The translations under genes were made by a program, and so were the position numbers. Positions 1 through 61,207 of a stretch of DNA of 61,207 bases are shown piece after piece (position 1 is the stretch's first letter; the number at the start of each line of letters is the position of its first letter). The notes beneath the pieces were generated by a model, which saw nothing but the letters and a program-made list of their open reading frames with translations, searched no databases and had not been told where the DNA came from. The DNA is from Bacteroidales bacterium (GTDB lineage: Bacteria > Bacteroidota > Bacteroidia > Bacteroidales > ML635J-15), in contig JAQIBY010000052.1 in NCBI GenBank assembly GCA_027858835.1, positions 1 to 61,207 on the forward strand, given 5' to 3'.

Positions 1-194
1 CGCTTCTTTCTTCCTTTTTTAATCTCTCTCTCGGCGTTTTTAAAGAACATTATTTTGTGATTGGGAGTGCAAAGAAACGTGCTTTATTTTTAACCACCAA
101 ATGTTTTTGTGAAAAAAATACAATAAATTTTAATGTTTTTTAAAACTATCAGATAATCAAGGAGATAGAACAGAAAAAAATATTCTTTTTTTTT

Positions 195-338
195 GCGCCC
201 TGACGGAGGCGGTTACCCCGCTGGGCTGCATAATATTTTTGAGCCGTTGCAGCATAGCCGCCGGAGAAGGCTCATGACTGCAATGTGCGAAATTTATTAT
301 GCAGCCCAGTGTGTAAAAGCCGTAGGCAGTTAAGGCGC
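195..338. repeat. GC-rich imperfect palindromic element
   Basis: A GC-rich island inside very AT-rich DNA. Perfect 15-bp inverted arms lie at 221-235 (CTGGGCTGCATAATA) and 295-309 (its reverse complement). Outer arms match 8 of 10 bases: GCGCCCTGAC at 195-204 against the complement of GTTAAGGCGC at 329-338. An inner GAGCC/GGCTC pair sits at 241-245 and 269-273. The whole could fold into one branched hairpin. It resembles a MITE, a REP-like element or a folded recombination site. The 61-codon frame across it on the minus strand looks like chance. The element's identity is not recognised; the palindrome itself is certain. Confidence 0.6.
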
Positions 339-459
339 CCATATGTATATGAGGAGAAATTATAAGTTCATATTATTAGGAAACATATTTTATTGCTTGG
401 TTTTTTAGTAAGTTGTATTTTGTTATTATATTTACACTCTTATTTAAACAGATTGAAAG

Positions 460-1194
460 GTGAGTGAAAATTTAGTTGTCATACCGACATATAATGAGAA
501 GGAAAATGTTGAAGCAATTATTCGAAAGGTATTTTCCTTATCGCGTGAGTTTCATGTTTTGATTATTGATGATGGGTCGCCTGATGGAACCGCTGAGATT
601 GTGAAGTCGCTTCAAGAGGAATTTTCACGGCGCCTGCATATAGTCGAGAGACAGGGAAAGCAGGGGCTTGGGACTGCTTATTTGCGTGGATTTGATTTTG
701 CATTAAGCCATGGGTACGATTATATTTTTGAGATGGATGCTGATTTCTCGCATAATCCGGAAGATTTGGTGAGATTGCATGATGCATGTTTGGCGGGTGC
801 AGATGTTGTTGTCGGGTCACGTTATATTACCGGAGTGAATGTTGTAAATTGGCCCATGGGTCGTGTGCTTTTGTCATATTACGCATCGAAATATGTACGA
901 ATTGTTACAGGAATGAAAATAAAAGATACCACGGCCGGCTTTGTATGTTATCGTAGGAATGTACTTGAAAAAATTAACCTGAAAAATATAAAAATGATTG
1001 GTTATGCATTTCAGATAGAGATGAAGTTTAAGGCGGTATTACATGGTTTTAAGATTGTGGAGGTGCCAATTATTTTTACAGATCGGCGACACGGGACATC
1101 AAAAATGTCAGGGGGAATATTTTCAGAGGCAGTGTTTGGCGTGTTAAAAATGAAGCTAAAATCGGTATTTTCAAAGCGTAAGTTTTTGACTTGA
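460..1194 (+). CDS. Polyprenol-phosphate mannosyltransferase-like GT2 (DPM1 type)
   Basis: A 244-residue family 2 glycosyltransferase of the dolichol-phosphate mannose synthase type. Such enzymes move a sugar, usually mannose, from a nucleotide donor to a polyprenyl phosphate on the inner face of the membrane. The N-terminus has the GT-A fold opening VVIPTYNEKENVEAI, then IIDDGSPDGT, and the metal-binding EMDADFSHNPEDL near residue 90. The VVGSRYITG stretch and the late DRRHGTSKMS motif are typical of DPM1 relatives. There is no C-terminal membrane domain, so it is the short cytosolic form. Start is GTG at 460; no nearer ATG fits the family N-terminus. Donor and acceptor cannot be read from sequence. 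Confidence 0.88.
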   Translation: MSENLVVIPTYNEKENVEAIIRKVFSLSREFHVLIIDDGSPDGTAEIVKSLQEEFSRRLHIVERQGKQGLGTAYLRGFDFALSHGYDYIFEMDADFSHNPEDLVRLHDACLAGADVVVGSRYITGVNVVNWPMGRVLLSYYASKYVRIVTGMKIKDTTAGFVCYRRNVLEKINLKNIKMIGYAFQIEMKFKAVLHGFKIVEVPIIFTDRRHGTSKMSGGIFSEAVFGVLKMKLKSVFSKRKFLT

Positions 1195-1195
1195 T

Positions 1196-1227
1196 TTTGA
1201 TTATTAAAAGAAAACATATTACATTTG
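1196..1227 (+). promoter_or_regulatory. Bacteroidota promoter for the T9SS protein at 1272
   Basis: A -33 TTTG at 1196-1199, a 20-bp spacer, and a -7 TACATTTG (TAnnTTTG) at 1220-1227. The start codon is 44 bp further on. This is the vegetative promoter pattern of Bacteroidota. Confidence 0.65.
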
Positions 1228-1271
1228 ACACATAAATTATTAAGTCACATTTAAACTAAAATTTATTTATT

Positions 1272-2948
1272 ATGAAAAGATTTACATTTTTAATGCTCAG
1301 TTTTTTACTGGCAAGTATTACAGTATTTGGACAGGAGCGTCAAGCTATTAAGTTGCCTGCTGATATGCAAAGCGCAAATGAGCAAAAGAGTGAATGGTAT
1401 GGTCATTCAGGTATTGCTTCTTTAATGCCATTAGCACCAGGTTATGAGTATGCGATTAGAGATACTGCAAATGTTGCACCAGTCGGTTCTGATATTACTA
1501 CGGTTAAGTTTTATAATGATCATGAAAACTATGGTTATCCAAGTGTGGATTACAATATTAAAATATACGAAGATGCCTCTTTTGACAGTGAAACTGGAAT
1601 GAGTGACCCTTCTGCTTCTGGCACAGCGGTTTATACTCAAAGCTATACTGCAATTGCAACTGGAATGCAAGAAGTAGAGTTAACCACACCTTACACTGTA
1701 AGCTCTGGAGAATATTGGGTTGCTATTGAAAACGCCCACGCAACAGATACTGCTGCAATGTTTATGGGTGGTCTTGATGCTACTACTAATGGACAGTATG
1801 TTATGCTTTATAATTATTCAGGAACTGATTATTGGTTAAACATAGCTTTAATGGATGGTATTCATCCTGCAACTTTATCATTTTATTACGATGACGGAGG
1901 CGTTTATGAAGAAACTTCAGATATAGAGCCAAGTTTTTTAGATGTTTATCCAGACCCTACATCAAATATCTCAGAGCTAACAATATCAGAAACAGAAGAC
2001 TTAGTTTTGTATCCTATAATCACTAACAATGGCCCAGATGCAACTTCTGAAAACATGACATATTCAGCCACAATTAATGGTAATGAATTAATCGCTGCTA
2101 CAGAATTTGATTTAACAACAAATCCACTTGAAAATGGGTATTATACTCCAATAATTTTACCTGATGGTGCTTATACTATTACTGCGGCTGAATTAGATGC
2201 ATTAACTTTACCTGCTACATTTGATGTATGTTTCACAAGTACTTATGCTGGAACAGACCCTGCTGAAGGTAACAATACTGCTTGTATTACTGTTACTCGC
2301 GGTGAAATTGCTGAAACTACTTGCGATTTAGAAGCTGTTTTCATGACAAGCAATACTGATCCTACCCCGATTGCACCTACTATGTCAATTACACCTACAG
2401 AAGACATTACATTGTTTCCTGGTGTTAATAACCTTGGTCCAGATGAAGCAAACACAACCGCATCAGTTGTTTTTACAGTTGATGGAAATGAATTACTTAG
2501 TCAATCAATTGATATGACTGGTTTACCAAGTGGCTCTTTCTCTCCACTTACAGGAAGCGGATATCCAATTTCTGCAGATGATATGAATACAATGGGACTA
2601 AGTGGAACTTTTGATGTTTGTATGACAGTAACTTATGATGGAATAGATAACGTGGCGACTAATAACGAAAGTTGTATAACCATTACAAGAGAGCCTGTTA
2701 GCATTAATAGTAATATTTCTGAAACCATGGTAATTTATCCAAACCCAGCTAACAATGTATTGAACATTGAAAATGCACAAGGAGCTAAGGTTTCAGTTTA
2801 CAATATGATTGGACAAGAATTGTTAAGTGCCAATGTTAATAATAACATGCATGCAATTAATGTGTCAGAACTACCTGAAGGTTCTTACATTGTTCGTATT
2901 GCAAACGGTGCTGAAATTAAAACTCAAAAGTTTAACATCGTAAGATAG
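1272..2948 (+). CDS. T9SS-secreted surface protein with repeated CARDB-like domains
   Basis: A 558-residue secreted protein of unknown function. A signal peptide (about residues 1-20, ending VFGQ) is followed by a beta-rich N-terminal domain. Two tandem Ig-like repeats of about 130 residues come next, each with a LYP...NNGPD segment and a closing NN..CITVTR, similar to CARDB/DUF11 adhesion modules. The last 75 residues are a type A T9SS sorting domain (VIYPNPANN, then GSYIVRI and KFNIVR at the end), so it should be exported across the outer membrane and anchored or released there. Promoter and leader match those of the next gene at 3110, and a hairpin terminator follows, so it is probably monocistronic. 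No enzymatic motif is visible. Confidence 0.85.
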   Translation: MKRFTFLMLSFLLASITVFGQERQAIKLPADMQSANEQKSEWYGHSGIASLMPLAPGYEYAIRDTANVAPVGSDITTVKFYNDHENYGYPSVDYNIKIYEDASFDSETGMSDPSASGTAVYTQSYTAIATGMQEVELTTPYTVSSGEYWVAIENAHATDTAAMFMGGLDATTNGQYVMLYNYSGTDYWLNIALMDGIHPATLSFYYDDGGVYEETSDIEPSFLDVYPDPTSNISELTISETEDLVLYPIITNNGPDATSENMTYSATINGNELIAATEFDLTTNPLENGYYTPIILPDGAYTITAAELDALTLPATFDVCFTSTYAGTDPAEGNNTACITVTRGEIAETTCDLEAVFMTSNTDPTPIAPTMSITPTEDITLFPGVNNLGPDEANTTASVVFTVDGNELLSQSIDMTGLPSGSFSPLTGSGYPISADDMNTMGLSGTFDVCMTVTYDGIDNVATNNESCITITREPVSINSNISETMVIYPNPANNVLNIENAQGAKVSVYNMIGQELLSANVNNNMHAINVSELPEGSYIVRIANGAEIKTQKFNIVR

Positions 2949-2978
2949 TTATTTGGTAGTTAAATTATTATATGCATT

Positions 2979-3005
2979 GAAAGGGAGGGCTTAGCTCTCC
3001 CTTTC
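2979..3005 (+). terminator. Hairpin terminator after the T9SS protein
   Basis: A 9-bp perfect stem (GAAAGGGAG / CTCCCTTTC) 30 bp after the stop codon at 2948, in an intergenic position. It lacks a long T tract. Confidence 0.7.
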
Positions 3006-3073
3006 TGTATTATATATATGAGTGTGACAAAAGAAATAATCAAATAAAATATGATAGTTTCTAATTTTTTTTG

Positions 3074-3081
3074 TATCTTTG
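3074..3081 (+). promoter_or_regulatory. -7 promoter element (TATCTTTG)
   Basis: A perfect TAnnTTTG 28 bp upstream of the start codon at 3110. The bases 3092-3116, running across the start codon, are identical to 1254-1278 of the previous T9SS gene. Confidence 0.65.
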
Positions 3082-3109
3082 ACAAACTAATAACTAAAAT
3101 TTATTTATT

Positions 3110-4759
3110 ATGAAAAAAATTACTTTATTAAGTCTACTTGTAATATTTACAGTAGCAACATTTGCTCAAAAGAGTACAGGTTTAACTTACACTGCTCCAA
3201 ATGCAAAGAAAGAAATTAATCAACAGAGTAAAGTTGATTTTTTTGAAGATTTCGAATTAGGACTTCCAGGAACATGGACAGTTATTGATAATGATGGCGA
3301 TGGAAACATTTGGCACTCGAATTCAGGTTATTCAAATCCGATTGCTGCTTATGAAGGCGATTCTTGTGCAACTGTTCTTTACAATGCAACTGGTGCTGAT
3401 GATTGGTTGATTACTCCGGCTATTACAATTACAGATGGTGATCAAGTGAGCTTTTATGCTGCTTCAGTTGGAACATGGTTAGAAACTTTCAATGTAAAAG
3501 TTTCAACTACTGACACGGATATGGCTAGTTTTACTATTGATCTTGGTACAGAAGCAGATATTTCTGCTGATTGGACTAAATATACATATGTTCCAACTGA
3601 TGACGCTGGGATTTCTGATGGTGATGTAATTTATGTTGCAGTTCAAGTTGTTTCAGTTGATGCGAATGTTATGACACTTGATAATTTTGATGTGGCACAA
3701 CCTGCTATTACATCAGATATCGCTGTTGAAGGACAACTCGCAGGAAAATACACAATTATTCCTGAATTTTTCACAACTGAATTTGATCTTTCAGCTGAAG
3801 TTTCTAACACAGGAGCAGAACTTCCTGCAGGTCAAGTGGTAAATGTTAGCGAAGAGGGTGGTACATATACAGGTACTGCTACTACTACAGCGGCGATTCC
3901 TGATGCTTCATCAGAGGTTGTTTCTGTAACTCCTATTTTTAGCCCTGCTGCAGTTGGTGATTATACTATTGCTTTTGAAACATTGCTTTCAGAGGATACT
4001 GATATGACTAATAATTATGATACTGTGTCCGTTTCTGTTAGTGATTCAATTTATGCTAGAGATTTGGGGCCAGATGGAGGTTCAATGGGTATTGGTGATG
4101 CTGCTGATGGTATCCTTGGTCAGCTTTATGAAATTGAAAGCGAAGTAACGCTTACTTCAGTAACTTTCATGTTAAATCATCCTACTTCAGAATCAACTAC
4201 TGTAAAATTGTATGCGTATGTTGATTCCGTTTCTGGTACTGAATTAGCTACTTCAGAAACTATTAGTGTTGATACAACTACAGCTGCAATGTATTCTATT
4301 TATACAGTTCCAATTAATGCAACTTTAGCAGCGGGTACTTATTTCATAGGACTTGAAGAACCTAATGCTGGAAATATTACTCTTGCAACTTCACCAATGC
4401 CTGCTGCAAATGCTGAAGCTTGGGTGTATTATAATAGTGCATGGCAACCTGCGACTGACTTTGGCTTTTACCACACTTATGTTTTGAGAGCAAATCTTGA
4501 TAATACTGTTGATATTGCAGAGAATGCTGATGCTGGGGTTTCAGTTTATCCTAACCCTGCAAACAACGTAGTAACTGTTGAAAATGCTGAAAATGCTCAG
4601 ATTACTATTGTTAACATGGTAGGTCAAGTTGTTGCTTCACAAGTTGCTAACAGCAACCGTGAAAGCATCAATATTTCTGATCTTTCTAATGGTACTTACG
4701 TAATCCGTATTGAAAACGGAAACGAAGTATCAACTCAGAAACTTAATGTTATACGCTAG
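3110..4759 (+). CDS. T9SS-secreted protein with choice-of-anchor-J (cleaved-adhesin-like) domain
   Basis: A 549-residue secreted protein. After a signal peptide ending in ATFAQ, residues about 45-200 form a MAM/jelly-roll domain of the choice-of-anchor-J or cleaved-adhesin type: it begins FFEDFELGLPGTW, has DDWLITPAI in the middle and ends with LDNFDV. An Ig-like domain and a second beta domain follow, beginning YARDLGPDGGSMGIGD. The same YARDLG module occurs in the T9SS proteins at 23921 and 51195. The C-terminus is a type A T9SS sorting domain (VYPNPANNVVTVEN to KLNVIR). The likely role is a cell-surface adhesin or carbohydrate-binding protein; no catalytic residues are seen. Its leader matches that of the gene at 1272, suggesting joint expression. 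Confidence 0.85.
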   Translation: MKKITLLSLLVIFTVATFAQKSTGLTYTAPNAKKEINQQSKVDFFEDFELGLPGTWTVIDNDGDGNIWHSNSGYSNPIAAYEGDSCATVLYNATGADDWLITPAITITDGDQVSFYAASVGTWLETFNVKVSTTDTDMASFTIDLGTEADISADWTKYTYVPTDDAGISDGDVIYVAVQVVSVDANVMTLDNFDVAQPAITSDIAVEGQLAGKYTIIPEFFTTEFDLSAEVSNTGAELPAGQVVNVSEEGGTYTGTATTTAAIPDASSEVVSVTPIFSPAAVGDYTIAFETLLSEDTDMTNNYDTVSVSVSDSIYARDLGPDGGSMGIGDAADGILGQLYEIESEVTLTSVTFMLNHPTSESTTVKLYAYVDSVSGTELATSETISVDTTTAAMYSIYTVPINATLAAGTYFIGLEEPNAGNITLATSPMPAANAEAWVYYNSAWQPATDFGFYHTYVLRANLDNTVDIAENADAGVSVYPNPANNVVTVENAENAQITIVNMVGQVVASQVANSNRESINISDLSNGTYVIRIENGNEVSTQKLNVIR

Positions 4760-4781
4760 TTCGTATTTGTAAAATATATTG

Positions 4782-4808
4782 AAAGCCACCTTCGGGTGGC
4801 TTTTTTTT
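4782..4808 (+). terminator. Rho-independent terminator
   Basis: AAAGCCACC, a TTCG tetraloop, GGTGGCTTT and a run of T, 23 bp after the stop of the T9SS protein. A textbook intrinsic terminator. Confidence 0.9.
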
Positions 4809-5053
4809 ATGCGCAGTTTTAATTTTTTTGGACTAAGCAAGCGTTTGCGAAAACAGAGATTTTAGGCTAATGTTATTTTCGGGAAACAAATAATACCGAT
4901 TGTGTTTCAAAATGAACTCTGTTAAAAACCGAATTTATTTCGGAAGTTTATGCCGATAAATTTATACAGATTTCACTTTATTTTCGAATGAAAAACTGCC
5001 AAGCATTTTGGCGGATTAATGGAAATTGTTCATCTTCGTACTTGAAAAAAAGA

Positions 5054-5584
5054 ATGACTATGGAAACAATAAAAGCAATCATGACACGCCGCTCATATCA
5101 TCAATTTAAAGATGAGCCGGTAAGCGATGAACAGATAAAAACAATTCTTGAAGCGGCAATGAACGCTCCCAGTGCCGGCGACGGTCGTCCATGGCATTTT
5201 GTTGTTGTGAAAGACAGACAAAAACTAAATATGCTGGCGGACAAAATCGATGAAGGAAACACCATGTTCAAACAAGCAAAAGCGGCAATTTTAATCTGTG
5301 GTGACCCTAAAAAAGAGGGATTCCCAGGATTTTATCCGCAAGACTGCTCTTGTGCAGCCCAAAACATTTATCTGGCAGCTCATGATTTAGGACTGGGCTC
5401 AGTTTGGATTGCCATTTGGAGTGTCCCGCCAAGAATTCAAGGCATTAAAGAAGTATTAAACACCCCTGATTCTGTAGAACCTTTTGCAATTTTCCCGATT
5501 GGAGTACCTGCAGAAGATTTAAAACCGGAATATCGTTACGATGAGACCCTTGTACATTACGATAGCTGGGGTGAACAGAAATAA
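5054..5584 (+). CDS. Nitroreductase family protein
   Basis: A small FMN-dependent oxidoreductase that reduces nitro compounds, quinones or related substrates with NAD(P)H. The family signature is clear: ETIKAIMTRRS at the N-terminus, AAMNAPSAGDGRPWHFVVV for FMN contact, DCSCAAQNIYLAAHDLGLGS in the middle, and FPIGVPAEDLKPEYRYDE at the C-terminus. About 176 residues, normal for short nitroreductases. The open frame extends upstream to 4988, but those 22 extra codons look unlike the family, so the start is placed at ATG 5054 (ATG 5060 is equally possible). It stands alone between two strong hairpins. The physiological substrate is unknown. Confidence 0.9.
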   Translation: MTMETIKAIMTRRSYHQFKDEPVSDEQIKTILEAAMNAPSAGDGRPWHFVVVKDRQKLNMLADKIDEGNTMFKQAKAAILICGDPKKEGFPGFYPQDCSCAAQNIYLAAHDLGLGSVWIAIWSVPPRIQGIKEVLNTPDSVEPFAIFPIGVPAEDLKPEYRYDETLVHYDSWGEQK

Positions 5585-5605
5585 CTTTTTAAATTTATTT
5601 ATATT

Positions 5606-5650
5606 TATTACAACTTCTCCAAAGTTCTAAACTTTGGAGAAGTTGTAATA
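5606..5650. terminator. Long perfect hairpin, probable bidirectional terminator
   Basis: A 21-bp perfect inverted repeat with a 3-base loop, AT-rich at its ends (TATTACAACTTCTCCAAAGTT and its complement). It starts 22 bp after the nitroreductase stop and also lies just downstream of the minus-strand gene remnant at 5673. It would terminate transcription from either side. Confidence 0.75.
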
Positions 5651-5672
5651 ATCGTTCAGGAAAAATTACTCC

Positions 5673-5831
5673 TCAACGAGAAAATTCGCCTTCCTGAAAC
5701 TGCATGCGTTTCATATTGGCTTTTATACTGGATTGCTCCAACAGCTCAGCAGGCGTTCCCTTAATTTCGCCACCGGAATCGTTCATCAAAAAGCCATGAT
5801 CTTTCAAAAACTGATTGGTTTTCTCGCTAGT
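5673..5831 (-). pseudogene. Remnant of a DUF1338 (HglS-like 2-oxoadipate dioxygenase/decarboxylase) gene
   Basis: Read on the minus strand, about 52 codons are open to a TGA at 5673-5675. The peptide contains TNQFLKDHGFLMNDSGGEIK and then GTPAELLEQSS. That pair is the hallmark of the central part of DUF1338 proteins, the metal-dependent family that includes 2-oxoadipate dioxygenase/decarboxylase. Full proteins are roughly 270 residues or more. Here the upstream part is missing and the frame stops where the family would continue (after QFQEGEFS), so it is a decayed internal fragment. The assignment rests on remembered family sequence. Confidence 0.6.
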
Positions 5832-5887
5832 ACAAAATAGCAAGCTGTTAAATTCATAAAAAATAACGTCCTATATTAAACAAAAAA

Positions 5888-7213
5888 TTAGTCCTTCACA
5901 CAACGTACTGACAGCCCGCTGATTTTAACGCTTGAACCAAGTTGTGCGTCCTCAACAAAGTAACAAAGGTCAAGGCTTGCGACATTGTCTGGGCCAAGTT
6001 CTGTTGAAGACCAAAATTTTGCATCTTCTTCTTCAAATGCGGCATTTTCTCCTGCCGCTAACACACTGAATCCACTACGGTTTCTGTATGAGGGATAATC
6101 TTCATTGCCGGGGGCCCCCTCCGTAGTTGTTGATTTCCATGATGAGGTACTACAAAGCGCTTTGGCTGTTTTATTATTGGTTGTATAATCATTATCACCA
6201 TCCACACTACCATCATAATTATATCCATTATTTTGGAGGGCAATGATCATGTCTTCAAACTCTGTATTTGAGGGGACATGCCAGCCAGTGGGACAAAGGT
6301 TCCCGGCATTAACAGCTTCAAAGTTATAAAGTGCACCATAAATTGAAGCGTAAGTAACACTATCATAATCACAATAACAACGCCCCCCTGTTGTAAGATC
6401 AATCCATGTCGCCTGATCCGGTATATTAGGAATGGGTACATTGTTATTATATTTAGAAGTTTTCAGGTTTTCAGCCATCCACATCGTTCCAGCAATTTCC
6501 ACCACTGTGTATTTATTACCATCTGTATCCATGCAATCTTCAAAAAATACTGTCAATTGATAATCATCAGTAATTTTATATACATAAATCCTGGAGTAGC
6601 CTTCACCCCATGCGGTAAAAATTAGCACATCATTTTCATCATACTGCCAGTCAACAAGCGCAGCAGATTTTATGCTTTTTTGATGTGAAGCAATTTTAGA
6701 TTCTCTATTTTGTACTTGCGCTATTTGTATCTCCGAAGCGTTATTGCCTGTGAAATTCAAAGTTTCAGCATAGGTATGATTATTAGTTTTCACAGACAGC
6801 ACAAAAGTTCCTCGGTTAAGGCCGGATAAACTGTATGCATTTAGACCTGCAAAAGCAGATACGCTCTTAGAAATAATTTTTCTTCCTGCCAAATCGTAAA
6901 CAGACAGTTGGGCATCTCCGGCAAGCTCAGACCAGAATTCCACCATGATCTCACTATATGCCGGATTGGGATAAACAGAAAAGTTGTTTTCAGTTGTATG
7001 CAAGTCAATGGTATTAACAACATCAACGAGATGCAGGGTGTCATCGCCATTTACGGTAATGGATTTTTGCTGAGTAATATTTTCAACCTGCACACTGTCA
7101 ACCTGATCGGTAGGTGTGTCAACACTATACGCACTGAAAGTAACTTTGTAATCTTGCGCTAAAAGCGAGCAACTTAAAAATACTGCGGCAAACAATAAAA
7201 GTAAATTTTTCAT
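5888..7213 (-). CDS. FISUMP-domain surface protein with internal T9SS-like domain
   Basis: A secreted protein of about 441 residues. The signal peptide is MKNLLLLFAAVFLSC...LLAQ. The open frame allows a start 8 codons upstream at 7237, but ATG 7213 gives the clean signal peptide. Residues about 65-145 look like a T9SS sorting domain (FSVYPNPAYSEIMVEF, LSVYDLAGRKI, GTFVLSV) but are internal. The C-terminal half is a FISUMP domain (Fibrobacter succinogenes major paralogous domain): DTDGNKYTVVEIAGTMWMAE, LKTSKYNNN, CPTGWHVPSNTEFEDM, FWSST and SVRCVKD. FISUMP proteins are abundant secreted proteins of unclear role. The N-terminal half is related to that of the DUF285 protein at 21586. Confidence 0.85.
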   Translation of the reverse strand: MKNLLLLFAAVFLSCSLLAQDYKVTFSAYSVDTPTDQVDSVQVENITQQKSITVNGDDTLHLVDVVNTIDLHTTENNFSVYPNPAYSEIMVEFWSELAGDAQLSVYDLAGRKIISKSVSAFAGLNAYSLSGLNRGTFVLSVKTNNHTYAETLNFTGNNASEIQIAQVQNRESKIASHQKSIKSAALVDWQYDENDVLIFTAWGEGYSRIYVYKITDDYQLTVFFEDCMDTDGNKYTVVEIAGTMWMAENLKTSKYNNNVPIPNIPDQATWIDLTTGGRCYCDYDSVTYASIYGALYNFEAVNAGNLCPTGWHVPSNTEFEDMIIALQNNGYNYDGSVDGDNDYTTNNKTAKALCSTSSWKSTTTEGAPGNEDYPSYRNRSGFSVLAAGENAAFEEEDAKFWSSTELGPDNVASLDLCYFVEDAQLGSSVKISGLSVRCVKD

Positions 7214-7527
7214 TTTAAAATGGTTTTTTGGTTTCATCTATCAGCTAAGATATGAAATTTATTGATACATAGCAAAATACAATTCCAGACAACCTGTCTT
7301 TGCGGAAATATTTTAGCGGCCTTGTAAAGGTTAAATTCAGCAACTCACTACGCTAGTAAATAGACAATTTGTGAAATTTTTCACTTACCTCCTACTTGTA
7401 TTATCTTACTGATATGACTATAGGATTCAAAGAGGGAAGTGGTTTGATTGGTAAATGGATTACGAATAAAAACACAGCGCTGAAGAAACATTACAGTTTC
7501 ACAAATTAGTTTTGTTGTTATTCAATT
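7214..7527. other. Intergenic region between divergent genes
   Basis: An AT-rich spacer between the FISUMP gene (minus) and the TPR regulator (plus). I see no gene, RNA or strong hairpin. No clear promoter for the minus-strand gene was found. The plus-strand promoter begins at 7528. Confidence 0.5.
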
Positions 7528-7558
7528 TTTGTGATTTAGAAATATAAGCTTAGATTTG
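7528..7558 (+). promoter_or_regulatory. Consensus promoter for the TPR regulator
   Basis: A -33 TTTG at 7528-7531, a 19-bp spacer, and a -7 TAGATTTG at 7551-7558: an exact match to the Bacteroidota vegetative promoter. It overlaps a possible TTG start at 7556, which argues that translation starts at ATG 7586. Confidence 0.75.
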
Positions 7559-7585
7559 CTATACTTCAAAAAAAACACGGAAAAA

Positions 7586-9202
7586 ATGAAAAAATTGTTT
7601 CTGTTTCTTATTCCATTTTTTTTATTTCTAATTGGTTTGGATGCAAATGCTAGTAAGTCTTCAGATCAAGATGAAGCAAAGAAATTGCTTCGTGAAAGCA
7701 TGCAATTTTACCAAAACCAAGTCTATGACAGTGCAATATCGTATTCATTAATCGCTTTAGATTATTTCAAAGTTCAAAATAATCTTGATGAAATCATAAA
7801 GACTCATGAGAATCTTGGTGTTTTTTATGCAGATTTCAGTGATTTTGAAAATTCATTGTGGCATTTGACTGAAGCCAGAGCACTTGCAGAAAAATCAGGC
7901 AGTCATCAACGTTTAGAAAGTATTAATCTAAACTTAGGAACAACCTATGTTGAAGCTGGAATGTATGATAAAGGAATAAAATTACTCAAAAAAGCATATA
8001 CATATTTCGAAAATAATGAAACAGATAAGCTTGATTTTATTATTGCAGCCAGTACGAATATTGGTGTCGCTTATAAAAGTTTAGGGGACACTGATTCTGC
8101 CATGTATTATTATAATAAAGCAGTTGAATATGGCAAGTTAAACAAAGACAATCACCAACTTGGGGCTCCATTACTAAACATTGGAGAACTGTATTATACT
8201 CAAGGAAACAATGAAATTGCATTAAGTTATTATTCTGCAGCCTTAAAAATTTTTGAGGAAACAAACAATAAAAAGGGAGTTTGGCACAGCAAGTTTGAAA
8301 TATTTAAAACTCAATTGCAGTTTGAAAAAAGCGAGATGTTTGCAGATAGCCTAGTATTTGTTGCGAACCACTTTCGCAAGATTAATGATTTGAATTACCT
8401 AGGCAAAAGTTTATCAGCACTGCAGGTTTACTATGAAGAAAACAACAAATACAAACGTGCATTATACTTTGCAAATGAACTGATGGAAGTTAAAAATAAG
8501 ATTTCACAAGTAGAAATCATTAACAAAATCAATCAAATGGAAGTCAAGATTCGCATTGGTCAAATCAAGGCTGAAAACAAGTTACATATTGAACAAATTC
8601 GAAACAAAAATCGTCTGGTATTATTCCAATGGATTACCATCACCGGCATCTTTCTTATTCTTTTTTTAATTTTCCTTATTTTATTTAATCGAAAAAAACA
8701 TCAGAAACAACTCATAGAAAGTCACTTATCAACATCACAAATTAAACAAGAGAAACTAAAAGACGAACTATTTTTCAGGGACAAAGAGTTGGAAAACTTT
8801 GCTTTACATATTGTTCAGAAAAATGAGTTTCTTAATGATATTAAAGCAGAGCTGAAAAAACTCAAAAAAAATGCAAGTGAACAAAATGCCGAACGCATAA
8901 AATTATTATCCCTAAAAATTAGTCAATCTTTAAAAATAAATAAAGAACTCGAAGTGTTTAAAAATCGGATTGACGAAGTTAACGAAAAATTCTTTTCGGT
9001 TCTCAGTAAAAACTATCCGGATTTAACCGAAAACGAGAAACGTTTATGCGCATTATTAAAACTTAATCTATCGTCTAAAGAAATTGCCGCAATAAATGAA
9101 ATATCTGTTGGTGCAGTCACCATGGCAAGGTACCGTCTGAGAAAAAAAATCGGGATGTCACATAAATCCGATTTTGCAGATTTTTTTCGAAAACTAAACT
9201 GA
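7586..9202 (+). CDS. Membrane TPR protein with C-terminal LuxR-like HTH
   Basis: A signalling protein of about 538 residues built like many Bacteroidota membrane-bound regulators. The N-terminal signal sequence is followed by TPR repeats over about residues 30-260, presumably periplasmic. One membrane helix lies near 344-367 (WITITGIFLILFLIFLILF), then a charged coiled-coil linker of about 100 residues. The C-terminus is a LuxR/GerE-like helix-turn-helix: LTENEKRLCALLKLNLSSKE, then GAVTMARYRLRKKI. The TPR part would sense a periplasmic partner and the HTH would act on DNA in the cytoplasm. No receiver or kinase domain is present. The neighbouring T9SS and TonB-receptor genes are candidate targets; this is inference. 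Confidence 0.85.
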   Translation: MKKLFLFLIPFFLFLIGLDANASKSSDQDEAKKLLRESMQFYQNQVYDSAISYSLIALDYFKVQNNLDEIIKTHENLGVFYADFSDFENSLWHLTEARALAEKSGSHQRLESINLNLGTTYVEAGMYDKGIKLLKKAYTYFENNETDKLDFIIAASTNIGVAYKSLGDTDSAMYYYNKAVEYGKLNKDNHQLGAPLLNIGELYYTQGNNEIALSYYSAALKIFEETNNKKGVWHSKFEIFKTQLQFEKSEMFADSLVFVANHFRKINDLNYLGKSLSALQVYYEENNKYKRALYFANELMEVKNKISQVEIINKINQMEVKIRIGQIKAENKLHIEQIRNKNRLVLFQWITITGIFLILFLIFLILFNRKKHQKQLIESHLSTSQIKQEKLKDELFFRDKELENFALHIVQKNEFLNDIKAELKKLKKNASEQNAERIKLLSLKISQSLKINKELEVFKNRIDEVNEKFFSVLSKNYPDLTENEKRLCALLKLNLSSKEIAAINEISVGAVTMARYRLRKKIGMSHKSDFADFFRKLN

Positions 9203-9420
9203 TTTTGATCAAATTTGGACAAATAACACTAAACATTTCAATTGTATAGTCAAAAAAAGATCCAGCCCCTTAACATTAAAGACATTCTATCTCTGTTTTG
9301 TATAACTGATTTTTAACAAATTGGCTTACTTGTATAAGTGATGTTAGGTTGAAAAGTTGACTTTACTACCTAACATAGCATATCTTTCGTGTCGAAAACT
9401 AACAGACATATCAAAAACCA

Positions 9421-11829
9421 ATGAGAAAGGAAATGCACATGAAACCTAGTATTATATCGACATTGCTTATTGCGTGTTTTCTGATCATAACGACTGGAGT
9501 TAATGCTCAGACTATCACCATTGGAACAGGGACTAATGAAAACTCTGTGCCTATAAATCCTTATTACGGATATTCATACAGCCAGAGCATTTATGATCAA
9601 AGTGAGATTAATGTGATTGCGGATATTGATAAAATTAGCTTTTACTTTAACGGCAATAGCAGTTTCACCGACAATCCCGTAGAAATATTTCTGGGGCATA
9701 CATCAAAAAACATATTCAGCGGTGGCAGCGACTGGATAGATATAGCCAGCCTAACTCTTGTATACTCAGGTCCCGTGACAACTACCTCAACAGCAGGATG
9801 GATTGAAATTGACATCACCGATTTCACATACAACAACACAGACAACTTACTTGTGGCGGTTTGTGAAAAACAAAGTGGTTTTCACTCATCATCTGACGAC
9901 TATTACGCTACAGCATGTTCCAACGATAAATGTATATATAAAACTCAAGACAGTCCGGAGATCGATCCGGCCTCACCTCCCCTCGGTTCTGTACAGTCAT
10001 TTCGCCCAAACATTCGAATGGAGATGATTGGGTCAACACCAATGAGCTATCTAAGCGCTACTTGTACGCAAAACAATACAGAAGGAGTTTACCCGGGCAC
10101 CGCTGATGTGGAAATTATAGGAATTGAAGTGGAAACAACCGGTTCATCATCCCCACTTCAGATTGACAGTTTTGATCTAAACATGAATGGCTCCGATGAT
10201 CCATTAAACGATGTTGACAATGTGGCGATTTATTACACATCTAACGCTTCTGTCTTCAGCACAGGTAATCTGTATGGCTCAGTCGCACCATCGACGGGAA
10301 ATATTAACATTAGTGGAAATCAAACCTTAGGCAGCGGCATAAATTATTTTTGGATTGTATATAACATTGCAGCAGGTGCTACAACTGAAAATATTGTTGA
10401 TGCAGAATGTACTCAAATAAATTTCAGTGGTCCCACCACTAGTCAAACACCAACGATATCAGACCCTTTCGGCTCAACGGAGATCATCCCTGTGCCTACC
10501 GTATATCAAATGAACAATACAAATTTAAACACTTGCTATGGTGCATTTACCGACTCTGGGGGCGAATCTTCTGATTATAGCAGCAATGAAAGTTACGTAA
10601 AGACCATTTGTTCTAATGATGGTACAAACCTGCGCTTTAAGTTTACCTCATTTGACGTGCAGAATACTTGGGATCAACTTAGAATAAGGGATGGTGCAAA
10701 TGACACCTGTCTGATTATCGGGACTTATAGTACTGTAGTTCCTGATATTATTATATCTAGTGGCTCTTGCCTGACATTCGAATTTACTTCCGATGATATT
10801 ACAGAACAGCCCGGATGGTATGCTGAATTTGAATGTTTTGATTCTGGCTCGTGTGGTGCCAATCCGAATGCAAGCGATTTATGCGCTAATGCTCCCTTGC
10901 TATACAGTATGGATGGGATCTGCGGAACAACAGGCAGTTATAACGCAACCGATTTGTCAGGAACCAATCTACAGTCTGAGTTTTGCAGCGGAGTGAATTT
11001 TATTGATAACAATTCATGGTTAAAGTTTCAAGCCAGTCAGACATCTGTTGAACTTGCCATTGTTTATAATTGTAACAATTCCGGACTGGAGGCTGCGATT
11101 CTTGAAACAGCAGATTGCACTACTTTTACTCAAAAGGCCTGTTACGATCCCTTTTATAACAGTGCACCGGGTGTCTTTAAAGTAGATAATCTTGTAGTAG
11201 GCAATTTCTATTATCTTATGCTCGATCAATTCAGCGATGCGGGTTGTGCATTTCAAATCAACGGCCTATCGGGAGTTGTTCTTCCGGTTGAACTATCTTA
11301 CTTCCAAGCGAATTTTGAAAATCACGAAGTAACAATACAGTGGAAAACCTTATCTGAAAAGAACAATGCATTTTTCACTCTTGAACGTAGTGAAAATGGA
11401 ATGGACTTTCAACCTGTAAATAATCAGGAAGGTGCTGTTAACTGCAACTACACAATTCAATATGAATATATAGACATAGACATAAAACAAGATCATTATT
11501 ATTATCGCTTGAAACAAACAGATTTTGATGGAGGGTTTTCTTATTCAGGTGTGATTTATGTAGAATGTGATTCCGACAGGAATAATATCGCAAAATGCTA
11601 TCCAAATCCGGCAGCAGACATATTAAACATTGAATTTGATCTGCCGACGGAAAATACTTATAAATACGAAATCACAAATTGTATCGCACAATGTTGTCAA
11701 TCAGGCGAGCTTAATGCAGGAAAATCTGTTTTCAAAATACAACTAAATGCTAAAATAAAACCCGGGTTATATATTTTAAGCTTGACCGGAAAAAACTATG
11801 AAAAAAAGATGCGTTTAATTATTAAATAG
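9421..11829 (+). CDS. T9SS-secreted multidomain protein with a CUB domain
   Basis: An 802-residue secreted protein (or 796 from ATG 9439, which gives a tighter signal peptide MKPSIISTLLIACFLI...NAQ). The N-terminal beta domain (about 25-205, PYYGYSYSQSIYDQSEIN) is common in T9SS-exported adhesins and peptidases. Residues about 210-355 resemble the sialidase-associated repeat (VEIIGIEVETTGSSSPLQI, then NYFWIVYNI). A CUB domain follows at about 370-480 (NTWDQLRIRDGAND, LTFEFTSDD, GWYAEFEC). Cysteine-rich segments, the WKTLSEKNNAFFTLERSENG Fn3-like module and a type A sorting domain (CYPNPAADILNIEF) close it. No catalytic domain is visible; the role is probably ligand or polymer binding. A near-consensus -7 (TATCTTTC) lies upstream. 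Confidence 0.82.
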   Translation: MRKEMHMKPSIISTLLIACFLIITTGVNAQTITIGTGTNENSVPINPYYGYSYSQSIYDQSEINVIADIDKISFYFNGNSSFTDNPVEIFLGHTSKNIFSGGSDWIDIASLTLVYSGPVTTTSTAGWIEIDITDFTYNNTDNLLVAVCEKQSGFHSSSDDYYATACSNDKCIYKTQDSPEIDPASPPLGSVQSFRPNIRMEMIGSTPMSYLSATCTQNNTEGVYPGTADVEIIGIEVETTGSSSPLQIDSFDLNMNGSDDPLNDVDNVAIYYTSNASVFSTGNLYGSVAPSTGNINISGNQTLGSGINYFWIVYNIAAGATTENIVDAECTQINFSGPTTSQTPTISDPFGSTEIIPVPTVYQMNNTNLNTCYGAFTDSGGESSDYSSNESYVKTICSNDGTNLRFKFTSFDVQNTWDQLRIRDGANDTCLIIGTYSTVVPDIIISSGSCLTFEFTSDDITEQPGWYAEFECFDSGSCGANPNASDLCANAPLLYSMDGICGTTGSYNATDLSGTNLQSEFCSGVNFIDNNSWLKFQASQTSVELAIVYNCNNSGLEAAILETADCTTFTQKACYDPFYNSAPGVFKVDNLVVGNFYYLMLDQFSDAGCAFQINGLSGVVLPVELSYFQANFENHEVTIQWKTLSEKNNAFFTLERSENGMDFQPVNNQEGAVNCNYTIQYEYIDIDIKQDHYYYRLKQTDFDGGFSYSGVIYVECDSDRNNIAKCYPNPAADILNIEFDLPTENTYKYEITNCIAQCCQSGELNAGKSVFKIQLNAKIKPGLYILSLTGKNYEKKMRLIIK

Positions 11830-11944
11830 CGTAAAATATACAGAGGTAATTTTAGACAGCTTTCCACCTGTGCAGTTTTAGATTTAAATAGCTGAGCAGG
11901 TATTACAGCTTGTCGGTGTTGAAAATTGAAGAGGAAGAATTAAA

Positions 11945-14335
11945 ATGAAGTATTTGGGAATTATATGTGGACTGTGTTTATATACAATGGCAGCATTAGC
12001 ACAAACGGGGACAATTAAGGGGCGCATATTTAACGAGACAAATAATGAAAGCTTGCCGTTTGCAAATATTTATATCCAAGGAACAGAAATAAGCACCATT
12101 AGTAATGCAGAAGGAAAGTTTTGCATATCAGATGTCAAGACCGGGTTTTACCGATTAAATATTTCGTCACTGGGTTTTGAATCTGAAATCTCCACAGAAT
12201 TTCATGTAATAACCCAAAAAACCACCTATGTTGATATTGGGATGCATGAAAAATCCATGAAACTTGATGAAGTGGAAGTCAGAGCCTCAGTATTCCAAAA
12301 AAAAGAAGAAGCCCCTGTAAGTTTAAGGCGTATAGGTGTTTCTGAAATTGAAAACAGTCCTGGAGCCAATCGTGACATTGCAAAAGTTATCCAGAACCTA
12401 CCCGGCGTTGCAGCCATTCCATCTGCAAATCGCAATGATTTAATTATTCGAGGCGGCGCGAGTAATGAAGCAAGCTTCTATCTCGACGGTATTGAGATTC
12501 CAAACATCAACCACTTTGCCACACAAGGAGCGTCAGGTGGAACAAACGGGATTATCAATGCAGATTTTTTACGTGAAGTAAACTATTATTCCAGTGGGTT
12601 TCCGTCATCAAAAGCCAATGCCCTAAGTGCCGTTTTTGATTTTCGATTAAAAGATGGAAACAAAGAAAAATTAAAATACCGAGGAAGCTTGGGTGCCAGT
12701 GAGTTTGCCTTTACCGCTGATGGACCGGTCGGTAATAAAACCAGCTTCATTGCCAGCATGCGATATTCCTACCTTCAACTACTGTTTAAAAGCTTACGCC
12801 TACCATTTCTGCCTTCATTTAGCGATTGTCAACTGAAAGTAAAATCTCACATTAATGAAAAAAATCAGATCACCATCATTGGCATTGGGGCTTTGGACCA
12901 TAACCGACTGGATGCGAATATTAAAAATCCAAATGATTATCAGCGCTACCTACTGGCAAATTTACCTCAACAAAATCAATGGAACTATGCTATTGGCGGG
13001 GTATGGAAACACTTCAGGGATAATGGCTGGCAAACCATGGTACTTAGCAGAAACATGCTTTCAAATAGGGCTTATAAGTACAAAAATAATAATGAAATAA
13101 ATGGCAATCTGATTCAAGATTACAGATCGACAGAGTCAGAAAACAAATTTAGGTGGGAAAATTTCATCCAAACGAACATTGACACTGAGATAAAATACGG
13201 AATAAGTACCGGTTACGTCAAGTATTTCAACAACACATATCAAAAGGTATATATTACAAATGCAATCACTGAAATTGATTACGAAAGTGAACTGAATTTT
13301 TTAAAATATGCAGGCTTTTTTCAAGCAACAAAGAAAACATTCAATAACCGCCTTACCCTAAATCTAGCATACAGGATTTCTGGCAATTCGTATTCTTCAA
13401 TTATGCAAAATCCACTAAAACAAAGTTCCCCACAAGTTTCAGTATCATATTTATTAAATGAAAAAACATCGATAAATGCGCATATCGGCAGGTACTATCA
13501 ACTACCCCCATACACAGCACTTGGTTATAGAAACAGAAATGGCATACAAATAAATCGCAAAAATGATATAAAATACATATCTGCTGACCATTACGTAGTC
13601 GGCTGGGAATACCGACCGACAAAATCAAGCATCCTCAGCCTTGAAGGCTTCTACAAAGGGTATAATAATTATCCTTTTTCATTAAAAGACAGCATCGCAC
13701 TATCGCACAGGGCAATTGATTTCGGTCCGATAGGAGCTGAAGAAATTGTAAGTACGGCAAAAGGACGCTCTTACGGGCTGGAGCTACTTAGTCAGAATCG
13801 GTTTCGGGGGAACATCAACTTTGCTTTATCTTATACTTTTGCAATCAGCGAATTTAAAGATAAAAACGGGAATTATACTTCCACCGCCTGGGAAAACAGG
13901 CATATTTTCGTTGTTACTGCAACAAAACAATTTGAAAACAATTGGTATTTTGGACTAAAATGGCGCTTTGCCGGAGGGTTGCCCTATACAGATTACGACC
14001 TTTACACTAGTAGTTTTCAGGCAGCATGGGATTTACAGAATCAGCCATACCTGAATTATGATCGGTTGTCTAACAAACGATTTAACCCCTTTCACAGGCT
14101 CGATATTCGGCTTGACAAAAGCTTTGACCTTAAAAAATCAAATCTAAAACTTTATCTTGACATTCAGAATGTATATAATTTCAAAGCTGATGCTCGCGAT
14201 GTCTACACAAACCTGGATAGCAATGGAGAACCGCTCATTAACCCGGAAAATCCAAACCGTTATTTACTAAGAAAAATTCGCAGCAATGGCAGCGGAACCA
14301 TCCTGCCAACGATAGGTGTAATCTTTGATTTTTAG
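11945..14335 (+). CDS. TonB-dependent outer-membrane receptor with CarboxypepD_reg-like domain
   Basis: A 796-residue outer-membrane transporter. The signal peptide (MKYLGIICGLCLY...LAQ) precedes a carboxypeptidase-regulatory-like domain (about 23-105: GTIKGRIFNETNNESLPFAN). The plug domain (about 115-230) has IAKVIQNLPGVAAI, LIIRGGASNEASFYLDGIEI and NHF. A 22-strand-type beta-barrel ends in the aromatic IGVIFDF. TonB boxes are not obvious. No SusD partner lies next to it, so it is more like a siderophore, cobalamin or peptide receptor than a SusC glycan importer; the substrate cannot be read. A purine-rich GAGGAAGA stretch is about 8 bp before the ATG, one of the few ribosome-binding-like sites here. 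The gene ends 70 bp before the left copy of the 34-bp repeat. Confidence 0.92.
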   Translation: MKYLGIICGLCLYTMAALAQTGTIKGRIFNETNNESLPFANIYIQGTEISTISNAEGKFCISDVKTGFYRLNISSLGFESEISTEFHVITQKTTYVDIGMHEKSMKLDEVEVRASVFQKKEEAPVSLRRIGVSEIENSPGANRDIAKVIQNLPGVAAIPSANRNDLIIRGGASNEASFYLDGIEIPNINHFATQGASGGTNGIINADFLREVNYYSSGFPSSKANALSAVFDFRLKDGNKEKLKYRGSLGASEFAFTADGPVGNKTSFIASMRYSYLQLLFKSLRLPFLPSFSDCQLKVKSHINEKNQITIIGIGALDHNRLDANIKNPNDYQRYLLANLPQQNQWNYAIGGVWKHFRDNGWQTMVLSRNMLSNRAYKYKNNNEINGNLIQDYRSTESENKFRWENFIQTNIDTEIKYGISTGYVKYFNNTYQKVYITNAITEIDYESELNFLKYAGFFQATKKTFNNRLTLNLAYRISGNSYSSIMQNPLKQSSPQVSVSYLLNEKTSINAHIGRYYQLPPYTALGYRNRNGIQINRKNDIKYISADHYVVGWEYRPTKSSILSLEGFYKGYNNYPFSLKDSIALSHRAIDFGPIGAEEIVSTAKGRSYGLELLSQNRFRGNINFALSYTFAISEFKDKNGNYTSTAWENRHIFVVTATKQFENNWYFGLKWRFAGGLPYTDYDLYTSSFQAAWDLQNQPYLNYDRLSNKRFNPFHRLDIRLDKSFDLKKSNLKLYLDIQNVYNFKADARDVYTNLDSNGEPLINPENPNRYLLRKIRSNGSGTILPTIGVIFDF

Positions 14336-14405
14336 TATGAGCTCGCCGCTTGAAACGACTTTTCTATAGGCCCGTTGGAAACAGACCCCTCAATTCGGGT
14401 CACTA

Positions 14406-14439
14406 AAAAGTAGCAGAAACCCTGTTCAAAAACCAAAAA
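14406..14439. repeat. 34-bp direct repeat, left copy
   Basis: Identical to 20741-20774; the core is GCAGAAACCCTGTTCAAA. Similarity continues for about 17 more bases on the 3' side with scattered differences. The two copies bracket the accessory block (KilA-N, HNH, HNH, UvrD, two OMPs). It could be an attachment or recombination scar, or simply two copies of a dispersed intergenic repeat. Confidence 0.85.
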
Positions 14440-15312
14440 ACCTAAAGAACCAAAAGTTGTTGTGAAGAATTGGATGCGTACGCGTTCTACAATTGAATTT
14501 TTGGTTATTTGGGAACAATTAAGCAAGCCTGATTTTAATTACCCCGAATTCGGGGTAATTGAAAATGAAGCTGGCACAAATCGTTTTATAATGTCTGTGG
14601 GACAATGGTTTGAACGTACAAATGCAAGTGGTTTGATGGTGAAAGCTGGTAGATATGGTGGAACCTATGCCCATAAAGATATTGCGTTCAATTTTGCTAT
14701 GTGGTTAAGTCCTGAATTTCAGATTTACCTTGTGAACGAATTTCAACGACTTAAAGAAGCTGAAAATAATAAGTTGCAATTGGAATGGAATCTTTCACGT
14801 ACACTATCAAAAGTGAATTACCACATCCACACCAATGCAATCAAAGAAAATTTAATTCCGGAAGAATTGAGCAAAAAAGAGCAAGCTTTTGTTTATGCAA
14901 CTGAGGCTGATATTTTAAACATGGCTTTGTATAACACCGATTGTGAATCAAAATTGCCGGTACAATTCATTTCATTTCTTGTATCAGCTTTGATTCTACA
15001 TCGGCATTAACCTTCCGAAATAATTTGGAACAGCGATTGATAGTTTCAAAATTTGTTTGTCAATCATTTGGAAACAATTGGTTTAACACAACTGCAGCTC
15101 AATGGCGAGCTGAAAACCCTGACAAAAAAGGCAATATACGTGATTATGCCAGCTTGGAACAATTGGTTGTCTTATCAAACTTAGAAAGTATGAATTCTGA
15201 ATTGATAAAATCAGGTTTGGAAGCACAAGAACGATTAATGCGATTAAACAAAATGGCAATCTCACAAATGACTGTTTTAATTGCAAATGAAAAACTGAAA
15301 AAACTCAAATAA
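14414..15312 (+). pseudogene. KilA-N domain protein, 5'-truncated and interrupted
   Basis: Coding for a KilA-N protein, a DNA-binding family common in phages and mobile elements. From 14441 it matches the family: KNWMRTRSTIEFLVIWEQL, then AGRYGGTYAHKDIAFNFAMW, LSPEFQIYLVNEFQRLKE, EADILNMAL. The frame is then broken and resumes with TAAQWRAENPDKKGNIRDYA, LVVLSNLES and AISQMTVL. The break is a 152-bp insertion (14938-15089) flanked by TAACAC repeats; removing it restores LNMALYNTTAAQWRAENP exactly. About 30-40 N-terminal residues and a proper start are also missing, cut off at the 34-bp repeat. An inactive relic, although the GTG at 14462 could still yield a 182-residue fragment. Confidence 0.8.
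14938..15089. mobile_element. Candidate 152-bp insertion in the KilA-N gene
   Basis: TAACAC occurs at 14932-14937 and again at 15084-15089. Deleting everything between, plus one copy, restores the KilA-N frame and the expected family peptide. The ends show weak inverted similarity (ACCGATTGT at 14936, ACAATTGGT at 15074; 8 of 9 bases pair). It is too short to code for a transposase, so it would be a MITE-like element or another small insertion. Its family is unknown. Confidence 0.55.
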
Positions 15313-15364
15313 AAGAAAACCCAATTCGCCCACCGTATTAAGATTGCAACCATTCACAAAGCCG

Positions 15365-16324
15365 CTACTCCATTCCCGCCCATTGCCGATGATAGGCTAA
15401 ACTTTTGGGGGATGGGTGAAAATGTGGGTTGGTGGGGAGGTGGATGAATTTACCACGATACTGATTAAAGGAAAAATCAGCACTTTCATCTTTTAATTGA
15501 GGATGTAAAATGACACGATAATCATTCGTTAGAGAAAGTAAGCCTTTATCAAAGGCACGATGGAAAGTTGGTGATAATGCAATCCCATTGCGCACAGAAT
15601 CATTATAACTCTCTGCAAAAGGAATGATGTGACAAGCATCAACTAAAGGCCTGTTTTTCTGATCTTTTACCTGCAAACCACAAATCGCACAACGCCCTTC
15701 GTAAATTTCAGTAATTGCTTTTCGAAATATAGAGCTTCGTATAATCACATATTCTTCTCTTTCCTCTGTATGTTTTGCTTCTATATGTCGTTTTACTTTT
15801 CGCACATAGTTTTGTTCTGGTTCATAAAGGATTTCCGATTTAACTTCTGTTGAATATGAGTGGTTCTCCTTGAATTGAGCTTCTTTCCCGAAATACACTT
15901 TTAACATGGCTTGTTTTAATGCTTCACGTTTTGTTGAATCCATTAAAATTGCATAAAGTTCATCAGATAGTCGAGCGCAGAAAACAGTTTCCGTCAATGC
16001 TTTAAAACTCTTTATGGATTTACTTTTTGTTGTCGGAATTTCCCTTCCGGGATAAGTAATTAACCGCCAAAATCGCCCCTTTTCATTTTTCAAATGAAAA
16101 AACGGCAACGAAAAATTCGCGACATGACCAGTATGCACATAAGCAGCCCAAATATCGTGAAAACGCACAAACAATTCATCCGTAATTTCAACTGCCGGAG
16201 TGTTAATTTCACCCTGTTCAAAACTCTCTAGAACAGCAAGCAACAAAACCGGCTTATGCGGCGCAGGACCGTACTTTGTTGTACCACGCTTGAGGGAAAG
16301 GATGTTGGAGTTGAGGTTGGACAT
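15365..16324 (-). CDS. HNH endonuclease with N-terminal SBD-like domain
   Basis: A 319-residue putative restriction endonuclease. The C-terminal HNH (beta-beta-alpha-metal) domain is complete: C212/C215 in RCAICGLQV, H232 in DACHIIPF, N246 in VRNGIAL, and H255 in SPTFHRAFDKGLL. The N-terminal segment (residues 20-90: HKPVLLLAVLE, FSLPFFHLKN, GRFWRLI) resembles the sulfur-binding-type domain of HNH enzymes that cut modified, for example phosphorothioated, DNA. This suggests a type IV (modification-dependent) nuclease. It is transcribed divergently from a second HNH gene 82 bp away and next to a helicase-nuclease, inside a repeat-bracketed block. No methylase partner is present, which also fits a modification-dependent enzyme. 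The target is unknown. Confidence 0.82.
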   Translation of the reverse strand: MSNLNSNILSLKRGTTKYGPAPHKPVLLLAVLESFEQGEINTPAVEITDELFVRFHDIWAAYVHTGHVANFSLPFFHLKNEKGRFWRLITYPGREIPTTKSKSIKSFKALTETVFCARLSDELYAILMDSTKREALKQAMLKVYFGKEAQFKENHSYSTEVKSEILYEPEQNYVRKVKRHIEAKHTEEREEYVIIRSSIFRKAITEIYEGRCAICGLQVKDQKNRPLVDACHIIPFAESYNDSVRNGIALSPTFHRAFDKGLLSLTNDYRVILHPQLKDESADFSFNQYRGKFIHLPTNPHFHPSPKSLAYHRQWAGME

Positions 16325-16406
16325 GGAAACAAAGATAGAAAACAGTTTTCCAAATTTTTAATATTCTCATAAGAATTACTAACTTTATCATAGAAATTTT
16401 TGCAAC

Positions 16407-17177
16407 ATGAAAAGACGTGCATGGACAAGAGAAGAGCTAATACTTGCTTTTAATTTGTATTTAAGGCTTCCTTTTGGCAAGATGCATAAAGGGAATCAGG
16501 ATATTATTTATTTGTCAAAGCTTATTGATAGGACATCTAGTTCTGTTTCAATGAGATTAGTGAATTTTGCAAGTGTTGACCCATATCATCAGGCACGTGG
16601 AATTTCTGGCTTAAAAGGAGGATTTAATCAGGTGAAACCTATTTGGGATGAATTCAATAATAACAGAGAAGAACTATTGTTTGAAAGTGAGCAAATACTT
16701 GCCAAATTTGAGAATCATAGCTTAGAGGAAAAATACGAAAGAGTATTATCTGAATTCAAAGACATAAAAGGTGCTGAAAAAGAACGCTTAGTGAAAACAA
16801 GAGTTAATCAACATTATTTCCGAGAAGTTGTATTAGCTAATTACAGTAATCAATGTGCTATTACCGGCATTGATTTGCCAGAATTATTGAATGCTAGTCA
16901 TATTATTCCTTGGTCAAAAAACGAAAAAGAAAGATTGAATCCTACAAATGGCATTTGTCTTTCAAAACTCTATGATGCTGCTTTTGACAGAGGCTTAATT
17001 GGCATTAAGCCCAATTATGAATTTATTTTTTCAAGAAAAATTAAAGAAAAAACAAATACTGAATATTTCAAGTTGCACTTTGGTTTTCTTGCAGGACAAA
17101 AAATAAAATTACCACAACGCTTTAAACCAAACAAGCAATTTTTAGAATACCATTTAGATGAAGTATTTTTGGGTTGA
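16407..17177 (+). CDS. HNH endonuclease (second, divergent)
   Basis: A 256-residue protein. The N-terminal region (RRAWTREELILAFNLYLRLP, then KLIDRTSSSVSMRLVNFA) is the helical DNA-binding domain common to a family of stand-alone putative restriction endonucleases. The C-terminal HNH core is C150 in NQCAITGIDLPELL, H165 in NASHIIPWS, and N181 in NPTNGICLSKLYDAAFDRG. The last catalytic-site position reads LYD where many homologues have LHD; tyrosine may be a natural variant in this subfamily. It is transcribed away from the other HNH gene and convergent with the helicase at 17204 (26 bp apart). No cognate methyltransferase is nearby. Probable role: defence against foreign DNA. Confidence 0.82.
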   Translation: MKRRAWTREELILAFNLYLRLPFGKMHKGNQDIIYLSKLIDRTSSSVSMRLVNFASVDPYHQARGISGLKGGFNQVKPIWDEFNNNREELLFESEQILAKFENHSLEEKYERVLSEFKDIKGAEKERLVKTRVNQHYFREVVLANYSNQCAITGIDLPELLNASHIIPWSKNEKERLNPTNGICLSKLYDAAFDRGLIGIKPNYEFIFSRKIKEKTNTEYFKLHFGFLAGQKIKLPQRFKPNKQFLEYHLDEVFLG

Positions 17178-17203
17178 CACACTAACTACTATGCATTTTA
17201 AAT

Positions 17204-19339
17204 TTACCCTAACTTTCCACCGCAATGCGGACAAAAAGCAAAGCCTTTTTCAATAGGTTTTTGACAATGTTTACATAGCAATACATCATCAGATATTGGC
17301 ATGAAACTATCTGCACTTTTAAGCAAATAGTTTTCTGGTATTTCTTTTAAAAAACTGGATTCATTACCCACTTCGGTCAATAAAAAAAGCTGTTCTCTCG
17401 CTCTGGTTATGGCAACATAAAACAAACGACGTTCTTCTTCAAGCAACAACTCGTGATTTGATTCTTTAATTACCTGATAAATACGGTCTTCCATCCAAAT
17501 GTCAGGAAATCCACCACCACCTTCGGTTAAACCAATAATGAAAACTGCTTTTGCTTCTAATCCTTTTGATGCATGTATTGTTTTTCCCGTAAATTGCAAT
17601 TTCTCTTCTCTCAGCTGTTCGAAAAATGGGGTGAACATTCTGTTTCTTCTGTACAGAAATAAGATGTCTTCTTTTGAATAACCATCTGCGTTAAGTTTGC
17701 GAACTTGTTTTATCGCATAATCAACCTGATCATCTTTGCAAACACCAGCATAAACTTCAATTTTTTGATTTGAGTTTTTATTGGCATGTAATTCTTTGTC
17801 AAGTTTATGCTTATTGTGTTTAATAACTTCGTTACTTGCGCTAACGATGTGCTGAGTGCTTCGATAGTTTTGATCAAGTTTTATGATTTTCGAACCGTTA
17901 AAATGATTGACGAAATTTATTATATAATCCACATTTGAGCCTCTAAACCCGTATATGCTTTGCCAATCATCCCCAACACAAAACAAATTATTCTTTTTGG
18001 TCAGCAAATGTTTAAGCAATTCTACTTGCAAATTATTGACATCCTGAAATTCATCAACCAGTATGTATTCATATTGTTTCTGAAATTTTTCTACAATTTC
18101 TGTTCTGTGCTTAAACAAATCAATGGTTTTATTGATCATATCATTAAAATCCAAATAAGATTTGTTTGTGCAGTAATCCTTATATGCTCTCACAAGTGGT
18201 ATTGCCAAACGATAAAAATTTCTAACTCGCTCATGCTGGTCATTTTGCGAATCCTCAAAAACCTTGTCAAGAGGAATATTTTCAACCTTTATCATGTCAA
18301 TAATTTGCATTACTGCACGTAAAAAGCGCTTTATGTCATCATGATGCGTCCGAAATTCTTCTTCGAAGGATAATGCAGAATTATAATGGTAATCGGCAGG
18401 CAATCTGTTTTTAACAATTCTCTCCAAAGCCAAATTAAATAAGGCAGTGTTTTTTGTCTGACTTTCAAATGTTTTAACAAGCAACTTATTGGCTTTTCTG
18501 AATTGCTCTTCTTTCGCTTTTGTCGGATAGCTTTTATCACTTACATGTTCAAGATAAACATTGGCTTCGGGAATGTAAAAATCTGGATGAAAACTAAAAT
18601 CGCTAAAATTCACACTAGGTTCGTATTCAAACTTGATGTTATGTCGATACAGCCAGTCTGCAATATATTGCTCTGATTTAGAACGGACTATACAGCCATT
18701 CAAACTAGTATAAAATTTTCCATTCGGATATTTTTGATGTAGGTTATTTGAGCCTTCATGTATTTTGTCAACCATGTAGTCTATTAAATAACGTTTTACA
18801 CTTAACAAATAAATTTTCGATTCACACTTTTTGATTAGCAACTTGTTCAAAATATCAAAAGATGTTTCAGTTGCTGAATACTTCGTAAATTCAGTATTTG
18901 GATTTACTTTATCAGTGACAATTTTAAATTGATTATCAAACTCATTAACTCCATAATTTCTTAGAATACGATAACATAAGCTGTGAAACGTTTTAATGGT
19001 GAGATTGTTAATCCATTTGTATTTCTGTTTGTATTGTATGCGTTTTCGTTCAATTTCACTCTGGTTATTCTTTTTGTCATTAATAAATCTTGAGTATTCA
19101 TTCGTTTTGTCTGCAGAAATAATCAAACGATCAAGCATTTCATTCGCAGCATTTTTTGTGAACGTTATGGCAAGTATATTTCCTGGGTTAACTGCTTTCT
19201 CTTCTATTAAAAACAATATTTTCTGAAGTAATGTCTTAGTCTTACCTGAACCTGCTCCCGCCAAGACAAGTAGTCGCTTATTTTCACATAAAACCGCCTC
19301 TTTTTGTTTGTCATTCAATTGACTAAGATCTGTCTTCAT
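17204..19339 (-). CDS. UvrD/Rep-family helicase with embedded PD-(D/E)xK-like nuclease domain and zinc ribbon
   Basis: A 711-residue superfamily 1A helicase. Motifs: Q motif LNDKQKEAV, Walker A AGAGSGKT (27-34), Ia AITFTKNAANEM, II ILVDEFQDVN (427-435), III GDDWQSIYGFRGS, IV DQNYRST, V TIHASKGLEAK, VI YVAITRAREQL. Inserted in domain 1B at about 215-295 is a restriction-fold nuclease-like module: E223 in RSKSEQYIADWL, D253 in FHPDFYIPE, E264 in VYLEH. Similar inserts are known in helicase IV-like UvrD proteins. The C-terminus is a four-cysteine zinc ribbon (C689, C692, C703, C706). It would unwind and possibly cut DNA. Next to two HNH nucleases, a defence role is plausible but inferred. Confidence 0.88.
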   Translation of the reverse strand: MKTDLSQLNDKQKEAVLCENKRLLVLAGAGSGKTKTLLQKILFLIEEKAVNPGNILAITFTKNAANEMLDRLIISADKTNEYSRFINDKKNNQSEIERKRIQYKQKYKWINNLTIKTFHSLCYRILRNYGVNEFDNQFKIVTDKVNPNTEFTKYSATETSFDILNKLLIKKCESKIYLLSVKRYLIDYMVDKIHEGSNNLHQKYPNGKFYTSLNGCIVRSKSEQYIADWLYRHNIKFEYEPSVNFSDFSFHPDFYIPEANVYLEHVSDKSYPTKAKEEQFRKANKLLVKTFESQTKNTALFNLALERIVKNRLPADYHYNSALSFEEEFRTHHDDIKRFLRAVMQIIDMIKVENIPLDKVFEDSQNDQHERVRNFYRLAIPLVRAYKDYCTNKSYLDFNDMINKTIDLFKHRTEIVEKFQKQYEYILVDEFQDVNNLQVELLKHLLTKKNNLFCVGDDWQSIYGFRGSNVDYIINFVNHFNGSKIIKLDQNYRSTQHIVSASNEVIKHNKHKLDKELHANKNSNQKIEVYAGVCKDDQVDYAIKQVRKLNADGYSKEDILFLYRRNRMFTPFFEQLREEKLQFTGKTIHASKGLEAKAVFIIGLTEGGGGFPDIWMEDRIYQVIKESNHELLLEEERRLFYVAITRAREQLFLLTEVGNESSFLKEIPENYLLKSADSFMPISDDVLLCKHCQKPIEKGFAFCPHCGGKLG

Positions 19340-19442
19340 TATTAAATTGATATAAAATTTAAGTGCCTTATTCGAACTTCAAAGTTATTCAATGTTTTGA
19401 AATTTACAAATATTAAATATCATCTGTATCCCCTCGCACACA

Positions 19443-20108
19443 TTACTCTACTCTTCCCACCAAAACACCAAAGTGTATAGTAGGCATAATTTTCGGATAA
19501 ATGGTTTCAATCGGGTAATCATCTGGTATTATGTAGCCCCATTCAGTTTTCTCCAATACCATATCACGTATTATTTTAAGCTTTAAGCCGACGCCCCAAT
19601 AAATATCTCTGATGTAGCGGTCTTCGTAGGTTTTAATCGATCCAAATTTGGCAATTATTCCCACCTCAATTCGTCTGCGGTCAAGCACCCAATCCTGATC
19701 GTATGCATCCCCACTTTGATCAATAAAATTCTCCAATGTCCCATTATTATAACCTCCATAGCTTAATGCCAAAAGTGGAGTAAAATACTTGTTTGGTTTT
19801 CGAAATTTCCTAACGCCAATTCTCAAACGATATAGGTTGTACATTGCAAATGGATCAATATTTCGAAACAAAAAAGTATTGACATCGTATTCAGTCTGTT
19901 TTTTCAAAACAAAACTGTTTGTAACTTCGAGAAAACGAAGCGAATCTAAACGCTGAGTGTAAATGAAAGTAAGGTCTTGCCATGGTAGGTTGGTTAAACT
20001 CACCTCATAGGAACGTTGCATTTTAAACTGAGCATAACTGGATACGGAAACCAATAGAAAAAAAGACAGAATCACGTGGGACAATATGGACTTGTTTTTA
20101 TTTTTCAT
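19443..20108 (-). CDS. Hypothetical outer-membrane protein
   Basis: A 221-residue protein with a signal peptide (about 1-26, ending SSYAQ). The rest alternates aromatic and polar residues like a small outer-membrane beta-barrel (MYNLYRLRIGVRKF, LLALSYGGYNNG, YWGVGLKLKII, IHFGVLVGRVE at the C-terminus). Family not recognised. It lies 12 bp downstream of a second barrel-like gene on the same strand, so the two are probably co-transcribed and may form a pair. No catalytic motif is seen. It falls inside the 34-bp-repeat-bracketed block but looks unrelated to the nuclease genes. Confidence 0.65.
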   Translation of the reverse strand: MKNKNKSILSHVILSFFLLVSVSSYAQFKMQRSYEVSLTNLPWQDLTFIYTQRLDSLRFLEVTNSFVLKKQTEYDVNTFLFRNIDPFAMYNLYRLRIGVRKFRKPNKYFTPLLALSYGGYNNGTLENFIDQSGDAYDQDWVLDRRRIEVGIIAKFGSIKTYEDRYIRDIYWGVGLKLKIIRDMVLEKTEWGYIIPDDYPIETIYPKIMPTIHFGVLVGRVE

Positions 20109-20120
20109 TATTCATTTCGT

Positions 20121-20642
20121 TTAAAATTTATAATACAATCCAAGCTCTCCCTTACGGTTAATTCCATGATATTCCGGAAACCAAGTGTAACCAAACTTAA
20201 GATTCAGCCCGAAATGTTTTCCATATACCAATTCAATCCCTAAGCCACCTCCAATATTATATAGGATTTCGCTAGGCTCAGGCCTATCTTTGAGATAATC
20301 CTTGTATAAAATACGATTTACTTGATACAGATAAAATGTTGTTTTTTCAAGGCTTATAAACTCATAAATCAAGCTTAATCCACCCTGAGCAAACAATTTA
20401 CTTTCCCATGGTAATGCAACCGCACTGATTTGTACTCCAAATTTATTTGGGATATATTTAAAGTCAATTCCCCAATCTACAACATCAACGAGATCAGCTC
20501 CTAAGATAAAATCAACACCAAAATGTGAACCAATAGCAAACTTCGTTCTGCTAGAGTCTTTATAAAAGTAATCCGTTTGCCCATGTCCCTTTACGGACAA
20601 TATTGCAAAGAAAATAAAGTAAAAAATAACTCTCTGTTTCAT
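20121..20642 (-). CDS. Hypothetical outer-membrane beta-barrel protein
   Basis: A protein of about 173 residues from ATG 20642; the open frame runs up to 20702, but the signal peptide MKQRVIFYFIFFAILSVKG begins at 20642. The mature part has alternating barrel-type strands rich in Y, F and G (FAIGSHFGVDFILGADL, YNIGGGLGIELVYG, FGLNLKFGYTWF) and ends LGLYYKF with a terminal aromatic, the usual barrel-assembly signal. No known family recognised. Likely first gene of a two-gene unit with 19443-20108. Its upstream side abuts the right copy of the 34-bp repeat. Confidence 0.65.
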   Translation of the reverse strand: MKQRVIFYFIFFAILSVKGHGQTDYFYKDSSRTKFAIGSHFGVDFILGADLVDVVDWGIDFKYIPNKFGVQISAVALPWESKLFAQGGLSLIYEFISLEKTTFYLYQVNRILYKDYLKDRPEPSEILYNIGGGLGIELVYGKHFGLNLKFGYTWFPEYHGINRKGELGLYYKF

Positions 20643-20740
20643 TTGTTTTTTTTTAAGACTAAAATGTAAATACAAACTCCACAACACCCACCAAAACATC
20701 AAATATCAATCTATTTAAATATTCCGAAAACAGGTGATAT

Positions 20741-20774
20741 AAAAGTAGCAGAAACCCTGTTCAAAAACCAAAAA
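20741..20774. repeat. 34-bp direct repeat, right copy
   Basis: Identical to 14406-14439. It lies in the short gap between the barrel gene (start 20642) and the TonB-like gene (end 20799). Together the copies define a block of about 6.3 kb. Confidence 0.85.
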
Positions 20775-20798
20775 TCCATCTGAACCTAAAGCACACAA

Positions 20799-21470
20799 TT
20801 AATACAATTTGAAATTTATAGGTACAACATATGATACTGCGACTTTTTCACCTTTGTGTTCTCCGGGAGTCCATTGTTCTAATTTACTCACTACCCGCAC
20901 GGCTTCATTATCCAACACTTCGTGTATTCCACGAGCAATTTCAACTTGTGTAACTTTCCCCATTTCATCAATAACAAATTGCAAAAATACTTTCCCTTCA
21001 TATTCCTTTTCTTTTGCAAGTTCTGGATAATTAGTGTGATTGGCGATAAAGCTTAACAAGCCTCTATCTCCACCGGGATATTCGGGTTTCTTTTCGACTT
21101 GAGCAAAGTTATAAACGATAGACTTTTGATTCCCCATGATATCCCATTGTTTCAAAATATCATCAAATTCCCCATTAACAAAAATTTCTTCTGAAGATTT
21201 CACTCCATTTTTATGAAAATTTGCAACAATTCCTTCTCTTGACAACAGGTTTTCTGCAGAAACATAACCATTTGCTAACAAAACAAAATATTCATTATAA
21301 TCCTCATAAGAATAATATGTACTATCAATCGATTTATCAACAACATGTATAATTGTTGCAGAGGCAGGCTCAACTTCGTTATAACTTCTGTCAAGGAATA
21401 GGGTGTCCTGAACAGCAAATGCTGAAAAAGAAAAGATAGCAAACAGGCAAAAAGACAATAGTTTTTTCAT
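20799..21470 (-). CDS. Secreted protein with TonB C-terminal domain
   Basis: A 223-residue protein. The last 90 residues are a TonB C-terminal domain: PEYPGGDRGLLSFI, YPELAKEKEYEGKVFLQFVI, GKVTQVEIARGIHEVLDNEA, WTPGEHKGEKV and a closing PINFKLY. Normal TonB is anchored by an uncleaved N-terminal helix and has a proline-rich spacer. Here the N-terminus is a typical cleavable signal peptide (MKKLLSFCLFAIFSFSAFA) and the middle resembles the MORN-like antitoxin repeat region (NYFV...GIVANFHKNGVKSSEEIFVNGEFDD). It may therefore act in the periplasm in a non-classical way. A -7 TAGATTTG lies upstream on the minus strand. Confidence 0.82.
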   Translation of the reverse strand: MKKLLSFCLFAIFSFSAFAVQDTLFLDRSYNEVEPASATIIHVVDKSIDSTYYSYEDYNEYFVLLANGYVSAENLLSREGIVANFHKNGVKSSEEIFVNGEFDDILKQWDIMGNQKSIVYNFAQVEKKPEYPGGDRGLLSFIANHTNYPELAKEKEYEGKVFLQFVIDEMGKVTQVEIARGIHEVLDNEAVRVVSKLEQWTPGEHKGEKVAVSYVVPINFKLY

Positions 21471-21490
21471 AGTACAAGGTTTTGTTGCAT

Positions 21491-21498
21491 CAAATCTA
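21491..21498 (-). promoter_or_regulatory. -7 promoter element (TAGATTTG) for the TonB-like gene
   Basis: Perfect TAnnTTTG on the minus strand, 20 bp upstream of the ATG at 21470. No exact -33 TTTG at the ideal spacing. Confidence 0.6.
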
Positions 21499-21585
21499 CA
21501 ACAAATAGTGGCAAAACAAGCAATAAATGGTTTTAATTGAAAGAAAATTTGTGTATTTTTACATAAAATATAAAACTAACGCTTT

Positions 21586-23292
21586 ATGAAACGCCTTTTC
21601 TTACTAACTGTTTTCGCTTTTATTTGTGTTCTAACTTTTGCTCAGGAAATTGCTTTTACATTCACTGCACATTATCATAGTGAATATGCAGCACTGGACA
21701 GTGTGTTGGTAAAAAACATCAGCCAAAATAGAGATACTACCCTTTTTTGGCCTGACACGGTATTAAATCTTGACCTCAGTAGTATTCCGAATATTACTGC
21801 AAGCCCAAACCAGTTATTTTTATCGCCGAATTTTCCAAATCCATTTAACGGCAGCACTGAAACAACACTTTTTTTACCCACATCAGTTCAAGTGAACTTA
21901 GAGTTATATGATTTGAATTCTCAGAAGCTTGCAAATTATAATACAGACTTAGAACGGGGTTACCATAATTTTACAATTTGTCTTGAAAAAGTGGGTGTTT
22001 TTATCTTAATTGTTAGCGCTGGGAATATGACAGAACAGGTGAAAATAATTAACACAGGTAAGCACTCTGGTAATGACGCCTCTATCATATATCAAGGCAA
22101 TTCCACAGATGGTAATACAAATAACCTTCATCAAAAACAAACAGATGTTGATGGTTCATATTTCATATACAACTCCGGGGATACCCTGAAATTTACAGGA
22201 TATATAAACGGAGCCTCAGCGTATATCACGGATGCACCGGAACAAGACAGTACGTTTCTTATCAGTATTCAACCTACTTTTGATTTTGTGATTGAAACCA
22301 CTGATGTGCAAACAAGTTACAGTTTTACAGTAGGTGGACCTGACGAATTTGAGGTAATATGGGAACCGGGACAGTCAGTAGTTTACAACAGCAGCGGAGA
22401 GATATCCCACAATTTTGGAGAAGCAGGCATGTGGCGCATAAAAGTCAGAGGAGAAGCTGATTATATATTGTTTAACGAAAATCCAGAAATGTTTAGAGAT
22501 ATACTAACACCTGTAGAACCTGCTGTTACAGGCATAATGTTGTCAGCCAATATGTTTAGGGGGATTACGGTATCCTCATTCTCCTGTGAAAATTGGTTTG
22601 ATCAAGCCTCTCAAGGCATTTCAGATATGTCACATATGTTTAATGGATCAGCATACAATCAAGACATAAGCAATTGGAGTATGAGCTCAGCAACAAACTT
22701 AAGTGGCATGTTTGCAGGTTCCGATTTCAATCAGCCATTAAATGACTGGCATGTCCACAATGTTGAGTCATTTGCCATAATGTTTTCAGGCAGCGCTTAT
22801 AATCAAGACCTTAGTAACTGGAATGTGAGTGGAGCTACTGATATGAGTGATATGTTCAGCTACTCAGAGTTTAATCAACCAATTGAGAACTGGGATGTCA
22901 GCAATGTGACTAACATGGCTTGCATGTTTAGTTATTCGGTTTTTAACCAAGATATTAGCAATTGGGATGTAAGTAATGTCACCAACATGGGATATATGCC
23001 TTATAATACCAATGGCATGTTTCAAAATTCAGCATTCGATCAAGATATCAGTACTTGGGATGTTTCCAGTGTAATTAATTTTACGAATTTCCTCAAAAAC
23101 TCTGCATTATCAACTGAGCATTACAATAATTTATTAATTCAATGGTCAGAATTGAATCTTCAGCCAGGAGTAACTTTTGATGGCGGAAATAGTATGTATG
23201 ATTTAGGTTTGCCAGCAGATCAGCGACAATATATTATTGATGAATTTGGTTGGATATTTAATGACGGTGGAGATACCGGCGAGCAATATTGA
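21586..23292 (+). CDS. BspA-like DUF285-repeat surface protein
   Basis: A 568-residue secreted protein. The signal peptide ends in TFAQ. Residues about 20-240 match in layout the N-terminal half of the FISUMP protein at 5888: FTFTAHYHSEYAALDSVLVK, an internal T9SS-like domain with PNFPNPFNGSTE, then a FTGYINGASAYIT segment. Residues about 330-520 carry about six DUF285 repeats of 25 residues, each of the form FNQDISNWDVSNVTNM..MF, as in BspA family leucine-rich-like surface proteins and mycoplasma lipoproteins. These bind host or matrix proteins in some bacteria; the role here is inferred adhesion. There is no sorting domain at the C-terminus, which ends DGGDTGEQY. Confidence 0.87.
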   Translation: MKRLFLLTVFAFICVLTFAQEIAFTFTAHYHSEYAALDSVLVKNISQNRDTTLFWPDTVLNLDLSSIPNITASPNQLFLSPNFPNPFNGSTETTLFLPTSVQVNLELYDLNSQKLANYNTDLERGYHNFTICLEKVGVFILIVSAGNMTEQVKIINTGKHSGNDASIIYQGNSTDGNTNNLHQKQTDVDGSYFIYNSGDTLKFTGYINGASAYITDAPEQDSTFLISIQPTFDFVIETTDVQTSYSFTVGGPDEFEVIWEPGQSVVYNSSGEISHNFGEAGMWRIKVRGEADYILFNENPEMFRDILTPVEPAVTGIMLSANMFRGITVSSFSCENWFDQASQGISDMSHMFNGSAYNQDISNWSMSSATNLSGMFAGSDFNQPLNDWHVHNVESFAIMFSGSAYNQDLSNWNVSGATDMSDMFSYSEFNQPIENWDVSNVTNMACMFSYSVFNQDISNWDVSNVTNMGYMPYNTNGMFQNSAFDQDISTWDVSSVINFTNFLKNSALSTEHYNNLLIQWSELNLQPGVTFDGGNSMYDLGLPADQRQYIIDEFGWIFNDGGDTGEQY

Positions 23293-23866
23293 TACCCCCT
23301 CAACTTATCGTATCAACTTTATCGAATGAATTTCCTGAGCAAAAGTGAGAACACAAGGAAACAAATAAAACTTCCCTACAAACCAGCAGAGGAGCATTAA
23401 ACACACAAAACTGCATTTTAAAAATTTATCAACTTTCGGAAACCTTGGCTGTTAAGCCATACAAGGTGCAATGGTCAATTTTTCAGGATGGAATTTGAGA
23501 ATGATTGTTTTTAGTTTCTTTTTTTTCTAATCACAATCTTTTGTCCCTTGTTCCCTCATAAAAACAACTTGTCGTCAAAAAATTATGTTTTTCCGATGGA
23601 AAAGCCAGATGCGCTTATTTCCCCAGTCTTTTAGGTCTTTTTTCTTGACGTTTGCCAAGCTTCCGAAGAGCCATTTAATCACTTCATACTGTCGGGGTGA
23701 GCTTGTCAAAATAGTTTATTTCTTATGAATTGTGCCGAATTCAGATTGTCTGCATTTAAATTTTGTCGATTTACTTGTAAACAGCGATTTTCATCCTATT
23801 TTTTTTAATAATTTTGAGGGCAGCTATCGTTTTATTATCCGATTTTATGAGTAATCTCGTGAAAAG
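23293..23866. other. Intergenic region with decayed sequence
   Basis: About 570 bp with no intact gene. Two things can be seen. Bases 23521-23561 resemble 28111-28150, the region just upstream of the peptidase gene at 28147, so a promoter region seems to have been duplicated. On the minus strand, 23575-23727 holds 50 open codons (see the separate entry). Its 3' end carries the promoter of the gene at 23921. Confidence 0.5.
23575..23727 (-). pseudogene. Possible coding fragment, unrecognised
   Basis: Minus-strand frame bounded by stops, reading in part QYEVIKWLFGSLANVKKKDL and DWGNKRIWLFHRKN before a TGA at 23575-23577. The composition looks protein-like but there is no start codon and I recognise no family. 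It may be the C-terminal scrap of a lost gene, or chance. Confidence 0.2.
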
Positions 23867-23899
23867 TTGTTGAATTTGTTCGATAATTGTGTATATTTG
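23867..23899 (+). promoter_or_regulatory. Promoter for the T9SS protein at 23921
   Basis: A -33-like TTGTTG at 23867-23872, a 19-bp spacer, and a -7 TATATTTG at 23892-23899. The ATG is 21 bp downstream. Confidence 0.65.
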
Positions 23900-23920
23900 A
23901 TGCAACCAAAATCAATTATA

Positions 23921-26900
23921 ATGAAAAAGCTTTATTTATTTTTGTTGATACAACTGGCATTGTTATCAGTTTTATCAGCGCAGGTTGTTACGCAACAGCA
24001 GAATTTTAATTGTAATCCGGTAGTTAAATCTACAAATGTTAAAATCAAGTCTGAAAAGTCAAATCCTGTATGGGAGTGCACTTTTGATGAAACCACTCCC
24101 CTTTATACCACTGGTCACCTGCTCGGTGATGCAGACTGGGAGGTAAGTGATACTACCCCTAATACGGTAACTTTTGAAAATGGAGTTGATTTTACTGATG
24201 ATAATTTGCCCCCGGGAACTATGGTAACTGCCCTGTGGTTGTATATGGGATACCGTGATGTCGGGGAGTACTCCCTGTCAGGAGGTAACTTTGCCTCTAT
24301 CGATGGAATTTCCTTCCTCATGGAGGAAAATTATGTGGATATACATGCTTGGATACAATTTAATTCTATTGACCTTTCCACCCTATCAAATCCTCGGCTT
24401 ATTCTGACTCAGAATTACAAAGCCTATAATTTTGATACATGTTTTATTGATCTGAGTGTTGATGGTGGTACTGTGTGGAGTGAAACTCTGATTGTGAATG
24501 GAGAAGCAGCAGCCAATCAGTATGGAGAGGATGTATTAAGTGTGGATTTACCAATCTCTCTTGCAAATCAATCTAATGTTTCAGTCAGAATGAGATGGAA
24601 TGCACCTGGGGGAAGTATGTCTTATGGCGGATATGGCTGGGAAATAGATGATTTGAGAATCGAACAAATACCGGTATATGATCTCAATCTCGCTGATGCC
24701 CGGATGAATTTTTTCGAATATATTGATTATACAGATCCTGTTAATTCTGAGTATTTTCACATCTCATCACATTATGGTATGATCCCTCAAAGCCAGTTTG
24801 GTTCAAGTATGAGTGAGATGGTTTGGAATGCAATCGTAGAGAATAACGGTGTACAAGCAATGAATCCTGATTTTCAGGTACGGGTCAGCAACCCCGAGGG
24901 AACTGAGTTGTATAATAATGTGGTTACAGGTCCATTGCTTGAATCCGGCAACAGAGACACAATAGATCTTATTAGTCCCATGTTTGTACTTGACAATCCT
25001 GTGCTCGGTGAGTATTCTGTCGATTACAGCATAAATTCATCAGAGGATTTAAATCTTGAAAACAATGTTGACAGCACCAAGTTTTTCGTAACTGAGGATA
25101 CTTATGCAAGAGACTTAGGCAATATAAGCAGCTCTATCTCAATGGGGGACTATCTGGAAGGAGGAAATGACGGGGATATGCTTGGTACTTCCTATTTGTT
25201 TCTTGCCAATGAAACGGTTTTTGCTATATCTGTTTTTATTGATGAGGAAACAACTGTGGGAACTGGTATCGTTGGCCATTTAATGGATTTTTCTCAGACG
25301 ATTTCAAGTTGGACTGATGTTTCGTCATCTTCTTTACATGTCATAACAGAAGATGACCTTGGTACTTGGGTGGATTTAGCGCTCGTAGATCCGGTAAGTG
25401 TTGATGTTTCACTTGAAGACGGTTCAATTACTTACAATGCAGCGATTGAGTTCTTCTACGAAGGTGATGAGATAAGAATTGGTACTGACCCAACGGTTAA
25501 GAACAGTATATGGGGAAATTATTTTTATTTTACATCGGAAGGGAATTGGTACAACGTTACATCTGTAAACGAAGCTCTGGCAATACGGTTGAAATTGTCA
25601 GAAATTGATATTCCTGAGATTGAATTGGGTGATGACATCTCCACCTGTCAGGACAGTATTATGCTGGATGCAGGGAGTGGCTTCCAAACTTATTGGTGGA
25701 ATGGAAATGAAGGTGAACAGACACATATGGTCACAGAATCAGGACAATATGTTGTTGTCGCTGAAACAGCTTATGGTTCACAGGTAACAGATACTATTGA
25801 TGTGCAAATCAATGAAAATCCAATAATTTTTCCACTTATGACAAGCCCTGAAGACGGAGTGTTACAATCCGGAGATTTAGGCAGCCTGTGGATTTTAGAT
25901 TCAGAACCCGATACTGAGTACTGGGTGCAAAATGGTACCGATACCGTTTTTTCTCCGGTAGTTGGTATTGCCGATAGCCTTGGATTAGGAACAAATTATA
26001 CAACAGGAACATATGAAGTGTACGCTAAAAAGATGATTACAGGTTGTGAAAGCTTCCTGGGATCGTTTAGCTTTGTGGAAAACAATGGCCTGACAAGTAT
26101 TGTAGCAAGGGTAACATACAATGATCCTCCGATAAGTTTTCCTGAAGGAACTGCAGAAGTTTTTCTATACCGAGACAATGCCGGTTCAGTTGAACTGCAA
26201 AGCGCTACACTTACTGCTGAGAATTGTATGGCTAGTTTTACAGATATCGAAGCCGGAACTTACTTCTTGGCTTCAAATCTTGTAACCTCGGATGATTATA
26301 ATTGTTCTGAATACGTCTATTTTGAAGATGCTCTGATTTTTGATGATGCCACAGCTATTGAGATTGCTGAAGGAGAAATGCGCCTACTTGACCTGCACCA
26401 TATTCAGTTAGCAGGAACTATTGGTTCTAACAATGTATCTGGCACAGTTGGAGAACAAGGACGAAATACCCTAAACATGCTTGAAGATATGCTTGTAGCG
26501 ATGACTGACGGGCAAACCGGAGACGTACTTGAAGTCCAAGTGACGAATCAGAATGGAGAATTTGAATTTGTGGATGTGCCTAACTATGCCAACCTTGAGT
26601 TTTTTGTATCCAATCCTATTTTTCCTGAATGGATACCAGCTGTCTTGAATACCAATAGCGGAGAATCTTATGTAATTAATTTTGTCGTCGATGGAAACCA
26701 AGTGTATCCTCTTGGTAAAGAGGAAATCACAGAAATATCCAATCAGATACAGCTTTATCCCAATCCTTCGACAGGTTTTGTGCATATTTCCAGTTCGATG
26801 GATATTGTATCTGTGATTATTACAGATATTGAAGGCCGACAGGTGGCTAAACTTGAGGCTGATTTTGATGAAATTGATATTAAAGGGCTGGAAACTGGTG

Positions 26901-26962
26901 TTTACTTCTTAAAAATTCAAACAAGTAAAGAAATCATCACTAGGAAGCTAATCAAACACTAA
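23921..26962 (+). CDS. Large T9SS-secreted protein, paralogue of 51195-53150
   Basis: A protein of about 1013 residues; ATG 23921 is chosen over a TTG 54 bp upstream because it opens a clean signal peptide (MKKLYLFLLIQLALLSVLSA) and follows the promoter. Residues about 50-250 are a MAM/jelly-roll-like domain (FENGVDFTDDNLPPGTMV, GGYGWEIDDLRIE); then MNFFEYIDYTDPVNSEYFHI and the YARDLG module. All this matches the protein at 51195. Unlike that one, it carries about 390 extra residues with Ig-like/gliding-type modules (LGDDISTCQDSIMLDAG, WWNGNEGEQTHMV) and a carboxypeptidase-regulatory-like region. It ends in a type A sorting domain (LYPNPSTGFVHI to KLIKH). Surface adhesin or scaffold; function unknown. 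Confidence 0.85.
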   Translation: MKKLYLFLLIQLALLSVLSAQVVTQQQNFNCNPVVKSTNVKIKSEKSNPVWECTFDETTPLYTTGHLLGDADWEVSDTTPNTVTFENGVDFTDDNLPPGTMVTALWLYMGYRDVGEYSLSGGNFASIDGISFLMEENYVDIHAWIQFNSIDLSTLSNPRLILTQNYKAYNFDTCFIDLSVDGGTVWSETLIVNGEAAANQYGEDVLSVDLPISLANQSNVSVRMRWNAPGGSMSYGGYGWEIDDLRIEQIPVYDLNLADARMNFFEYIDYTDPVNSEYFHISSHYGMIPQSQFGSSMSEMVWNAIVENNGVQAMNPDFQVRVSNPEGTELYNNVVTGPLLESGNRDTIDLISPMFVLDNPVLGEYSVDYSINSSEDLNLENNVDSTKFFVTEDTYARDLGNISSSISMGDYLEGGNDGDMLGTSYLFLANETVFAISVFIDEETTVGTGIVGHLMDFSQTISSWTDVSSSSLHVITEDDLGTWVDLALVDPVSVDVSLEDGSITYNAAIEFFYEGDEIRIGTDPTVKNSIWGNYFYFTSEGNWYNVTSVNEALAIRLKLSEIDIPEIELGDDISTCQDSIMLDAGSGFQTYWWNGNEGEQTHMVTESGQYVVVAETAYGSQVTDTIDVQINENPIIFPLMTSPEDGVLQSGDLGSLWILDSEPDTEYWVQNGTDTVFSPVVGIADSLGLGTNYTTGTYEVYAKKMITGCESFLGSFSFVENNGLTSIVARVTYNDPPISFPEGTAEVFLYRDNAGSVELQSATLTAENCMASFTDIEAGTYFLASNLVTSDDYNCSEYVYFEDALIFDDATAIEIAEGEMRLLDLHHIQLAGTIGSNNVSGTVGEQGRNTLNMLEDMLVAMTDGQTGDVLEVQVTNQNGEFEFVDVPNYANLEFFVSNPIFPEWIPAVLNTNSGESYVINFVVDGNQVYPLGKEEITEISNQIQLYPNPSTGFVHISSSMDIVSVIITDIEGRQVAKLEADFDEIDIKGLETGVYFLKIQTSKEIITRKLIKH

Positions 26963-26983
26963 GAGATAAATGCAATATAATGA

Positions 26984-27011
26984 AGAGTCTGCTATTTGGC
27001 AGGCTCTTTTT
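26984..27011 (+). terminator. Rho-independent terminator
   Basis: AGAGTCTGC, loop TATTTG, GCAGGCTCT, then TTTT, 22 bp after the T9SS gene stop; a 9-bp stem with one G-T pair. Confidence 0.85.
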
Positions 27012-27131
27012 ATTCGTGAAAAACCTAATTTTAACGATCACGAATCCGTTATATTTGTACGTACATTTCATCACATCATACTATCAATCAAACTTATAAA
27101 TGAATCCAACAAAGTAAACAGGAAAAAGCGT

Positions 27132-27204
27132 GAACCCGCTGTTTCAGGATTAATTATGTTCCGTAGTATTACAGTGTCGTCCTTTACCTGTGGAAATTGC
27201 TTTG
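27132..27204 (+). pseudogene. Fragment of a DUF285-type surface protein gene
   Basis: This stretch is recognisably homologous to 22516-22600 inside the DUF285 gene: both read EPAV(S/T)G, then MFR.ITVSSF.C.N in the same frame, with a 10-bp gap. It has no flanking partner sequence and runs directly into an unrelated gene fragment at about 27205, so it is debris from a duplicated or recombined paralogue. Confidence 0.6.
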
Positions 27205-27205
27205 T

Positions 27206-28084
27206 CTCTGGCAAGACACAGATGGTAATCGCAAAGATTTGAGAGAGCTTATTTTCCGAGAATTGGTTGCGAATATAATTATTCATCGTGAATATAATAG
27301 TGCTGTTAGCACAGAAGTTATTGTTTACAACGACAGAGTTGTAGCAACCAATCCAAATCGCAGCCGGTTTACTGGGTCTCTTGATTTGGAAACATTTGAA
27401 GCAGAACCTAAAAATCCAAACATTAGAGCATTTTTTAACATCCTTACTTGGGCAGATGAAATTGGGTCGGGCGTGCGCAATATGAATAAATTTGTTGCAA
27501 CATATACAGATGGTGCACGGCCTGTTTTTATTGAAGATATGATTTTTAAGAGTACCATTCCCATGCTGGTTTACAAACTTAAAGATAAATCAGAATTGTA
27601 TCTCCATTTGGCCCAAATAACTTCTGAGCAATTGGGAGCAGATAATACCAAAGCACTTAAGCAACTTACACTGGATCTTACTTTCAAAGACACAGTTGAT
27701 TTTGATGAACTTGCTTTGAAATTGGTAAGTACTTGGTCAGAAAAAAGTGGGGACTTGCCAAATTTCAGATTCTTGATAAACAAGGAGTTAAGTTTAGGAA
27801 AACTAAAAAAAGTGGGGAGCTGGACAGAAAAAAGTGGGAAGCTATTAAAAAAACGTGCAAGGGTTTTATTAAGTACACTTATGCTGACGCTCACTCCAAT
27901 ATCCCTTGATGATCTGGCAGTAAAACTGGGTTATCGCAGCAAAGATCGTTTTAGGGATGATTACATTAAACCGTTGAAAGATAATAAACTCATTGAATAT
28001 ACTTTACAAAAAGCAAATGACCCCAACCAGCAATATGTAATTTCACGAAAAGGAAAATTGTTTTTAGGTGGGAGTTCGTTCTAA
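27206..28084 (+). pseudogene. 5'-truncated ATP-binding / AlbA-RecG-like transcriptional regulator
   Basis: The C-terminal part (about 290 codons) of a protein that normally starts with a Schlafen AlbA_2 DNA-binding domain, followed by a RecG-like ATP-binding domain and a winged helix; full-length members are near 450-550 residues. Seen here: LRELIFRELVANIIIHREY, EVIVYNDRVVATNPN, PKNPNIRAFFNILTWADEIG, GSGVRNMNKFV, then the C-terminal winged helix (SLDDLAVKLGYRSKDRFRDD, YIKPLKDNKLIEYT, YVISRKGKLFL). The AlbA_2 domain and a natural start are missing; upstream sequence is an unrelated DUF285 fragment. It could be expressed from TTG 27197, but it is best read as a relic. Confidence 0.72.
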
Positions 28085-28146
28085 AAAGCTGTTTATATAT
28101 TTTCCTGTTTTTATTCTAATCACATTTTTTTGTACCTTGTCCCGTT

Positions 28147-30573
28147 ATGAAACAGATTGGCTTATTTTGGGTGTGTTTTTGTTTTTTTGTGTCGTTTGGA
28201 TACGCACAAACTACCCTTTTCAACATTTCTGAATATCCGGAAAGCTCGAATGTTCAAAAATCTATACGGCAGAATTTACCGGTAGAAGTTGACAATTCTA
28301 TACTTTCATTTTTCCCTCCGATTTACAATCAGCAGCACAATGTTTGTAATCAGGTTTCTGTTTCCTATTATTTAATGTCTTATGAAATAAATTGCAAACT
28401 CGGGCGTGATGGCAGCCTGCCCGAGAATCAAATGTCAGTTTATTTTCCTTACAATTTCAATAATGGCGGATACGGATGGTATGGATCAAATTTTTTGCAA
28501 ACATTTGATTTGGCAAAGCGTCAAGGCATACCTTCCCGTGCTGTATTTGGAGACACTGCTCATATGGACAGCATAACATGGATGAGCGGAATTGAAAAAC
28601 ATAAATCAGCATTTGCAAATCGTGCAAAAACCTATTATGCCATTGATTTATCTTCTGAAACCGGCATTACAAAACTTAAAGCATGGTTATACGATCATCT
28701 TAACGACGAATCAAATGGTGGCGTGGCGCTTATTATGGGCGGATTTAATTTTTTAGGAACCTTACCGGAAGCGTCGCCATACGCAGGCGAAAAAATTCTC
28801 CACGGATGGGGTAATGTTGCCACACATGCAAGAGTAATTGTCGGGTACAATGATTCCATCCGTTTTGATGCAAACGGCGACGGAGAATTTACAAACGATA
28901 TTGATCTCAACAATGATGGAATTATCGATATCAGAGACTCTGAATTCGGGGCATTCAAATATGCAGAATCTTACGGAACAGAAACCGGAAATAACGGATA
29001 TTACTGGGCAATGTACCGTACTTTTGCGGAAATCCCGGCAAACGAAGGCGTGCTTAATAAATCTGCATACCTCATGATTCCACGTATTGATTCCGAGCCA
29101 CAACTCAGAGCGGAAATCCAGCTTAACCACGATCAACGAAATCAATTACAAATCGGTATCGGACTTTCAAGCGGAGAAAATTTAAATGAAATTGAGAAAC
29201 AGTTTTATTTTCCGATTGTAAATTATCAAGGAGGACCGCGTCCTATGCAAGGTTTTGATATTCAAGGGGCAGAGCATTTTGAATATGCACTTGATTTGAC
29301 AGAAGTTTTATCTTATGTGAATCCGGGAGAAACTTTCCGCTTGCACTTGCTCGTTAACACTGCCGACATAGCAAATCCCGGCAACGGAAACATACAATCC
29401 TTTAGCATTGTAGATTGCACCGGAAATGAAGATATCTATTTTCAAAACACATCTGAGGTTTCGATTACAAATTATCCGGAACAGCCAATGTCCATCGATT
29501 TAAGTTTGGATTTTGATAAAATGGAACTCATTACCGACTCATTAAATTACGGCAGCCCTGGCGAATTCTTTCAGCAGCAACTTGAGTGCAGTGGTGGCAC
29601 AGAACCATATACCTGGTCACTTATTTATGATTGGAATCTTGTATTGGAAGAAGTAGCATTCAACCTAAATTCGTCAGCAGAAAAAATTTCTCCTGACGAA
29701 TCATTCAGTGGTGAAATTCCCGTACAATTGCCATTTGATTTTCCGTTTGGAAACTCCACAACAAACCAAATTCAAGTCTCAGCAAGGGGATACATCATGC
29801 CCTCGGCAGAAATAGAAATGGGTAGTTATTTTCGCGATTATTTGCGACCTATGCTTATTAATAACCCTGTGATTGCTGTGTTACCCAGAGATTACACGTA
29901 TGTAAATCCGGAAAAAGATGATGGAATTTGGATGGATAGCTCAACAGAAGTTGTACATATTTACTGGAAACTAAGCGAAAACAATCAACCGGATAATTAT
30001 GCTGCAGAATATGCAGTGAGTTTATATCCGGATGGAACAATTGAATTTCACTATGGAAACATTTCTCTGAGCGGAACTGCAGAAAAAATTTACGGTGTTT
30101 CATTAGGAGATGGCATTTCTCTTCGGCTTATTAACATAAACCGCTATCCGGCAGAACATTCACTACTGCGATTTACTCCACAATTAAACCCGGAAATTTC
30201 ATTGAGCGAATCTGGTTTTCTGCAAGGACAAATCGCATCTCCTGAAACAATGTATCTAAAACTATGCATTGAGGATGCCAAAGGTCAAATCCTAATTTGT
30301 GATCTGCTACAAAAAGACAGCTCAGGAATTGATTTTGATGCCATTGAGACTGGTATTTACCCGAATCCCTGCAGCAACAGATTTCGTTTTATCAGTAATG
30401 ATGATCAAAACTATGAACTCCGAATCTTTGATTTACAGGGAAAATTAGTACATCAAGCGACAATTCAAGACAATCAGTATGTTTATGTCAAAAGTTTAAG
30501 AAATTCTCAGTATATTGTGTGGATAAAATCATCTACGGGAGAACTCAAAAAATTCCCTTTAATTATTATCTAA
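28147..30573 (+). CDS. Secreted papain-like cysteine peptidase with T9SS sorting domain
   Basis: An 808-residue protein. The signal peptide ends FGYAQ. Residues about 50-295 form a papain-like (C1-type) domain: Q62 and catalytic C67 in IYNQQHNVCNQVS, and H227 in ATHARVIVGYND. Between the His and the end of the domain sits a dockerin/EF-hand-like calcium site (DANGDGEFTND, then DLNNDGIIDIRDSE). The usual catalytic Asn is not evident: where the paralogue at 30581 has NNTY, this one has AESYG, so activity is uncertain. A central Ig-like region and a type A sorting domain (ETGIYPNPCSNRFRF) follow. It lies 7 bp before its larger paralogue, so the two form an operon. A -7-like TACCTTGT lies 6 bp before the ATG, implying a very short leader. 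Confidence 0.75.
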   Translation: MKQIGLFWVCFCFFVSFGYAQTTLFNISEYPESSNVQKSIRQNLPVEVDNSILSFFPPIYNQQHNVCNQVSVSYYLMSYEINCKLGRDGSLPENQMSVYFPYNFNNGGYGWYGSNFLQTFDLAKRQGIPSRAVFGDTAHMDSITWMSGIEKHKSAFANRAKTYYAIDLSSETGITKLKAWLYDHLNDESNGGVALIMGGFNFLGTLPEASPYAGEKILHGWGNVATHARVIVGYNDSIRFDANGDGEFTNDIDLNNDGIIDIRDSEFGAFKYAESYGTETGNNGYYWAMYRTFAEIPANEGVLNKSAYLMIPRIDSEPQLRAEIQLNHDQRNQLQIGIGLSSGENLNEIEKQFYFPIVNYQGGPRPMQGFDIQGAEHFEYALDLTEVLSYVNPGETFRLHLLVNTADIANPGNGNIQSFSIVDCTGNEDIYFQNTSEVSITNYPEQPMSIDLSLDFDKMELITDSLNYGSPGEFFQQQLECSGGTEPYTWSLIYDWNLVLEEVAFNLNSSAEKISPDESFSGEIPVQLPFDFPFGNSTTNQIQVSARGYIMPSAEIEMGSYFRDYLRPMLINNPVIAVLPRDYTYVNPEKDDGIWMDSSTEVVHIYWKLSENNQPDNYAAEYAVSLYPDGTIEFHYGNISLSGTAEKIYGVSLGDGISLRLININRYPAEHSLLRFTPQLNPEISLSESGFLQGQIASPETMYLKLCIEDAKGQILICDLLQKDSSGIDFDAIETGIYPNPCSNRFRFISNDDQNYELRIFDLQGKLVHQATIQDNQYVYVKSLRNSQYIVWIKSSTGELKKFPLIII

Positions 30574-30580
30574 AATTGAT

Positions 30581-33500
30581 ATGAAAAAATATTACTTTAT
30601 TTTAATAAGCGTCCTTCTAACGGTCAGTTTAACTCAAGCACAAAATAAATATCCGGAAGGAAAATATTCAACAGACAGCTTAAAACCACTGACCAATAAG
30701 GAGCAGCAAAAATTGCGCATGTTGCCGGAGCTAAAACTTCCCACGCAATACAAAAACATGAGTCTCCCCTACGCTGTGGACAACTCAACACAGCCATACA
30801 TGCGAGATATTTTCAATCAATCCGGACTGGACTGTGGACAAGCAGCTGCTGTTGCCATTGGTTTTACTTATGAAATCAACCGTTTACGTAATCTTGCTTC
30901 CGATCAACTTAGCACGACTTACCCCTCGTATTTTGTCTGGAATTGGGAAAACGGAGGAAATGGCTGGTACGGAGTCAGTTATTACCACAGCATGGACATT
31001 CTAAGAATGGTTGGCACGCCCAATCTGGATGTTTATGAAGAAAATGTAAATGGCGGTGATGGAACACGATTTATGTCAGGCTACGACAAATATTTACACG
31101 CCATGACCAATCGAATTCGGGGCGCATATTCCATTAATGTCTCAGATGAAGAGGGCTTAGAAAACTTCAAACATTGGCTGGATCATCATCACGAAGGTTC
31201 GAATGTTGGCGGTGTTGCATTTTTCTACTCACAATATCAATCTCCTTCAAACACATTGCCGACAGAATCTGAACATGCCGGAGAAAAAGTCATTACAAGT
31301 TGGGGCTCATCGCCAAATCATGGAATGGCAATTGCCGGATATAATGACTCCATTAAATATGATTACAATGGTGACGGACAATTCACCAATCACATTGATA
31401 TTAATAATGACGGTGTCGTGGATATGAAAGATTGGGAAATTGGCGCCGTGCTGATGAATAACACCTATCATTCTTATCCAGCAAATGATTGGGGAAATGA
31501 AGGATACGCATGGATGATGTACAGAACCTTAGCACTTGACAGGTATAGTGGTGGAATCTGGAACAACACAGTCAATGTGCTAAAGGCAAAAGAAAACTAT
31601 GCCCCTCAGCTTACCATGAAAATTCAAATGGAGCATAATAAACGTCAACGTGTAAAAATGAACGTTGGAATGACAACAAACCTAAGCTCTGATGAACCAA
31701 TGTACTTACTGGATTTCCCAATTTTTGATTTCCAAGGTGCAGATCAAAGAATGCAAGGTGGAAGTGATGAAGGTGCAGAATTTATGGAGTTTGGTTACGA
31801 CCTGACGCCTTTCCTAAACTATTTGCAACCCGGAGAGACAGCAAAATTTATATTTCAACTGGAAGAGGATGACCCCGACAGTACAGGAACAGGGGAATTT
31901 ATCTCCATGAGTTTGATTGATTACACCGGGGCAACACCCATAGAAACCGATTGCGGTCAAAATAATTTGGCACTAGTGGACAATGGAATGCTTAAGGTAC
32001 CTGTTACAGCAAGTATAAATTTCGATCCACCGGAAATTACAACAGAAAGTTTCCCGGTTGCCACAATTTATGAACCATACAGCCACCAATTATTGGCAAC
32101 CAACGGAACTGAACCTTATAGCTGGTCTTGGGATATGGATTTCGAAATTGAAAATGAAATCGGAACCTATCCCAGTTTAAGCGGATCAAGCATTTCTACA
32201 GGAGGAGCCAATTATGCAGAATACGAATTGCCCTTTGAGTTTCCTTATTACGATTCGGTTTATTCCAGCATTTATGTGTATAAAACCGGTGCGATTATGA
32301 TGGAAGCATTACCCACCGATTTACCATATAATTCTGATGATGATGTGGTTTTCTTTAATCGTAAAATGATTGCCGCATTGTATATGGAAGAAAACGGAAG
32401 TTTGGGATCTCCTGCATTGCAAAGTGTTGAAAACGCTGACAATGTCCATTTTATCTGGTCAAGCACTGATTATCAATTCAGCATTCGATTATATGAAGAT
32501 GGAAGCATAAAAATGTATTACGGAGACAATAATCTATCTGACCACCAGCGCTTTGTAGCAGGAGCTTCATCCGGAGATCAGGAATTTGCACAAATTTTAC
32601 CCATCTCAAATGCAGAAAGCATCCAAAACGGACTGATTTATACGCTAACACCACATCAAATCCCTGACGAATTCGCAATTTCAGAAGACGGGCTCGTATC
32701 CGGGACACCAACACAACAATATCTGGCAGAACCCTTACCGGTACGTGTGAAAGATGAAAATAATCTTATCAATAAAAAAATTGTACCGATTAGCACCGAT
32801 GGATTTATAATTGATTACGCGTTTCACACAACAAATAATGATGTGTTAGAAACCGGTGAAACTGCAACTATGGATATCACTTTAATTAATGAAACTGAAG
32901 AAAATATCACAGGCGTTTCTGTGAGTTTAAGTTCTACACATCCTGCCGTTACAATTACCGACGACACCGAATTTTTTGGAGACATTGATGCAGCATCAAC
33001 ACCAAGCATTTCAGATGCCTTTAGTTTTGATATCGGACATGAATGCGAAGACGGAGAAGAATTAGATTTCATCATTCATGTAACATCCGACCAAGAAAAC
33101 TGGGAAAGACCAATTACTGAAATCGTATATGCACCAAAAATTGTTGCGCTAAATGCTGCAATTGATGATGGAGATAACGGACGACTTGACGAAGGTGAAA
33201 ATGCAGATTACCTGCTCACAGTATCAAATGCAGGAGGCGGAGACATCCAAAATGTGAGTTTTCTGCTAACTAGCGATGATGAATACCTCACCATAAATAC
33301 AAGCAGTGAATTTTCAGCAAATCTGCCAAGCGAAGCACAAGACATATTATCTTTCAACCTTTCAGCAGATGCTGCAACCCCACTAGGACATGTTGCTCCC
33401 ATGATGCTTTATGTGAATAATGATAATTACTCAGACAGCATTCAATTGTATCTTAGTATCGGACTAATTGTCGAAGATTGGGAAACCAGCGACATGGAAC

Positions 33501-34912
33501 AGTTTTCATGGTACACTGAGGGCACCGCAGATTGGTTTATTTCCGATGACACTTCCTTCAATGGTTCTATTTGTTTAGAATCTGGCGATATTAATGATAG
33601 TCAGCTTTCTACCGTGAAAATAGGAGTGCAAGTTTTAACCCAAGACACAATAAGATTCCACAGAAAAGTTTCTTGCGAACAAGATGCAAACAATACCAAT
33701 TGGGATTATCTTGCATTTCTTATTGATGGTGTTGAACAAGCACGATGGGACGGCGAACAGAATTGGGAACAATTTTCTTATCCTGTATCAAGCGGATTCC
33801 GAATTTTTGAATGGAAATACATAAAGGATGGCTCGGTTTCAAATTTTGAGGATTGCGCATGGATTGATGACATTATTTTCCCCTCAATTTATGATGCCCC
33901 ACCGCAGGCTTTTGTCAGTGTTGACAGTATTTACAAGCAAATGCCAATGGAAACAACCGATACAGATACCATTTTTATTTCAAATATTGGCGGAGGAATT
34001 CTCGGATATAATTTAGAATTACGAAATGTTCCGGAAAACACCCAAGGAGGCAAAAGCATTGCAGGTTCAACCTTAAGTTGTTCAGCAGATAATTTTATAA
34101 TGGGTGAATCGGTTAATTGGGATTTGACAGTTACTAACGGATCCACAGACTCAGAATGGATAAAAAACATTATGATTAACTTCCCTTCCGGGATGGAAAT
34201 CATCTCTGCAACAGATTTTTACGATAGTAACGACACACTATTCTCAAATGAAATTTTGGGAGATGGTGTGATAATTACCTGGTTTAATGAAACCGATGCA
34301 GGTTGGGGAATTATTACCGGAGGAGAAACTGCAACAGCAAGCATTAGCGCAGATATTGCCGAGGATTTTTCAGGGGATTTGGAAATTGAATATCAATTTG
34401 TTGGTGATATTTATGGTGCTGACCCGCATTACATTAACGATATCCTCGTAATTGAGAATCTCGGACCTCCAATTGATTGGCTGCAAATTTCACCTGAATC
34501 AGGACAAGCACATCAACCAAATACGGACAGCATTATACTCCACTGGGATACGCATGGAATGGAGCCCGGAATGTACGAAGCAGAATTAATGGTCTATTTA
34601 ACAAACGACACACTCATAATTCCTGTTTCATTAGAGGTTACCTGGCCGGTAGATATTGAGCCAATTACGGAAAACATGCTTGAGATTTATCCGAATCCGA
34701 CACATGATATCCTCTATATTAATCTGAATGGAATTGATGAGAAATCAGAGCTTGAAATAATTGATATTCAAGGCCGTGTAATAATGAAACAATCACTTAA
34801 TGCAAATCAGAAAAACACAAGATTGAATTGTCAAGATTTACCTCAGGGAAGTTACATCATCCGATTTATTTCCGGAGACCATATTATGCAACGGAAATTT
34901 ATTAAAATGTAA
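30581..34912 (+). CDS. Large secreted papain-like cysteine peptidase with T9SS sorting domain
   Basis: A 1443-residue protein. After the signal peptide (ending TQAQ), residues about 60-320 are a papain-like domain: oxyanion Q80 and catalytic C85 in FNQSGLDCGQAAAVAIG, H247 in SSPNHGMAIAGYND, and a candidate Asn in LMNNTYHSY before WGNEGYAWMMYRT. As in the upstream paralogue, an EF-hand-like insert (DYNGDGQFTNHIDINNDG) follows the His. The rest is modular: an Ig-like He_PIG-type region (VATIYEPYSHQLLATNGTEP), CARDB-like repeats, a jelly-roll around 1000-1110 (WEQFSYPVSSG, WIDDIIFPS), DUF11-like modules, and a type A sorting domain (IYPNPTHDILYI to KFIKM). Probably an extracellular protease acting on protein nutrients or surface proteins. 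Confidence 0.8.
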   Translation: MKKYYFILISVLLTVSLTQAQNKYPEGKYSTDSLKPLTNKEQQKLRMLPELKLPTQYKNMSLPYAVDNSTQPYMRDIFNQSGLDCGQAAAVAIGFTYEINRLRNLASDQLSTTYPSYFVWNWENGGNGWYGVSYYHSMDILRMVGTPNLDVYEENVNGGDGTRFMSGYDKYLHAMTNRIRGAYSINVSDEEGLENFKHWLDHHHEGSNVGGVAFFYSQYQSPSNTLPTESEHAGEKVITSWGSSPNHGMAIAGYNDSIKYDYNGDGQFTNHIDINNDGVVDMKDWEIGAVLMNNTYHSYPANDWGNEGYAWMMYRTLALDRYSGGIWNNTVNVLKAKENYAPQLTMKIQMEHNKRQRVKMNVGMTTNLSSDEPMYLLDFPIFDFQGADQRMQGGSDEGAEFMEFGYDLTPFLNYLQPGETAKFIFQLEEDDPDSTGTGEFISMSLIDYTGATPIETDCGQNNLALVDNGMLKVPVTASINFDPPEITTESFPVATIYEPYSHQLLATNGTEPYSWSWDMDFEIENEIGTYPSLSGSSISTGGANYAEYELPFEFPYYDSVYSSIYVYKTGAIMMEALPTDLPYNSDDDVVFFNRKMIAALYMEENGSLGSPALQSVENADNVHFIWSSTDYQFSIRLYEDGSIKMYYGDNNLSDHQRFVAGASSGDQEFAQILPISNAESIQNGLIYTLTPHQIPDEFAISEDGLVSGTPTQQYLAEPLPVRVKDENNLINKKIVPISTDGFIIDYAFHTTNNDVLETGETATMDITLINETEENITGVSVSLSSTHPAVTITDDTEFFGDIDAASTPSISDAFSFDIGHECEDGEELDFIIHVTSDQENWERPITEIVYAPKIVALNAAIDDGDNGRLDEGENADYLLTVSNAGGGDIQNVSFLLTSDDEYLTINTSSEFSANLPSEAQDILSFNLSADAATPLGHVAPMMLYVNNDNYSDSIQLYLSIGLIVEDWETSDMEQFSWYTEGTADWFISDDTSFNGSICLESGDINDSQLSTVKIGVQVLTQDTIRFHRKVSCEQDANNTNWDYLAFLIDGVEQARWDGEQNWEQFSYPVSSGFRIFEWKYIKDGSVSNFEDCAWIDDIIFPSIYDAPPQAFVSVDSIYKQMPMETTDTDTIFISNIGGGILGYNLELRNVPENTQGGKSIAGSTLSCSADNFIMGESVNWDLTVTNGSTDSEWIKNIMINFPSGMEIISATDFYDSNDTLFSNEILGDGVIITWFNETDAGWGIITGGETATASISADIAEDFSGDLEIEYQFVGDIYGADPHYINDILVIENLGPPIDWLQISPESGQAHQPNTDSIILHWDTHGMEPGMYEAELMVYLTNDTLIIPVSLEVTWPVDIEPITENMLEIYPNPTHDILYINLNGIDEKSELEIIDIQGRVIMKQSLNANQKNTRLNCQDLPQGSYIIRFISGDHIMQRKFIKM

Positions 34913-34930
34913 GTTGAAGCATTGAAATCC

Positions 34931-35602
34931 TTATTTTCGATAAGCGGAATTGCGGATACTTGAGCGCATGCGTTTAAATCCGAGCCGATAAAGTAGAAAG
35001 ACATAGAAAACAAAAGTAAACAGCAAATAATTTGTTTCCGACATGATGATGTAATTGTATGTTCCGTGTAAAGTGATTGGCACAAGCAACGCAAGTGCAA
35101 AATGACGATAGCGTTTTCGAGCAGAAAACTTTGCTCTGGCAAGATGAAAACCCATGGCAATGGCAAAAATTGCATGAGCCGGAACCGCTGTTAATGCTCT
35201 AGTTAAACCGACTCCTTCTCCACCACTGACAACATACATGATGTTTTCCACAAGCGCAAATCCCATGGAAACAAAAACTGCGTAAATAATTCCGTCAAAT
35301 TTTTCATTAAAATGCGTGCTTCGGTAAACAAGCATCAAAAGCACAAGGTATTTTGAAGTTTCCTCACACAATCCGGCAACGGCAAAAGACACATATAGGG
35401 CATACTGATTCACCGTTTCAACCTCCGGCATAATATTTAACATCCCGGTTTCCCACCAGATAATTGGAGGCACAACTAAAGCCCCGCCAATCAATGAAAA
35501 CAACAGTAACCACCAAGGTTCTTTGTTGTATTTATCCCGATGATAAACGTATGCTAATATGAGCACAACCGGAATTAGCGCAATAGTAACAAGTCTTAAC
35601 AT
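34931..35602 (-). CDS. PrsW-family intramembrane metalloprotease
   Basis: An integral membrane protein of about 223 residues. The PrsW/CPBP-related motifs are in order: GLCEETSKYLVL (EExxK), GFALVENIMYV, HAIFAIAMGFH and a final HGTYNYI. Conserved Glu and His residues bind the metal in the membrane. In Bacillus, PrsW cleaves an anti-sigma factor; here the target is unknown. Six to eight hydrophobic segments are visible. ATG at 35602 is 2 bp after the stop of the upstream LolE-like permease, so they are co-transcribed; a TTG at 35608 would overlap. Convergent with the peptidase gene 18 bp away. Confidence 0.85.
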   Translation of the reverse strand: MLRLVTIALIPVVLILAYVYHRDKYNKEPWWLLLFSLIGGALVVPPIIWWETGMLNIMPEVETVNQYALYVSFAVAGLCEETSKYLVLLMLVYRSTHFNEKFDGIIYAVFVSMGFALVENIMYVVSGGEGVGLTRALTAVPAHAIFAIAMGFHLARAKFSARKRYRHFALALLVPITLHGTYNYIIMSETNYLLFTFVFYVFLLYRLGFKRMRSSIRNSAYRK

Positions 35603-35604
35603 AA

Positions 35605-36849
35605 TCAATCAAATCTTATGGCTTCTGCCGGAGTAATGCGGGTCACCAACATCGACGGCAAAATCAGCATAAGTACTGTAATAAATATGGTTCCTAAGTT
35701 TAATAACAAAATCGGGATAAAACTTAAATTAACCGGCACAGTTGCCACATAATATGAACTCGGGTCAAGTTGAATAATGCCAAACTGTTGTTGCAAAATA
35801 CATAAGCCAATGCCGATAATATTTCCCCAGAGTAAGCCTCTGCCAATCAAAAAAGCTGCATGATATAAAAAGATTTTCTGAATTGAAATATTATTTGCTC
35901 CTATGCTTTTCATAATGCCAATCATATTCGCCCGCTCAAGAATAATAATCAGCAATCCGCTAATCATATTAAAGCCGGCAACAATCAACATTAAAATTAA
36001 AATTACCCACATGTTTTTATCCTGCAAGCTTAACCAATCAAAAATCTGTGGATACTGGTCGAAAACATTATCAACTGCCAAAACACTATTGTCAGGCGAA
36101 TACTTTGATCCCACAAGCCTTGTTAATGCTAAATCCACATCTTGCAAATGCTCGATATCGTTAATTTGTACTTCAAAACCGCTCACTTGATCATCTTCCC
36201 AATTATTGAGCTTTCGCAGATGTTTGATGTCGCAAAAAACAAAAATCTTATCCATCTCCTCCAATTGGGTATCATAAATGCCATGAATCGTAAAACGGCG
36301 CATGCGCGGAGGCTCTTGAATAAAAAACATCTTTACTTTATCGCCCAGTTTCAGATTAAGTTTATTCGCAATATTCGCAGAAATCACAATATCATTTGAA
36401 TTCGCTGTATCAGTTATTGTAAGGGTATCACCTTCAATGAGGTAATCGTTCAGAAATTTCCAACTGAAATCATTATCAATCCCTTTCATTACAACACCCT
36501 GAATATAATCCTCAGTTTGTATAATTCCGGCTTTTGTAATGTATTTCTGAATACTGTGAACATTCGGAATGGCAAGTGCATCTTCAATCCAATCCTGATT
36601 TTCAGTAATAGGAATCGTTTCGTAAGAAATATTGTTGTCAAAATTTCTTACTTGCAAGTGAGACCCAAAACCAATGACTTTATTGCTGATTTCTTGCTTA
36701 AACCCGGTAAGTACTGCTACTGCAAGTATCATTACAATCAATCCGATTGAAATTCCCCAAACAGCAATTTTCACAATCGGGCGACTGTAATTACTGTTGC
36801 CTGTATTACCCTGCATCAGTCGTCGGGCTATAAATCGTTCAGTATTCAT
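35605..36849 (-). CDS. ABC transporter permease, LolC/LolE-like (FtsX family)
   Basis: A 414-residue inner-membrane permease of the lipoprotein-releasing type: one N-terminal helix (VKIAVWGISIGLIVMILAVA), a large periplasmic MacB-PCD-like domain, then three C-terminal helices (LILMLIVAGFNMISGLLIII, ... LLLNLGTIFITVLMLILPS) and the terminal ARIxPAEAIR-like TRITPAEAIRFD. The ERANMIGIMKSIGA motif is the FtsX coupling region. With a LolD-type ATPase, encoded elsewhere, it would release lipoproteins toward the outer membrane. First gene of a unit with the PrsW-like protease. A -7 TACATTTG lies 18 bp upstream. Confidence 0.88.
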   Translation of the reverse strand: MNTERFIARRLMQGNTGNSNYSRPIVKIAVWGISIGLIVMILAVAVLTGFKQEISNKVIGFGSHLQVRNFDNNISYETIPITENQDWIEDALAIPNVHSIQKYITKAGIIQTEDYIQGVVMKGIDNDFSWKFLNDYLIEGDTLTITDTANSNDIVISANIANKLNLKLGDKVKMFFIQEPPRMRRFTIHGIYDTQLEEMDKIFVFCDIKHLRKLNNWEDDQVSGFEVQINDIEHLQDVDLALTRLVGSKYSPDNSVLAVDNVFDQYPQIFDWLSLQDKNMWVILILMLIVAGFNMISGLLIIILERANMIGIMKSIGANNISIQKIFLYHAAFLIGRGLLWGNIIGIGLCILQQQFGIIQLDPSSYYVATVPVNLSFIPILLLNLGTIFITVLMLILPSMLVTRITPAEAIRFD

Positions 36850-36866
36850 TTTTATCAGATATGCTA

Positions 36867-36874
36867 CAAATGTA
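36867..36874 (-). promoter_or_regulatory. -7 promoter element (TACATTTG) for the LolE-like gene
   Basis: Perfect TAnnTTTG on the minus strand, 17 bp upstream of the start codon at 36849. Confidence 0.6.
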
Positions 36875-36939
36875 ATATTATCCGTGGAGATAGAAAAGCA
36901 TGTTATGAATATGTCTCCCAGTGTGCAAAGCCAACTAAA

Positions 36940-37362
36940 TTAATTTTCCTTACGGTACTCTATGCCATTTTCATCTAACACATCAAAGAAAATTGCATTG
37001 CTCAACGGACGATTATTTGTCATGACCACAGAAGAAACTCGTGCATTTAGACAGGTTTTATCATCCGACAAACGGAAAATTTCCTGAAGAAAATCAATTT
37101 TCAGATTGCCTTTTTTAACAACTTCAAGCCGTACCAAAAAGCGATCGCCGGGTTGAAGTGATTGTTTGTAATCCAATTCAGCCCGAATTACAAGGGCATC
37201 TTTCCCTTCTTCATGCCATTGCGAAAAGTCCAAACCTATGCTATGTAAAAACTCATGGCGTGCATGCTCCAAATAATTTTGATAAACCGCATTATTCACG
37301 ATTCCCTGCAAGTCACATTCGTAATCTCTAACTGTCATTGGTAATTCAAAAATGCTTTTCAT
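36940..37362 (-). CDS. Acyl-CoA thioesterase (4-HBT/YbgC-like hotdog)
   Basis: A 140-residue hotdog-fold thioesterase. The active-site loop is VRDYECDLQGIVNNAVYQNY, matching the family pattern with Asp and G-I/V-V-N/H, followed by the helix LEHARHEFLHSIG. RAELDYKQSLQPGDRFLVRL is the typical second half. It hydrolyses acyl-CoA thioesters; the acyl chain preferred cannot be predicted. Normal length for the family. Expressed from a -7 TAAATTTG that sits back to back with the promoter of the RRM gene. Confidence 0.9.
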   Translation of the reverse strand: MKSIFELPMTVRDYECDLQGIVNNAVYQNYLEHARHEFLHSIGLDFSQWHEEGKDALVIRAELDYKQSLQPGDRFLVRLEVVKKGNLKIDFLQEIFRLSDDKTCLNARVSSVVMTNNRPLSNAIFFDVLDENGIEYRKEN

Positions 37363-37397
37363 TGCTATGATTTATTTTGTTTTCACCCGATTTTTTA

Positions 37398-37405
37398 CAA
37401 ATTTA
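37398..37405 (-). promoter_or_regulatory. -7 promoter element (TAAATTTG) for the thioesterase
   Basis: Perfect TAnnTTTG on the minus strand, 35 bp upstream of the thioesterase ATG. It is only 11 bp from the plus-strand -7 at 37417, so the two promoters overlap and may compete. Confidence 0.6.
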
Positions 37406-37416
37406 AACATTTGCAG

Positions 37417-37424
37417 TACATTTG
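37417..37424 (+). promoter_or_regulatory. -7 promoter element (TACATTTG) for the RRM gene
   Basis: Perfect TAnnTTTG, 18 bp before the ATG at 37443. Confidence 0.6.
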
Positions 37425-37442
37425 CCTAAAATCTAAAAAAGA

Positions 37443-37724
37443 ATGATCATTTTTGTCGGCAGATTATCATCAAAAACCTGTGAGAAAACCTTAACTGATT
37501 TATTCAGTGATTTCGGAACGATTGAACTTTGTTTTGTCGTTAGATACAAACAAACAAAACATAGCCGCGGATATGCATATGTCATTATGCCAAACAATAA
37601 TGAAGCAAAAAATGCCATTCAATCAATGAATAATTATGAGCTGAATGGCGAAAAAATGATGGTGAAAAAAGCACGTCCCGGCGAAATGAAATTTATAAAA
37701 GAAGAAGGAAGCATTGATGAATAA
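37443..37724 (+). CDS. RRM-type RNA-binding protein
   Basis: A 93-residue protein made of one RNA recognition motif: RNP2 is IIFVGRL at the N-terminus and RNP1 is SRGYAYVIM near residue 40-48, with the usual beta-alpha-beta pattern and closing GEKMMVKKARP. The short acidic tail is typical. Small RRM proteins are common in Bacteroidota, where some act as global RNA-binding regulators in the absence of Hfq. RNP1 has Tyr-Ala-Tyr where many have Phe-Gly/Ala-Phe, still aromatic. It probably binds AU-rich single-stranded RNA. Confidence 0.93.
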   Translation: MIIFVGRLSSKTCEKTLTDLFSDFGTIELCFVVRYKQTKHSRGYAYVIMPNNNEAKNAIQSMNNYELNGEKMMVKKARPGEMKFIKEEGSIDE

Positions 37725-37760
37725 GTAATGCTTTTGTCCATCCCGACATTTTAAGTTCAA

Positions 37761-40277
37761 CTAAAAATCAATTTGCAATTTTGCAGTAATGGCAAATGGA
37801 TAAATATCCGGATTTTTTAAATGCGACAATCTCCAAACGGCATCGAGGCGTAAAACCTTAAAAATATTACTTATTCCGACATTAGCTTCCATATACGGTA
37901 GCGGCTCTCCGGCATCAGTATAAAAATCATTAATAAACTCCGGATAAAACATCAACATTTTATTTCCAGAACTAAGGTTTCCAAAACTTGCTCGAAAACC
38001 AATATGCTCACGCCATTGCAAACGCCGCATTACAGGAATATGATTCAAGAAAAATCCTTCAAACTTATGCTCGACATAAAACGACAAGTACTCATCAGAA
38101 ACAAATTCATAGTAATTCATCAAATTAAAGGCAAAATCGTAAAATGCAAATGATTGATTTCCTTGATGAACAAACAAAAACGGATAATATGCTTTTCCGA
38201 ATATTTTTCCTACTTCAAACGCATAATGCAATTCACCAAGCGGATACAGCAAAAATTTATGTTTATAATTCAAGCTTGATTTCACAAACTCATGTTGGTT
38301 TGATAAAAATCCTTTCGGAGAATATGCAATGCGTAAATTAATAATCGGATTTTTTGTGCCCAGGCTTACTTGCTCAAAGCTACCGCGGATAAATTTCTCA
38401 TCTTTTGCATAATGCATACCGAAAATCAACTCGGAATTTTGTATTTGCTCAGCCAGATTATATCGTGTACTTCGCTGATCAGTTTCACTTTGCAATAAAT
38501 AAAAATTACTGGTCGGCGGAGAAAAAATCCGATCAGTTTGTAAGCCGAGATATACAGAAAATCCTTCTTTAAATTCATGTTCATACAGCAATTCATATTG
38601 GTCGGCAAAATGCATATGAATAGTACCCGGCCGACGCAGCATGGTTCCCAATAAATTATCCGTTCGCAGGGCATTTAATCCACTGCCCATTTGCATATAA
38701 TCATGTGCAAAATGAAAATGCAAAGCTCTGCGAGGCAGCGTATTAAACACATAACTACTTCCACCCCCGTATTTCCAGTTTTCATCTCCAAAGCCGTATG
38801 CACCGTAAGCTTCAAACAGCACTTTACGACTGAAATTATTACTCGTGCGAAACCCAAAACGAAGTCGATTCCCCTCAATCGGATTGTTTGAAATAAACGA
38901 AAACACCGGACCAAGCTCCAACGGACCGGTCACATAATATCCGGTTACCAACATAGTAATAATTCGTTCCCATTGTTGAAAGGCTTTTATTTCAGTAACC
39001 GTATCCACCATATTATAAATCGCTCGCTCCCTTGCAGATAAGGTTTCAGGGCGCTGATTATCCCAATATTCATCGGTATCACTTAGGCTATCCGTCTTAT
39101 AAATCAAATTTGTAGGGTGCTTTTTGTGAAATATTGTGGTATCAACCTCTTCATTGATTTTATGATTGTAATAATGAGAGGTTTTGCGACCAAAAAAACC
39201 TTCTGCACTTTCTAATAAATTAAAATCAACAAATAAATTATCATAAGAAATCATCCAAACCGAATCAGCAACCTCGACAAAGCGTTTTTCCGCAACAAGC
39301 GAATCGACAAAATTGATACTTGCGGTTTCACTTAAACTGATTCGAAAAGATTTTACAGCAAAGCTTGTATCGTTCACCCAAACAAAGCCCTCTATGGTTG
39401 GTTCGTACTTTCTTTTAGGCGTAAACTCAAGCTTATAACACCATCGGTCTTCCTGCCATGCCGTATCTGACAATACATAATCATAATAGGTTTTTCCCAT
39501 TCGTCCAATTGGGCTGATAAACCCTTTTCCAAGGACAGAAATCACATTATCATAAATATTAACATCCTGATACATATCCCCAGTATATCGGCGCAAACTT
39601 TCATTATTAATACCGGAAATTTTATTTGCCCGAATGACTTCAAGCTCTTGATTGTTTTTATTCGAATGATATCGCTCAGAAACCGTTTCTGAAATAAAAA
39701 ATGGCAAATACGCCTTCCCGCTAACGTCGGCAGTATCAATATAATCATTGAGAAACTCGAAGGGTTTTAACAGGGCAGCATCACTAAAATTCCCTTGCAA
39801 ATTATTCAAATCGAATTCAAGTTTATTGTAAACCGAATAGGCATAATGCTCAAGAAATCTTAATTTATTATCCTCACGTTTTTCACGAATTAATTTTAAC
39901 AAAATCATAGCAGGATCTTGCCCTGCACGAATTATAACTTCTCCAAGCTTCATTATCGAAGGTTGTAGTTCAATTCGCAAATTCGGCATATATTCAGATG
40001 TTATGGGAATTCGCTGCCTTTCATATCCGATAAAACTCACAACCAAGCTATCAGCTATACGATTACTACTTAAATGGAATTCCCCGTTGGCATCACTGAT
40101 GCCACCATTATCTGTTTTAGAAAAATGGATATTTACATACGGCAATGTTTCTTTTGTTTGTGCATCATAAACAGTCCCGCTAACGCGAACAGTTTGCGCA
40201 TTACTTGTGTTGAGAAAAGAACAAGCAAGCATACAAAACGCAAACAAACTATATTTCCAACATTGCATCATAAACAT
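37761..40277 (-). CDS. DUF5686 / carboxypeptidase-like regulatory domain outer-membrane protein
   Basis: An 838-residue outer-membrane protein of unknown function. The signal peptide is followed by a CarboxypepD_reg-like domain (about 28-115: VSGTVYDAQTKETLPYVNIH, GISDANGEFHLS, FIGYERQRIPI). The DUF5686 region (ILLKLIREKREDN, YSVYNKLEFDLNNL) and a C-terminal beta-barrel with many aromatic strands come next, ending LQIDF, the barrel signal. Members are conserved across Bacteroidota, but substrate and role are not established. A start at ATG 40268, 9 bp in, is also possible. Neighbouring kdsD lies upstream on the same strand with a 108-bp gap. Confidence 0.85.
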   Translation of the reverse strand: MFMMQCWKYSLFAFCMLACSFLNTSNAQTVRVSGTVYDAQTKETLPYVNIHFSKTDNGGISDANGEFHLSSNRIADSLVVSFIGYERQRIPITSEYMPNLRIELQPSIMKLGEVIIRAGQDPAMILLKLIREKREDNKLRFLEHYAYSVYNKLEFDLNNLQGNFSDAALLKPFEFLNDYIDTADVSGKAYLPFFISETVSERYHSNKNNQELEVIRANKISGINNESLRRYTGDMYQDVNIYDNVISVLGKGFISPIGRMGKTYYDYVLSDTAWQEDRWCYKLEFTPKRKYEPTIEGFVWVNDTSFAVKSFRISLSETASINFVDSLVAEKRFVEVADSVWMISYDNLFVDFNLLESAEGFFGRKTSHYYNHKINEEVDTTIFHKKHPTNLIYKTDSLSDTDEYWDNQRPETLSARERAIYNMVDTVTEIKAFQQWERIITMLVTGYYVTGPLELGPVFSFISNNPIEGNRLRFGFRTSNNFSRKVLFEAYGAYGFGDENWKYGGGSSYVFNTLPRRALHFHFAHDYMQMGSGLNALRTDNLLGTMLRRPGTIHMHFADQYELLYEHEFKEGFSVYLGLQTDRIFSPPTSNFYLLQSETDQRSTRYNLAEQIQNSELIFGMHYAKDEKFIRGSFEQVSLGTKNPIINLRIAYSPKGFLSNQHEFVKSSLNYKHKFLLYPLGELHYAFEVGKIFGKAYYPFLFVHQGNQSFAFYDFAFNLMNYYEFVSDEYLSFYVEHKFEGFFLNHIPVMRRLQWREHIGFRASFGNLSSGNKMLMFYPEFINDFYTDAGEPLPYMEANVGISNIFKVLRLDAVWRLSHLKNPDIYPFAITAKLQIDF

Positions 40278-40385
40278 ATTATACTAGTGTTTTGACAACC
40301 TACTTGGGTGTCTTCACTAAAATATTTGAGTTCAAAGCCTGTTCGTATATTATCAAAACGCAGAGCCAATGAACAAAATTAGATA

Positions 40386-41357
40386 TTAAACGATTCCTTC
40401 CCGTATCAAATCGTGCAAATGCACCATTCCTAAATATTTCCCTTTATCAATGACAACGATTTGGGTGATATTATTCCCTTTCATTAAATTAAACACATTC
40501 ACTGCTAATTCATTCGGGGTCACTGTCTTCGGATATTTCGACATAATATCTCCGGCAACAATGCTTTCTACTGCACTCAGATTTTTTTCCAACATCCGTC
40601 TGATATCACCGTCTGTTATCATCCCAACGAGTTTATCATTTTGATCCAAAACAGCGGTTGCCCCAAGTCGTTTACTACTGATTTCAGAGATAATTTTTCC
40701 CACAGCATCTTGAAGCTTTACGCATGGACGCTCGTTATCCGGATAAATATCTTTCACCCTCAAATACAATTTTTTGCCCAAAGAACCGCCCGGATGCACT
40801 TTTGCAAAATCTTCCGATGAAAATCCGCGCAAATCCAACAAACACATAGCAATTGCATCACCCAAAGCCAATTGAGCAGTGGTGCTTGAAGTCGGAGCCA
40901 AATTATTCGGACAAGCTTCTTCGCTAACACTAGCCTTCAAGACATAATCTGCCTGTTTTGCCAAAAACGAATTCTGATTAGAAACGATGGCAACCAACAA
41001 ATTATCAAATCGCTTTATCAAAGGAACCAACACTTTTATTTCTGAGGTGTTTCCACTTTTCGACAAACAAATAACCACATCGTCCTTCTGAATTATTCCT
41101 AAATCGCCATGAATTGCATCTGCCGCATGCATAAATATACTTGGAGTACCCGTTGAATTAAAGGTTGCAACAATTTTATTGGCAATATTTGCAGATTTCC
41201 CAATCCCAGTAACAATTACACGACCTTTACACCCAAAAATCAATTCAACAACTTTAACAAAATCATCATCAAGATATGTAATTAACTGACTAACAGCCTC
41301 TGCCTCCAATGCCAAAGTCTTTTTTGCAATCTCAAATATCCGTGTTTTATTCTCCAT
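40386..41357 (-). CDS. kdsD: Arabinose-5-phosphate isomerase (KpsF/GutQ family)
   Basis: Interconverts D-ribulose 5-phosphate and D-arabinose 5-phosphate, the first committed step of KDO synthesis for lipopolysaccharide. The N-terminal SIS domain has GRVIVTGIGKSANIANKI, HAADAIHGDLGI and CLSKSGNTSEIK; EACPNNLAPTSSTTAQLALG is the family signature with the catalytic region, followed by the HPGGSLGKKL hinge. Two CBS domains fill the C-terminal third (GATAVLDQNDKLVGMITDGD, ITQIVVIDKGKYLGMVHLHD). About 323 residues from ATG 41357, where homology starts; 22 upstream codons to 41423 are unlikely to be translated. Divergent from recQ. Confidence 0.93.
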   Translation of the reverse strand: MENKTRIFEIAKKTLALEAEAVSQLITYLDDDFVKVVELIFGCKGRVIVTGIGKSANIANKIVATFNSTGTPSIFMHAADAIHGDLGIIQKDDVVICLSKSGNTSEIKVLVPLIKRFDNLLVAIVSNQNSFLAKQADYVLKASVSEEACPNNLAPTSSTTAQLALGDAIAMCLLDLRGFSSEDFAKVHPGGSLGKKLYLRVKDIYPDNERPCVKLQDAVGKIISEISSKRLGATAVLDQNDKLVGMITDGDIRRMLEKNLSAVESIVAGDIMSKYPKTVTPNELAVNVFNLMKGNNITQIVVIDKGKYLGMVHLHDLIREGIV

Positions 41358-41613
41358 GCTTGTTTTTTTGTTAAAATTAACACAAAATTGGGACAGTAAA
41401 GTTTTTTTTGTATTAATTTTCACAAATCATTATCAACAAAAAAGAAGGGTTTACATCGTAATTGCAAAAGATTATTTCTCAAATAAACAAACACACCTAT
41501 TATTTCAGTGAATATAATAGGTTAAATCAAAGGAAAACCTTGTTTTTATATCAAAACCGAGAAATATTTAAAAATACGTGATAAAACGCATAAGCTAAGT
41601 AAATAATTTTGCC

Positions 41614-41621
41614 TATTTTTG
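41614..41621 (+). promoter_or_regulatory. -7 promoter element (TATTTTTG) for recQ
   Basis: Perfect TAnnTTTG, 13 bp upstream of the ATG at 41635. No clear -33 element at the usual distance. Confidence 0.55.
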
Positions 41622-41634
41622 ATTAAGACACAAA

Positions 41635-43836
41635 ATGAAAATAATGACACATAAGAGAATTGATGACGAAGCCATAGTTGATGTTCTAAAGAAATATTTT
41701 GGATTTGACCGTTTCAAAGGCTTGCAGAAAGAAGTTATACGCACACTACTTGACGGAAATGACAGCTTTGTACTCATGCCCACAGGTGGCGGTAAATCTT
41801 TATGCTACCAGCTTCCGGCACTTATGTCAGAAGGAACAGCGATTGTTATATCACCACTGATTGCGCTCATGAAAAATCAAGTGGACGCAATGCGCGGATT
41901 CAGCTCCGACTCCGGAATTGCACACTTTCTTAATTCCTCACTAACAAAAACTGAGATTATAAAAGTGAAAGAAGATGTACTTAGTAAACGTACAAAATTA
42001 CTATATGTCGCGCCGGAATCACTCGGGAAAGAAGAAAATGTTGACTTTTTACGAAAAGTAAACATCTCGTTTTACGCCATTGATGAAGCCCATTGTATTT
42101 CTGAATGGGGACATGATTTTCGTCCCGAATACAGACGCATCCGTCCGATTATTAACGAATTAGGAAAATCCCCAGTCATTGCACTTACAGCAACTGCAAC
42201 TCCGAAAGTACAGCACGATATACAGAAAAACCTTGACATGCTGGATGCAGAAGTATTCAAATCCTCATTCCGCAGAGAAAATCTGTATTATGAGGTACGT
42301 CCAAAACACAATGCAAGCAAGGAAATCATTAAATTTATCCGTAAAAACGAAGGAAAATCAGGAATTATATATTGCCTGAGCAGAAAAAAAGTTGAAGAAC
42401 TTGCGGAAACCTTGATTGTAAACGGCATCAAAGCAAAAGCATATCACGCAGGAATGGATTCCGCAACCCGTTCACAAACTCAGGATGATTTCTTGATGGA
42501 GGAAATTGATGTAATCGTTGCAACCATCGCCTTTGGAATGGGAATCGACAAACCGGATGTTCGTTTTGTGATTCATTACGACATTCCCAAAAGCCTAGAG
42601 TCCTATTATCAGGAAACCGGTCGTGCAGGAAGAGATGGAGGTGAAGGTTTGTGCATTTGTTTTTACAGCTATAACGATATTCAAAAACTGGAAAAATTCA
42701 TGCAGGGAAAACCTGTGGCAGAGCAGGAAATCGGCAAGCAACTTCTTCTGGAAACTGTAGCTTATGCAGAATCTAGCGTTTGCCGTGTAAGACAATTGCT
42801 CAATTATTTCGGCGAAGAAATGAAAGAAAGTTGTGGAAATTGCGACAATTGCCTCAACCCGAAAAAAGAGTTTGAAGGAAAACCTTATCTGGTTCAAGCA
42901 TTGAATGCAATCCTGACCGTAAAAGAACGTTTCAAAGCTGAACACCTTAGTAATGTACTTGTCGGAAATATAAATGCTGCCGTGTCATCTTACAAACACG
43001 ATAAAATAGACATTTTTGGCAGTGGGGCTGAACACGATCACAGGTTTTGGAATGCCGTGTACAGGCAAGCACTCATTGCAAGGCTCATCCGTAAAGACAT
43101 TGAAAATTACGGCCTTTTAAAAATGACAGAAAAAGGCCATGAATATCTTAAAAATCCAAGCTCATTTATGATGGTGGAAAACCACGACTACGAAGCAAAA
43201 GATACAGACACAGAAACTAATCAGGCCGGGAGTAGTGCCGCAGATCCGATTTTGTTTTCAATGCTAAAAAATCAACGAAAAAAAGTTGCAAAACGCTTGG
43301 ATTTACCCCCATATATTATTTTTAGCGACCCATCACTACAGGAAATGACAACCCAATATCCGATTACAACTGAAGAACTAACAAGAATATCAGGTGTTGG
43401 CGTCGGAAAAGCAGAAAAATATGGTGACGAGTTTCTTGATTTGATAAATAAATATGTCGAAGAAAATAATATCGACAGACCACAAGACATGGTAGTGAAA
43501 TCAGTCGTAAAAAAATCAGGGAATAAGGTCTTTATCATTAAAAGCATCGATAAGAAAATGCCGCTGGCGGATATCGCAGATGCCAGAGGACTAAAAATAA
43601 GCGAATTACTTGATGAAATTGAAGTGATTATTAATTCAGGAACAAAAATTAACATTGATTACCATATTACTGAGGAATTAGACGAAGAAAAAGTAGAAGA
43701 TATTTACAACTATTTTCTTGAAGACTCAGAAACCGGTTCTTTGGAAGAAGCACTCGAAGAATTTAAAAACGAAGATGTGTCCGAAGAGGAAATCCGATTG
43801 GTTCGTATTAAATTTATTTCTGCGATGGCAAATTAA
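41635..43836 (+). CDS. recQ: ATP-dependent DNA helicase RecQ
   Basis: A 733-residue 3'-5' helicase for recombination and replication-fork repair. Helicase motifs: Q and 0 motif FGFDRFKGLQKEVI, Walker A MPTGGGKSLCYQLPA (about 48-62), DEAH box at 150-153 (AIDEAHCISEWGHDFRPEY), LTATATPKV, GIIYCLSRKKVE, ATIAFGMGIDKPDVRFVIHY, and motif VI QETGRAGRDG. The zinc site is CRVRQLLNYF ... SCGNCDNC. An RQC winged helix and an HRDC domain (KRLDLPPYIIFSDPSLQEMT, then ISGVGVGKAEKYG) follow, plus a helical C-terminal extension typical of Bacteroidota RecQ. Start could be ATG 41635 or 41644. Confidence 0.96.
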   Translation: MKIMTHKRIDDEAIVDVLKKYFGFDRFKGLQKEVIRTLLDGNDSFVLMPTGGGKSLCYQLPALMSEGTAIVISPLIALMKNQVDAMRGFSSDSGIAHFLNSSLTKTEIIKVKEDVLSKRTKLLYVAPESLGKEENVDFLRKVNISFYAIDEAHCISEWGHDFRPEYRRIRPIINELGKSPVIALTATATPKVQHDIQKNLDMLDAEVFKSSFRRENLYYEVRPKHNASKEIIKFIRKNEGKSGIIYCLSRKKVEELAETLIVNGIKAKAYHAGMDSATRSQTQDDFLMEEIDVIVATIAFGMGIDKPDVRFVIHYDIPKSLESYYQETGRAGRDGGEGLCICFYSYNDIQKLEKFMQGKPVAEQEIGKQLLLETVAYAESSVCRVRQLLNYFGEEMKESCGNCDNCLNPKKEFEGKPYLVQALNAILTVKERFKAEHLSNVLVGNINAAVSSYKHDKIDIFGSGAEHDHRFWNAVYRQALIARLIRKDIENYGLLKMTEKGHEYLKNPSSFMMVENHDYEAKDTDTETNQAGSSAADPILFSMLKNQRKKVAKRLDLPPYIIFSDPSLQEMTTQYPITTEELTRISGVGVGKAEKYGDEFLDLINKYVEENNIDRPQDMVVKSVVKKSGNKVFIIKSIDKKMPLADIADARGLKISELLDEIEVIINSGTKINIDYHITEELDEEKVEDIYNYFLEDSETGSLEEALEEFKNEDVSEEEIRLVRIKFISAMAN

Positions 43837-43843
43837 TGTAAGA

Positions 43844-44950
43844 TCACACCTTTACCAGTCGCCCTTTCCATTTAGGTTTTATAAAAAATGCAGCAAGACT
43901 GCTCATAATTGTCCAAAGCGGATACATAATACTGAGTAAGCCGGTATAGAAAATCGGTGTTTTTATTCGCATTTGCAGACTGACACGCAAAAAAACAAGA
44001 TGATCAAACACGATTTTATGAAACACAAAAAGTGCTAAAACAGTCCATTGTCCGGTTATGAGAAGAAACAATATTACTGCAGAAGCCATAAATTGCAATA
44101 ATCCAAAAACACCGGCAATAAACATACTGAAATTTAAACGATACTTTTTTGTTTTACTCAACCATCTGGCCCTTTGATTCAGTAATTGAGAAAGCGATTC
44201 GCTGGCCGGAGTAATTACCAAAGCAGACGAATGGAAATTAAAGCGGATATTTTTCCCCTGATTTTGCAGGTTATCGAGAAGAAACACATCGTCTCCTGAG
44301 CTCAAATCACGCTTGAACGGGTCGTCCAGCGCTTGTATGCAATCATTTCGTATCAACATGTTTGCCGCATTGCTTAACACTGCTTTTCCAAAACCTGCCG
44401 TTCCCATAGTAATTGCCTGCAAACTCAAAAACTCTGCTTCCTGAAATTTTCCAACAAGATTTTTTCCGTGCATACTTACAGGTCCCAAAACCATATCGGC
44501 ATTTGAATTTTCGGCAAAACAAGCCATTTCAGTTATCCACTTCGGATTCGGATTACAATCTGCATCCGTAAACAGCACAAATTTTGCCCGTGCATGCATC
44601 AAGCCAAGTTCCATTGCTGCTTTTTTGCCTTTAAGCCCGTCGGGTAAATGCAAAAGCAATGTTTTAAATCGTGTAGTTTTTGCAAAGCTATCAAAATCAG
44701 CATCTGTGCCATCTTCCGAATGGTCATCTACAAAAATAAATTGCAATTTTGACAAAGGATATTCCAACTTTTTTAGGGATTCCAATAATACATTTACCCG
44801 ATGTTTTTCATTCCGATAAGGAACAATAACAGATACATCCGGCTTATCGCATAATGACACAAATTTTTTCCCTGAGAGTTTTGATATTCCCCGAAGGATG
44901 AAAAAAATAAAAATGGAATATAATCCTACCGGGATTAAAATCAGCAGCAT
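43844..44950 (-). CDS. Membrane-anchored family 2 glycosyltransferase
   Basis: A 368-residue inner-membrane glycosyltransferase. One N-terminal helix precedes the catalytic domain: VSVIVPYRNEKHRV, FVDDHSEDGT, the DXD motif LFTDADCNPNPKWI, the acceptor-side SSGDDVFL and NQRARWLSKT (the QxxRW signature of processive-type GT2). Three or four C-terminal helices follow. Similar proteins transfer sugars to lipid or polysaccharide acceptors. It is the last gene of a four-gene minus-strand unit with a GNAT protein and two flippase-like proteins, 7 bp downstream of the GNAT gene, suggesting a joint envelope-modification role. Confidence 0.88.
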   Translation of the reverse strand: MLLILIPVGLYSIFIFFILRGISKLSGKKFVSLCDKPDVSVIVPYRNEKHRVNVLLESLKKLEYPLSKLQFIFVDDHSEDGTDADFDSFAKTTRFKTLLLHLPDGLKGKKAAMELGLMHARAKFVLFTDADCNPNPKWITEMACFAENSNADMVLGPVSMHGKNLVGKFQEAEFLSLQAITMGTAGFGKAVLSNAANMLIRNDCIQALDDPFKRDLSSGDDVFLLDNLQNQGKNIRFNFHSSALVITPASESLSQLLNQRARWLSKTKKYRLNFSMFIAGVFGLLQFMASAVILFLLITGQWTVLALFVFHKIVFDHLVFLRVSLQMRIKTPIFYTGLLSIMYPLWTIMSSLAAFFIKPKWKGRLVKV

Positions 44951-44957
44951 AAATTTC

Positions 44958-45407
44958 TTATTTCTTAACCCATTCCAGCATTTGATAATCAGAATCAGCC
45001 ATTCCCATTCTTAAATAAGCATTTATTGCATTCTGATTTTCCCGTTCAACATACAAACGAATCCCGCGATAATCCTGATTTTCTTGAACAATCTCATTTA
45101 AATAATCATACATCATTTTAAAAACTCCCTTGCGGCGATAATCAGGACATACATAAACCGATTGCAACCAAATAAAATACCCTGCGCGCCAATCGCTCCA
45201 CTCCGGAGTAACCATAAAACAGCCAATCAGTATCTTATTATCCACGGCAACGAAATATCGTGCTTTCTGTTTATCATTAAGCACTGCCGTTACGCCGCGC
45301 TTTATGGTTTTCTCATCTAAATTGAGATCCTCGGTTTCTTTTGCCATTGCAATCTGAAACTCGACAAGTTTTGAGATGTCAGTATTAAGTGCTGGACGGA
45401 TTTTCAT
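44958..45407 (-). CDS. GNAT family N-acetyltransferase
   Basis: A 149-residue GCN5-related acetyltransferase. Motif A is WLQSVYVCPDYRRKGVFKMM with the acetyl-CoA-binding R/Q-x-x-G-x-G/A-like RRKGVF; LYVERENQNAINAYLRMGM is the conserved motif B region. The N-terminus KIRPALNTDISKLVEFQIAM is the usual first strand and helix. Its start overlaps the end of the upstream flippase-like gene by 23 bp, showing tight co-expression. The acceptor amine is unknown. Confidence 0.88.
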   Translation of the reverse strand: MKIRPALNTDISKLVEFQIAMAKETEDLNLDEKTIKRGVTAVLNDKQKARYFVAVDNKILIGCFMVTPEWSDWRAGYFIWLQSVYVCPDYRRKGVFKMMYDYLNEIVQENQDYRGIRLYVERENQNAINAYLRMGMADSDYQMLEWVKK

Positions 45408-46371
45408 AATTAATAATTTTTTGAGTTAATAAAAACAAGGCTCCAATTATTGAAACGAATAAAACATTTACAATCCATAACAAAACTGATGCCGAAATTA
45501 CTGCTGCAACCTGAAGGGTAAATGCGCCAAAAAACACAGCCGTTAAACTCGCTCTTAAGCCCGGCTCCCCAATTGTAAACATTGGCAACAAGCTCATGAA
45601 AAAATACAAATTTGCAGCTGACAACAAGACTTCAAAAAAGCGGATTTCAACATCAAAAAAGCCACAGACCAAATAAAACTGTATTACGAACACAGCATAT
45701 CGCAATATACTCAGAAACAATAAATTTAACAAATCGAAAGTGGGCACATCACGTATAGGTTGAATTGCTTCTGCACGTCGTTTTAAAAACGGGATGCGTA
45801 TTAATAAAGCATAAACCCAGTGAAGCCGAAAATAAATGCCCATAATAATAACAGCAAGCAGCAATGATAATATTATCAGCATGTAATTTGACAGCACTAA
45901 TGCGGATGCCTCATGAAAAGTCAATAAAAAAATAAAAAAAGCGGGAATCCCAAACAGTAAGGTTGTAAAAAACTGGGAGTAACTACTTATCAAACTAAGT
46001 ACTGAGCCTTTCGCACGTTTTTCCGGAGGCAGATACAAAATCCTTCCGCCAAATTCGCCAATTCGATTTGGTGTCAACAAGCCAACACTCACCCCACTAA
46101 ACACCGACATAAACGCCTTAACAAAGGATATCCGATACGTTTTTCGCAAAACGAAACGCCATTTCAACGCTTCAAATCCCCAATTTAAAGGAATCAACAG
46201 CAGGACAAGAAGCAATAATTGGTAATTTTCACTCCAGTAATCTGGCAGGGAAGCTAAAACGGTTTTTGTGTCTTCAGCTTTTGTAAGTTTTACATAAGCA
46301 AAACTCAGTGCGGCAATCAACACAACACTTTTTATCAGAAAATCAATCCATTTCCGTTTTTTTTGCTTCAT
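45385..46371 (-). CDS. Flippase-like LPG_synthase_TM protein (first of two paralogues)
   Basis: A 328-residue polytopic membrane protein with about eight helices and no soluble catalytic domain. Features of the lysylphosphatidylglycerol-synthase transmembrane (UPF0104, flippase-like) family: an FEALKWRFVLRKTYRISF loop, VGLLTPNRIGEFGGRILYLP, and FFMSLLPMFTIGEPGLRASL. In MprF this domain flips the lipid; in stand-alone proteins the substrate is not known. It is 4 bp from a second member of the same family upstream and overlaps the GNAT gene downstream. Confidence 0.85.
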   Translation of the reverse strand: MKQKKRKWIDFLIKSVVLIAALSFAYVKLTKAEDTKTVLASLPDYWSENYQLLLLVLLLIPLNWGFEALKWRFVLRKTYRISFVKAFMSVFSGVSVGLLTPNRIGEFGGRILYLPPEKRAKGSVLSLISSYSQFFTTLLFGIPAFFIFLLTFHEASALVLSNYMLIILSLLLAVIIMGIYFRLHWVYALLIRIPFLKRRAEAIQPIRDVPTFDLLNLLFLSILRYAVFVIQFYLVCGFFDVEIRFFEVLLSAANLYFFMSLLPMFTIGEPGLRASLTAVFFGAFTLQVAAVISASVLLWIVNVLFVSIIGALFLLTQKIINYENPSST

Positions 46372-46375
46372 AAAA

Positions 46376-47374
46376 TTAAGGACGTTCCCTATTTACTAAA
46401 GGAAGCCCGATTGTCGCAATTAAACCCGCGATAAGCAACATTACCATTTGTAATCCGTGAACAATCAATGCAAACAATTTTGCATCACTTTCAGGAATTC
46501 CGTAAATCAGCATAGTCTGAATAGTCATAAAATGCCATGCTCCCATCCCATTAGGTGCAGGTGCAACCATTCCATAAGACCCAGCAACAAAAATTGTTAA
46601 AGCAGCCAAACCACCGAGTGATTCAATGCCGGGAAACGCCGGAAAGCAAATCCACAGCATCGAAAAATACATAACATAAATAAATATAGAATGTCCGACA
46701 AAGGCAAAAGGTCTTTTCAGATGAAAAATAGATTTAATTCCTTGAACAAAACTGCGGATAAATTCTCCTGTTTTTGCAAGGACACGATATCTATCGAACA
46801 TTCCCTTGGCGACCAATACAACTAAGCCCAACATGATCAAACCAAATGCGGCAAATGCAAGCCAGAATTGCCATTTAAGCAAAAACCCAAGTTGTGCTTT
46901 AAATTCAGGATTTTCTCCGATAAAATCACCGACAACCGATCCTTGCACAAAAAACACAACAATGGTAAGCAAAACCAGCAATAACATATCCATAGCGCGT
47001 TCGGTGACCATAGTTCCCAGCACTTTAGAAAAGGGAATGTTATCATAACGGGAAACAACCCCACTTCGGGTTACTTCACCAAGACGGGGAATGTAAAGAT
47101 TAACAAAGTACATTACCAATACGGCAAAAAATGTATTAATAAAACGCGGCTTTTTAGGTGCAACAGACTCTAGCAACAAATTCCAACGCAAAGCACGACT
47201 CACGTGTGATGCCATCATCACAAAAATTGCCAGCACTAGCCAGCCCCACTGAATTTCTGACATTTTTTGAAAAAGCTCCCCAAAATCCTGATCACGATAA
47301 ACTAACCACAAAAGAACAGCTCCAATTCCCGTAAAGAGAACAAATTTCAATATATTCTTAATCTGCTTATTCAT
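46376..47374 (-). CDS. Flippase-like LPG_synthase_TM protein (second paralogue)
   Basis: A 332-residue membrane protein of the same flippase-like family: IQWGWLVLAIFVMMASHVSR, ALRWNLLLESVAPKKPRF, NLYIPRLGEVTRSGVVSRYD, TMVTERAMDMLLL and MVAPAPNGMGAWHFM. First gene of the four-gene minus-strand unit (47374 to 43844). A -7 TATATTTG lies upstream, and an unusual GGAGGA stands 2 bp before the ATG; such strong Shine-Dalgarno-like sites are rare in this phylum. Divergent from rsmA. Confidence 0.87.
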   Translation of the reverse strand: MNKQIKNILKFVLFTGIGAVLLWLVYRDQDFGELFQKMSEIQWGWLVLAIFVMMASHVSRALRWNLLLESVAPKKPRFINTFFAVLVMYFVNLYIPRLGEVTRSGVVSRYDNIPFSKVLGTMVTERAMDMLLLVLLTIVVFFVQGSVVGDFIGENPEFKAQLGFLLKWQFWLAFAAFGLIMLGLVVLVAKGMFDRYRVLAKTGEFIRSFVQGIKSIFHLKRPFAFVGHSIFIYVMYFSMLWICFPAFPGIESLGGLAALTIFVAGSYGMVAPAPNGMGAWHFMTIQTMLIYGIPESDAKLFALIVHGLQMVMLLIAGLIATIGLPLVNRERP

Positions 47375-47401
47375 TCCTCCAAAACCTTAATACATTTGTG
47401 A

Positions 47402-47409
47402 CAAATATA
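47402..47409 (-). promoter_or_regulatory. -7 promoter element (TATATTTG) for the flippase-like operon
   Basis: Perfect TAnnTTTG on the minus strand, 27 bp upstream of the ATG at 47374. Confidence 0.6.
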
Positions 47410-47463
47410 GTGATTATTTAGTACGATTTTCGTAATTTGCAATATCTTAAAATCAGCATTGTC

Positions 47464-48219
47464 ATGGTTAAACCAAAAAAACATCTTGGGCAGCATTTTT
47501 TAACTGATCCCGGCATTAGCAGGCGCATTGCGAATGGTCTGATTAATGAAAACAAGCTTCCTGTTCTAGAAATTGGTCCCGGAAAAGGCATACTGACAAA
47601 ACAAATTATGGCAATTCAATCGGATTTTTGGGCGATAGAAACCGACGATGAGTCCATCCCCTATTTGAATGAACACTTCCCAGAGCTATCTGAAAAACTA
47701 ATCCACGCTGATTTCTTAAAGTTTGATTTTCAAGCTTATTTTAAAGGCAAACTCTGTTTAATCGGAAATCTACCCTACAATATCAGCAGTCCAATATTAT
47801 TTAAAATTCTTGACAATAAAGACATTATCGAAGAAACCGTTTTTATGTTGCAAAAAGAGGTTGCGCGCCGAATATGTGCCGATCATAACAATAAAGAATA
47901 CGGGATTTTAAGTGTACTGATTCAAACCTATTATGACACAAAATATCTATTTACGGTAAATGAAGGATCTTTCTTTCCGCCTCCGAAAGTAAAATCGGGT
48001 GTTTTTAGGCTGAAGCGAAATCGAGCACTGCCTTGTCCGGACAATCCGGTTTTACACAAACAAATTATTAAGGCCGCATTCAATCAGCGCAGAAAAACCA
48101 TGAGAAATTCACTTAAAGGCTTTTTATTATCTTTGCCCGAAGATGCAGAATGGTTAGGTCTGAGACCCGAGCAATGCTCAGTTCGTGATTTTATTGAAAT
48201 TAGTAATCAACTAAGTTAA
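47464..48219 (+). CDS. rsmA: 16S rRNA (adenine1518/1519-N6)-dimethyltransferase
   Basis: RsmA/KsgA dimethylates two adjacent adenines in helix 45 of 16S rRNA. Signature: KKHLGQHFLTDPGI at the N-terminus, SAM-binding LEIGPGKGILT, and the catalytic NLPYN motif in LIGNLPYNISSPI; then LQKEVARRI and VNEGSFFPPPKVKSGVFRL. About 251 residues from ATG 47464, where family homology begins; a TTG start at 47437 would add nine unlikely residues. It is followed after 9 bp by mgtE, an arrangement I recall as common in Bacteroidota. Confidence 0.96.
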   Translation: MVKPKKHLGQHFLTDPGISRRIANGLINENKLPVLEIGPGKGILTKQIMAIQSDFWAIETDDESIPYLNEHFPELSEKLIHADFLKFDFQAYFKGKLCLIGNLPYNISSPILFKILDNKDIIEETVFMLQKEVARRICADHNNKEYGILSVLIQTYYDTKYLFTVNEGSFFPPPKVKSGVFRLKRNRALPCPDNPVLHKQIIKAAFNQRRKTMRNSLKGFLLSLPEDAEWLGLRPEQCSVRDFIEISNQLS

Positions 48220-48228
48220 CCCGTAACT

Positions 48229-49590
48229 ATGCAATTTGAACTTAGTAATGAATTTATTCAGGAGCTAAAAGCGCTCATTTCCAATCAGGAAGATGAAAAA
48301 ATTCTCAAAATTCTTGAGGATCTTCATCCTGCTGACATTGCATCAATATATAACGAATTGGATATTGATGAGGCGCGTTATACTTACCTCCTACTAAAGC
48401 CATCCATAGCATCGGATGTGTTGGTAGAGCTGGAAGATGATGACAGAGTACGTTTTTTAAATGTGATTCCCAGTGAATTGATCGCTCATCAATTCATTGA
48501 AAACATGGATTCGGATGATGCTGCAGACATCATGCAAAGCCTCAACGATGACAAACGGGATGATATTCTCGGATTCATTAAAGACAGCGAACAAGCCAGC
48601 GATATTGTTGATTTGTTGAATTTTGATGAAGATACTGCTGGTGGCTTGATGGCAAAAGAACTTATTGCTATCAATGAAAATCTGACAGTAAAAGATGCAT
48701 TGAGCGCAATCCGTGACCAAGCACAGGACATGGATGAGATTTATTATCTCTATGTGGTAGATGATGACAACAAACTTAAAGGCATTGTTTCATTAAAAAA
48801 CTTATTGTTCAAACCTACAACCACTAAAATCATCGATTTAATTGAAGATGATATTATTTCAGTTCGAACGGATACTGACTCAGAGGAGGTTGCGCAAATC
48901 ATGGAAAAATATGACTTGGTTGCTTTGCCGGTTGTGGATCACATCAATCGTTTGGCCGGACGAATTACCATTGATGATGTTGTGGACGTTATCCGTGAAG
49001 AAGCGGAAAAAGATTACCAATTAGTTTCCGGTATTACACACGATGTTGAACCGACAGACAAAGTATGGCTACAGGTAAAATCACGGATACCATGGTTGCT
49101 TATCGGGTTAATGGGCGGAATTTTCGGTGCGTTGGTCATCGGTTATTTTGAAGGTGATTTAATAAAATATGCAGGCATCGCCTTATTTCTGCCTCTAATT
49201 GCTGCAATGGGAGGAAATGCCGGAGTACAAAGCTCTTCAATTATTGTGCAGGGAATTGCCGGTGGAAATATGAACCTGAAAAACACCGGAAAACGACTCG
49301 TGAAAGAGTTTTTGGTGGGTTCACTTAACGGTTTAATTTGTGCCACGCTTATCTTTGCTTACAATCTTTTGTTTTCAGACACATTCGCATTAGCAATATC
49401 TGTAAGTTCTGCCTTAATGATTGTCATTGTTTTTGCCACCATGTTCGGTGCTTTTGTCCCTATAATTTTACATAAACTCAAAATAGACCCAGCACTGGCA
49501 ACCGGACCATTTATCACAACAGCAAATGACATTATAGGATTGTTGATTTATTTATCAATTGCAAGAGTTTTCTTTAATATGATGTTTTAG
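48229..49590 (+). CDS. mgtE: Magnesium transporter MgtE
   Basis: A 453-residue Mg2+ channel. Domains in order: N-terminal helical superhelix (ALISNQEDEKILKILEDLHP, IENMDSDDAADIMQSLNDDK), two CBS domains (about 135-255: DEIYYLYVVDDDNKLKGIVS; LVALPVVDHINRLAGRITID), the plug helix, and five membrane helices with RIPWLLIGLMGGIFGALVIG, the conserved MGGNAGVQSS, and ATGPFITTANDIIGLLIYLS, which holds the Mg2+-selective Asp. The cytosolic domains gate the channel by intracellular Mg2+. Its end overlaps by 4 bp with the convergent permease gene. Confidence 0.96.
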   Translation: MQFELSNEFIQELKALISNQEDEKILKILEDLHPADIASIYNELDIDEARYTYLLLKPSIASDVLVELEDDDRVRFLNVIPSELIAHQFIENMDSDDAADIMQSLNDDKRDDILGFIKDSEQASDIVDLLNFDEDTAGGLMAKELIAINENLTVKDALSAIRDQAQDMDEIYYLYVVDDDNKLKGIVSLKNLLFKPTTTKIIDLIEDDIISVRTDTDSEEVAQIMEKYDLVALPVVDHINRLAGRITIDDVVDVIREEAEKDYQLVSGITHDVEPTDKVWLQVKSRIPWLLIGLMGGIFGALVIGYFEGDLIKYAGIALFLPLIAAMGGNAGVQSSSIIVQGIAGGNMNLKNTGKRLVKEFLVGSLNGLICATLIFAYNLLFSDTFALAISVSSALMIVIVFATMFGAFVPIILHKLKIDPALATGPFITTANDIIGLLIYLSIARVFFNMMF

Positions 49591-50828
49591 GCTTGATTCA
49601 TTGCAACAACCGGATCCAAATCTGCTGCTTGCTTTGCTGGCCAGAATCCACTAATAACACCAATAACACCGGAAATAATTAATCCTGTCAGTATATTGCT
49701 AAAACTCAAAACAAACTCAAAATCAACAAGGCTAGAGCCGATTAAGGTTCCGATATATATTAAAATTAATCCAAGCACACCTCCCATCAAAGATAAAACA
49801 ACAGCTTCAAATAAAAATTGTGTTAGAATAAATCCTGATTTTGCCCCAATTGCTTTTTGAATCCCTATCATTCGTGTTCTTTCCTTTACGGATACAAACA
49901 TGATATTCGCAATGCCAAATCCTCCAACCAAAATCGCAAAACCTCCAATGATAATTCCTGCAATATCAATTGTTGCAAAAATCTTATCCACACCTTGTGA
50001 TATCATACTCGCCTGATTCAACGCAAAATTTGGTTCCTCAAGGGGACTTAATCGCCGATGTGAGCGAAGCAAAATTTCCAGCTCATCATTCATCTGCTGT
50101 ATGCTGACATCCGATTTTGCACGGGTCATAATCATGGGATTCAACTCATTTGAATTCAACTTGAAAATACGCTTTCCGTAATTTACGGGTAGCATAATTA
50201 AATAATCATGACTAGTTGACATCATATTCGCCCCCTCTTTGTCAAACACACCAATCACGGAAACACGCTGTCCGTCCACTTTTATTTCTTTTCCAATCGG
50301 ATTGCCTCCGGAAAATAAATTTTCTGCAATATTATATCCAATAATAGCAACATTACTTCCCACGAGCGATTCCTTTTCACTAAAATATCGCCCCTTGGAG
50401 ATATCAAATTCTCGGTTGTCTTTATAATCATGTGTTGCCACTAAAATAGGGGAATTTGTATTTACTGCCTCATAGCTAACATTACGCATAGCACTACCCA
50501 TATAGGCACAGGCCGCAATATTTTTAGCATTATCCTTAATTAATTCATACTCTTCTAATGTCGGCACCGGGCGATTCATATATTTCCACCAGGCATAATC
50601 CTGTGAGAACTCCCACGGCCATTTTTGAATATAAATTACATCGTCCCCTAAGCTGGAAACAGAGTCGCGAATTTGCTTTTCAAGCGAATCAATTACTGTA
50701 AAAACAGAAATCATCGCAAAAATACCGATAGTAATTCCAAGCAATGACAACAGTGTACGGAGTTTATTAACTCGTAGAGACTGAAATGCAAAGCTTACAC
50801 TTTCTCGTAATAAACGAAAAATTATCAT
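49587..50828 (-). CDS. ABC transporter permease, MacB-like (FtsX family)
   Basis: A 413-residue permease of the MacB/FtsX type. N-terminal ALQSLRVNKLRTLLSLLGIT-like helix (SLRVNKLRTLLSLLGITIGI), then a periplasmic MacB-PCD domain (VIDSLEKQIRDSVSSLGDDV, VAIIGYNIAENLF, GKEIKVDGQRVSVIGVF), and three helices after IMFVSVKERTRMIGIQKAIG. It ends WPAKQAADLDPVVAMNQA, a common form in this family. It needs an ATPase, not encoded nearby, and often a membrane-fusion protein, to export peptides, lipoproteins or drugs. A TAAATTTG lies only 4 bp before the ATG, too close to be used in the ordinary way. Confidence 0.9.
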   Translation of the reverse strand: MIIFRLLRESVSFAFQSLRVNKLRTLLSLLGITIGIFAMISVFTVIDSLEKQIRDSVSSLGDDVIYIQKWPWEFSQDYAWWKYMNRPVPTLEEYELIKDNAKNIAACAYMGSAMRNVSYEAVNTNSPILVATHDYKDNREFDISKGRYFSEKESLVGSNVAIIGYNIAENLFSGGNPIGKEIKVDGQRVSVIGVFDKEGANMMSTSHDYLIMLPVNYGKRIFKLNSNELNPMIMTRAKSDVSIQQMNDELEILLRSHRRLSPLEEPNFALNQASMISQGVDKIFATIDIAGIIIGGFAILVGGFGIANIMFVSVKERTRMIGIQKAIGAKSGFILTQFLFEAVVLSLMGGVLGLILIYIGTLIGSSLVDFEFVLSFSNILTGLIISGVIGVISGFWPAKQAADLDPVVAMNQA

Positions 50829-51144
50829 ACACCAAATTTAGAACAAAAAATCACTATATCTAATTTCTGTAAAGAATTTAACCATGCTTTAACGATTTTA
50901 TCAGAATAAAGTTTAGCTTTTGTTGGATAAAGCAAAAAACTAGAGGGATTATTTATTTACCCAAGCTTATATTTCAGATAAATCCTCACCCGGGGCTATT
51001 CTATTCATGTTTGAGCCCTCCAGTCTCATTACGATAAGCAAAAAAACATTTCTCATACTTCCCCAGAAAATATGCTTGATTCTTTTTGTTCAGCCGGTGG
51101 GCAGACAAGCACAGTTTTTGTTTGATCCTTCAAACTATGTAAAA
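50829..51144. other. Intergenic region, nothing recognised
   Basis: An AT-rich stretch between the permease start and the terminator of the T9SS gene. A 70-codon plus-strand frame from 51007 runs through the terminator and the end of the opposite gene, so it is not credible. No RNA gene seen. Confidence 0.5.
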
Positions 51145-51170
51145 AAAAGACCGGCAAAAACCGGTCTTTT
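51145..51170 (-). terminator. Rho-independent terminator
   Basis: AAAAGACCGG, loop CAAAAA, CCGGTCTTTT: a 10-bp perfect stem flanked by A and T runs. It is 24 bp past the stop of the minus-strand T9SS gene; its symmetry would let it act in both directions. Confidence 0.9.
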
Positions 51171-51194
51171 TAATATGATTTCGATTATATCGAA

Positions 51195-53150
51195 TTATTT
51201 TACAATGTTAATTTTCTGAGTTTTGAAAGTATTTGTACCGCTTACTTTAACGATATAAGTTCCTTCAGAGAGATTACTCAAATCAACAGTCATGTTTTTA
51301 TCAACATTTTTCGCTGTGTAAACACGTTGTCCTACGAGGTTGAAAACTTCAACATCAGCACCATTAACATTCTCAATTGTGAGTTGTCCACTTGTTGGGT
51401 TAGGATAAACATTTACATTATCAGCATTGATTGGAGCAATTGCATCATGTGAAGTAGGAGTTACCAAACGGATACCTACACCACCACGTGACCAGTTAGA
51501 AAGTGACAACCAAGAGTTTGCGTTAGAACCTCCGGTAAAATACCAGCTAGTACCCCAGATACTTGTGTTCACACTTGGGTCATAACCAATATAAAGGTCA
51601 TTATCTTCACCACCATAATAAAACTCAGCAGCAGCTTTCACTTCAAAAGCGCCAGTTTCTGTATCAGGAGTAATTGTAATTGGATCGGGAAAAGTAAATG
51701 AATGCCATGTTCCGAGCATAGACTCATCAATAACAATTAAATCACTAGTACCAAGGTCAACCCAATCAGTAGCAGCTTCATCATATTGCATAATGTGAGC
51801 TACCATAGAAGTACCTGTCGTTGAGCTTTCATGAATATAAATATCCATAGACTCAATTGTAGTTTCGTAAAGGAATACATAATTTGTTGCAATCATATCT
51901 CCATCTAGTCCACCATCTAACCATACGCCTGGGCCTGTTGAAGAAACAGCATTTCCAAGATCGCGAGCAAAAGTTGCATCAGTTACATTGAAAAAAGTTG
52001 TATCTATGTTGTCAACTTCGTAAGCATCATCAGTAGCAATTACATTGTAAATTACAGTGTATTCACCAAGTGCAGGGTAAGGATCGCCATCTAAACCAAA
52101 CTCCACTAATAAATCAATTGTATCAACTTGAGCTGTTGTTAAGTTGGCACCTGAAACAGTTTCATTATAAATTTCAGTCATTTCAGGATCAAAAACAGTT
52201 ACACTAAAATCAGGAACAATGTCAAGATTTCCTTTACTTTCAACAATTCCGTTGAAAACCATAACTGCAGCAGCATTTTCAAATTGCTCTTCAGGAAGCA
52301 TTCCTAAATGTCCGCTAATATGGAAGTAATCGGCATTTGCAGGGTCGGTATAATCAACATAATCGAAGAAGTTCATAACTCCTTTTTTCAACACCATGTC
52401 AACATCAGGGTTATTTACGATTTTAATATCGTCAATTTCCCATCCGTAACCATATCCACCAATAGCGGCTTCAGTAGTTTGCCAACGGAAACGTAATGAA
52501 ACGTTTGCTTCACCGGCAATATAGTCTGTCAAAATAACCTCATAACGGTCATCTCCGTATGAGTTTCCTTCTACACCGTCATTAAGAACAACTTCATGTT
52601 CCCAAGTTGCACCACCGTCAAGACTAATGTCAAGATAAGAAAATGCAGAGTTCAATGCTTTGTAATTTTGGTAAAAAGACAATTTTGGTGCATCTACACC
52701 TGTCAAATCAATACCATCAAATTGAACCCATGCGTTTTTGATTTCTTCGGTTCCTGCCAACAAGTCAGTAATACCATCAATCCATGCAAAATTACCACCG
52801 GATTCAGAGAATTCTCCAAGATCACGGCGACCACAATAGTACCACATTGAACTTACTAGGGTTCCAACTGGCAAGTCTTCAGATGTGAAATCCACACCGT
52901 TTTCAAAGGTCATACCGGTTACGGTTGAATCAGAAACTGTCCAATCAGCCTCTCCTTGGTCGTGAGCGATAGTCCAAACAGCTGGATCTTCTTCAAATGT
53001 AACTTCCCATACAACATCTTCGCCACCTTTGGCTTTGTTGTATTTAACTTTTTGTGCTTCATCTTTAGTAGGAGCATGTACGCCAACAACCTGTGCAAAG
53101 GCGAAAGATGCTAATACAACTAAAGACATCATCAGAGTAAACTTTTTCAT
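51195..53150 (-). CDS. T9SS-secreted protein, paralogue of 23921-26962
   Basis: About 651 residues from ATG 53150, which opens the signal peptide MKKFTLMMSLVVLASFAFAQ; 11 codons upstream are dispensable. Domain order: jelly-roll/MAM-like domain (about 30-230: FENGVDFTSEDLPVGTLV, GGYGYGWEIDDIKIV), then MNFFDYVDYTDPANADYFHI, an Ig-like region, a FARDLGNAVSSTGPGVWLDG module, and the type A sorting domain (VYPNPTSGQLTIENV to KINIVK). It matches the first 560 or so residues of the protein at 23921 segment by segment but lacks that protein's extra Ig-like and carboxypeptidase-regulatory-like modules. Function unknown; surface adhesin or shell component is likely. It has its own -7 TATATTTG and terminator. 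Confidence 0.85.
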   Translation of the reverse strand: MKKFTLMMSLVVLASFAFAQVVGVHAPTKDEAQKVKYNKAKGGEDVVWEVTFEEDPAVWTIAHDQGEADWTVSDSTVTGMTFENGVDFTSEDLPVGTLVSSMWYYCGRRDLGEFSESGGNFAWIDGITDLLAGTEEIKNAWVQFDGIDLTGVDAPKLSFYQNYKALNSAFSYLDISLDGGATWEHEVVLNDGVEGNSYGDDRYEVILTDYIAGEANVSLRFRWQTTEAAIGGYGYGWEIDDIKIVNNPDVDMVLKKGVMNFFDYVDYTDPANADYFHISGHLGMLPEEQFENAAAVMVFNGIVESKGNLDIVPDFSVTVFDPEMTEIYNETVSGANLTTAQVDTIDLLVEFGLDGDPYPALGEYTVIYNVIATDDAYEVDNIDTTFFNVTDATFARDLGNAVSSTGPGVWLDGGLDGDMIATNYVFLYETTIESMDIYIHESSTTGTSMVAHIMQYDEAATDWVDLGTSDLIVIDESMLGTWHSFTFPDPITITPDTETGAFEVKAAAEFYYGGEDNDLYIGYDPSVNTSIWGTSWYFTGGSNANSWLSLSNWSRGGVGIRLVTPTSHDAIAPINADNVNVYPNPTSGQLTIENVNGADVEVFNLVGQRVYTAKNVDKNMTVDLSNLSEGTYIVKVSGTNTFKTQKINIVK

Positions 53151-53193
53151 AGTATTAAAATTTAAATTTAACGTTTGTTTCAAAATTGCATCA

Positions 53194-53201
53194 CAAATAT
53201 A
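53194..53201 (-). promoter_or_regulatory. -7 promoter element (TATATTTG) for the T9SS gene
   Basis: Perfect TAnnTTTG on the minus strand, 43 bp upstream of ATG 53150. The same octamer precedes the paralogue at 23921. Confidence 0.65.
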
Positions 53202-53420
53202 ATCATTCTTATGTAAATGGAAAATATTTTTTAACTATCGTAAATATTGAGCTTGTGAAATCAGATTGTCATAAAAACAGACCAAACAAACAACTCATAA
53301 AACAAATAAAACAGCTCATAGGTGCTTTTAACGAATCCAATCAATCAAAAACTCTACATAAGGATGCAAATTCTGACAAAATAGTTGCACTTAATCTGTC
53401 CATCACATCAAAAAAAGCAA

Positions 53421-54158
53421 TTAAACACGCCTTAAATGATAACGTTTCATTGCATATTTTGCCGAAATTTTAGCAATTTGACATCCTGACTTACCATCCA
53501 AAAACCCTTTTTTAAGGAAATAAATCTGAAAAAACTTCCAAACACCGGAAAGAAAAGAAAGAAAAAAATTGTCTTTATCACCTTTTTCCTTCATTCGTTG
53601 AGCCTTTAATTCCGTAAATCGGCGTGCTTGTTTGTGATGATCTTCAATGGTATAATAAGAATAGTGTAGTAAGTGTCCATTTAATTTGATTACATCAAAC
53701 GCTCTTTCTGAGACTAATTCCTCATGAATACTGCCCTGCCAGTGCATGTTTTTACGATTAAAAAATCGCATTTTCCAGTCAGGATACCACCCACAATGCT
53801 TCACCCAATGCCCGCAATAATTCGTCAAGCGGTTCATTGATAAAAAGGCACCGGATTCTTTTGAAACTGCATTCAAAAAGGAGGATTTTAACTCCTCACT
53901 AAATGCCTCATCTGCATCTAAAGACAAAATCCAATCATATTTTGCAGCCTGATTGGCACGGTTTTTCTGATCGGAAAAATCCTTAAAATCATTTGTGAAA
54001 AAATTCGCATGATATGACCTGGCAATTGCTTCGGTATTATCAGTACTTCCGGAATCAAACACAACAATATCATCCGTTAATCCCTCAACAGATTTCAGGC
54101 ATCGATCAAGATTTTTCTCTTCATTTTTCGTAATAATTACAATGGAAAAACCGCTCAT
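53421..54158 (-). CDS. Glycosyltransferase family 2 (WaaE/KdtX-like)
   Basis: A 245-residue soluble glycosyltransferase similar to lipopolysaccharide core GTs of the WaaE type. Motifs: SIVIITKNEEKNLDRCLKSV, IVVFDSGSTDNT, ILSLDADEAFSEEL (DXD), NYCGHWVKHCGWYPDWKMR, GSIHEELV and HYSYYTIEDHHKQARRFTEL. A basic C-terminus likely contacts the membrane. It overlaps the upstream murF-alr gene by 4 bp (ATGA), so it is translated with it; an envelope role (LPS core) fits the operon. Confidence 0.9.
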   Translation of the reverse strand: MSGFSIVIITKNEEKNLDRCLKSVEGLTDDIVVFDSGSTDNTEAIARSYHANFFTNDFKDFSDQKNRANQAAKYDWILSLDADEAFSEELKSSFLNAVSKESGAFLSMNRLTNYCGHWVKHCGWYPDWKMRFFNRKNMHWQGSIHEELVSERAFDVIKLNGHLLHYSYYTIEDHHKQARRFTELKAQRMKEKGDKDNFFLSFLSGVWKFFQIYFLKKGFLDGKSGCQIAKISAKYAMKRYHLRRV

Positions 54159-56599
54159 GACTCCGAAGTATAAATGCGTTTAACCCGTGGTGGAATTCCG
54201 GTGAAAATTTCATAAACAATGGTTTCAAGCTTATCAGCCATAGCTTTTGCGCTCGGTTTATCACCAAAGAAAACCACCTCATCTCCCGGATTCACTTTAC
54301 TTCCTGTCACATCTATCATGCACATATCCATACAAATATCACCGATGGTAGGGTACATTTTCCCGGCGATGAACACTTCCCAATTGCCATTGCCAAGCTT
54401 TCTTCGGATTCCATCTGCATAACCAATCGGTAAAATTGCAATTTCAGAGTCTCGGAGAAGTTTCCCCGACCGATTATAACCGACCGTTTCGCCTGCTTTT
54501 AGTGATTTCACATCCAAAATTCGGGTCTTCAACTGGATGACAGTTTCCAGAAAATCTTTATCCTGACTGCTATATCCATAAAGCCCTATTCCCAAACGCA
54601 CCATATCAAGATGAGTTTTAGGATGTCTAATAATCCCATGTGTATTTGCAATATGTCGCAACGGCGGCACGTCACAAACTGCAACAATTTGCTCATACAT
54701 TTTATGAAATTGATTCAATTGAAATGCGGTAAATTCATCCTCCTCCGGCAAGTCACTTGCCGCAAGATGTGAAAACACCGAGGATACATGAACAATTTCA
54801 GAGTCCAACAATGAAAGCATTTCCTGAATTTCATGCGATTGAAATCCGAGTCGATGCATTCCTGTATCTAATTTAATATGTATTTGCATGCTTTCACCGG
54901 CACGATTTTTAATTCGATTCATTAATACACGCAACTGTGAAAGACTATAAATTTCCGGTTGCAAATTATAATTCATCATGAGGTCCAAGGCTGAATTTTC
55001 TGGGTTCATTACGATAATCGGCAAACTAATACCGGCTTTTCGTAATTCCACACCTTCATCTGCGAAAGCAACACCCAAATAATCAACAGATTGCTCCTGC
55101 AACAGTTTTGCAACCTCAACATATCCACTACCATAAGAAAACGCCTTAACCATTACCATCATTTTGGTTTTTTCTGGCAATAAACTCCGAAAATACCCAA
55201 GATTTTGTCGCATTGCATTCAAATCTACCTCCAAAACCGTCTGGTGCAACTTCTTTTCTAAGACACGAGTAATCTCTTCAAATTTGAATTTTCGAGCACC
55301 TTTCAACAATACGACAGCATCCCTAAAATCAAGATACAGCCGACTGTCCAGAAACTCTGCTGTTGACTGAAAGAATCGTGCATCAGAATCAAAAAAATCA
55401 CAGTTTGCGGAAATCCGTTCTCCAATCCCAATCAATTGAATTTCATCTTGTGACATCATTTCCGCAATCTCCTGATACAAGTCTTTTTCCGTACGTCCTG
55501 ACTGTACAATATCAGAGAGTAAAACAATGCGTTTTTGCGTTTTCTTTGATGCAAAATCCAATGCAATTTGTAAAGCATTCACATCAGAATTATAGGTGTC
55601 ATTAATAATTGTGCAATTATTTAGTCCTTCCAAAACCTCAAGCCGCATGGCAACAGGCTCCAAATGCTCCATTTTCTGGGTGACTTTACTACACTCCAAA
55701 CCCATTTTTCTTGTCAGGATATAAGCAGTAATTGCATTTTGTATGGAGGCCTGATCTATAAAGGGAATACCGAACTCCGTTTTCTCCACGGAATTAATTA
55801 TGGTGATTATGGTATGATTTTTTACAATCTGCTGAGCGCATTGATAATCTGCCTTATCGTCAAATGACCATGTAATTAAAGCATCGGATTTTCCCGGAAA
55901 CAAATCATTCAATGTGGATTTCAAATCGGGAATATCTGCAGGTGCAATAATGGTCTTACAATCTTTAAACAGTAAGAGTTTTTCGCGAAGTTTTTCTTCG
56001 GGAGAATCAAAGTTTTCCTGATGAGCAGCACCAAATCCTGTTAAGACACCAATATCAGGTTTAATTATTTCCTGCAATGCCGACATCTCATTTTTTTGAG
56101 AAATCCCGGCTTCAAATACAGCAAAATCGGCTTGCTTATTTAAAAGTGCAACAGACAAGGGAACTCCGATTTGCGAGTTATAAGATTTCGGGCTGCGTAC
56201 AATATTATAATAAGAACCAGCAATTTGATTTACCCATTCTTTAACAATGGTTTTGCCGTTGCTGCCGGTGATCGCAATAATTGGGATATCAAATTGACGG
56301 CGAAAATCTTTTGCCACCGCTTGCAAAGCCTTCAACACATCATCGACAAGCAAGTAAACTGCATCAGGATGAACAATTTTTGGGGTTTTTCTTACAACAA
56401 AAGCACGAACACCTGACTGGTAGAGGGTTTCGACAAATTCATGCCCATCATGATGATATCCGCTTAAGGCAAAAAACAAATTGTCACGAGATTGTGTAAC
56501 ACTTCGGCTGTCTGTCAACAAATGCTCGACATACAAATCGGAATTACCAAATGATTTTGCATGACAGATTTCCGCAATTTTTGAGATGTGATATTTCAT
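54155..56599 (-). CDS. Bifunctional MurF ligase / alanine racemase
   Basis: An 814-residue fusion of two peptidoglycan enzymes. The first about 450 residues are UDP-MurNAc-tripeptide:D-Ala-D-Ala ligase: ATP loop [13 protein letters not shown] (about 110-122), [25 protein letters not shown], and [17 protein letters not shown] in the C-terminal domain. The last about 360 residues are PLP-dependent alanine racemase: [10 protein letters not shown], the PLP lysine in [33 protein letters not shown] (second catalytic Tyr), and PIGYADGI. The racemase makes the D-Ala that feeds the ligase substrate, so the fusion joins two steps of one pathway; this architecture is known in Bacteroidota. It overlaps both neighbours by 4 bp. 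Confidence 0.95.
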
Positions 56600-57183
56600 T
56601 CATCCGTAGATTTCGTTACTTTCAGATAGCATGTGCGGCACAATGGTTCATATGAATCAGTTTCACCAAGCAACACCTTTTCTTCACCGGCTACTGTTCT
56701 GTATGAATATTGAGCTAAATCACCGCAGCGCAGACAAATTGCATGCACTTTTGTTACCTCTTCAGCTACCGCAAATAATGCAGGCATGGGACCAAAGGGT
56801 CGCCCTTTAAAATCCATATCCAAACCGGCAACAATCACACGCACTCCTCGATTGGCAAGCTCAACACAGACATCGATCAAGCCATCGTCAAAAAATTGCG
56901 CTTCATCGATTCCAACCACATCCACGTCCTGCACCAACATTAGAATATTGCTTGCAGAGCTAACAGGTGTGCTGTGAATTGCACTCTCATTATGAGAAAC
57001 CACTTCCTCTTTTGAGTAGCGAATATCAATTGCAGGTTTGAAGATTTCAAGCCGCTGACGAGCATATTGCGCACGTCGTAAACGACGAATGAGTTCTTCA
57101 GTTTTTCCTGAGAACATCGAACCTGCAACAACTTCTATCCAGCCGGCACGGTCTTTGCGTTTTTCTTTACTTTCGTTAAACAT
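56596..57183 (-). CDS. tdk: Thymidine kinase
   Basis: A 195-residue type II thymidine kinase that phosphorylates thymidine with ATP in the salvage pathway. Walker A is [15 protein letters not shown] (21-28), Walker [13 protein letters not shown], and the lasso/thymidine loop [20 protein letters not shown]. The structural zinc is bound by cysteines in [14 protein letters not shown] and LCRTCYLKV. Normal length. First gene of the tdk / murF-alr / GT2 operon, expressed from a -7 TAAATTTG upstream. Confidence 0.96.
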
Positions 57184-57224
57184 TCCGGGAGATTATTAAA
57201 TCCGGTTAATTTGTTTTAATTTTA

Positions 57225-57232
57225 CAAATTTA
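57225..57232 (-). promoter_or_regulatory. -7 promoter element (TAAATTTG) for the tdk operon
   Basis: Perfect TAnnTTTG on the minus strand, 41 bp upstream of the tdk start, in the divergent gap with the gene at 57259. Confidence 0.6.
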
Positions 57233-57258
57233 TAAAATCTGTTTAACAAAACCCGTTT

Positions 57259-58089
57259 ATGGAAACAAAACACACAATTAATCTTTGGGAGTCTCTGGGA
57301 AAAACGCTTAAACGCATCGAAAAACACAATGCGCATCAATTGGATGTTGACACTGCACTGCAACAAGTCAGAGAACTTTATGTTGAGATTTTGAAGCATG
57401 AAAATACGGATGAAAAAAAATCAGACAAATCTGTCATTGCATCAACTCAAGATCAAAAAATTGAGAAAACGGTAGTCCCTCCTGTTGAAAAACAAGAAAC
57501 AAGTGCAGAAACGGAAATTCGTGAAACACCGAAGGCAAATTCAGAAAAATCAGAAGCGGAAGAAGAAACTGGCTTAGATGCCGATGAGCTTTTCAATCAT
57601 AATCCGAAACCCGTTGAACAAGCAGAACCTCCGAAACCCGTTGAGCAAACAGAAACAGTGAAACCTGAAAATATTGAACAAAAAACAGAAAAGCCGGATG
57701 CTGTATTAAAAACATCTCAAGAGCAAGCTAGTCTCTTTAAAAATGAGGCAAACAAACCGATTGAAAGCCTTGGAGAAACGCTCGGGAAGGACAAAAGAAG
57801 CATGAATGATAGCATTGGTAAAAAAGACAATCCCTTGGCAAATAAATTTCAAGCCAAACCAATTGCTGATATCAGAGCTGCTATTAATTTGGGTGACCGC
57901 TTTTTATTCATCAAAGAGCTTTTTAACGGGAATTCGGATGAATTTAATCAAATAATTGATGAACTCAATGCAAAACGAAGCTTTGATGAAGCACAAGAAA
58001 TTCTAAAAAAACACAATTGGGATACTTCAAACGATACAGTCAACTATTTTTTAAGTATTGTTCAACGAAAATATATTCCTGCAAAATAG
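57259..58089 (+). CDS. Conserved hypothetical protein with acidic linker
   Basis: A 276-residue cytoplasmic protein. The N-terminal helix pair (TINLWESLGKTLKRIEKHNA, ALQQVRELYVEILKHE) is followed by about 130 residues of low-complexity Glu/Pro/Lys linker with near-repeats NPKPVEQAEPP and PKPVEQTE. The C-terminal 75 residues form a conserved domain (IADIRAAINLGDRFLFIKEL, FNGNSDEFNQIIDELNAKRS, EAQEILKKHNW, NYFLSIVQRKY). I recall the same C-terminal motif in uncharacterised Bacteroidales proteins. Function unknown. It is 6 bp upstream of the M28 peptidase gene and may be co-transcribed with it and rsmI. Confidence 0.8.
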   Translation: METKHTINLWESLGKTLKRIEKHNAHQLDVDTALQQVRELYVEILKHENTDEKKSDKSVIASTQDQKIEKTVVPPVEKQETSAETEIRETPKANSEKSEAEEETGLDADELFNHNPKPVEQAEPPKPVEQTETVKPENIEQKTEKPDAVLKTSQEQASLFKNEANKPIESLGETLGKDKRSMNDSIGKKDNPLANKFQAKPIADIRAAINLGDRFLFIKELFNGNSDEFNQIIDELNAKRSFDEAQEILKKHNWDTSNDTVNYFLSIVQRKYIPAK

Positions 58090-58095
58090 GTTATA

Positions 58096-59361
58096 ATGAA
58101 GCGAATTCTTATTGCAATCTGTATTTTATGCTGTTTCCAAAGTCTGCTGCAGGCTCAGGACACAAGTTACGTACGTAAAATTGTGAAAACACTGAGTTCA
58201 GAACAATATTTCGGACGCGGTTATACAAAACAAGGGGTTCAACTTGCTGCCGATTATCTGGAACAAGAAATGAAAACCATCGGCTTAACTCCATTTCTTG
58301 ACAGTTATACACAAGATTTGAGTTATGTTGTTAATGTGTTTCCCGGAGCGTACAGCCTAAAACTGGATAACAAGACTTTTCAAGCGGGAACTGATTACAT
58401 TATCAGTCCGGATTGTGGAAATATTAACGGAGAATTTGAAATATATGAGATTCCTTTGCAGATTTTAAAGGATTCAGCCAAACTCTGCAATATCAAACAG
58501 AAAAAAACAAAAAACAAATTTGTTGTTTTGCATCTGCATGAGTTATCCGATAGAAAACAAAGTAATTTCATTCGGGAAAAAATTTCAGAAAACTTTCTGA
58601 AAGCCCGCGGATATATTTTGGTACAGGATGTTTATCCGATATGGAGTATCAGTGCATCAAAAAACGAGGCGGTTATTATTCGTTTTGATAAATCTTATTT
58701 CCCGGAATTAGCAGAAACCATCGAACTACATGTCGAATCAAAGCAAAAGCCCATAGAAACTAGCAATCTGATAGGCTATGTCCCGGGAAATACCGATAAA
58801 ACCATCATGTTTACGGCCCACTACGATCACCTTGGTGGAATTGGGGACAGCATCTTTTTTCCTGGCGCACATGACAATGCCTCGGGAGTTGCAGCATGTC
58901 TGGATATTGCAAGACATTACATTGAAAAGCCTGCAGATTATCGCATTATCATTATGCTTTTTACCGGAGAAGAAGCCGGTCTATTGGGTTCAACTTATTA
59001 CAGTCTAAATCCGCTTTTCCCTTTATCAGAAATTGATTTTTTAATAAATTTAGATATGGTCGGAACCGGAAGTAAGGGCATTACAATTGTCAATGCAAAA
59101 GACAGTACTTATAAGGATGCCTTTGCGAAATTCGAAGCAATCAATACGCAGGATTCACTGCAATTAAAAATCCAAGCGAGAGGAATTTCCGCAAATTCAG
59201 ATCACTATCCTTTTAACGAACAAGGCGTTCGGGGTGTTTTTATTTATAGTCGCGGCGGGAAAACTTTTTATCACAATCCGCAAGACAAGCAACAAACTGT
59301 AAGTTTGGCGGCATATCAAGAAATCTTTAAATTAATTACAAAATTCGCTGATCAATTATGA
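58096..59361 (+). CDS. M28-family zinc aminopeptidase, secreted
   Basis: A 421-residue exported metallopeptidase. The signal peptide ends LLQAQD. A PA-like region comes first; then the M28 core with the two-zinc ligands: H in FTAHYDHLGG, D in PGAHDNASGVAA, the catalytic Glu pair in LFTGEEAGLLGS, D in FLINLDMVGTG, and the last His in SANSDHYPFNEQG. It removes N-terminal amino acids from peptides, probably in the periplasm. Its end overlaps the rsmI start by 4 bp. Confidence 0.92.
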   Translation: MKRILIAICILCCFQSLLQAQDTSYVRKIVKTLSSEQYFGRGYTKQGVQLAADYLEQEMKTIGLTPFLDSYTQDLSYVVNVFPGAYSLKLDNKTFQAGTDYIISPDCGNINGEFEIYEIPLQILKDSAKLCNIKQKKTKNKFVVLHLHELSDRKQSNFIREKISENFLKARGYILVQDVYPIWSISASKNEAVIIRFDKSYFPELAETIELHVESKQKPIETSNLIGYVPGNTDKTIMFTAHYDHLGGIGDSIFFPGAHDNASGVAACLDIARHYIEKPADYRIIIMLFTGEEAGLLGSTYYSLNPLFPLSEIDFLINLDMVGTGSKGITIVNAKDSTYKDAFAKFEAINTQDSLQLKIQARGISANSDHYPFNEQGVRGVFIYSRGGKTFYHNPQDKQQTVSLAAYQEIFKLITKFADQL

Positions 59362-60032
59362 GTGGAAAACTGAGTTTAGTTCCCACACCAATCGGGAATC
59401 TGCAAGACATGACATTTCGGGCAATCGATTGTTTAAAGTCCGTTGACGGAATACTTGCCGAAGACACCCGCACATCAGGAAATTTACTGAAGCATTTTGA
59501 GATTGAAAACAAACTCATCTCACACCATAAATTTAACGAGCATAAAACCAGCGATCATCTTGTTCAACAAATGCTTTCAGGATCGCATTTCGCTCTCATT
59601 TCAGATGCTGGGACACCTGCAATTTCTGACCCCGGCTATTTATTGGTAAAACATTGCATTGAGGCCGGCATTGAAGTAGAGTGTCTTCCTGGGGCAACTG
59701 CAATTATTCCGGCTCTGGCCGTATCCGGTTTACCTAATGACCGCTTCGTTTTTGAAGGTTTTCTACCGCATAAAAAGGGAAGAATGAAACGAATTCATGC
59801 GCTGGAAGAAGAAACCCGAAGCATTGTTTTTTACGAATCCCCACATCGGGTAATCAAACTTCTGACACAATTATCCGAAGTATTAGGGGAGTCGCGTCAA
59901 GCATCTGTAAGCAGAGAAATATCAAAGCGTTTTGAAGAAACGGTTCGTGGAAATTTGAGCGAATTAATGATACATTTTAATGAAAATCCACCCAAAGGAG
60001 AATTTGTTGTGGTTGTTTCCGGAAAAAATTAA
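59358..60032 (+). CDS. rsmI: 16S rRNA (cytidine1402-2'-O)-methyltransferase
   Basis: A 224-residue SAM-dependent tetrapyrrole-methylase-fold enzyme that 2'-O-methylates C1402 in the 16S decoding centre. Signature: LSLVPTPIGNLQDMTFRAID, AEDTRTSGNLLKHFEIE, HHKFNEHK, LISDAGTPAISDPGYLLV, LPGATAIIPALAVSGLPNDR, FVFEGFLPHKKGR, and FYESPHRVIKLL. It lacks the C-terminal extension of the E. coli enzyme but is the normal Bacteroidota length. Confidence 0.95.
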   Translation: MSGKLSLVPTPIGNLQDMTFRAIDCLKSVDGILAEDTRTSGNLLKHFEIENKLISHHKFNEHKTSDHLVQQMLSGSHFALISDAGTPAISDPGYLLVKHCIEAGIEVECLPGATAIIPALAVSGLPNDRFVFEGFLPHKKGRMKRIHALEEETRSIVFYESPHRVIKLLTQLSEVLGESRQASVSREISKRFEETVRGNLSELMIHFNENPPKGEFVVVVSGKN

Positions 60033-60110
60033 GTTTTTTTTCACTTTATTATTCAACATTCTACATACTTTTACGTTTCAAATAAAACGATTTTAAATAG
60101 CCATTAAAAC

Positions 60111-60998
60111 ATGAAGTTGCGAGCACTCATTTCGATATTAATTGTTTTCATAGCTTTTGCCTGCAATACGGGCAAAGAAAACGAAGACACACAAGCTAAG
60201 GAAGCACTCATTTCAGAATTAAAAACTGAAAATGAAAATTTACAAAATAAAGCAGAAAATGCAGAACAATCGCTTAACGATTTTATGCAAGCATTTAATG
60301 ATATTAACCAAAACCTTGAAGAAATCAAACGCAAGGAAGATGTTATTTCCCTGACAGCCAAAAACATGGAATTTGGGATGAATGGTGCAGAGAAAATTCA
60401 GGAAGATATTTTGTTGATTTATGATTTGTTGGAAGAGAACAAAGCCACAGTAGTTGAATTGCGCTCAAAAATGGAAGCTGGCGACATGCTAAACGAAGAC
60501 ATGCAGCGTTCATTATATTTACTTGGACGCTCCGTGGATAAAAAAAACGAGCAAATTTCAGCACTTCGTAGCAGATTGGAAAACATGAATTTTGAAATGC
60601 AAGCGCTAAATGAAAGCCTGGATTCTCTGATGCTCGCGAACCAAATACAGCACAAAAAACTAAAAGCTCAAGAAGATATATTAAATACAGGATACTTTAT
60701 TATTGGTAGCAGTCGAGAATTATTTAATCTGGGAGTCACAACACGAAAAGGGGGATTTGCTGGAATTGGTAGCATAACTCAAATTGATGAATATTTTGAA
60801 AGCCGGTTGTTTAAAAAACTGAACATCTATAAAACAAGGCGTATTCCATTAAAATCAAAAAAAGTTAGAATTCTCAGCACACACCCCGCACATACTTACA
60901 AATTTGATGGCCCGACAGATTACTATAACAACCTGATAATCACACGACCTGAACAATTCTGGGCAACCTCAAGGTATCTCGTCATTGAAGTTGACTAA
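60111..60998 (+). CDS. Coiled-coil lipoprotein, hypothetical
   Basis: A 295-residue lipoprotein: the signal sequence ends with lipobox FACNTG at about residues 16-21, Cys18 being the lipid site. Residues about 25-185 are one long coiled coil rich in E, K, N and Q, with heptads such as ALISELKTENENLQNKAENA. The C-terminal 100 residues are globular (GYFIIGSSRELFNLGVTTRK, FAGIGSITQIDEYF, RIPLKSKKVRILSTHPAHTY, TSRYLVIEVD). I recall this C-terminal pattern in uncharacterised Bacteroidota lipoproteins. It probably sits in the inner leaflet of the outer membrane as a structural or scaffold protein; function unknown. Confidence 0.8.
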   Translation: MKLRALISILIVFIAFACNTGKENEDTQAKEALISELKTENENLQNKAENAEQSLNDFMQAFNDINQNLEEIKRKEDVISLTAKNMEFGMNGAEKIQEDILLIYDLLEENKATVVELRSKMEAGDMLNEDMQRSLYLLGRSVDKKNEQISALRSRLENMNFEMQALNESLDSLMLANQIQHKKLKAQEDILNTGYFIIGSSRELFNLGVTTRKGGFAGIGSITQIDEYFESRLFKKLNIYKTRRIPLKSKKVRILSTHPAHTYKFDGPTDYYNNLIITRPEQFWATSRYLVIEVD

Positions 60999-61143
60999 AT
61001 CCAAAACTTTCATTCCCAATATGTTAATTAAGAAAACACAAATTTCTCTGGAACAAAATACCTAGAGAACAAGACAGCATTATATTATAGGTTCTACTGC
61101 AAATTTGATGGAATACTTTATCAACTTTGATTCATAAATATCA

Positions 61144-61199
61144 GGGCTAAAGCCCAATTATGTATTATGACTTAAAACCCCGACATAAATGTCAGGGTT
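61144..61199. repeat. Tandem hairpins (GGGCTAAAGCCC and ACCCCGACATAAATGTCAGGGT type)
   Basis: Two short inverted repeats: GGGCT-AA-AGCCC at 61144-61155 and AACCCcGACAT / ATGTCaGGGTT at 61176-61199, the second followed by a T-rich end and so able to terminate. I recall paired elements with these words in intergenic regions of several Bacteroidota; they may be a dispersed repeat. The window ends just after. Confidence 0.5.
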
Positions 61200-61207
61200 A
61201 TATTTTT

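Follow-up and report, generated by a model that had tools for sequence, protein, structure and literature searches.

Two adjacent genes of an uncultured Bacteroidales bacterium encode predicted papain-fold peptidases, in which a double calcium-type loop lies between the catalytic His and the third residue of the triad. We favor, with a probability of roughly 0.55, the reading that these proteins, here called A and B, are co-encoded, T9SS-exported surface cysteine peptidases that are both active, have calcium-stabilized loops, and differ in pH range or specificity. The genes lie on contig JAQIBY010000052.1 (assembly GCA_027858835.1), all 61,207 nt of which were analyzed and are referred to as the window. 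The features of the pair are as follows.

28147..30573, + strand: gene A, predicted papain-fold protein of 808 aa, T9SS cargo, Cys-His-Glu (ORF; PF18962; AF2; xylellain match)
28276..29094, + strand: peptidase domain of A (family alignment)
28330..28347, + strand: QQHNVC of A, oxyanion Gln62 to putative catalytic Cys67 (conservation in 212 domains)
28825..28833, + strand: putative catalytic His227 of A and the A-specific Arg229 at His+2 (orthologue comparison)
28867..28944, + strand: double calcium-type loop insert of A, DANGDGEFTNDIDLNNDGIIDIRDSE (alignment, spacing)
28966..28968, + strand: Glu274 of A at the triad Asn position (Glu in 13/13 A orthologues)
30355..30573, + strand: T9SS type A sorting domain of A (PF18962, 8.9e-10; TIGR04183)
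30581..34912, + strand: gene B, predicted papain-fold protein of 1443 aa, T9SS cargo, Cys-His-Asn (ORF; PF18962; AF2; xylellain match)
30641..30763, + strand: N-terminal stretch of B, aa 21-61, possible mini-propeptide (aligns with the C-terminal part of cathepsin propeptides)
30764..31600, + strand: peptidase domain of B (alignment, model)
30818..30835, + strand: QSGLDC of B, oxyanion Gln80 to putative catalytic Cys85 (Cys at helix N-terminus in the model)
31319..31321, + strand: putative catalytic His247 of B (family alignment)
31361..31438, + strand: double calcium-type loop insert of B, DYNGDGQFTNHIDINNDGVVDMKDWE (alignment; pLDDT 96-98; spacing)
31460..31462, + strand: triad Asn294 of B (orthologue comparison)
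34685..34912, + strand: T9SS type A sorting domain of B (PF18962, 5.7e-15; TIGR04183)

A preliminary description had placed tandem T9SS cargo genes at 28147-34912, and both the coordinates and the sorting tails proved exact. The two genes are adjacent paralogues on the + strand, 7 bases apart from stop to start, and their products are 32% identical over A 43-704 and B 61-715, with a beta-domain downstream of the peptidase domain in both. Each begins, as judged by eye, with a signal-peptide-like stretch and ends in a type A T9SS sorting domain; given that SprA, part of the T9SS machinery, is encoded in the same genome (2714 bits), A and B both have the properties of type A cargo. The same description had suggested looking for this arrangement elsewhere, and A-B was found in the same order in 11 related genomes.

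The papain fold first proposed for both proteins was borne out by structure prediction. The AF2 models, built from alignments of only the window and L102-L180 sequences (in A3, both window proteins and 67 of the 98 near-full domains from these loci; in A4, the same two and 60 such domains), reached pLDDT 92.7 and pTM 0.91 for B, and pLDDT 88.2 and pTM 0.90 for A. The best fold match of either model is xylellain (3ois), with Z 20.1 at 2.9 A over 235 residues for B, and Z 20.9 at 2.5 A over 225 residues for A, and all 50 matches listed per model are papain-family structures; a Foldseek search, run for B and not separately for A, gave 8.2e-8. The absence of a calcium-loop papain from the fold matches listed carries no evidential weight either way. 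In both models, the core helix starts at the catalytic Cys (B 65-83 and A 47-65, model numbering). Many of the zymogen structures matched by B align from within their propeptide, model residues 4-9 onward pairing with the pro region, so the approximately 40 residues before the B domain, positioned where C1A propeptides end, may correspond to a small propeptide. We also considered an alternative nucleophile, with the family's CGQA laid on papain CGSC, which would turn the invariant Cys into the structural Cys22 and leave Ala or Val as the nucleophile. This was rejected because several divergent members keep the papain Gln-to-Cys spacing of six, and because the predicted core helix begins at the Cys we chose.

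The similarity to papain C1A enzymes thus includes the fold, with Z about 20, the Gln-Cys-His set of both proteins and, in B, the Asn. In sequence, the family is remote from C1A, with the papain profile aligning only over a 40-residue stretch around the Asn. Most family members have a Gln-to-Cys spacing of 5, compared with 6 in papain, and neither the double calcium loop nor the T9SS tail is known as a papain feature. Pfam and NCBIfam detected no peptidase domain in A or B, and where NCBIfam models with peptidase names did match, they either covered the sorting tail or matched weakly outside the peptidase domain. PF00112 gave no hit to A or B and, at E 0.01, none among the 69 sequences of alignment A3; it matched 4 of the 34 members of alignment A1 at E up to 10 (best 6.5e-6). 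Among loop-less relatives, this profile recognizes L185 (1.5e-18) and L186 (1.6e-13), but not L058. A PF00112 protein of the canonical kind (E 1e-37), carrying lectin-like and PKD domains, is encoded in the genome of L288 (G000:C26:5662-6306). We predict from the models that A and B are papain-fold, C1-like peptidases of clan CA; A, which lacks the Asn, is called papain-fold and C1-like rather than a canonical C1 member.

Searching with the B domain gave matches in 19 of 61 genomes (its own and 60 relatives). With a profile built from 34 domains, picked from 57, members of the family turned up across 54 of the order's 184 genera, in 70 of 295 genomes. In a class sample, the profile matched 8 of 395 genomes, including its own, with some matches weak and partial. 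A single-sequence search of 395 genomes of the phylum returned only the source genome, and single-protein scans of viral contigs and genome contigs returned no relative. A scan of named genomes yielded 364 relatives, with the best 79 loci retained; the titles are nearly all from Bacteroidales or other Bacteroidota metagenome genomes, the exceptions being two records labelled Chlorobiota and one labelled Alphaproteobacteria. From loci L032 upward, 299 ORFs reduced to 215 distinct sequences and, after three short ones were dropped, to an alignment of 212 near-full domains. A literature search on T9SS and papain, in a corpus with little coverage of subscription journals, found no relevant paper; a second, on papain and EF-hand with the same coverage, found classification papers whose searched passages do not mention the family.

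The two Asp-rich loops reported after the catalytic His are present in both paralogues and near-invariant among the 212 domains. The insert is 26 residues long (DxNxDGxFTNxxDxNxDGxxDxxDxE), and its acidic positions are among the columns with the highest conservation, together with the Cys and His. D200 (B-domain numbering, counted from nt 30764) is Asp in 209, N202 is Asn in 208, D204 is Asp in 209, D212 and D216 are kept in 206 and 204, and E225 is Glu in 210, compared with 211 for the catalytic Cys and 212 for the His. In 201 of the 212 domains, the third residue lies exactly 47 positions from the His, compared with 16 in papain. The second loop (D-x-N-x-D-G-x-x-D-x-x-D) fits, in sequence, the 12-residue EF-hand ligand spacing of 1, 3, 5, 7, 9, and 12, with acidic residues or Asn at positions 1, 3, 5, 9, and 12. 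The final Asp of the first loop is the first Asp of the second, and position 12 of the first loop has no acidic residue. With E values of up to 10 allowed, 19 of 34 domains match EF-hand_5, the best of them at 4.8e-4; in the B domain of the window, the matches to EF-hand and dockerin models stay below the Pfam cut-offs. We use the label "EF-hand-like" only, since the B model has no helix-loop-helix, with a strand, the loop, a three-residue helix, and a strand instead of flanking helices. The loop sequences suggest calcium binding.

In the B model, a strand containing the His (227-239) is followed by the double loop (241-266), a second strand (267-273), and Asn274 (model numbering), with confidence of 96-98 in ten-residue blocks across the loop. 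The loop begins at His+14, and its last residue lies 8 positions ahead of the triad residue. The original placement of the loop between the His and the distal part of the fold therefore stands in sequence; in the fold, the predicted strand lengths put it at the far tip of the His-Asn hairpin, which we judge to be away from the active site. In the mechanism we favor, the loops would hold one or two calcium ions in the extracellular space, and this calcium would pin the tip of the beta-hairpin whose strands hold the His and the third triad residue, such that it would stabilize the fold rather than switch activity.

Calcium could also be a regulatory switch, with the hairpin disordered and the His out of register when calcium is missing, leaving the enzymes off inside the cell and on outside. 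In the B model the loops do connect the His strand with the strand leading to the triad residue, and there are precedents. The CHAP domain of LysGH15, a papain-like hydrolase of a phage lysin, is described as having an EF-hand-like calcium switch (ligands at positions 1, 3, 5, 7, and 12) that is close to the active site and needed for activity (PMC4022735), and a metal-triggered opening is described for MOA (Marasmius oreades agglutinin) in PMC8244254. The metal in these precedents is near the active site, with the single LysGH15 loop beside the active-site groove, whereas the loops of A and B would sit at a hairpin tip. In addition, divergent relatives with no loop (L058, L185, and L186) or one loop (L059, L278, and L280) keep the Cys and His. 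We think a switch is improbable, and the location at the hairpin tip favors the structural role. Other relatives have a shorter insert (L056 and L276), and the present-day members together suggest that the site grew from none to two loops.

Calcium has been linked to other papain-like proteases. PMC8244254 names LapG and calpain as the only other calcium-binding ones besides MOA, and reports that the LapG calcium site superimposes on MOA site A; LapG is bacterial and papain-like, but belongs to a different family. Calpain (C2) and its bacterial homologues, such as Porphyromonas gingivalis Tpr, are likewise papain-like, linked with calcium, and present in some Bacteroidetes, and the bacterial calpain homologues lack an EF-hand domain, according to PMC4631099. 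In the text of a papain-family survey (PMC10380794), the words calcium, EF-hand, and dockerin do not occur.

The catalytic residues are as strongly conserved as the loops, with 211 of the 212 domains keeping the Cys, all of them the His, and 207 the oxyanion Gln, and both window genes have the Gln, Cys, and His that characterize papain C1 enzymes. Two of the five Gln-less domains (L180 and L274) are frames open at a contig end, and three (L248, L275, and L279) look like real changes. L275:5573-8050 is a complete member with both an Asn-to-Glu and a Gln-to-Met change, and is more plausible than gene A as a genuine pseudoenzyme. At the third triad position, 174 domains have Asn, 17 Glu, 11 Gln, 8 Asp, 1 Gly, and 1 a gap. 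The triad of B would be Cys85-His247-Asn294, with Asn in 14 of 14 B orthologues. In A, the loss of the Asn noted in the preliminary description is correct as far as it goes, but a single acidic residue, Glu274 (A numbering), fixed in all 13 A orthologues, has replaced it. Changes specific to A include those at active-site positions 25, 188, and 233 (B-domain numbering, from nt 30764). Asn directly follows the Cys in 13 of 13 A orthologues, and is rare or absent elsewhere, while Arg occupies His+2 in 12 of 13 (the exception is L113), at a frequency of 0.0 (rounded) among 185 other Asn/Gln domains.

These changes can be read in different ways. The smaller protein was first proposed to be an inactive partner or inhibitor-like chaperone of the larger one, and A could be a pseudoenzyme with the papain fold, whose efficient catalysis went with the Asn and which serves B as a partner, chaperone, or inhibitor. 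The replacement in every A orthologue and the changes at the three active-site positions are in line with this idea, as is the occurrence of A solely beside B wherever the contig permits, when 2 of the 14 B orthologues are unpaired; the A-specific Arg at His+2 could neutralize Glu274, which would suit a non-catalytic role too. Against it, neither the nucleophile nor the general base, whose loss would define a pseudopeptidase, is missing in A, with Cys, His, and Gln intact in all 13 orthologues, and the family replaces the Asn solely by Gln, Asp, Glu, or, once, Gly. Purifying selection on A also equals that on B. For the same four genome pairs (a fifth was saturated and excluded), dN/dS is 0.107-0.189 for A and 0.080-0.172 for B, and A is thus maintained as strictly as B. 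Finally, other papain-like enzymes can be active with Glu or Asp here. The third residue is Asn, Gln, Asp, or Glu across papain-like families, according to PMC10318531, and MOA is an active calcium/manganese-dependent protease with Cys215-His257-Glu274, according to PMC8244254, which assigns it to a separate clade and calls replacement of the Asn not uncommon. A resembles MOA, by this published description, in the papain fold and the Cys-His-Glu triad, and MOA differs from A and B in being a fungal lectin fusion with a metal cluster that touches the substrate and is located at the dimer interface. We therefore regard a pseudoenzyme as rather unlikely and, judging from the conserved residues and the dN/dS, an active Cys-His-Glu enzyme as more likely than an inactive partner.

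Under the favored reading of two active peptidases, B would act through Cys85-His247-Asn294 and A through Cys67-His227-Glu274, in a site re-tooled by the Asn after the Cys and the Arg at His+2. Re-tooled in this way, the two would have different pH ranges or specificities, and may work alongside each other on shared extracellular material.

Another explanation is an ordinary lineage-specific duplication in which the triad swap is drift at a residue that matters little. Papain Asn175 is described as important but non-essential in PMC8244254, and other members of the family have changed as well, to Gln, Asp, and Gly. Drift is difficult to reconcile with a Glu kept in all 13 A orthologues despite deep divergence (identity between the window A and the 11 A rows in its alignment is 35-41%), accompanied by fixed or nearly fixed changes at two neighboring active-site positions, and we consider this explanation doubtful.

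Among 29 distinct neighboring pairs in the family, 18 combine one acid (Glu/Asp) with one amide (Asn/Gln) copy and none is acid-acid. Twelve consist of a small Glu copy and an Asn partner (the window and 11 others, A always first, two of the partners being short or cut by a contig end); the 13th A is at a contig end. Four have a large Gln or large Asn copy followed by an Asp copy (L116, L117, L123, and L180, the last two cut by contig ends), one has a small Asp copy and an Asn copy (L155), and one has Asn and Asp copies that are both small (L069). In the remaining 11 both copies have Asn, and in one of these, L156, the two genes are on opposite strands. Seven acid members have no visible pair, two of these being at contig ends. 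Ignoring ancestry and omitting members at contig ends, acid copies are more often in tandem (18 of 23) than Asn/Gln copies (35 of 161; Fisher p 1.8e-7). With ancestry counted, there are five independent pairs and the link is not significant (median p 0.5), in agreement with drift.

In a first tree, the small Glu clade (13 rows) is far from the small Asp clade (seven rows, one Glu). A single acid clade was not rejected, with p-AU 0.299 for 46 rows, 0.311 for 60 longer rows, and 0.617 for 212 rows, a set on which the constrained tree scored better than the unconstrained one. We had entertained a convergent origin of the acid/amide pairs, and dropped it because the AU tests are compatible with one clade. 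Ancestry explains much of the pairing. We suggest only tentatively, and think it unlikely, that this family of Bacteroidales surface peptidases works in acid/amide pairs, an Asn/Gln copy and a Glu/Asp copy forming one functional unit on calcium-stabilized hairpins. AlgX-type SGNH hydrolase-like genes follow two of the pairs of a large Gln/Asn and a small Asp copy (L116:16267-17559 and L117:7636-8943).

Gene neighborhoods offered no hint of function: across the 19 loci compared, none of the window neighbors is shared except for one T9SS protein in L106, and uvrB is upstream in the four relatives checked. Upstream in the window, 23867-26962 encodes a further large T9SS cargo protein whose single homologue is in L106, near its A-B pair. 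The 295-aa ORF at 27197-28084 has a TTG start and a match to HATPase_c_4 barely above the cut-off (RecG C-terminal type), and is possibly the remnant of a longer gene. Two other ORFs have a T9SS sorting-domain match in the N-terminal part and not at the C-terminus: the DUF285 protein at 21586-23292 (match at 21832-22050, +) and 5888-7237 (match at 6767-6976, -).

Our analysis points to a name for proteins of many Bacteroidales metagenome genomes to which Pfam and NCBIfam assign none, and the papain fold would gain a family with a calcium-type double loop in the hairpin that connects the His with the third triad residue. Because relatives with zero, one, and two loops exist, the growth of a metal site within an enzyme core can be followed. 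The occurrence of Asn, Gln, Asp, and Glu at one position in close relatives makes the role of the third residue testable with natural variants. If the acid/amide pairing proves true, the acid copy would differ in its chemistry, perhaps by working in another pH range or by processing and activating its partner.
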